From a virus: a stretch of DNA of 23,416 nt. The position numbers were made by a program, and so were the translations under genes. The stretch is taken from the IMG/VR virus record IMGVR_UViG_3300031553_000109, positions 1 through 23,416 of that record; one strand, 5' to 3'. Shown here in pieces: positions 1 to 23,416 of this stretch. Each line of letters begins with the position of its first letter. The stretch's first letter is position 1. The notes beneath the pieces are model-generated. The model did no database searches, was not told where the DNA came from, and saw nothing but the letters and a program-made list of their open reading frames with translations.

Positions 1-67
1 AAAAGAGTATGGGAAAGAACGCTACTCCGGCCAGAAGTTTCAGACATCTTTTAAGCGGGGGGTCTAA
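1..67 (+). CDS. C-terminal end of a possible convergent gene (partial)
   Basis: The plus strand reads open from the window edge and ends KFQTSFKRGV then TAA at 65-67. The peptide is rich in Lys, Arg, Gln and aromatics, with no Leu or Cys, which looks like a natural C-terminus. It would converge on the leftward operon whose last stop is at 88, with only 20 bases between. The opposite strand is also open here (see the minus-strand entry at 1-91), in the codon-aligned antisense frame, so only one is likely real. No function can be assigned from 21 residues. Confidence 0.35.
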   Translation, partial: KEYGKERYSGQKFQTSFKRGV

Positions 68-91
68 ATCGCCAGTCGTGAGAATGGTCAT
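1..91 (-). CDS. Possible start of a further leftward gene (partial, competing call)
   Basis: An ATG at 91-89 overlaps the TGA of the Lcl gene (ATGA) and is preceded by AAGAAGAACT, the same ten bases that precede the Lcl gene's own ATG at 420. That argues for a true start. The translation (MTILTTGDLDPPLKRC..., at least 30 residues to the edge) is Leu-rich, as expected for the antisense shadow of a Lys/Gln/Glu-rich gene on the plus strand. It is listed because the start context is good; the call is weak. Confidence 0.3.
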   Translation of the reverse strand, partial: MTILTTGDLDPPLKRCLKLLAGVAFFPILF

Positions 92-420
92 AGTTCTTCT
101 TTTACTTCTCTGACACACCGCACCGAAAAGGAAAGGGTCTTAGTGTCGTTGTACACAAGGCCAAGATTGAAGTTCACGCCCCTCGCGCTGTTGCTACTAG
201 ACTCCGTAGACGACCAGTAACCATCTTCCATTTCCTCGCATTCCTCCCGATGATTATCATGCAAATCTATTAACTCAACCCTAGTCGGTAGCCTTCCGCC
301 CATTTCTTTACATTTCTTCGTTGCTTCGTCCCAGTCCATTTCGCCCCAATCTTCCGACCACTCAAGTTTGCCGATGCGTGTCCAAGTGTGATGTTCTTTA
401 GTTATTAGTTTTTTAGTCAT
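88..420 (-). CDS. Lcl / DUF1566-type C-type-lectin-like protein
   Basis: A 110-residue protein with the hallmarks of the Lcl C-terminal (DUF1566) domain: WDEATKKCKEMGGRLPTR near residues 30-47, then GYWSSTES around 67-74, an NF-x-x-G segment and the closing SVRCVR. These domains adopt a C-type-lectin-like fold and usually mediate surface or ligand binding; some related proteins are targets of diversity-generating retroelements. It lacks a signal peptide and is little more than the bare domain. It is the last clear gene of the leftward early operon, nine bases after its neighbour. Its leader (AAGAAGAACT-ATG) has no good Shine-Dalgarno. The ligand is unknown. Confidence 0.75.
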   Translation of the reverse strand: MTKKLITKEHHTWTRIGKLEWSEDWGEMDWDEATKKCKEMGGRLPTRVELIDLHDNHREECEEMEDGYWSSTESSSNSARGVNFNLGLVYNDTKTLSFSVRCVREVKEEL

Positions 421-428
421 AGTTCTTC

Positions 429-788
429 TTAATAATTATACATTCCGAATGCTTCGTCATCGCACGGGACAAACCTCCTTATGTCCTCTTCCCACCGAAG
501 CTTCGCCCCAAGTTTCGCTATCATATCTTCCGAAGCTCCTAAATGAACAGGGCTATCAAGATAATCTCCTTGGACAAAATTAGCGTCTAAAGAATGATAA
601 ATTGCCCAATCGTGGATCCCACCCCTGACGGCAACCCACCTCACTTTTGTTGACCTGCCGTCTTGCTCTAAAGTTCCGCCTTCAGAAACTGGCTTGGCGT
701 GATTAAACCAAGGATGCTCTATCAGCCCAATACCGGAAGCGAAAATTGTATGCGGTTTCATCTCTTTTAGTTGTTCTAATGTAAGCAT
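429..788 (-). CDS. Conserved phage hypothetical protein
   Basis: A 119-residue soluble protein with no membrane segment. The centre (KVRWVAVRGGIHDWAIYHS, about 48-66) and the end (EDIRRFVPCDDEAFGMYNY) resemble a small, uncharacterised family that I recall from phages and metagenomes, with a closing pattern like IRRLVPCDDEAFxxYRY. No catalytic motif is evident. It lies between the 45-residue gene and the Lcl gene in the distal part of the replication operon. The leader AATTAAAAATTATTATA before ATG is A/T-rich and lacks a Shine-Dalgarno. Function unknown. Confidence 0.7.
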   Translation of the reverse strand: MLTLEQLKEMKPHTIFASGIGLIEHPWFNHAKPVSEGGTLEQDGRSTKVRWVAVRGGIHDWAIYHSLDANFVQGDYLDSPVHLGASEDMIAKLGAKLRWEEDIRRFVPCDDEAFGMYNY

Positions 789-803
789 TATAATAATTTT
801 TAA

Positions 804-941
804 TTACTCCCTTGCCTTTTTAATCTGCTCCTGAACTTCAGGAGGAAGCGAACTAATAATCTCGTCCAGCGTGGCTCTCATCTCAGTTATCTCTCTAATT
901 ATTCCGTTATGGACCTCCTCGATTGTCATTTCCTTAGTCAT
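804..941 (-). CDS. Small acidic hypothetical protein (45 aa)
   Basis: An ATG at 941-939 opens a 45-codon frame ending in TAA at 806-804: MTKEMTIEEVHNGIIREI..., finishing EQIKKARE. It begins with MTKE like the gene just upstream and is preceded by AATTAAAAACT, the leader used by many early genes here; that leader also contains the stop codon of the upstream gene. The composition suggests a mostly helical, charged peptide. The overlap-free packing and shared leader support a real gene; function unknown. Confidence 0.65.
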   Translation of the reverse strand: MTKEMTIEEVHNGIIREITEMRATLDEIISSLPPEVQEQIKKARE

Positions 942-946
942 AGTTT

Positions 947-1402
947 TTAATTATATTTAACCTTATAACTCTCGTATTTTTTTCTGATCAAAATCTCCTT
1001 CTGGTCGTGGTCAATTATACAGGTGATGTAGTGCTTTTTTTCTTTCTCCTCTTGCCCTTCGGGCAATGCTTGTATGACATCTCTCCAAGACAAACCCTTC
1101 TTGTCGGGTTCTAAAGTTTCTAAAGCGTTAGAAACTTCCGGATATTTCAGATAGAACTGAACACAAAAATATAAATCCGCTCCCGAATGACCTGTCCTCT
1201 TGGCTATCTCCTTTATCAAGACTCCCGAACCCCATTTGCCTTTCTGATAAAGCGTGTCCTCTACAATCTCTTTCCCGACTAAATGCTTGGCTTCTATCAA
1301 AGCCATCTGGGCGTTGAATCTCGTCTCGGCAATAATAGCCCTGATCCTTTCAGCTAAATTATCCAATTGCTCATCATCTTGAATTATAATTTCTTTTGTC
1401 AT
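947..1402 (-). CDS. DUF1016-N-like protein
   Basis: I place the start at the ATG at 1402, which overlaps the stop of the initiator gene (ATGA), rather than at the in-frame TTG two codons upstream. The 151-residue protein has an N-terminal helix (LDNLAERIRAIIAETR), then GKWGSGVLIKEIAKRTGHSG, LYFCVQFYLKYPE and LSWRDVIQALP. The order GW/GKxLxxxIxxxL - L-x-x-x-x-x-FY-x-x-YP - LSW resembles the DUF1016 N-terminal domain, which is DNA-binding-like in several bacterial proteins. The C-terminus (KKHYITCIIDHDQKEILIRKK) does not match anything I recognise. Its position after the initiator suggests an accessory role in DNA metabolism. Confidence 0.6.
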   Translation of the reverse strand: MTKEIIIQDDEQLDNLAERIRAIIAETRFNAQMALIEAKHLVGKEIVEDTLYQKGKWGSGVLIKEIAKRTGHSGADLYFCVQFYLKYPEVSNALETLEPDKKGLSWRDVIQALPEGQEEKEKKHYITCIIDHDQKEILIRKKYESYKVKYN

Positions 1403-2001
1403 CTCCAATTTATATCTGATTCTAAACCGACAAACTCAAGCCATTGACCGCCCCCCCTAGGGATCACCCACCATTTCCCTTGGGCAAATCTCATTTCTTC
1501 ACCTTCAAAAAAGGGCTTCTTTTTGCTTTCAAAAGAAGAAATCCTCTTCTTCTTTTTATTAACACTTAAAGCATTTAGACTATTAGCACTTAAAGCATTT
1601 GTATCTGGATTTTCCACCCTATGGTCTAAACCACCCTCTGGTTGAGCCACCCTCTGGTTATTGATAATCTTTTTCTTAATAGTTTCTTTCTTCCAAAGAT
1701 AATTTAACTTAATATACCAACCAGTAATTTGCCCCTTCTTATTCTTTGTTCTTTGATTCTCAATCAGCCTCAATTCCATTAGCATTTTCTTGTTTCCTAT
1801 AACTCTTTCCTTAGTCCACTTTAACCCTTTGGCGACATAACCGGTGGAACATTTAATGATATTAGTCTTTTGCCATTTAGCGGTGTAGTAATAAAAGGCA
1901 TATAATCCGATAAGGTCTGACGGGTGTTCCTGTCCCAACATCGCATCTATCGTCTGCTTAGAAAGGATTATTATGTTGTCCTCAACGAAATTCTGTTTCA
2001 T
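1399..2001 (-). CDS. Replication initiator / replisome organiser (winged helix, iteron-containing)
   Basis: A 200-residue protein. Residues about 25-105 read as a winged-helix DNA-binding domain (LIGLYAFYYYTAKWQKTN, then GYVAKGLKWTKERVIGNKKM, then LRLIENQR...GWYIKLNYLW), the architecture of phage O-like or DnaD-type initiators. A low-complexity linker (about 115-150) follows, encoded by DNA carrying two sets of direct repeats, then a short C-terminal part (EGEEMRFAQGKWWVIPRG...WLEF) that may contact a helicase or loader. It overlaps both neighbours by ATGA. The repeats inside the gene suggest that it both encodes and contains the origin, as lambda O does. No helicase or loader gene is visible in this window. 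Confidence 0.7.
   Translation of the reverse strand: MKQNFVEDNIIILSKQTIDAMLGQEHPSDLIGLYAFYYYTAKWQKTNIIKCSTGYVAKGLKWTKERVIGNKKMLMELRLIENQRTKNKKGQITGWYIKLNYLWKKETIKKKIINNQRVAQPEGGLDHRVENPDTNALSANSLNALSVNKKKKRISSFESKKKPFFEGEEMRFAQGKWWVIPRGGGQWLEFVGLESDINWR
1563..1600. repeat. Pair of perfect 14-bp direct repeats in initiator gene
   Basis: CACTTAAAGCATTT occurs at 1563-1576 and 1587-1600, 24 bases apart, inside the linker-coding part of the initiator gene. Both copies are in the same reading frame (NALS...NALS), so the repeat could reflect the protein as well as the DNA. It lies beside the GGGTGG iterons and may be part of the origin. Confidence 0.6.
1614..1658. repeat. Iterons, candidate replication origin
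   Basis: Three near-identical 12-mers on the plus strand: CCACCCTATGGT (1614-1625), CCACCCTCTGGT (1631-1642) and CCACCCTCTGGT (1647-1658), spaced 17 and 16 bases. A fourth copy, CCACCCTCTGGC, lies outside the gene at 2258-2269. The copies are read in different codon frames (HRV, PEGG, QRV), so the DNA rather than the protein is what is conserved. An AT-rich tract follows at about 1660-1720. This is the layout of a lambda-like iteron origin inside the initiator gene. Confidence 0.65.
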
Positions 2002-2252
2002 TCTAAATAACCTTTTACTCGCAGAGACCTTTTAAGCCTGTAAATATTCGATTTAGATCCCACAAGATTATCGAATAATCTTTCTTGGTGTTCCGCTGAT
2101 ATTCGGCTTTTGTCAGCTGTTATAAGTAGTAAAGCCCACCACTCCCTCACGCTGAGCGATGGGCTTACCTCGCCACCAAACTTTATATCGTCGGGAAAAT
2201 ACAAGTTTCCTTCTTCGTCAAAGTATGCTTTTTTGCTTGTTATCTTCTTCAT
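1998..2252 (-). CDS. Small winged-helix-like DNA-binding protein
   Basis: I choose the ATG at 2252 over the GTG at 2261 because the leader motif AAACT lies directly before it and the GTG lies within the expected leader. The 84-residue product begins MKKITSKKAYFDEEGNLYFP and continues with REWWALLLITADKSRI and VGSKSNIYRLKRSLRVKGYL, which reads as an HTH with a recognition helix (SNIYRLKRSLRVKGYL). It is the first gene after the third early promoter and overlaps the initiator gene by four bases, so it is probably a partner or regulator of initiation. A Shine-Dalgarno-like GAGGG sits eight bases before the ATG, unusual for this genome, and is part of the fourth iteron. Confidence 0.6.
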   Translation of the reverse strand: MKKITSKKAYFDEEGNLYFPDDIKFGGEVSPSLSVREWWALLLITADKSRISAEHQERLFDNLVGSKSNIYRLKRSLRVKGYLE

Positions 2253-2257
2253 AGTTT

Positions 2258-2269
2258 CCACCCTCTGGC
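2258..2269. promoter_or_regulatory. Fourth iteron in the 5' leader of the initiator operon
   Basis: CCACCCTCTGGC on the plus strand (GCCAGAGGGTGG in the mRNA sense) matches the three iterons inside the initiator gene at 11 of 12 positions. It lies between the promoter (-10 at 2283-2278) and the ATG at 2252. Initiator bound here would sit over the start of its own transcript, suggesting autoregulation. The same bases provide the only Shine-Dalgarno-like GAGGG of the early region. Confidence 0.55.
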
Positions 2270-2277
2270 TCTAACCC

Positions 2278-2306
2278 ATTATGGTTTGTTTATCAAGTTT
2301 TGTCAA
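2278..2306 (-). promoter_or_regulatory. Sigma-70-type promoter of the replication operon
   Basis: On the minus strand: -35 TTGACA (2306-2301), 17-base spacer, -10 CATAAT (2283-2278). The spacer contains TTGATAA ten bases after the start of TTGACAA, as in the promoters at 4242-4270 and 5160-5187. The -35 overlaps the stop codon of the ssDNA-binding gene. Expected transcription start is near 2271, giving a leader of about 19 bases. Confidence 0.8.
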
Positions 2307-2695
2307 GCCGTCTGTTCGCTTTCAGGCTCTTCAGGTTCTGGTGTCATAGGATAATATCCTACCACCCTGCTATTGTTCTGCCCTTTATATTCTTGGGTTT
2401 CAATCTTGATCTGAAGCTTAACTCCCTTTACCTCTCTCCATTCATCGCTCATAGTTACCTTGCCCTCGTGAGGTAATTCACAAGCCCTAAACAGGCTTTG
2501 AATTTTCCAAAGAACATTCTCGGTTTCAACCAAGAAATCTGAAATCATATCTCCGTTTAACAACTCAAAGACAACTTGCTTCTGGGGTTCGCCTTTTCTG
2601 CTCTCGCCAAGTTTAACATCTACAACTGCCGCTTCGTATATTCCCGGAGTGATTAACTTCCTTGAAGGAACTTTACTGAAATCATATTTATTCAT
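2303..2695 (-). CDS. DUF669-like single-stranded DNA-binding protein
   Basis: A 130-residue protein beginning MNKYDFSKVPSRKLITPGIYEA, close to the YDxSKV...PxGxYxxxVxxxE opening of DUF669-type phage proteins. These are found beside recombination genes and are thought to bind ssDNA. An LWKIQSLFRACELP segment (about 61-74) matches the family's LWxLRxFLxAxG region. The last residues (PEPEEPESEQTA) form an acidic tail like the protein-interaction tail of SSBs. It lies directly downstream of the exonuclease and annealing-protein genes, completing a recombination set. The leader AATTAAAAACTAAACT lacks a Shine-Dalgarno. Confidence 0.6.
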   Translation of the reverse strand: MNKYDFSKVPSRKLITPGIYEAAVVDVKLGESRKGEPQKQVVFELLNGDMISDFLVETENVLWKIQSLFRACELPHEGKVTMSDEWREVKGVKLQIKIETQEYKGQNNSRVVGYYPMTPEPEEPESEQTA

Positions 2696-2711
2696 AGTTT
2701 AGTTTTTAATT

Positions 2712-3356
2712 TTACTTGTTCTCGACCTTTGGCTTTCCGTTCAAATCTTCATTTAACATTTCACCAATGCCTCGCCAAGCTTTTTGTATTTTAGGAACAA
2801 GCTTATCAACATCAGCTTGAGTCCTAGCCGTCTTAAAACTCTGCTTCTCTCCTGTCAAATGTAATGTTCCGTCAATATCTTCAAATGTTCTCAAGGCACG
2901 AAGTCTTATCAGAATATCTTCAATCGGGATCTTCTTGCTTGCCGCAAACATCATCGCATAAAAGGTTAATTGGTCGCTTGTATCAACCATTTTTTGTGTC
3001 CAGCCGTTCTTGGAAGTTTTGTATTCGATAATCTCATAGTCTTTTTTCTCTGCTAACATTTGCTGTCCTTCTTTGACCCCATCAATCTTTCCGAAAAGGG
3101 GAACTCCTCCAATTTTAGTTGTTATCTCAACCTCCCTTGCCTTGACCTTAGAAATAAGGTCTAAGGCTATCTTCTCATCTCGATCCGCCGCCTTTCTGGT
3201 CTCCAATGCTTTATGTATCTTTGAACCAAAATCGGTATATTTATTGCTGAACTTATAACCGAAGATGTAAATCTTCCGGTAGGCCTCCGGACTCTGCATA
3301 AAAGTGGCAAATTGGGAATAGGATAAGTAGTCCTTGATGTGATATTGCCCCTTCAT
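2712..3356 (-). CDS. PD-(D/E)XK exonuclease (RecB/Cas4-like fold)
   Basis: A 214-residue protein with the ordered motifs of the PD-(D/E)XK RecB-like nuclease family: an N-terminal LSYSQFATFMQSPEAYRK (11-28), FGSKIHKALE with His48, GKIDGV with Asp92, IIEYKTS with Glu111 and Lys113, and QLTFYAMMF with Gln129 and Tyr133. All expected metal-site residues are present. It has no Cys cluster, so it is unlike iron-sulfur Cas4. The start ATG overlaps the stop of the Rad52-like gene (ATGA), giving a translationally coupled exonuclease/annealase pair like phage Red systems. It probably resects DNA ends for strand annealing. Confidence 0.85.
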   Translation of the reverse strand: MKGQYHIKDYLSYSQFATFMQSPEAYRKIYIFGYKFSNKYTDFGSKIHKALETRKAADRDEKIALDLISKVKAREVEITTKIGGVPLFGKIDGVKEGQQMLAEKKDYEIIEYKTSKNGWTQKMVDTSDQLTFYAMMFAASKKIPIEDILIRLRALRTFEDIDGTLHLTGEKQSFKTARTQADVDKLVPKIQKAWRGIGEMLNEDLNGKPKVENK

Positions 3357-3985
3357 AATTTCTTTGTCAGTTCCTCTAGCTTTCTGTGGGCAACCACTTT
3401 CTGCATATCCTCATAATTGCTGTTGTCTATCTCCGCTTCCCAAAAAGTAATGGTATCTTTTGTCAGACCTTTCGCCATTTTGTCCATAAAAGCCAAGACG
3501 CCTATCTTCGGCTTGTCGCTTTTGTCCTTATCGAAGCCCACTACATCCCGGTTATCCTCGTCTATGCTACCTTCAAACGCCTGTTTGCCTACTCCGAAAA
3601 AGCCAGCCGCCTTTTTGAAAGCGTTAGTTGACGCCCCTTTCAAAGCGTCAGTATAGTTGCCGGCTCTATGCCCTCCATACTCTGAATGCGGCGTATATTG
3701 TTCAATTTGAATGCTTGCCTTGCCTGTAATCTCCCAAAACGACTTGCCCGAATTGAAGACTCCTTTTTCTTCCTTGACCACTTCAAACTTCCAACTCCAA
3801 TGACCAACTCCTAAGATATCATTAAACCGATTGACTAGATACTGATAACCATAACCGGTTGTGTCGTATCCTTTCTTCGTCAAAGCCCCTTTAGTCTTCT
3901 GAATCGCTATCTCGGGGAGGGGTTTAGACAATTCCTTGTAAAGATTCTTCGGAAGAGCCTTACTCTCTTGTGTAGTTTTTGACAT
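3353..3985 (-). CDS. Rad52-family single-strand annealing protein
   Basis: A 210-residue protein. GYQYLVNRFNDILGVGHWSWKF (about 45-66) followed by an AS/QIE strand region and GGHRAGNYTDALKGASTNAF...FFGVGK (104-134) follows the Rad52/Rad22 core: the RFNxxxGxxxWS segment, then the conserved DALKxAxTxAFKKAxxxxG helix. The C-terminal part is charged and helical. Such proteins coat ssDNA and anneal complementary strands. It is the first gene of an annealase-exonuclease-SSB trio. The leader is AATTAAAAACTAAAAA before the ATG. Confidence 0.85.
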   Translation of the reverse strand: MSKTTQESKALPKNLYKELSKPLPEIAIQKTKGALTKKGYDTTGYGYQYLVNRFNDILGVGHWSWKFEVVKEEKGVFNSGKSFWEITGKASIQIEQYTPHSEYGGHRAGNYTDALKGASTNAFKKAAGFFGVGKQAFEGSIDEDNRDVVGFDKDKSDKPKIGVLAFMDKMAKGLTKDTITFWEAEIDNSNYEDMQKVVAHRKLEELTKKL

Positions 3986-4001
3986 TTTTTAGTTTTTAAT
4001 T

Positions 4002-4235
4002 TTACTTATTTTTGCCGACCGATTTCCGCACTCTAGGATCTTTAATAAGATTAGGGAGGTTAAGTTCTTCCAAGAGCTTAATCCCCTTCCCCGTTATAAC
4101 CCACCAAACCCATTGCGGAGTCTTGTGAACTAGCTTCGCTAAATCTCTAGTGCTTACATTCCCCTCGGCGTATAAGTTCCTGATAGCAAGGTATTGCTTT
4201 ATTTTTTTCTGTTTTTGCGGATATGATATTGCCAT
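4002..4235 (-). CDS. Helix-turn-helix protein, likely early regulator
   Basis: A 77-residue basic protein. Residues about 17-48 (AIRNLYAEGNVSTRDLAKLV followed by HKTPQWVWWVITG) form a clear HTH of the sigma/homeodomain-like kind, and the C-terminus is Lys/Arg-rich. The promoter -10 TATAAT ends six bases before the ATG at 4235, so the predicted transcript begins at or within a base or two of the ATG (leaderless). It is the first gene of the transcript that continues into the recombination genes. It is a candidate for the factor recognising the TTGACAA/TTGATAA repeats in the three early promoters, but that is inference. Confidence 0.7.
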   Translation of the reverse strand: MAISYPQKQKKIKQYLAIRNLYAEGNVSTRDLAKLVHKTPQWVWWVITGKGIKLLEELNLPNLIKDPRVRKSVGKNK

Positions 4236-4241
4236 ATATTC

Positions 4242-4270
4242 ATTATAATTTATTTATCAATTTTTGTCAA
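4242..4270 (-). promoter_or_regulatory. Near-consensus sigma-70 promoter, predicted leaderless transcript
   Basis: Minus strand: TTGACA (4270-4265), 17-base spacer, TATAAT (4247-4242); both hexamers are perfect. TTGACAA at 4270-4264 and TTGATAA at 4260-4254 form the shared direct repeat. The expected start site, about seven bases past the -10, falls on the ATG of the HTH gene at 4235. The -35 lies within the last codons of the upstream gene. Confidence 0.88.
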
Positions 4271-4478
4271 GCTGTTTTTTAATGTTCCAATTACTAGCTA
4301 AATCTTCTAAAAAGTGATTGACATTCTGATAATGGATTTCTGTCGGGTGTAAGTCTTCAATTTCCTGATAAAGTTTATCATACATTTTATCAGCTAAGCC
4401 AAACATACAACCCCCGTGATAATAACCCCTGAACCAAGCCTTTAACAATTTCTTTTGCTGTGCTGTTAAATCTCGCAT
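4257..4478 (-). CDS. Small phage hypothetical protein (73 aa)
   Basis: A 73-residue protein, MRDLTAQQKKLLKAWFRGYY near the N-terminus, with several aromatic residues and three His. It has no recognisable domain, signal or membrane segment. It belongs to the first early transcript, and its final codons (LDKN) supply the -35 of the next promoter. The leader AATTAAAAACTATT precedes the ATG; there is no Shine-Dalgarno. Function unknown. Confidence 0.65.
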   Translation of the reverse strand: MRDLTAQQKKLLKAWFRGYYHGGCMFGLADKMYDKLYQEIEDLHPTEIHYQNVNHFLEDLASNWNIKKQLDKN

Positions 4479-4499
4479 AATAGTTTTTAATTTAATTGT

Positions 4500-4697
4500 T
4501 TAGTCACTTGCGAGTGGACCGGTTAATTGCCTCTCTACCCACTCCGGATACTTGTCGGGGGCTTCAGGAACTTCCGGATAATGATATTCAACGCCGGCTT
4601 CCTTCTCATCTCTCCGCCTGATGTAAGCTGGAATGCTGTAATAATTAAAGTTCTTCCCAAATCTTCTAACTACAGCTTGATATTCTTGATTAGTCAT
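4500..4697 (-). CDS. Small phage hypothetical protein (65 aa)
   Basis: A 65-residue protein rich in Tyr and Arg at the N-terminus (RRFGKNFNYYSIPAYIRRRD) and in Pro and Glu in the middle (EVPEAPDKYPEWVE). It is too short for a confident fold and I do not recognise the family. It lies in a run of four small early genes with similar leaders (here AAAAAACTAATCATTT before ATG). Such small early phage genes often act on host functions, but nothing here shows which. Confidence 0.6.
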   Translation of the reverse strand: MTNQEYQAVVRRFGKNFNYYSIPAYIRRRDEKEAGVEYHYPEVPEAPDKYPEWVERQLTGPLASD

Positions 4698-4720
4698 AAA
4701 TGATTAGTTTTTTAATGAGA

Positions 4721-4927
4721 TTAACTTTCTATTTTGAACTCGTTAGGAAGATTATGCCTGTTAATATAATCATCAATTATCTCATTCTCAAGCCATTCTT
4801 TGTCTGTCGTTGAATTATTATCAACCGCTATCTTTATGTCATCTTTCAATTCCTCTTTCAACTGCTTGATAATTTCCCTTTTACTTGCTTCGCTTAAATC
4901 TTGAAAGTAAAGTTGTAATTTAGCCAT
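4721..4927 (-). CDS. Small acidic hypothetical protein (68 aa)
   Basis: A 68-residue protein, MAKLQLYFQDLSEASKREII then KQLKEELKDDIKIAVDNN, predominantly helical and acidic. The opening (L-x-L-Y-F-Q-D-L-S-x-x-x-K-x-x-I) resembles short phage proteins with one strand and a helix, but I cannot name a family. It is the second gene after the first early promoter. The leader AATTAAAAAACT lies directly before the ATG. Function unknown. Confidence 0.6.
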   Translation of the reverse strand: MAKLQLYFQDLSEASKREIIKQLKEELKDDIKIAVDNNSTTDKEWLENEIIDDYINRHNLPNEFKIES

Positions 4928-4942
4928 AGTTTTTTAATTTAA

Positions 4943-5104
4943 TTATTCTCTTATCTGCTCGTCTTGGGGTTGCTCGGCAATAAAGCGACCAATTATCTCT
5001 TTTACTAAACTCGTCATCGTATACATTTTGCCTTCGGCATTCTTCGCCTTCACAATATGGTAAAGTATCTGAACTTGATCCTGATCTATTTTTGGTGAAT
5101 ACAT
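4943..5104 (-). CDS. Small early hypothetical protein (53 aa)
   Basis: An ATG at 5104-5102 opens 53 codons ending in TAA at 4945-4943: MYSPKIDQDQVQILYHIVKA..., finishing EQPQDEQIRE. The LVKEIIGRFIAEQ segment suggests a helical or ribbon-helix-helix-like peptide (the pattern MTxLVKEIIxRFI resembles the second half of such DNA-binding folds), but the call is tentative. It is the first gene after the early promoter at 5187-5160, with a leader of about 48 bases ending in AATTAAAAACT. Confidence 0.65.
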   Translation of the reverse strand: MYSPKIDQDQVQILYHIVKAKNAEGKMYTMTSLVKEIIGRFIAEQPQDEQIRE

Positions 5105-5159
5105 AGTTTTTAATTTAATTTTAATTGTTTCTCTCGACCTTTCTTTATCCTACATAGTC

Positions 5160-5187
5160 ATTATAGCCCCTTATCAAATCTTGTCAA
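5160..5187 (-). promoter_or_regulatory. First early promoter
   Basis: Minus strand: TTGACA (5187-5182), 16-base spacer, TATAAT (5165-5160). TTGATAA follows TTGACAA after three bases, the pattern shared with the promoters at 4242-4270 and 2278-2306. It lies directly after the hairpin terminator at 5225-5271 and starts the early transcript about 48 bases before the ATG at 5104. The leader contains AAAGGTCGAGAGAAA. Confidence 0.85.
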
Positions 5188-5224
5188 GCCCTTTTTATCC
5201 ACTCCTCCATTAAAACATAAAACA

Positions 5225-5271
5225 ACCCATCAAGGAAAATTAAAAACTACAAATTAAAAACCTTGATGGGT
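5225..5271 (-). terminator. Intrinsic terminator between late and early regions
   Basis: ACCCATCAAGG (5225-5235) and CCTTGATGGGT (5261-5271) form a perfect 11-bp stem with a 25-base A/T-rich loop. In the minus sense it is followed by TGTTTTATGTTTTAA. It would end the lysis-region transcript just before the first early promoter. The loop is longer than usual, and on the plus strand it contains AATTAAAAACTA, the early-gene leader sequence. Confidence 0.6.
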
Positions 5272-5286
5272 CGCTTTTGGCAAAAC

Positions 5287-5466
5287 TTAACTTCTCTCTT
5301 TGACTTCTATTCCTCTTGACTTGAGCCAGCCTCTAAGTGCCAATACGCCAACAGCGATCAGCAGTAATATGCTTCCTACAATCGGGTTTCTTAGAAGTAG
5401 GGCGGCTCCTGCCCCAGTAAATATCGTGGCTATAATCGAAAGAGAAGTTTTAGTAACTTCTGTCAT
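5287..5466 (-). CDS. Two-TM holin-like membrane protein
   Basis: The frame is open from an ATG at 5517, but I prefer the ATG at 5466 (MTEVTKTSLSIIATIF...) because the hydrophobic protein starts there and an A/T-rich leader precedes it. The 59-residue product has two hydrophobic segments (SLSIIATIFTGAGAALLL and VGSILLLIAVGVLAL) separated by a short RNP turn and a charged C-terminus (LKSRGIEVKERS). That is the size and topology of a class II holin. It lies in the lysis region, last before the terminator, downstream of the C1 peptidase. A holin role is inferred from topology and position. Confidence 0.6.
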   Translation of the reverse strand: MTEVTKTSLSIIATIFTGAGAALLLRNPIVGSILLLIAVGVLALRGWLKSRGIEVKERS

Positions 5467-5556
5467 AATAATGTAATTCTTAATAATTTCCCTCGACCTT
5501 TGATGTATATAGCTCATCTTCTATCAAAATAATCACGCCAGCCCTATCCTAGCCCC

Positions 5557-5790
5557 TCACAGGGGGTGTCTAGTTCTTCTTTTGGTAATCTTCCTCGAGC
5601 TTCTCAATAAAGCCCCTTCCTCTTCCACATCATATCCTTCGGGTCTGACGATATTAAAGAACTCTCTGATTTCTTCTTGGCTTAAACCTTGTTCCTCGAC
5701 AACATCATTAAAAATTATCCAGTCCCCGAGCAAAGGTTGCTCGTCTCTTTCTTGCTCAAACTCTTCCACAAGTTCCTTGATAGAGGACAT
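5557..5790 (-). CDS. Acidic hypothetical protein downstream of the peptidase
   Basis: A 77-residue protein, very acidic in its first two thirds (ELVEEFEQERDEQ, EEQGLSQEEIREFF) and basic at the end (RSSRKITKRRTRHPL). It has no membrane segment or known domain. It starts one base after the stop of the C1 peptidase gene and is preceded by AGGA four bases before the ATG, one of the few Shine-Dalgarno-like sites here, so it is translated with the peptidase. An inhibitor or chaperone of the protease is possible but not shown. Confidence 0.65.
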   Translation of the reverse strand: MSSIKELVEEFEQERDEQPLLGDWIIFNDVVEEQGLSQEEIREFFNIVRPEGYDVEEEGALLRSSRKITKRRTRHPL

Positions 5791-5791
5791 T

Positions 5792-6847
5792 TCATCCTAT
5801 GGACTGAAAAGTAATCTTAATATTCATATCTCTCGAATCTTGAGTGGTATCAGTAGTTTCTGGCAAGCTAGCTGTTTTAACCCTCACTTTCTGCCAGCGG
5901 TAGAGATTATTAGCAAATGTTGCGGTAAACACTTTCCCATCAACTATCTCTAGTTCATCACCTGCGACTACCATCCCTGTCTTCTTTCCTGCTGGCGTTT
6001 CTCGGACATTAAGGTTGGCTATTGGTTCTACTAGCGAACCCGCCCCATAGGAAATCGGCTCTAGATATTCTGTTGCGACATAACCCTCCAGAGGTTTGCT
6101 TAGAATCTCGTCTAAGACCACCCAAGAGTCCCAAAAGTCGTGTCCACCGAACTCACTGACAGGAATGTAGAAGTAGCCACTAAGTCCCCAATTCTTTCCC
6201 CAGCTGTTACGGAATTGAATCTTGTCTAAGCTATAATCAATAATATCAATAGCGTGTCCTCCGATTTTCTTTCCCTTTGGTAGTGGTAGATAGCCGTCGG
6301 GCTTTGGCTTGTAGGATTCGTTCCACATCATACCTGTCGGTAGAGGAGAGAGTAATTTAGCAATAGTCTTCTTAATACTGGGGACTTCCGTTGCCACCCG
6401 ATAATAAGCTTTAGCCTTGTATTGCTCTGCCGCCTTATAGACAGAAGGTGGCGGAGTGGTTTTAAGATATTCATCAAGCTTTCCTTTTCCTTCCGCCCAG
6501 AGTTCTTCTCTAGGAGTTCCCCACTTAACGAGAGCCTTGATAGCATTCCTTAGATAGTCACCCTCAATATCCCAAAGCCCGGATATTCGTTTAGTGTTAT
6601 GATAAACAAACCTTTGAGAAAGGTCTATCTCTTTTCCGTATTCCTTTTTGTCTAGAAACTGCTTTACGCCGGTTGCCGCATTAGCCGTGCAAGAGCCGAA
6701 CCGCTGATGCTCAATAGCTGAATCCTTACTCTTCAAGTCAATGCTGTCGGGGATAGATTCATCGCCCAGATAATCAGCCAAGAGAAGGTCTCGGCTGTCC
6801 TTGTAGTCGGGGGCGATCAAGCCACCCGTAAAGTTTTTAGGTATCAT
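5792..6847 (-). CDS. Papain-family (C1) cysteine peptidase with SH3b-like domain; candidate lysin
   Basis: The frame is open from a TTG at 7039, but I start at the ATG at 6847: MIPKNFTGGLIAPDYKDSRD matches the usual N-terminus of bacterial C1A peptidases (IPDxxDxRD). In this 351-residue numbering the oxyanion Gln is at 48, catalytic Cys at 53 (RFGSCTANAA), His at 198 (GGHAIDII) and Asn at 214 (RNSWGKNWG), so the active site is complete. Residues about 276-324 (ANLNVRETPAGKKTGMVVAG...RWQKVRVK) look like an SH3b domain, commonly cell-wall-binding. It lies between a one-TM coiled protein and a holin-like gene, and no classical lysozyme or amidase is visible, so it may be the endolysin or a wall/surface-protein-degrading enzyme. 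Confidence 0.8.
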   Translation of the reverse strand: MIPKNFTGGLIAPDYKDSRDLLLADYLGDESIPDSIDLKSKDSAIEHQRFGSCTANAATGVKQFLDKKEYGKEIDLSQRFVYHNTKRISGLWDIEGDYLRNAIKALVKWGTPREELWAEGKGKLDEYLKTTPPPSVYKAAEQYKAKAYYRVATEVPSIKKTIAKLLSPLPTGMMWNESYKPKPDGYLPLPKGKKIGGHAIDIIDYSLDKIQFRNSWGKNWGLSGYFYIPVSEFGGHDFWDSWVVLDEILSKPLEGYVATEYLEPISYGAGSLVEPIANLNVRETPAGKKTGMVVAGDELEIVDGKVFTATFANNLYRWQKVRVKTASLPETTDTTQDSRDMNIKITFQSIG

Positions 6848-7083
6848 AGTATGATAGTTTAAGAAACGCCCTTTGTTCTGCCCGATGGGATATTTCCAGA
6901 TGGTAATTACTTCCACCTTTTCCCCATAAGAGTCCGCACCCTGAAATTTATATTGGTCTGGACTCAACCACCTTTTCCTCTGCCGAGGTGCAAGGCGTGC
7001 CTTAGGTCGGGTAACCTTGTTCAGCCACGGGCAGAACAAAGAGCATTTCTGTTTAATTTTAACACTACTTAAAAAATGGGCAA

Positions 7084-7153
7084 GGGTGGCAGAGCAATAA
7101 ACGGCTCTTTTAGTTTGTGCCTATTTGAGGCGTTGCCGATGCAACTGCCACCC
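7084..7153. other. Cloverleaf-like element: one 9-bp stem enclosing three hairpins
   Basis: GGGTGGCAG (7084-7092) pairs with CTGCCACCC (7145-7153). Inside are AGAGC/GCTCT (7091-7095 with 7104-7108, sharing two bases with the outer stem), GCCT/AGGC (7119-7122 with 7128-7131) and GTTGC-CGAT-GCAAC (7132-7145). The size and shape recall a tRNA, but the T-loop and D-loop consensus are absent on both strands and there is no CCA. It could be an mRNA leader structure for the peptidase (minus sense) or part of a plus-strand RNA; the strand is not resolved. Confidence 0.45.
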
Positions 7154-7169
7154 CACAAAGAACAGATAC

Positions 7170-7198
7170 TTGACAGGCTGTCTATTGTCTGATAAAAT
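7170..7198 (+). promoter_or_regulatory. Plus-strand sigma-70 promoter for an antisense-oriented ncRNA
   Basis: TTGACA (7170-7175), exactly 17 bases, TAAAAT (7193-7198). The expected start is near 7205. It is the only strong plus-strand promoter I found, and an intrinsic terminator follows about 100 bases later with no ORF between. Confidence 0.75.
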
Positions 7199-7204
7199 CG
7201 GAAG

Positions 7205-7307
7205 TGCTAGCGGGTTTTGACAATTTATTGTCCCGTTGGGACCGCTTTAATCGGATAGAGTCCCAAGTTACCAGCTTCTCGGTTATGAAGCTGGCTTTTC
7301 TATTTTA
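7205..7307 (+). ncRNA. Predicted structured small RNA, family unknown
   Basis: The unit runs from a strong promoter to an intrinsic terminator, about 100 nt, on the strand opposite all confident genes. GACAA-TTTA-TTGTC forms a first hairpin near 7219-7232. GTCCC (7230-7234) can pair with GGGAC (7238-7242), but TTGGGAC (7236-7242) can instead pair over seven bases with GTCCCAA (7260-7266), so two mutually exclusive structures exist. The terminator hairpin follows. No long ORF is present. The 3' end overlaps the stop codon of the one-TM protein gene at 7300. It could regulate lysis-gene mRNA in cis-antisense, act in trans on the host, or be a guide-type RNA; nothing in the sequence decides. Confidence 0.65.
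7271..7307 (+). terminator. Intrinsic terminator of the plus-strand RNA
   Basis: CCAGCTTC (7271-7278), loop TCGGTTAT, GAAGCTGG (7287-7294), then CTTTTCTATTTTA. The stem is 8 bp and perfect. The T-rich tail exists only in the plus sense; in the minus sense the hairpin is followed by TAACTTGGG, so it is directional. Confidence 0.8.
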
Positions 7308-7566
7308 GCGAAATCTTGATGTCCTCAAGCGTGTTCTTAATAATCTTGATGTCTATTTTCACGCCAGCTACATCCCGCTCAATGTCGCTTATCTTCCCAT
7401 TGACTTCGGTCAGATGGTTCCCCATTTTGCGGTTGATTGATGCTAGGTCGGCTCGGTAAGTCCCGTTGCCGTTCTTGCGTGTTTTGATATAGGCGAAGAA
7501 CTCCTTGAGAAAAAGAAAGAATAGAATTGAAACTGCTCCGAGGTTTAGTATTTCTGTTGGTATCAT
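7300..7566 (-). CDS. One-TM coiled-coil membrane protein, holin/XhlA-like
   Basis: An 88-residue protein. Residues about 5-27 (EILNLGAVSILFFLFLKEFF) form one membrane segment. The rest is a soluble helical domain with a heptad-like coiled coil (LTEVNGKISDIERDVAGVKI, then IKNTLEDIKISLK). This topology is common in phage holin-accessory or XhlA-like proteins that sit next to lysins. It is separated from the peptidase by the ncRNA region. GGGAAG stands about nine bases before the ATG, a possible Shine-Dalgarno. A spanin-like or structural role cannot be excluded. Confidence 0.6.
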   Translation of the reverse strand: MIPTEILNLGAVSILFFLFLKEFFAYIKTRKNGNGTYRADLASINRKMGNHLTEVNGKISDIERDVAGVKIDIKIIKNTLEDIKISLK

Positions 7567-7570
7567 AGTT

Positions 7571-7810
7571 CTATCTTCCCGTGCCCCCCTGAGAGACAGG
7601 TTGTTTTAATTCTTCAACCTTTCCGCTTTTCAAGCTGATGTTATAATTCTTGCTCTGGTCAAGCCCATATTTTGACAATATATTTCTTACATAAATTGCT
7701 TTTTGTGTTTCTAATGCCCCCACGACAAATTTATAGGAATTGAGCAGGTTTTCCTGTTGCTTCAACTCCGCCATCTCTTCCTTTTTAATTTTCACCTTTT
7801 TGCTATACAT
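7571..7810 (-). CDS. Small helical protein next to the tail-tip gene
   Basis: A 79-residue protein: a Lys/Glu-rich helix (KKVKIKKEEMAELKQQENLL), a second helix (YKFVVGALETQKAIYVRNIL) and a short segment YGLDQSKNYNISLKSGKVEEL typical of small proteins encoded between tail and lysis genes of Gram-positive-type phages. No enzyme motif. It starts four bases after the tail-tip gene ends. Function unknown; a minor virion or assembly component is possible. Confidence 0.6.
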   Translation of the reverse strand: MYSKKVKIKKEEMAELKQQENLLNSYKFVVGALETQKAIYVRNILSKYGLDQSKNYNISLKSGKVEELKQPVSQGGTGR

Positions 7811-7814
7811 ATTT

Positions 7815-10451
7815 CTATTTGCTTAATTTCTCTACCCTTTCTTTTAGATTGTCGACCTCAGCTATCAATTCCTTAACGGCCCCGATCAGAAGGCCATTAA
7901 CTGCTCCAGCGTCATAAAATCCGTCTTCGTAAGTTTCTTCTGGCATTGTCTTCTCATCCCAGACCTCCTTTTCTATAGCTGGCTTTCTGACAACCTTCTT
8001 TTTCCCCTTTGGGTCTATCTCCGCCAAAGAAGATTGTCCCACAAGAGCTTTTTTTGTCTTAATGTTTTTCATTAGCTGAATGTCATCGTGCTGTTGAAAA
8101 GAGGATAGACTCTTGTATCGGACTAAATTGGCATATAGCTGATGAAAGTAATCGTAAGATTGTCCCAGGTCGGAAACGTCTTTGTCGGGATTGATGTTGT
8201 TTCCACTCTCGAGGACAAGATTTCCTCCCTCCATACGGATGTCATCACCTATGTAAATATTATTAGAGAGATAAAGACTCTTCCACCTTGCCCCTAAGGC
8301 CCCCAAATTGTAATAATTATCTGCAAAGGGCCAGAGATCGGCAGATTCTGCCGCCCCACTCTCGTGAACGCCGAACAGGGAATACCCCCCAGCCTTTAAT
8401 AATATTCTGTCGTTACTCCCTGCGTCAATTATTAAATCAGAACCTGCCGCCCAAGCAGATTGATAAATTCTTCCCATCGTAAGCCCACCAGAAGAAACCC
8501 ACCTAAGCTCATTGGGAGAAGTGGTCTCATCTGTCTCTCTTAGCTCAACCCGACTCTGACTAGTTGTCCCCGTCCTAATTGTTCTTCCTGTAAGTGTTCC
8601 AGCAGTTATATTGCTAGCATTCAAATTTGTGACATTAACCACCGAAGCGTTTAAAGTCCCCGTTACAATATTATTAGCTGTCAGAAGACTAGACTTGATG
8701 TAGCCCCCTGAAATAATTGTCGTTCCCAGCTTGGCTTTTTCCACCACATCTTCCCAAGCCATATTCCCAAAACTCCCAGAGTCCGTAAGCCAGCTAATCG
8801 ATTGAGGATTAGCCGAAGTCTTGTCTGCGTCAATCGGAGGCTTAGACCCAGAAAGCCAAGTATAGGGTTGAGCATTGGCGGAGGTTTGATCAGCGTTAGG
8901 GTCTGTGCATTTAGCTTCCGTGCTCCCAACCGTAAGCGTTTCCCCAATATGAGCATTTTTAATAATAGCGTTTTTTATTTGAGCCGAAAGGGTAATAAAT
9001 TCTCCGGTTGTTACAAGGTTAGAAGTTAAGGCGTTCAACCCAATCTGGTCAGCGATAATCGTTCTGGCAACAATGTTTTCTCCTCCCCAAAACTGGACTC
9101 CCCCCATAAACCCAACGGGGATAAATTGAGCCCCCTTCGCTGTGTTAGGATTGGGAACTGCGTAACCCAAAGCTACTCTATCCTCCCCAATTCCATCGGC
9201 AAAAGTAGTTGAGAATTGGAGCTCGGTTGTAGAAACGCTTGGGTTGAAATAGCAAATCTCGGTATTGGTGAATTCGTGATCACTAGCCGAAATGCTGTAG
9301 GTGTCCCCATTGCTCATTATTATGCTCCCAGTGTCCCAAGAGATTTTATGATAGTTGACGATAGAAAATTTTACCGTGCAAATAAACCCTTCGTTCCCAA
9401 AGCTATCTTCTGTTACTGGAGTTGGCTTCGTTGCCTCGTTTTCCAAAAAGTCTAATAGACCCTTATCTTGTTGAGTCATTAAATTAACCTTATAGACAAA
9501 ATTTAAAGGGGTTCTAGGAACAAAAGAAACAGACTCGATGATAAAGTCCTGATTAATTCCCCTTAAAGTAGAGTTAACATTTATCTTCTGGCCAGAAAAC
9601 AAGCCGGCTTCGTATGTTTCAAACGACCCCTTCTTAAGCGGGTCTTTGTAAGCCGCTAAAATAGCATTAGCCTTCTGCGTAGCTTCAGCGGTAGAAGTGA
9701 TAGAGTCATCTTTTTCCAAAACTTCCCTCTCTCCATAGGCGGCAATAGAAGTAGCATCGCTAACTTGAACAGTTGTAATATGTCCGCTTTGAACATTAAC
9801 TCTATTTTTTATCTGCTCATAATCATCTTCTATTTCCAGCGACTCCGAGATACAGTTCCCATTGTCATCAGTAATGTTAAAAGGAGCAGTTATGCTTCCT
9901 TCGGCAAAAAAATAAATTTCTTTGTTCGGGCTAATATACCAGCGATAACCCGTTCTTTCTGCTAACTCGTCTAAGCATTTTGACATCGGAAGCATATCAA
10001 AATAGATAGCTTCAATTGTTGTCGTGCAATTTACATTGCTGATGTCAAACTCGGTGGCATATTTGCTTTGTAGATCGGCGACAATTTGGTTGACTGTTTT
10101 GCTTTCGTATGTTTCTGCTACTAGTTCCCCGTCCAATAGGTCTCTCCAATCGTTACAATTTATGTCGTAAACTAAAGTCTTTCCCTCAACCTTCACCTTA
10201 AAGCCGGCAATTCTTCCTCCGAATATCTTGGTTGCTCCATCCCAAATTTCGACTTCATCTCCCCCAACAGGGGTGTAGCTCCGGCTTCCGTATTTCTTGT
10301 AGCAGAAATTACAAGTTCCTGTTTTAGAATAAAGGTTGTCCCTTATGTCTAAAGAATTAAAATCAACATAAGAACTCCGATTAACCCCTTCAATCATTAT
10401 TGTTATGTCCCTCTTTACATCGTAAGTTATTGTTTTTTGAATAACTGGCAT
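7815..10451 (-). CDS. Tail-tip / receptor-binding protein with S74-like C-terminus
   Basis: An 878-residue protein directly after the tape measure. The first 350 residues, with GDEVEIWDGATKIFGGRIAG (about 64-83) and WRDLLDG, resemble baseplate-hub or Tal-like tail proteins that form the distal tail end. The middle is strand-rich and holds a duplicated motif (NADQTSANAQPYTWLSG and DADKTSANPQSISWLTD) followed by fibre-like repeats. Residues 783-878 resemble the intramolecular chaperone (peptidase S74) module: DDIQLMKNIK, then DGFYDAGAVNGLLIGAVKEL and a terminal coiled coil. The usual Ser of the S-D-x-x-x-K cleavage motif appears to be replaced (HDD), so self-cleavage may be lost. It is a probable host-recognition protein. 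Confidence 0.75.
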   Translation of the reverse strand: MPVIQKTITYDVKRDITIMIEGVNRSSYVDFNSLDIRDNLYSKTGTCNFCYKKYGSRSYTPVGGDEVEIWDGATKIFGGRIAGFKVKVEGKTLVYDINCNDWRDLLDGELVAETYESKTVNQIVADLQSKYATEFDISNVNCTTTIEAIYFDMLPMSKCLDELAERTGYRWYISPNKEIYFFAEGSITAPFNITDDNGNCISESLEIEDDYEQIKNRVNVQSGHITTVQVSDATSIAAYGEREVLEKDDSITSTAEATQKANAILAAYKDPLKKGSFETYEAGLFSGQKINVNSTLRGINQDFIIESVSFVPRTPLNFVYKVNLMTQQDKGLLDFLENEATKPTPVTEDSFGNEGFICTVKFSIVNYHKISWDTGSIIMSNGDTYSISASDHEFTNTEICYFNPSVSTTELQFSTTFADGIGEDRVALGYAVPNPNTAKGAQFIPVGFMGGVQFWGGENIVARTIIADQIGLNALTSNLVTTGEFITLSAQIKNAIIKNAHIGETLTVGSTEAKCTDPNADQTSANAQPYTWLSGSKPPIDADKTSANPQSISWLTDSGSFGNMAWEDVVEKAKLGTTIISGGYIKSSLLTANNIVTGTLNASVVNVTNLNASNITAGTLTGRTIRTGTTSQSRVELRETDETTSPNELRWVSSGGLTMGRIYQSAWAAGSDLIIDAGSNDRILLKAGGYSLFGVHESGAAESADLWPFADNYYNLGALGARWKSLYLSNNIYIGDDIRMEGGNLVLESGNNINPDKDVSDLGQSYDYFHQLYANLVRYKSLSSFQQHDDIQLMKNIKTKKALVGQSSLAEIDPKGKKKVVRKPAIEKEVWDEKTMPEETYEDGFYDAGAVNGLLIGAVKELIAEVDNLKERVEKLSK

Positions 10452-10452
10452 T

Positions 10453-12363
10453 TTAAGCTAATCTTAATTCTCTTCTAAGCATTTTCCCCAACATTTCGGC
10501 AAACTTTTCGCCGGCTTCTCGGTCTAGGTAATTTCCTCCTTGAACATAGATGTTAATATCTCCAAGCCTCCTAGCTTTGGGGATAATAGTTTCCCCTCCG
10601 TGGACCATTGCTAGTTGAGCCCCGACTCCAGGAACGACCCCTCCTTCTTGAAAACTCGGAAGCAAACTCTTGAACCAGCTCCCGACTCCTGAAACTGCCC
10701 CCCCGACCTTTTCCCCGATCCAACTGACTCCCTTTTTGACTGTTTCAAAAGCGTCTATGAATGGCTGTATTTTCCTCATCAGCCAGTCAATCGCCGAACC
10801 GAAGATTCCTTTTATCCCTTCCCAGATGTTTGAAAAGAAGTCTTTAATAGCTGTCCAACGGCTAATAATAAGTCCGGGCAAAGTCCAGTTAAGAAACAGA
10901 TACTTTAAGAAGTCAAAGGCACTACTGAAAACTCTTTTAATCCCTTCCCATACTTTGCTGACGAAGTCGTGGAGTTCCGTCCAATGCCTGACAAAAGTCC
11001 CCTTGACCGACTCCCATAATCCCCTAAAGAAAGCCTTGATCGGCTCCCAGTTCTTGACAATCAGGGTCGCCGCCGCCGCCAAGGCAAGGACAACCCCGAT
11101 GGCTATCCCTAAAGGACCCATCAGGGCGGTAAAAGCCGCTCCTAAGAGAGGAAGGGCTGGCAAGATTGCCCCTAGAATCATTAAAAGAGGACCAAGAGCC
11201 GCCACTACGCCCATAACTATCACAATAACCTTTTTCATAGTGGGGCTTAAATTGCTAAACCACTCACCCGCCTTCTTTAACCCCTCGCTTAATTTTGTTA
11301 TAGCAGGGGTAATCATCTCCATTAAAATCTTCCCTAGCGGTCTTAAAGCCGCCAATAGTTTTTCCTTTGCTCTTGCCATTTCTCTAGCGTTGCTCTCTGA
11401 TTTTTTATAAGCGTCATCGGTAGCTCCAGCAGATTCTTCTACCTTTCCCAGAACCTCGGAAACCCTTTCGCCGCTATCAGTTAAAAGCATATTAGCGGCA
11501 TCTAAGGAATTACTAGAAGTAATAACATCTTCTATTCCATATTCAGTTCCTTTTAATTTTTCTTTTAACTCCACTAAAGCACCGATAGCGTCTTCTCTGA
11601 TTCCTTCCTGAAACTTATCTACCGAGCCATAAAGTTTTTCTATGATAGCTTGAGATTCTCCTGTTGGTTTTTGTATCTCTCGCAACATCATCGCTAACGC
11701 TCTTCCTCCCCTTTGGGTGTCGCCCATTCTTTCTGAAACTACTCCCAACATTGCCCCTAGTTCTTTTTCGCTAATTCCTAGAGCGGCAGCAGTAGGAGCC
11801 CCACGAGAGAAAGCCCCTGCCATATCTTCCACGCTTACTTGGGTGCTTTGAGCCGCCCTAACAATAGTGTCTAATATCTCACCAGCACTTCCGGCACTTT
11901 CCCCAAAAAGGTCATAGGCAGTTGTGGTAACATCAACCAACCTTTCATTCTCTCCAAATCCCGCCGCCGCCGCCTTTGTAGTCTGTTCTACCAACTTTTG
12001 AGATTCTGCCAAATCTAAACTACCGCTAACCGCTTTCTGCATTGCAGCAAAAATACCATCTGTTGCCTGTCCTGTTTCTGTCGCCATCTTCTCCACTCCC
12101 TCGCTTAATCTTTCCACTTCTTTGGCACTAAGATTGGCAGTTGCTCCCACCTTTTTAGCCATATCCTCAAAATCTTTTGCTGTCTTAACTGACCCTACTC
12201 CCAAGGCTACAATCGGCAAAGTCAAGCCCATTGTCATTCCTTTACCAACACTCTTTAACTTGGCACCTGTCGCCGCCAAGTTTTTCCCCATCCTGCCAAA
12301 AGTCCCAGACGCATTATCAATAGCGTTAATGATAACTGACAGAGTAGCAGTCCCTCCTATCAT
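10453..12363 (-). CDS. Tail tape measure protein, TP901 family
   Basis: A 636-residue protein. After an N-terminal segment with FGRMGKNLAATGAKLKSVGK it carries the TP901-type core (FEDMAKKVGATANLSAKEVE, then AFSRGAPTAAALGISEKELG and ERMGDTQRGGRALAMMLREI). Two long hydrophobic stretches (about 375-465) could help genome passage through the membrane. Trp-rich repeats (W-x-x-I-K-x-F-F) and the C-terminal FQEGGVVPGVGAQLAMVHGG motif follow. At the usual 0.15 nm per residue, the tail would be near 95 nm long. Its ATG overlaps the stop of the frameshifted chaperone frame (ATGA), the standard arrangement. Confidence 0.92.
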   Translation of the reverse strand: MIGGTATLSVIINAIDNASGTFGRMGKNLAATGAKLKSVGKGMTMGLTLPIVALGVGSVKTAKDFEDMAKKVGATANLSAKEVERLSEGVEKMATETGQATDGIFAAMQKAVSGSLDLAESQKLVEQTTKAAAAGFGENERLVDVTTTAYDLFGESAGSAGEILDTIVRAAQSTQVSVEDMAGAFSRGAPTAAALGISEKELGAMLGVVSERMGDTQRGGRALAMMLREIQKPTGESQAIIEKLYGSVDKFQEGIREDAIGALVELKEKLKGTEYGIEDVITSSNSLDAANMLLTDSGERVSEVLGKVEESAGATDDAYKKSESNAREMARAKEKLLAALRPLGKILMEMITPAITKLSEGLKKAGEWFSNLSPTMKKVIVIVMGVVAALGPLLMILGAILPALPLLGAAFTALMGPLGIAIGVVLALAAAATLIVKNWEPIKAFFRGLWESVKGTFVRHWTELHDFVSKVWEGIKRVFSSAFDFLKYLFLNWTLPGLIISRWTAIKDFFSNIWEGIKGIFGSAIDWLMRKIQPFIDAFETVKKGVSWIGEKVGGAVSGVGSWFKSLLPSFQEGGVVPGVGAQLAMVHGGETIIPKARRLGDINIYVQGGNYLDREAGEKFAEMLGKMLRRELRLA

Positions 12364-12491
12364 TTTTGTTTGGCTTGTTTAGCAAACTCCATAATTAAAT
12401 CTTGAACAAAGCTCCACCTTTGCCGGTTGTATTCTTCTTCAGTCCACCCCATTAAAGAGCAGAGCTTTGTCCTTACTTCTTTCAATTCAGA
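12360..12491 (-). CDS. Frameshift extension of the tail-assembly chaperone (gpGT-like)
   Basis: This frame has no start codon but is open from the A9 run to a TGA at 12362-12360 that overlaps the tape-measure ATG. It encodes SELKEVRTKLCSLMGWTEEE then YNRQRWSFVQDLIMEFAKQA. The GWTEEEYNRQRW...FVQDLI pattern is typical of the T domain of tail chaperones made by ribosomal frameshifting (lambda G-GT, Mu-like phages). Joining it to the upstream gene needs a +1 or -2 shift at nine consecutive A (12501-12493); a -1 shift would meet a stop after three codons. Confidence 0.8.
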   Translation of the reverse strand, partial: SELKEVRTKLCSLMGWTEEEYNRQRWSFVQDLIMEFAKQAKQK

Positions 12492-12792
12492 CTTTTTTTT
12501 TATCTTCCCCGAAGGAAGTCGCACCGATTAATTCGGTTACATCTGTGATGTCCAACTTCTTGATGTTATCCATAGTCACGGGTAGCTTCTTGTCTTCGGA
12601 ATCGGTTAAATTCCAGCTGACTATCATTCTACTCAAAGCCCGCAATGTCCGATCAACATCGCTAGTAGTCGCATTCCCATAAACAAACTCCATATCCCCA
12701 GCCAGAAGTCCGTCCCGGACTATCACTTCGCTTCCCTCGATAGACGGAATCGGCAGTTTGAGGGACTTTCGATTGTCTTTTAGTTCCGGCAT
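12487..12792 (-). CDS. Tail assembly chaperone, zero frame (gpG-like)
   Basis: A 101-residue protein between the tail tube and tape measure genes, the fixed position of tail-assembly chaperones. It contains LPIPSIEGSEVIVRDGLLAG, SDVDRTLRALSRMIVSWNL and ends ATSFGEDKKKV just after nine A residues in the mRNA. The terminal Lys run encoded by the A9 tract is the slippery site for the extension at 12491-12360. The chaperone pair coats the tape measure and recruits tail tube subunits. The leader AATAAACTATT lacks a Shine-Dalgarno. Confidence 0.85.
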   Translation of the reverse strand: MPELKDNRKSLKLPIPSIEGSEVIVRDGLLAGDMEFVYGNATTSDVDRTLRALSRMIVSWNLTDSEDKKLPVTMDNIKKLDITDVTELIGATSFGEDKKKV

Positions 12793-12805
12793 AATAGTTT
12801 ATTGT

Positions 12806-14212
12806 TTATGCGTGATCGTATTTCTCTACCTCATTAACAAGAGTAATTTCTATCGCCCTTGCTGGATTACCATCGTCATAATGGATTTTAATCTCCACTC
12901 CTTCTGTTACAATTTCATCAAGCGGTCTGTCGGGAGTCCAACCCTCAAAACTAACCTTCGGTAAATCAATCGTTAGTTTCGGGTGTTGTGCTGGGTCTGT
13001 CCCAATCATAATGTCAGTTCTTTCCATCTCTATTCTCATTGCCTTATAGTTCCCTCCGGTGTAGAGTTCTCTCTCACTCTTGTAGTAGAAGCTCATCTTT
13101 GCCCCCTCCAAATCGCTATCAACATCGGTGTCAACAGTCCCATCAGCCACACTTGAGATTATGTGAATATGGTAAGTCCCGGCAGCCCAAGTCCAAGGCA
13201 GTATGGCGGTGTTATATCCTACGGCTACATCTGCGTTCTTAATAGTTTCTGAAGCTACTAAAGCGTGGGCGGCGTCGTGGACTACAATCGTCCAATCGCC
13301 AGTCCCCTTTGCTATAACCTTAAACACGACTTTCGTTTGGTATTTCTTGGTCGGAGTGAAGGTCTGTAAGTGAGTCGCTGTTTCCACGATAGCCGTTCCT
13401 AAAGGATAAGGAGTCCCTGCCCCGATACCTCCGATTGTCTGGTCTAAGTTATCGATGAAATCAGCCTTCAGGGTAGCTTTCAAGCTCTGTAAAAGAGCCA
13501 AAACATTGCCCGGATTCAGTTCTCCGATGTTCTGGTTAACCCTCGCCCCGTTGTCACCTGAAAAACTAAACTCTTTCAAACTCAAGGCGGCGGCAGACGC
13601 TAAAGCTGTTTTAGTATCAGCCCAAGTGGCGGCGGCGTCAGCAAACTTTATCTTTACATCTTGGTGTCTGAAAATGTAATCAGTTGACCCAAATGTAACG
13701 CTAAATGGAGCTCCGGCTTTTTCCGCTTCTTTTGAAGCCACGAACCCGGCTGTTGCGTTTACTAAGTCGTCAACAGGAGTTCTTATCTCTAAAGTCTTAA
13801 CAAGAGCCAGACCGTATTCGTAATCCTGCGAGTTCGGCTGTGATAGCCCCAAACTCAATGAGGGGTGTTCTGGGTTCTGCGGCAAGACTTCGAATAAATG
13901 GGACCAAACGGCGGCGGCTTCCACTACCGAAGGCGTTGTTTTCCCAAGCCAACTTTTTAGAAGGTAACCGAATGAGCCGCACCTGACATTAAACTCTAGA
14001 TCCCCTTCCGCCCTTTTCTGGACTATCTCTGAACCTTGCGTGTCAATTCCACTTGCCCTCGTTTCCTTCATTTCAACCTTCTCAACTATGGGAACGACCC
14101 CCGTTGGTGTTCTTCCCGGGATCCAAGCCTGTGGGGCGACAACAGTTCCTCTGGCGGCTGGATTCTCTGACCCTACTCCGATATTTATGTCTTCTCCTCT
14201 TATGTAAGCCAT
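12806..14212 (-). CDS. Major tail (tube) protein
   Basis: A 468-residue protein beginning MAYIRGEDINIGVGSENPAA, typical of siphovirus tail tube proteins (a GxE/D start, then VPIVEKVEMKETRASGIDTQ, then AEGDLEFNVR with the DLEF/GxxL tube-domain pattern). It is longer than a minimal tube protein: residues about 270-375 (YQTKVVFKVIAKGTGDWTIV, AAGTYHIHIISS) resemble an extra beta-sandwich inserted between tube halves, possibly exposed on the tail surface. The C-terminus (RPLDEIVTEGVEIKIHYDDG, AIEITLVN) closes the tube domain. It directly precedes the chaperone gene. Confidence 0.85.
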   Translation of the reverse strand: MAYIRGEDINIGVGSENPAARGTVVAPQAWIPGRTPTGVVPIVEKVEMKETRASGIDTQGSEIVQKRAEGDLEFNVRCGSFGYLLKSWLGKTTPSVVEAAAVWSHLFEVLPQNPEHPSLSLGLSQPNSQDYEYGLALVKTLEIRTPVDDLVNATAGFVASKEAEKAGAPFSVTFGSTDYIFRHQDVKIKFADAAATWADTKTALASAAALSLKEFSFSGDNGARVNQNIGELNPGNVLALLQSLKATLKADFIDNLDQTIGGIGAGTPYPLGTAIVETATHLQTFTPTKKYQTKVVFKVIAKGTGDWTIVVHDAAHALVASETIKNADVAVGYNTAILPWTWAAGTYHIHIISSVADGTVDTDVDSDLEGAKMSFYYKSERELYTGGNYKAMRIEMERTDIMIGTDPAQHPKLTIDLPKVSFEGWTPDRPLDEIVTEGVEIKIHYDDGNPARAIEITLVNEVEKYDHA

Positions 14213-14215
14213 TTT

Positions 14216-14389
14216 TTATTCATTAACTTTCTTAGTTGCTTCTGCGAGATTCTTTGCTCGCACACTTCGACCTTTTAACGGGAAGTTCCAGCTAGGCAAG
14301 ACCTTTTCTGGCTTTCCCTTCTTCTTTGATTCTTCTTTGGGCGGCTCTGGCTGAACTACCCTTGCTTCTCTCTTAATTACTTCTGACAT
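14216..14389 (-). CDS. Small basic protein upstream of the tail tube (57 aa)
   Basis: An ATG at 14389 opens 57 codons ending in TAA at 14218-14216: MSEVIKREARVVQPEPPKEE, a Lys-rich centre (SKKKGKPEKV) and SWNFPLKGRSVRAKNLAEAT. The ending WxFPxxGRSVRAxxLAEA resembles a short peptide found in many siphoviruses near head-tail or tail genes, function unknown. It is followed after three bases by the tail tube ATG and preceded by the tiny membrane protein. Confidence 0.65.
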   Translation of the reverse strand: MSEVIKREARVVQPEPPKEESKKKGKPEKVLPSWNFPLKGRSVRAKNLAEATKKVNE

Positions 14390-14390
14390 A

Positions 14391-14492
14391 TTAAATGAAT
14401 ATCATTAATAAAACAAACAACACTATGAAAATGCCCCCGACTACGAGTATTCCCCTAGCTGTGTCTTTCTTTAGTTCTTTATAACTGCTCAT
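14391..14492 (-). CDS. Tiny single-TM protein (33 aa)
   Basis: An ATG at 14492 opens 33 codons ending in TAA at 14393-14391: MSSYKELKKDTARG followed by a single hydrophobic helix (ILVVGGIFIVLFVLLMIFI). It sits between the tail terminator and the 57-residue gene. A short cytoplasmic tail and one membrane helix are all that can be seen. A 27-base A-rich leader after a TCGAGAG motif precedes it. Function unknown; the clean packing between neighbours supports it as a gene. Confidence 0.5.
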   Translation of the reverse strand: MSSYKELKKDTARGILVVGGIFIVLFVLLMIFI

Positions 14493-14527
14493 AATTAATG
14501 TTTTTGATTACTTACGCTCTCGACTTT

Positions 14528-14965
14528 TTAAGTTGTTTCTACAATAATGTCTGCGGTTAAAGTGATGGTTGCCATTCTCGCCTCTCCTCCGGTTATATCA
14601 ACCCAGTCCCAAATTGAGGGAGTGGGGCGAATATGTAAAAGTTTATCAACCGACAAAGCGTCTTTCTTGTCAAATAATTCTATCAGCTCGTCAATCGCAT
14701 TTCCTAAAAGCTTCTCTACATCAGTTTGCTTTTCCTTCTCTACTCCTTGAATGATATAGACTCGGAAGACAAATGTTCTGTGCCGCCCTCCAGCCGTATT
14801 CTGATAGCTACTTTCTAATGACTCTGGCATAACTATCGCCGCCGGCATTTTCTCTACATCAGCATAGGAAAAATACGCCTCTCCGATATGTTCAATCGTC
14901 CCATCGGTAATCTTCTCGTTTATCTTATCAATAATCGCTTGTCTAAGAATTGTAAATCCTGTCAT
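14528..14965 (-). CDS. Tail terminator / tail completion protein
   Basis: A 145-residue protein: FTILRQAIIDKINEKITDGT (N-terminal helix), ADVEKMPAAIVMPESLESSY, GGRHRTFVFRVYIIQGVE, ELIELFDKKDAL, and a closing ARMATITLTADIIVETT. This helix-strand order with a central strand pair, short length and location between the gp10-like gene and the tail tube fit the lambda gpU/SPP1 gp17 tail-terminator family. Such proteins cap the tail tube and set its joining to the head. Its ATG overlaps the stop of the gp10-like gene. Confidence 0.7.
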   Translation of the reverse strand: MTGFTILRQAIIDKINEKITDGTIEHIGEAYFSYADVEKMPAAIVMPESLESSYQNTAGGRHRTFVFRVYIIQGVEKEKQTDVEKLLGNAIDELIELFDKKDALSVDKLLHIRPTPSIWDWVDITGGEARMATITLTADIIVETT

Positions 14966-15411
14966 CTTGCTAAATGATTAACCACATTATTTACCGCTTT
15001 CTGAAAAGATAGCTGGACTTGCCCCTCTGACTTCTCGGCACCCTTTTTCATAAACGGGTTGGCTCTTGTTCCCGGATGACGAACACTTTTAACAGGGTGG
15101 CTAGCCCCCTTCCAATATAAAGCTTTTCTACTTACTGGTCTGATAATATGAGCAGAAGTTCCTTCGTGAACATAAATCCCGTAAGCCACAGTTGATTCTA
15201 CCGCCCCCTTAAAAGGAGAAAGCCGACTAAGTATTCCACTTCTCAACCTTCCTGTTTTAACGGGAGCTTCCATTTTGGCGTTTCTGTTCACCAATGCCAC
15301 CGAAAGGATAATCGCCTTCTGAATCTGGCTTTTTACTAAGGTGGGGGCTGTCTGGAATGCCGTCTTTAATCTATCTAAGCCCTCTATTCTAATTGAAATT
15401 GCTTTTGCCAT
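14962..15411 (-). CDS. HK97 gp10-like head-tail joining protein
   Basis: A 149-residue protein matching the HK97 gp10 family: an N-terminal IRIEGLDRLKTAFQTAP, a helix with VNRNAKMEAPVKTGRLRSGI (the APVKTGRLRxS signature), then VAYGIYVHEGTSAHIIRPVS (YGxYVHEGT) and a positively charged C-terminus. It acts in head-tail connection or tail completion. It overlaps the upstream connector gene by one base and the downstream terminator gene by four, so the set is translated as a coupled unit. Confidence 0.9.
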   Translation of the reverse strand: MAKAISIRIEGLDRLKTAFQTAPTLVKSQIQKAIILSVALVNRNAKMEAPVKTGRLRSGILSRLSPFKGAVESTVAYGIYVHEGTSAHIIRPVSRKALYWKGASHPVKSVRHPGTRANPFMKKGAEKSEGQVQLSFQKAVNNVVNHLAR

Positions 15412-15725
15412 TATGTTTTTCTCTGTTCGATTAAAACTTCAAGATGGTCAACTCCTTTACTACCCTCGTATTTCTTAATCCCCTTCACTTCATATATTTC
15501 TCCATCAATAATTGCCCGATCCGTCTCCTGAATATCTGCCCCCACCGCCGTATAAAGGTTATATGCTTTACCCATTATCCCTTGTGCCTGTGCTAGTTGA
15601 TTCATTTCGGCACTCAAGGGCAAAAACATTCCAGAAATTGTCCCAACTTCTTGCCAACTCGTGATGTTGATATTTGTCGGGTCAGCCGTCAATCGCTGGA
15701 TAATAGCACTTTTATTAGTTTTCAT
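15411..15725 (-). CDS. Head-tail adaptor / stopper-like protein
   Basis: A 104-residue protein: SAIIQRLTADPTNINITSWQ, EVGTISGMFLPLSAEMNQLA, KAYNLYTAVGADIQETDRAI and GEIYEVKGIKKYEG, then DHLEVLIEQRKT. The pattern of a small beta barrel with a D-x-x-x-x-D-R/E...Y-x-V-x-x-V strand set matches head-closure (SPP1 gp16-like) proteins. It begins inside the last codons of the HNH gene and ends at the gp10-like start. Position between connector and gp10 supports the role. Confidence 0.75.
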   Translation of the reverse strand: MKTNKSAIIQRLTADPTNINITSWQEVGTISGMFLPLSAEMNQLAQAQGIMGKAYNLYTAVGADIQETDRAIIDGEIYEVKGIKKYEGSKGVDHLEVLIEQRKT

Positions 15726-16287
15726 TATAAAATTCTTCTAATTGCTCTCTCGTATTATTCTTAAATCCATAAATTTTATGGAACTCTTGGTGGCATTTAT
15801 CGCAGAAAGTAATTCCGTTGTCTATGGCAAATCTTAAATCTGGGAATTGAGCGAAATTATAGATATGATGAGGGTGTAATTTCCCGCCTTTCTTTTTACA
15901 CTTTTGGCAAGTCCAACCATCTCTCGCAAATACGGCTTCTCGCCATAAACGGAACTCAATGCTATTTCTAATTTTCTTATTTTCTGGTGTTATCCCACCT
16001 TTCCAATTATAATGATTTTCACCTTTAATTGATAATCCTTGTTTAATTCTTGCTGATAATGACCTTTTATTTCCTTTATGTGCCTCACTCAGTTTTCTTC
16101 TAGTTTCTTTTGATAACTTCATTCCTTTTCTCGCTAAACTCATTTTCCCTTTAGCTTCTTCAGAGTGTTTCCTCCCTTTTAATGCCCTTCCAATCTTTTT
16201 TAATCCTTCTGGTGTTGAAAAACTTTTATGTCCTTTTTTGAATTCTGTTTTGGTATGATAACTATGTTTAGTAGGATAATTACTCAT
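15715..16287 (-). CDS. HNH homing endonuclease with NUMOD3 repeats
   Basis: A 190-residue protein. Residues 40-72 hold two NUMOD3-like DNA-binding repeats (KHSEEAKGKMSLARKG and KLSKETRRKLSEAHKG). Residues 120-170 form a complete HNH zinc domain with C127-x2-C130, the LHPHHIYNF core (His138, His140, His141), and C162-x2-C165-H166. It overlaps both head-tail genes (ATGA with the connector, 11 bases with the stopper) and is visibly AT-richer than they are, consistent with a mobile freestanding endonuclease that has inserted between two virion genes without disrupting them. Confidence 0.9.
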   Translation of the reverse strand: MSNYPTKHSYHTKTEFKKGHKSFSTPEGLKKIGRALKGRKHSEEAKGKMSLARKGMKLSKETRRKLSEAHKGNKRSLSARIKQGLSIKGENHYNWKGGITPENKKIRNSIEFRLWREAVFARDGWTCQKCKKKGGKLHPHHIYNFAQFPDLRFAIDNGITFCDKCHQEFHKIYGFKNNTREQLEEFYNEN

Positions 16288-16874
16288 ATCACAATTTTCT
16301 TATAATTTTGTAAAATATCTTTCGCTCTTTCAAAATCTTGAAGCGATGTTTCATCTTTGTAAGCTACCGAATAATCTCCTATCTTTTCACTTTTAATCTC
16401 GCCCTCCATCTCTCCGGAGAAGTTAATAACCCCTGCCACTAAGACTGTGGTCGCAAATCCTATATCAGAAGGACACAACACCGAATAGCCCCACTTGGCT
16501 TTCACTACGATGTTCTGCTCATCTTCCGTAAAGACAAGCCCGGCATCGCTTTTTAGTTTTATCCTCGTCTTGGGGATTTCATTTGTCGGATAAAGCAGAT
16601 AGTCACTAACGGCAACCGCCGTTCCGTCTATTGTCAATGTTTCAATCTCTACGCATTCGTCAATGAAAATATAAAGTTCCTCGTTTCCGTCATAGGTTTT
16701 TTCGCTTGCCACGCTATCAGCAATAAAAACCCTTCCGGTTTCTTGCTCAACATATTTCTCCATTCTAGCAATCCAATCCTCAACTTGAGGTCTAAAATAA
16801 TCCTCAATAGTATGAAGTAAATAGTTTTGAATTTGAGCAATATCTGTGTAACCTTTTGGAGATAATAACGACAT
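16284..16874 (-). CDS. Head-tail connector (gp6-like)
   Basis: A 196-residue protein. The N-terminus is helical (IAQIQNYLLHTIEDYFRPQV, then ARMEKYVEQETGRVFI), followed by a strand-rich domain (ECVEIETLTIDGTAVAVSDY, KTRIKLKSDAGLVF, NIVVKAKWGY) and a helix VLVAGVINFSG. The C-terminal KSEKIGDYSVAYKDE is a hallmark of phage head-tail connector proteins of the gp6 type. It forms the ring between portal and stopper. It follows the HNH remnant, and its leader lacks a clear Shine-Dalgarno. Confidence 0.8.
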   Translation of the reverse strand: MSLLSPKGYTDIAQIQNYLLHTIEDYFRPQVEDWIARMEKYVEQETGRVFIADSVASEKTYDGNEELYIFIDECVEIETLTIDGTAVAVSDYLLYPTNEIPKTRIKLKSDAGLVFTEDEQNIVVKAKWGYSVLCPSDIGFATTVLVAGVINFSGEMEGEIKSEKIGDYSVAYKDETSLQDFERAKDILQNYKKIVI

Positions 16875-16878
16875 AGAT

Positions 16879-17064
16879 TTAATACTTAATTATTTTAGTA
16901 TACTTTTTGGCATTGCAACTTTTACAAAGAGGTTGAATATTCTCTATATTATCCGAACCGCCCTTACTTAACGGGACAATATGGTCTTCGACTAAAGTAA
17001 TCTTAGTTTTTTTGCTTCTATTTTTCCCCGTCCAATATCCTTTTTGTCCTTTGATAAATGTCAT
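16879..17064 (-). CDS. Truncated HNH endonuclease, possible remnant
   Basis: A 61-residue protein whose C-terminal half is a clear HNH segment: [20 protein letters not shown] followed by LCKSCNAKK. The first Cys-x-x-Cys pair and the DNA-binding part expected upstream are missing, and a TAA lies in frame two codons before the ATG, so the gene is N-terminally truncated or minimal. It lies directly after a promoter and before the connector gene. It probably descends from a homing endonuclease and may be inactive. Confidence 0.6.
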
Positions 17065-17111
17065 TACTTAATTATGCCTTAAAAGTTGTCAAAATCCAAG
17101 TTCGTTAATTT

Positions 17112-17139
17112 ATTTTAGCACTTGGTCGCCCCTTGTCAA
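17112..17139 (-). promoter_or_regulatory. Promoter before the head-tail and tail genes
   Basis: Minus strand: TTGACA (17139-17134) directly after the stop codon of the giant repeat gene, 16-base spacer, TAAAAT (17117-17112). Expected start near 17105. CCAAGT (17125-17120) and ACTTGG (17101-17096) form an inverted repeat around the -10 and start site, which could be an operator. It would give head-tail and tail genes an independent transcript. Confidence 0.65.
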
Positions 17140-20100
17140 TTATCTTGGAAACGGATTATAAGGACTATCCATTGGATTATAAGGATATCCTCCACTAATA
17201 CGATACTCAAGCCCTTTGGTTATTGTAGTAGCCGGTTGGTTAATTATACAATACTTCAAAGACTTGGTTATTAGCGTTCCAACCACAACCTCATAATGAA
17301 GTGATTTTTGTATCGCTGATGGAATAGTTGATACCTGATACTCAAGCGTCTTTTCAATCTTTGCCGGTGTAATAATTACACAATACTTCAGACTCTTGGT
17401 AATTGCTTGTTCGGTTAATACCTCATAACCAAGACTCTTTTCTATCTTCGCTGGAGTCGTCAGCACGCAATACTTTAGAGATTTTTGGATAGCCACCGCC
17501 GGGACAACCGCATATCTTAAAGACTTTTCTAGTTTCGTATCTGTAATGACGGCGTATTGTAAGGACTTCGTTATTCCGCTAGGCGTTGTTAGAACCCTAT
17601 AATCAAGCTCTTTAGTAATCTTGGTCGGCGTTGTTTCGACAGTATATTTCAAGGATTTCTGAACAGCATTCGGGGACACAACCACATATTTCAAAGACTT
17701 GTTAATTGCAGTAGCCGTCAAAACCTGATATTCCAAACTCTTATTAAGCCCTAGAATCGTTTTAACGGAGTATTGTAGCGTCTTTTGGATTGTAGTAGCC
17801 CCAAGGAAGATATCGTATCGTAAGGACTTGGTTAAGGCGGTTGGCGTTTGCTTGACGCAGTATTTCAAAGACTTCTGAATGGCTACTGCCGGAACTGCCA
17901 TATACCTCAAAGACTTCTCAATCTTCGTGTTAGTTAGGACATCATAAACTAAGTCCTTCTCGGTCTTAAAGCTACCTAAGAAAATGTCATATCTCAAAGA
18001 CTTGGTTTTTGCTATCGGAGTAGTAAGGATTGTATATTTAAGCGACTTCTGATCCTTGACTGGAGAAACTACATCATAGGTTAGAGATTTTTCGACCTTA
18101 ACCGGAGAAATGACATCATAAACCAAACTCTTTTCTATCTTCGGACTACCCAAAAAGATATTATATTTAAGCGACTTCGTAACCTTGGTCGGAGTAACGA
18201 TCACGCAATATTTCAATGTCTTTTGAATCGCTGTTACAGGAAGACAAGCATATCTCAAAGACTTCTCAATCTTCATTGAGGTTATAACGCAATACTTCAA
18301 ACTCTTTTGAATTACATTCGAGGTGTTAATATAATAACCAAGTTCTCTCTCTATCTTTGCCGGAGTAGCAATGGTATATTTTAACTCTCTAGTTTCTGAT
18401 TGTTCGGATCTAACTTGATACTCTAATTCTCTTTCAATCTTAGTATCGGTTCGCACCTTATAAGTTAGTGCCTTTTCAATCTTGGTAGCACCCAAGAAAA
18501 CATCGTATCGCAAAGACTTTTCAATCTTGGTTGGCGTAGTTATCACACAATATTTTAGAGTCTTGTTAATAGCTACTGCCGGAATTACCTTATAGACTAA
18601 TCCCTTTTCAATCTTGACCGCCCCTCTAACATCATAAACTAAATCCTTTTGAACATTAGTCGCACCCAAGAAAATGTCATAACGAAGCGACTTCGTTTTC
18701 TTTTCCGGAGTAGCTAGAATGGTATATTTTAAGTCCTTCTGAATCGTAACCGGTGAAGTAATATCATAAACAAGCCCCTTCTGAACCCCAACCGGATAAA
18801 CCACATCATAAATTAAACCTTTCTCAATCTTGGTTGCCCCTAAGAAAATATTATATTTTAATTCCCTTGTCTTAGCAGAAGGCGTTGTCTTAACGCAATA
18901 CTTTAGCGTCTTGTTAATCTTTACTGCCGGAGAAACTACATAGGCGAGTTCTTTATTGATAGTAACCGCACCCTTAGTCATATAGACTAAATCCTTCTCT
19001 GTCTTTACTCCACCTCTCGTCTTATATATCAAACCCTTCTCAATCTTGCTGTCAGTAACTATCGTATATTTCAAAGACTTGGTCGGCTTGGTGCTAGTGA
19101 TAATTTCGTAAATCAAACCTTTCTCTATCTTAGGACTTCCTAAAAAGATATTGTATTTTAAGGACTTTGTTATTTTCGTTGGCGTAGCAATAACGCAATA
19201 CTTTAATGTCTTGTTAATTGCTACACTTGGTAGAACTTTATAGACTAATTCTCTTTCTACTTTTACTCCTTGCCTTGTTTTATAGACCAACCCTTTTGTC
19301 TTTGCTGTTGGCGTAGTTAAAATCTGATACGCTAATTCTTTTTCTTGTTTAGCCGGAGTGGTGATAACAGCATATTTCAAGGACTTAGTCTTGCCGGTAG
19401 GAGTTTGCTTGATTGTATATTTTAATTCTTTCTGAATATCCGTAGGCGAAACAACATCATAAATCAAGCCCTTTTCAATTTTGGTGCTTCCTAAGAAAAT
19501 GTCATATTTCAAAGACTTCTCGATTTTAGTCGGAGTGGTAATGACGCAATATTTCAAGGTCTTATTTATCGCTACGCTAGGTAGGACTTTATAAATCAAT
19601 TCCCTTGTTATAGGAATCGTTGGCTTAACCTTATAGATTAAACCTTTCGTTGTCGCTGTCGGTGTCGTTAATACTTGATACTCTAATCCCTTTTCTAGTT
19701 TAGCCGGAGTTATGGTAATGGTATATTTCAAAGACTTTGTAGTCGCACTTGGCGTTGCTATTACACAATACTTCAAGGACTTTTCAATCTTGGTCGGAGA
19801 AACTACATCATAAATTAACCCTTTTTCTATCTTCGTTGAACCCAAGAAAATATCATACTTCAAACTCTTGGTCTTTGCGGTGGGCGTGGTTATGACACAA
19901 TACTTTAATGTTTTCTGAATCGCTGTTACCGGCAAGGCACAATACCTCAATGTCTTTTCAATCTTGGTGTCAGTAATTACATCGTAGATTAAACCCTTTT
20001 CTATCTTTTTAGAACCAAGAAAAATATCATACTTTAATGACTTCTCTGTTTTAGCCGGTGTCGTGATCGTGGTATATTTTAAGGACTTCTCAACCTTAAC

Positions 20101-21615
20101 ACCTAGCTTAGTTTTATATACTAATTCCTTTTCTGTTTTAACGCCTAAAGCTACTTTATAGATTAAGCCTTTTTCAATTTTAGTCGGACCAAGGAAGATG
20201 TCATACTTGAGAGATTTTTCTAGCTTGGTCGGCGTTGTGATTACACAATACTTCAAGGTTTTGTTTATGGCGACTGGGTTCAAGCAAACATATTTAAGAG
20301 ATTTAGTAGGAGCCGAAGGTGTTTTTACAATACAATACTTTAGAGATTTTTGGATCGTCTCAGTGGTCGGACCCCCTGCTGTGTAGTCTATTTCCAAAAC
20401 AGAATAGTTTGCTGTTGGGTAATCAACCAACCGATCTTCTCCCCACCCATCACCAACTTGAGTCAAGATACCAAACCTTATATTATTACCAGATACCCAA
20501 TTATCCCTATTAACAATTTCTTGAACTATATCTGTTGCCACTATGGTTTTTGCCCCAAGTGCCGAGATGTTTCCATCTGTGTGTGCTGTTGTCTTTGTTA
20601 TGTTTAGTGGACCATTATTATCTGCCCACGCCGCCGCAGAATCTACATCATCACCATATAGTTTATAACTTATCCCCCCTTCGTAATTATAGTAACAATT
20701 TACTTTTAGATTTGCCAAATCTATTGTGCACCCCTGTGGTAGATCAATCGTCTGGAATCGTAATCCACCACTCCAGTAGACTATGTCGTCAAATACATAT
20801 AATTCAATTTGGTTATTGTGCCAGTTCCCATCACTTACACGCTGGCTTCCATCGTCATTATCAGCAACGATAGACTCATTAATATCAGGAATATCAATCA
20901 AGAGGGGATACTTAATGTTATCAGTCCAAGTTTTTACCCTTGTCTTTTTATCTAAAATTTCAGCAACCTGAGGAAAGATTTTTTCAACTAAATCATATTT
21001 CTTTCTTCCGCTGACTATTTGCTCATTTCTTATTTCTTTTTCTAGCCTCACTTGATTTCTATCAGCGTCTTTTCCTAAATGTTTTTTATTAACCCCTAAA
21101 TTATGATGTTCATCTTCCTCTATTTCCCATCCAATTTCTTTTAACCCATTGGCTGTTTTTACAACTTTGAAAAATTCTACGCTTGCTGGATTCAATCTTA
21201 AATAAATATCTAAATCATTAATAACATTATCCCACCAAATTTTGTTTCCATCTATTCTCGGAAAAATACTCAATTTTAATTGTTCAACAGAAATACCACC
21301 AATTGATTTTAATTTTATTATAACATTTCCTCCTTCCTTAGAAGTATAAAATAATCCAATCTCGTTTTTCAGTATTTCTAAACTGTAAGGGGCTTTATCA
21401 ATAACAAATTTATCGCCTCTATCCTCTGGAGTTAAATCAATGTCTTTCCATTTTTCATTTTCATTTTTTGGATTTTCTTTATAATGAACCGCTCCCATTG
21501 CTTTTATCAATCTAAATTTATTTCCACCCAATGAAAAGGTTTTAGAACCCGATGTCCTTTTTTCAATAACTTCTACGCTATTTTTCGGTTGTTTAATTAT
21601 TTCTGCTGGTTTCAT
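17140..21615 (-). CDS. Giant KxLxY-repeat protein with jelly-roll-like domain
   Basis: A 1491-residue protein. Residues 1-230 are charged and strand-rich (KDIDLTPEDRGDKFVIDKAP). Residues about 245-415 (VSDGNWHNNQIELYVFDD, GGLRFQTIDLPQGCTIDLAN, YKLYGDDVDSAAAW, IVQEIVNRDNWVSGNNI, YSVLEIDYT) resemble DNRLRE/CBM96-type beta sandwiches of surface and fibre proteins. Residues 423-1476 are about 73 tandem units of 14-15 residues with invariant [KR]-x-L-x-Y, ending in a Pro/Tyr-rich tail (YPYNPMDSPYNPFPR). The alternating hydrophobics suggest one strand per unit in a long fibre or solenoid. It starts within the sulfotransferase stop (ATGA). It may be a head decoration or fibre; identity unknown. Confidence 0.8.
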   Translation of the reverse strand: MKPAEIIKQPKNSVEVIEKRTSGSKTFSLGGNKFRLIKAMGAVHYKENPKNENEKWKDIDLTPEDRGDKFVIDKAPYSLEILKNEIGLFYTSKEGGNVIIKLKSIGGISVEQLKLSIFPRIDGNKIWWDNVINDLDIYLRLNPASVEFFKVVKTANGLKEIGWEIEEDEHHNLGVNKKHLGKDADRNQVRLEKEIRNEQIVSGRKKYDLVEKIFPQVAEILDKKTRVKTWTDNIKYPLLIDIPDINESIVADNDDGSQRVSDGNWHNNQIELYVFDDIVYWSGGLRFQTIDLPQGCTIDLANLKVNCYYNYEGGISYKLYGDDVDSAAAWADNNGPLNITKTTAHTDGNISALGAKTIVATDIVQEIVNRDNWVSGNNIRFGILTQVGDGWGEDRLVDYPTANYSVLEIDYTAGGPTTETIQKSLKYCIVKTPSAPTKSLKYVCLNPVAINKTLKYCVITTPTKLEKSLKYDIFLGPTKIEKGLIYKVALGVKTEKELVYKTKLGVKVEKSLKYTTITTPAKTEKSLKYDIFLGSKKIEKGLIYDVITDTKIEKTLRYCALPVTAIQKTLKYCVITTPTAKTKSLKYDIFLGSTKIEKGLIYDVVSPTKIEKSLKYCVIATPSATTKSLKYTITITPAKLEKGLEYQVLTTPTATTKGLIYKVKPTIPITRELIYKVLPSVAINKTLKYCVITTPTKIEKSLKYDIFLGSTKIEKGLIYDVVSPTDIQKELKYTIKQTPTGKTKSLKYAVITTPAKQEKELAYQILTTPTAKTKGLVYKTRQGVKVERELVYKVLPSVAINKTLKYCVIATPTKITKSLKYNIFLGSPKIEKGLIYEIITSTKPTKSLKYTIVTDSKIEKGLIYKTRGGVKTEKDLVYMTKGAVTINKELAYVVSPAVKINKTLKYCVKTTPSAKTRELKYNIFLGATKIEKGLIYDVVYPVGVQKGLVYDITSPVTIQKDLKYTILATPEKKTKSLRYDIFLGATNVQKDLVYDVRGAVKIEKGLVYKVIPAVAINKTLKYCVITTPTKIEKSLRYDVFLGATKIEKALTYKVRTDTKIERELEYQVRSEQSETRELKYTIATPAKIERELGYYINTSNVIQKSLKYCVITSMKIEKSLRYACLPVTAIQKTLKYCVIVTPTKVTKSLKYNIFLGSPKIEKSLVYDVISPVKVEKSLTYDVVSPVKDQKSLKYTILTTPIAKTKSLRYDIFLGSFKTEKDLVYDVLTNTKIEKSLRYMAVPAVAIQKSLKYCVKQTPTALTKSLRYDIFLGATTIQKTLQYSVKTILGLNKSLEYQVLTATAINKSLKYVVVSPNAVQKSLKYTVETTPTKITKELDYRVLTTPSGITKSLQYAVITDTKLEKSLRYAVVPAVAIQKSLKYCVLTTPAKIEKSLGYEVLTEQAITKSLKYCVIITPAKIEKTLEYQVSTIPSAIQKSLHYEVVVGTLITKSLKYCIINQPATTITKGLEYRISGGYPYNPMDSPYNPFPR
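17143..20349 (-). repeat. About 73 tandem 42-45-bp coding repeats with 4-unit super-period
   Basis: The units translate to [KR]-[STGE]-L-x-Y plus 9-10 residues. Lengths follow a 15-15-14-14 pattern over much of the array. Units with DIFLG recur at unit numbers 4, 8, 12, 20, 28, then 35, 39, 43, 51, 55, 59, i.e. multiples of four with a one-unit slip between 28 and 35. Units with KTLKYC following xAI[NQ] recur about every eighth (3, 11, 19, 27, 34, 42, 50, 58, 67). DNA identity between units is much lower than protein similarity. Confidence 0.85.
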
Positions 21616-22214
21616 ATTCCTATCGTCAAATTTTCTAGCCTGAATCTACATAGTTCAGGTTTTACTACTGAAACGCATTCCTCAACATCAATTTTCCAAT
21701 CGTCGTCTTTTAATTTCTGAAATTCTTTGTTCGGATTATCTATTACATCTCTATAACTTAAAACTACCAACTGAATATCTTTTCTATTTTCCAAGTGTTC
21801 TATAATATATTTCATTAACTCATTGTATTTGACTGTCGGGAATTTCCTTTGGAAAAATGCCTCAAAACTTTGCCTAACTTCTTCTTTGTTTCTAAGCATA
21901 AAAACTATTTTGTAATTTCTAATCGGTAGATTCAAAACATCATTGAACATAACTTTTATCAATTTGCCTTTTTGTTTCTCCATAAAATCGTCTTGCCTAA
22001 CCTTTCTCATCCTCTCAATTTCGTAAAAACCATTTGGGTTTGGTTTGTAATCTTTATCACCAAATCTATCATTCATTTTATCTCTTTTATCGCTTCTTAC
22101 CGCCTCAAGTCCTCCTGTTTCTAATGCTTTCATCATCATTGAAGTTCCCGTCCGCATATATCCTGATACCACATAGGTTGTTTTATTTTCTAAAGTAAAA
22201 TTTGTCTTTTTCAT
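21612..22214 (-). CDS. Sulfotransferase-family protein
   Basis: A 200-residue protein with VVSGYMRTGTSMMMKALETG (15-34), the 5'-phosphosulfate-binding loop of PAPS-dependent sulfotransferases (SGxxRxGTSxMxxxLxxGG), and YKIVFMLRNKEEVRQSFEAF (101-120), where Arg108 and Ser116 fit the 3'-phosphate-binding motif. NPNGFYEIERM (59-69) matches the NPxGYYE segment of a family common in bacteria and phages. VLSYRDVIDNP (151-161) follows. The enzyme would transfer sulfate from PAPS to an unknown acceptor. It overlaps the upstream kinase gene by 32 bases and the downstream repeat gene by four, so all are probably made together. Confidence 0.82.
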   Translation of the reverse strand: MKKTNFTLENKTTYVVSGYMRTGTSMMMKALETGGLEAVRSDKRDKMNDRFGDKDYKPNPNGFYEIERMRKVRQDDFMEKQKGKLIKVMFNDVLNLPIRNYKIVFMLRNKEEVRQSFEAFFQRKFPTVKYNELMKYIIEHLENRKDIQLVVLSYRDVIDNPNKEFQKLKDDDWKIDVEECVSVVKPELCRFRLENLTIGI

Positions 22215-22530
22215 ATTCGTAAGGATAATCCTTGTGCTTCTTGCCTCCTTCTAAATAAATGAATCCACAATTTGTTATCTCTTGAACCTCCTCCCTCAAT
22301 TTCTTATAAGGACAAATCAGGGCAACAATTATGTCAAACCCTTGTCCTTCTATCATTTTAGCCATCCTAGCTACTCTCATATTATGTTCCCAGCGGTCTT
22401 TTTTAGAAAAGCCAGTCGGGTAAATCCCCCTTACTGTGTCACCGTCTAAAATAATAGACTTATCTGTTTTTAATTGTCTGGCTAAAGTAGTTTTCCCCGA
22501 GCCACTATTGCCTGTTACCCAAATTATCAT
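22183..22530 (-). CDS. APS kinase-like P-loop kinase (short)
   Basis: A 115-residue protein. GNSGSGKTT (7-15) is the P-loop, LDGDTVRG (28-35) the APS-binding DGDxxR motif, FSKKDRWEHNMRVA (41-54) the FSxxDRxxNxRR segment and ALICPYKKLRE the ISPYxxxR motif, all in adenylylsulfate kinase order. It would phosphorylate APS to PAPS, the sulfate donor for the next gene's product. It is shorter than typical CysC (about 170-200 residues): the region with the RDxKGLYxKA motif is missing, and only a compact C-terminus (GFIYLEGGKKHKDYPYEYE) remains. It overlaps both neighbours. A related small-molecule kinase is the alternative. Confidence 0.75.
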   Translation of the reverse strand: MIIWVTGNSGSGKTTLARQLKTDKSIILDGDTVRGIYPTGFSKKDRWEHNMRVARMAKMIEGQGFDIIVALICPYKKLREEVQEITNCGFIYLEGGKKHKDYPYEYEKDKFYFRK

Positions 22531-22909
22531 TTCTTATTTTCGTTGCTGAAATGTCCTCTAATTCTTTTGGCAATGTTATTTCTCTTATTCCCCAACCGAC
22601 CTTTCTTCCGTAGCAAACTTCCTCAATATCAGGGATAGATATTATTTTTACTTTATCTTTCCATTCTGCAAGAGCTTTTTTTATTACCCTTTTCCTTTCC
22701 AATACAGTCAAAGGATTGCTCTCTGAAATGTCTGTATTTCTAATAGCAATCAAAACCGATTTCCCTTCTTTCAAGACAGTTTCAATCAATGCCTTATGTC
22801 CTTTGTGGAAAGGCTGCCACCTTCCTACAAATAATGAATATATTTTCTTTTCGTCTTTGGGGGTAAGTTTGTAGGTAGTATCGTTAAGTTTTGTTATTGG
22901 AGTTTTCAC
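22505..22909 (-). CDS. HxGH nucleotidyltransferase (NMNAT/adenylyltransferase-like)
   Basis: A 134-residue protein starting with GTG at 22909, directly after the upstream TAA. YSLFVGRWQPFHKGHKALIE (24-43) carries the HxGH nucleotide-binding motif (His35, His38). AIRNTDISESNPLTVLERKR follows, then IPDIEEVCYGRKVGWGI, and ISATKIR (120-126) is the ISxTxxR motif. These place it among NMN- or pantetheine-phosphate-type adenylyltransferases. Its neighbours suggest it could feed the kinase with an adenylylated substrate, possibly APS, but the sequence motifs are not those of ATP sulfurylase (no RNPxHxxH or GRDHAG). The 26-base overlap with the kinase indicates coupled translation. Confidence 0.8.
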   Translation of the reverse strand: MKTPITKLNDTTYKLTPKDEKKIYSLFVGRWQPFHKGHKALIETVLKEGKSVLIAIRNTDISESNPLTVLERKRVIKKALAEWKDKVKIISIPDIEEVCYGRKVGWGIREITLPKELEDISATKIRNDNLGNRQ

Positions 22910-23332
22910 TTATTCTCTATGTAATTCAAGCTTAGGCAAATCCACATTATTCTTGTCGCTAATAACTATCCGGTCATCGGGCAGAATAAAATTATAGCAA
23001 GCGTGCTTCGTGCCTTTAATCTTGTAGCCAAAGACATAGGCCTTGACTGTGTCTTTGAAGTTCTTGAAATAGTAGGCGTGGACATTCCGGTAAAAGTGGA
23101 ACACCTGCATATTCGGCAGAACCAAGAGGTCAATCCTCCTCTTGATGTCGTCAGACTTATACATCGTAAACATCTTGACTTTGTTCCATTTTATCTCTCT
23201 GATCTGATGGAAAACCCCGTCTTTCCCGAACTGATGGAACTCCGAATCGTCCAAATAAACCACCCCCCAAACCCAGCGTTCGGGAGTAATTTCCTCCTTT
23301 TTGCCTTCTTGGCTTGTAAATGTATATTTCAT
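22910..23332 (-). CDS. Conserved phage hypothetical protein
   Basis: A 140-residue soluble protein: MKYTFTSQEGKKEEITPERW, VWGVVYLDDSEFHQFGKDGV, a basic middle (YKSDDIKRRIDLLVL) and aromatic-rich VFHFYRNVHAYYFKN, then KAYVFGYKIKG. TPERWxWGVVY...D-x-S/T-E-x-x-QFGxDGxFHQ looks like a recurring viral hypothetical family, but I cannot assign a function. It is the first gene after the hairpin at 23343-23374 and is followed without a gap by the nucleotidyltransferase. Its GC content is visibly higher than that of the cargo genes downstream. Confidence 0.7.
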   Translation of the reverse strand: MKYTFTSQEGKKEEITPERWVWGVVYLDDSEFHQFGKDGVFHQIREIKWNKVKMFTMYKSDDIKRRIDLLVLPNMQVFHFYRNVHAYYFKNFKDTVKAYVFGYKIKGTKHACYNFILPDDRIVISDKNNVDLPKLELHRE

Positions 23333-23374
23333 AATAATAAAAAATAATCCTGCCCTCTCTTGAGCAAGATTATT
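23333..23374 (-). terminator. Hairpin with T-tail just before the cargo operon
   Basis: AATAATCCTGCCC (23343-23355) and GAGCAAGATTATT (23362-23374) form a 13-bp stem with two G-T pairs and a 6-base loop. In the minus sense TTTTATTATT follows (23342-23333), so it is a good intrinsic terminator. Only a few bases separate the tail from the ATG at 23332. If the TATAAT just upstream is used, the hairpin is instead at the 5' end of the cargo mRNA and may act as an attenuator or a stabiliser. Confidence 0.6.
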
Positions 23375-23379
23375 TTCGC

Positions 23380-23385
23380 ATTATA
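23380..23385 (-). promoter_or_regulatory. Possible -10 element for the cargo operon
   Basis: TATAAT reads on the minus strand at 23385-23380. The best -35 at usual spacing (TAATAC or AATACA near 23402-23408) is poor, so this is only a candidate. The start would be near 23373, at the base of the hairpin. Confidence 0.35.
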
Positions 23386-23416
23386 TTGCTCATAGAGGTA
23401 TTGTATTACCTATTAA

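Follow-up and report, generated by a model that had tools for sequence, protein, structure and literature searches.

Known systems

In the bifunctional PAPS synthetases (human PAPSS, PDB 1x6v; the SAT/APS kinase 2gks), a nucleotidyltransferase and an APS kinase are adjacent or fused and provide PAPS for sulfotransferases. APS-kinase-like proteins are also encoded by phages. In freshwater phages, 62 cysC genes were reported as sulfate-assimilation auxiliary genes (PMC10914622), and cysC from phages of trench sediment was reported in the same terms in a study that also modelled short viral APS-kinase-like proteins of 109-135 residues (PMC9529941). The sections of these papers that bear on the matter describe neither a nucleotidyltransferase partner nor a sulfotransferase neighbor. 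The literature searched held no matching description of a phage sulfotransferase, of virion sulfation or of a fusion between a nucleotidyltransferase and an APS kinase.

The locus described here shares the pairing of nucleotidyltransferase and APS kinase with the PAPS synthetases, and a phage-encoded, short APS-kinase-like protein with the viral cysC genes. It differs from PAPS synthetase in that the sulfurylase part is a domain of ~110 aa of the NadM/PPAT type, rather than Sat (PF01747) or CysDN, and in that its kinase has no LID.

Organization of the locus

The window, the whole stretch of viral DNA that was analyzed, is 23,416 nucleotides long and comes from IMG/VR record IMGVR_UViG_3300031553_000109. 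Its minus strand carries, in order, an HxGH nucleotidyltransferase with a GTG start (NT, 134 aa, 22505..22909), a short APS-kinase homologue (K, 115 aa, 22183..22530), a PAPS-type sulfotransferase (ST, 200 aa, 21612..22214) and a large protein that is the candidate acceptor (RP, 1491 aa, 17140..21615), and all of these open reading frames were confirmed. NT and K overlap by 26 bases, K and ST by 32, and ST and RP by 4. Because of the overlaps, NT, K and ST are probably translated together. The first visible gene of the run encodes 140 aa of unknown function (22910..23332, minus strand), and its stop codon abuts the GTG of NT; family searches with it gave no match below E 0.08.

The motifs are GRWQPFHKGH and ISATKIR in NT, GNSGSGKT, DGDTVR and FSKKDR in K, and SGYMRTGTSMMM in ST. 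Family matches, homologues and structure show that NT, K and ST are genuine genes and not chance reading frames. In a PHROGs scan, virion genes come after the operon, an order also found in four other loci (L169, L199, L200 and L170). The operon is placed in a virion gene cluster since a head-tail adaptor gene (16284..16874, minus strand; phrog_442, 1.8e-15) comes next after RP. An earlier note, made from sequence alone, had claimed three overlapping genes with the 26- and 32-base overlaps, the motifs of the three enzymes and the virion genes that follow, and this held in full.

The likely explanation is a phage-encoded operon for PAPS synthesis and sulfation, in which NT is a compact ATP sulfurylase and the virion is the probable target; the support is comparative, and the enzyme activities are inferred. 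In short, NT would join sulfate and ATP to give APS and PPi, K would phosphorylate the 3'-OH of APS to give PAPS, as inferred from APS kinase homology, and ST would pass the sulfuryl group of PAPS on to an acceptor. On this view NT would be an ATP sulfurylase that has a NadM/PPAT-type fold and belongs with neither Sat nor CysDN; the literature searched describes no sulfate-activating enzyme of this compact kind.

The nucleotidyltransferase

NT matches CTP_transf_like (PF01467) in Pfam with an E-value of 7.4e-10 (39.6 bits, cut-off 21). Membership in the HxGH nucleotidyltransferase superfamily is satisfied by profile, by the HxGH and ISxTxxR motifs and by fold, as the AF2 model (pLDDT 87) is that of an NMNAT/PPAT in structural matching. 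By sequence and fold together, the nearest relatives are archaeal NMNAT and PPAT and not Sat. No match to Sat (PF01747) was obtained in Pfam at E up to 1, and the Sat motif QxRNxxHxxH is not present, the equivalent motif being GRWQPFHKGH. ATP sulfurylase was not among the structural matches, a list limited to Foldseek candidates that therefore excludes nothing.

Archaeal NadM (PDB 1ej2, 1m8g) and NT share the HxGH fold, GRxQPxHxGH and IS[AG]TxxR, with ~30% identity over ~110 residues. In NadM, NMN is bound by a segment that lies between the core and [SG]xTxxR. This segment is missing in every member of the NT family aligned with NadM-type proteins; in addition, GS.Q is replaced by R[DN]T and a YGRxVGY motif is added. 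Against the curated NadM profile TIGR01527, NT scores 47.3 bits, far under the cut-off of 181.2. The family invariants are G29, R30, Q32, H38, G101, R102 and R126, with R57 near-invariant. NT also has newly conserved arginines.

Sulfate is the likeliest co-substrate because the family is fused to full APS kinases, because the NMN-binding segment is missing and because there are genomes with sulfotransferases but without a recognizable ATP sulfurylase. The assignment of sulfate is probable, on comparative support only. That NT functions as an ATP sulfurylase is likely as part of the explanation above, with APS formation inferred from fusion, neighborhood and genome content.

The kinase

K matches APS_kinase (PF01583) with an E-value of 1.1e-18 (68.1 bits, cut-off 21.1), over profile positions 3-99 of 152. 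Alignment shows Walker A, DGDxxR and FSxxDR. The nearest solved chains are APS kinases, the best being 7yq0 at 5e-15, and no other kinase family fits K as well. Compared with CysC (TIGR00455; PDB 7yq0, 8a8h, 2yvu), K matches these three motifs and the N-terminal core by sequence, but it is about 60 residues shorter, lacks the KGLY...FTG LID and, at 72 bits, falls under the curated cut-off of 138.7 for the NCBIfam apsK equivalog. The LID, with its KGLY and FTG motifs, is also absent in many members from phages, Patescibacteria and Rhizobiales, and it is present in L209 and some other relatives. Formation of PAPS from APS by K is inferred from its homology to APS kinase.

The sulfotransferase

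The match of ST to Sulfotransfer_3 is weak (E 0.0026, 18.5 bits, under the Pfam cut-off of 27). The AF2 model (pLDDT 86, pTM 0.85) was used for structural matching with VIA-align, in which the 50 best matches are sulfotransferases only, at Z 10.3-13.2, with TPST1 at the top (Z 13.2); TPST and polyketide-type matches are tied within 1 Z unit. Relatives of ST were obtained only via one Patescibacteria genome and then a two-sequence alignment. Homologues at 42-54% identity, together with the structure, confirm ST, and RTGTS, R108 and S116 are invariant in 18 homologues. ST folds as a PAPS sulfotransferase and carries the PAPS-binding residues; transfer of sulfuryl from PAPS is inferred. In common with the known enzymes (TPST1/2, Teg/StaL, SULT, Sulfotransfer_3), ST has the P-loop 5'-PSB, here RTGTS, the 3'-PB R-x7-S, here R108-x7-S116, and the same fold (Z 10-13), but it is just 200 aa long and lies under the Pfam cut-offs.

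Scans of IMG/VR with K or ST as the single query protein, which reach close relatives only, gave no matches. For ST, tblastn against phage and plasmid sequences yielded nothing usable, and no relatives of it were found in 193 genomes of the phylum Omnitrophota.

Co-occurrence across genomes

Modules like that of the window are found in many phages and bacteria. Loci for NT were gathered without reference to K. An APS-kinase-type K is in the same locus for 149 of the 164, in 63 cases as a single fused reading frame, with both domain orders represented. Most of the 15 loci without K have a NadM-like NT without the GRxVG motif. In four loci NT is fused to a full APS kinase (L102, L046, L119, L108) and in L021 it lies near one; these kinases, at 153-201 bits, exceed the apsK cut-off (138.7).

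Of all Pfam families, Sulfotransfer_3 and Sulfotransfer_1 are the commonest at distances up to 1.8 kb from NT/K. At that distance sulfotransferases make up 8/97 viral and 6-7/81 genomic reading frames, compared with at most 1/135 at 3.5 kb or more (Fisher p 0.002). Across 380 genomes of Patescibacteria, a sulfotransferase is found in five of the nine with NT versus 18 of the 371 without (p 0.0005 with the centre genome left out), and NadM-like matches show no link to sulfotransferases. A phmmer-seeded list of sulfotransferases was contaminated with other families and was left out of the counts. A sulfotransferase that exceeds the cut-off occurs in 31 of 50 genomes with NT, but Sat in only 3 and any CysD-like match in 20. 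At least 12 genomes with NT and sulfotransferases show no known ATP sulfurylase, including three of Pelagibacteraceae whose sulfotransferases are strong and which have neither Sat nor a CysD-like match. Since MAGs and single-cell genomes are incomplete, absence of Sat or CysD is suggestive only.

The earlier note had also claimed that the phage makes and uses its own sulfate donor, which is supported, by comparative evidence only. It called K unusually short, which held, and gave NT motifs of NMNAT rather than ATP sulfurylase type with an open substrate; the motifs held, and the probable answer is sulfate. The profile and structure checks that it proposed place K in the APS kinase family, NT in PF01467 with an NMNAT/PPAT fold and ST in the sulfotransferase fold. 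It would have been refuted by a better match of K to another kinase family, which was not the case on sequence, and by homologous neighborhoods in which the genes do not co-occur, and they do. Of the targets it listed (virion, host surface or wall component), the virion is favored, with the acceptor inferred.

RP and the sulfate acceptor

RP consists of an N-terminal domain of ~420 aa, conserved next to ST in other phages, and a C-terminal part of ~1070 aa that holds 73 L-x-Y motifs. In nine loci from phages (L206-L214), often inside virion gene clusters, and in one Patescibacteria contig, an ST of the window type directly adjoins an RP-type protein. The assignment of RP to the virion rests on gene position. 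Some ST-RP loci have an upstream module, either a K-NT fusion with a full APS kinase domain (L209), an NT-K fusion (L213) or K alone (L207). Most were found without NT on the contig; therefore ST may often depend on host PAPS.

Sulfation of the L-x-Y repeats was considered as the reaction and rejected, as the RP-type proteins that adjoin ST elsewhere in phages lack them. In structural matching, ST is about as near to other sulfotransferases as to TPST. For these two reasons the N-terminal domain is favored over the repeats, and the acceptor is inferred to be, most likely, RP or a glycan on RP.

Alternative explanations

Several points stand against the sulfation operon as read here, among them that NT is nearest to NMNAT/PPAT and not Sat, that K is under the apsK cut-off and LID-less, and that ST is under the Pfam cut-offs.

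The alternative that survives best keeps the same enzymes and changes the target. ST could possibly sulfate a glycan or wall component of the host surface, for instance in superinfection exclusion. Many NT/K modules lie among genes for glycosyltransferases, epimerases and GDP-mannose dehydratases, and TPR-sulfotransferases flank the module in Rhizobiales genomes. However, the window has no recognized glycosyltransferase, and its ST, like those of L206-L214, abuts an RP-type protein, often in a cluster of virion genes.

A role in NAD or ADP-ribose metabolism is unlikely. NT would be an NMN adenylyltransferase and K a nucleoside-type kinase, and together they would rebuild NAD or counter an NAD-depleting defense. 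Archaeal NMNAT is indeed nearest to NT by sequence and fold, and in Stenotrophomonas phage Suzuki an NADAR gene precedes a K-NT fusion; however, a Sulfotransfer_4 protein adjoins that NADAR gene. NAD salvage was rejected as the main reading on the NadM score (47 versus 181) and the missing NMN-binding segment, and K is APS-kinase-like, with relatives of NT fused to full APS kinases.

It is similarly doubtful that NT activates a substrate other than sulfate, such as another oxyanion or a small phosphate ester, with K making a 3'-phosphorylated PAPS analogue for a non-sulfating P-loop transferase. The NT family lacks Sat motifs and its second substrate is only inferred, but NT recurs with full APS kinases and with sulfotransferases that have PAPS-binding residues.

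Supply of PAPS by K (and NT) to host CysH for cysteine synthesis, the role in which phage cysC genes have been published (PMC10914622, PMC9529941), is very unlikely, given that the operon runs into a sulfotransferase and a virion-cluster gene and not cysH (a PHROGs scan of window proteins found none, although the window is only a fragment) and that the top neighbor families of NT/K include sulfotransferases and glycan genes and not PAPS reductase.

Probable sulfation rather than assimilation

Published surveys take phage cysC as a boost to host sulfur assimilation, whereas the context in the window points to sulfation. The assimilation view leaves the source of APS open; the adjoining and often fused NT probably supplies that step, and the PAPS from NT/K is probably consumed by sulfotransferases. 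If the preferred reading of a PAPS-synthesis-and-sulfation operon is true, the PAPS that phages make serves sulfation, a third type of enzyme joins those that activate sulfate, and organisms with reduced genomes, such as Pelagibacteraceae and Patescibacteria, need neither Sat nor CysDN to sulfate. Sulfation of virions would be a kind of phage modification with no report in the literature searched.

A bolder reading, for which the case is no stronger than the case against, is that NT is a third type of ATP sulfurylase, with a NadM/PPAT-like fold and only ~110 residues, that serves sulfation and not sulfur assimilation, and that with a LID-less K and a small ST it allows phages to sulfate their own virions. 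Taken jointly with the third-type claim, a wide range of NT in phages, Patescibacteria, Omnitrophota, Pelagibacteraceae and Rhizobiales could equally prove right or wrong. In L213, the NT-K fusion lies just after the major head gene.

Gene layout and proposed pathway

The genes in the window lie mainly on the minus strand of the virus record, where a 140-aa ORF with no known function precedes a nucleotidyltransferase (NT, 22505-22909), a short APS-kinase homologue (K, 22183-22530), a PAPS-type sulfotransferase (ST, 21612-22214), a 1491-aa repeat-rich protein (RP, 17140-21615), all on that strand, and then head-tail and tail genes. The NT/K, K/ST and ST/RP overlaps are 26, 32 and 4 bases. The earlier note had read the three enzymes as a phage sulfation-like module, and its coordinates and motifs for them held. 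Two HNH endonuclease ORFs (16879-17064 and 15715-16287, minus strand), one a 61-aa fragment, interrupt the head-tail genes; a related contig, L170, has an HNH ORF elsewhere in the same cluster.

In the proposed pathway, NT would convert sulfate and ATP to APS and PPi, K would convert APS and ATP to PAPS and ADP, and ST would use PAPS to yield a sulfated acceptor and PAP. The homology, the NT and ST folds, the conserved residues and the gene linkage are shown; all three reactions and the identity of the acceptor are inferred, with no biochemical data. The pathway logic is already known from PAPS synthetase and sulfotransferase; what differs here is NT, a kinase without a LID and the phage setting. 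Phage cysC has been described as a sulfate-assimilation gene (PMC10914622, PMC9529941), and no account of an NT partner, a phage sulfation operon or virion sulfation was found in the literature searched, mostly without subscription papers.

Nucleotidyltransferase and kinase

NT is assigned to CTP_transf_like by Pfam (39.6 bits against a cut-off of 21). Its top NCBIfam names are NMN adenylyltransferases, every one far under its cut-off. An AlphaFold2 model built from 76 relatives (pLDDT 87, residues 1-20 poorly determined) predicts an NMNAT/PPAT fold. When the NT family is aligned with proteins resembling NadM, the archaeal NMN adenylyltransferase, that the same search found, a segment is missing between its core and its ISATKIR motif; in NMNAT structures this segment binds NMN. 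The family has instead a nearly invariant R57, within IAIR[DN]T, and a YGRxVGY motif in which G101 and R102 are invariant. Because the family is shortened, the second substrate may be small, a suggestion from sequence alone, and the two added arginines would, by inference, suit an oxyanion.

Pfam, NCBIfam and a PDB sequence search all identify K as an APS-kinase homologue, and it carries the Walker A, DGDTVR and FSKKDR motifs. Unlike canonical APS kinases, it has no LID segment bearing KGLY and FTG. The absence is common to many phage, Patescibacteria and Rhizobiales members and is not a truncation specific to the window, so the short length remarked on earlier is explained as a family trait.

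Linkage of NT to K and to sulfotransferases

A query with NT only returned 80 loci from viruses and 80 from genomes (the best 80 kept per collection), on contigs that are fragments. Of 164 NT loci, 149 also contain K, and 63 encode both as a single ORF, in either domain order. PHROG 10255 likewise combines K-like and NT-like halves, as in Stenotrophomonas phages DLP_6 and Suzuki and Clavibacter phage 33. Some NTs are joined to, or lie close to, full APS kinases that exceed the curated cut-off. Since NT is fused to or near such partners, its product is probably APS; this co-occurrence is the strongest sign, without biochemical data.

In phages and genomes alike, the top-ranking families among ORFs no more than 1.8 kb from NT/K are sulfotransferases, which are not among the families listed for ORFs at least 3.5 kb away. 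The comparison was drawn from dereplicated lineages, and its p value (0.002) is approximate because ORFs come from shared loci. Sulfotransfer_3 occurs in 11 of 32 viral records, nearly always near NT/K. Across 380 Patescibacteria genomes, NT is associated with Sulfotransfer_3 (p 0.0005, centre genome excluded), and NadM-like matches show no such association. The sulfotransferase families are diverse, and part of the counts rest on sub-threshold scores. Glycosyltransferases and sugar-nucleotide enzymes are also frequent neighbours.

Among 50 NT-carrying genomes, the known ATP sulfurylase Sat is found in 3 and CysD-like matches in 20. At least 12 NT genomes, three of them Pelagibacteraceae, have a sulfotransferase over cut-off and neither Sat nor a CysD-like match. 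Given that the genomes are incomplete, this absence is no more than supportive of NT as an ATP sulfurylase.

Several other neighbours were observed. In three of three Pelagibacteraceae genomes, a short pyruvate-kinase-barrel-like protein adjoins the NT/K pair (L112:6328-7329, L123:6828-7811, L134:6327-7364). In eight viral records (L027, L029, L030, L049, L054, L065, L086 and L018), with one match under the family cut-off, the gene immediately downstream of NT encodes DUF2061, a small predicted membrane protein with no explained role in sulfation cassettes. At L011:5664-6860, upstream of NT and K, a sulfotransferase seems to form a fusion with a methyltransferase-like domain. In phage Suzuki (L003:4561-6321), consecutive genes encode Sulfotransfer_4 and NADAR proteins and the K-NT fusion; the phage is cultured, which makes it a tractable system for this cluster.

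Sulfotransferase and likely acceptor

Sequence searches with ST gave sulfotransferase matches, all sub-threshold. A homologue 42-43% identical was found in a Patescibacteria genome, and searching with the two together recovered 20 viral loci. RTGTSMMM, E65, K87, R108 and S116 are invariant in 18 aligned members. The 3'-phosphate-binding site of sulfotransferases has R-x7-S spacing in SULT structures, and R108 and S116 show this spacing. The predicted structure (pLDDT 86, pTM 0.85) has only sulfotransferases in its 50 best VIA-align rows; the best match is TPST1 (Z 13.2, 168 residues, rmsd 3.3), with which others tie within about 1 Z unit.

RP adjoins head-tail genes in the close relatives L169, L199, L200 and L170, whose contigs stop short of the ST position. 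STs of the window type adjoin a protein that carries the N-terminal domain of RP, both in L206-L214 and in one Patescibacteria contig. In L213 the major head protein is followed by an NT-K fusion, ST and an RP-type protein. L209 has a K-NT fusion whose APS kinase domain is complete, then ST, an RP-type protein and the tail sheath, and L207 has K, ST and an RP-type protein. At ST loci other than those with NT fusions (L213, L209) or K (L207), the contig, itself a fragment, showed no NT. Since ST loci are often without NT on the contig yet beside RP, ST is tied to RP, with NT/K seemingly an accessory supply module.

By inference, RP, or RP as carrier of the acceptor, is the most likely candidate for the acceptor. 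RP (17140-21615, minus strand) has 73 L-x-Y motifs spread over about 1070 residues, in units like KSLKYTVITTPTKIE. The repeats are kept by the same-position relatives in L169, L199, L200 and L170, and the N-terminal domain differs in L200.

In the Patescibacteria genome G357, an ST and RP-type pair (L205:12459-17447) lies at a contig end beside glycosyltransferase-like genes. The pair could be a prophage or phage remnant, a tentative hint of Patescibacteria as hosts of such phages.
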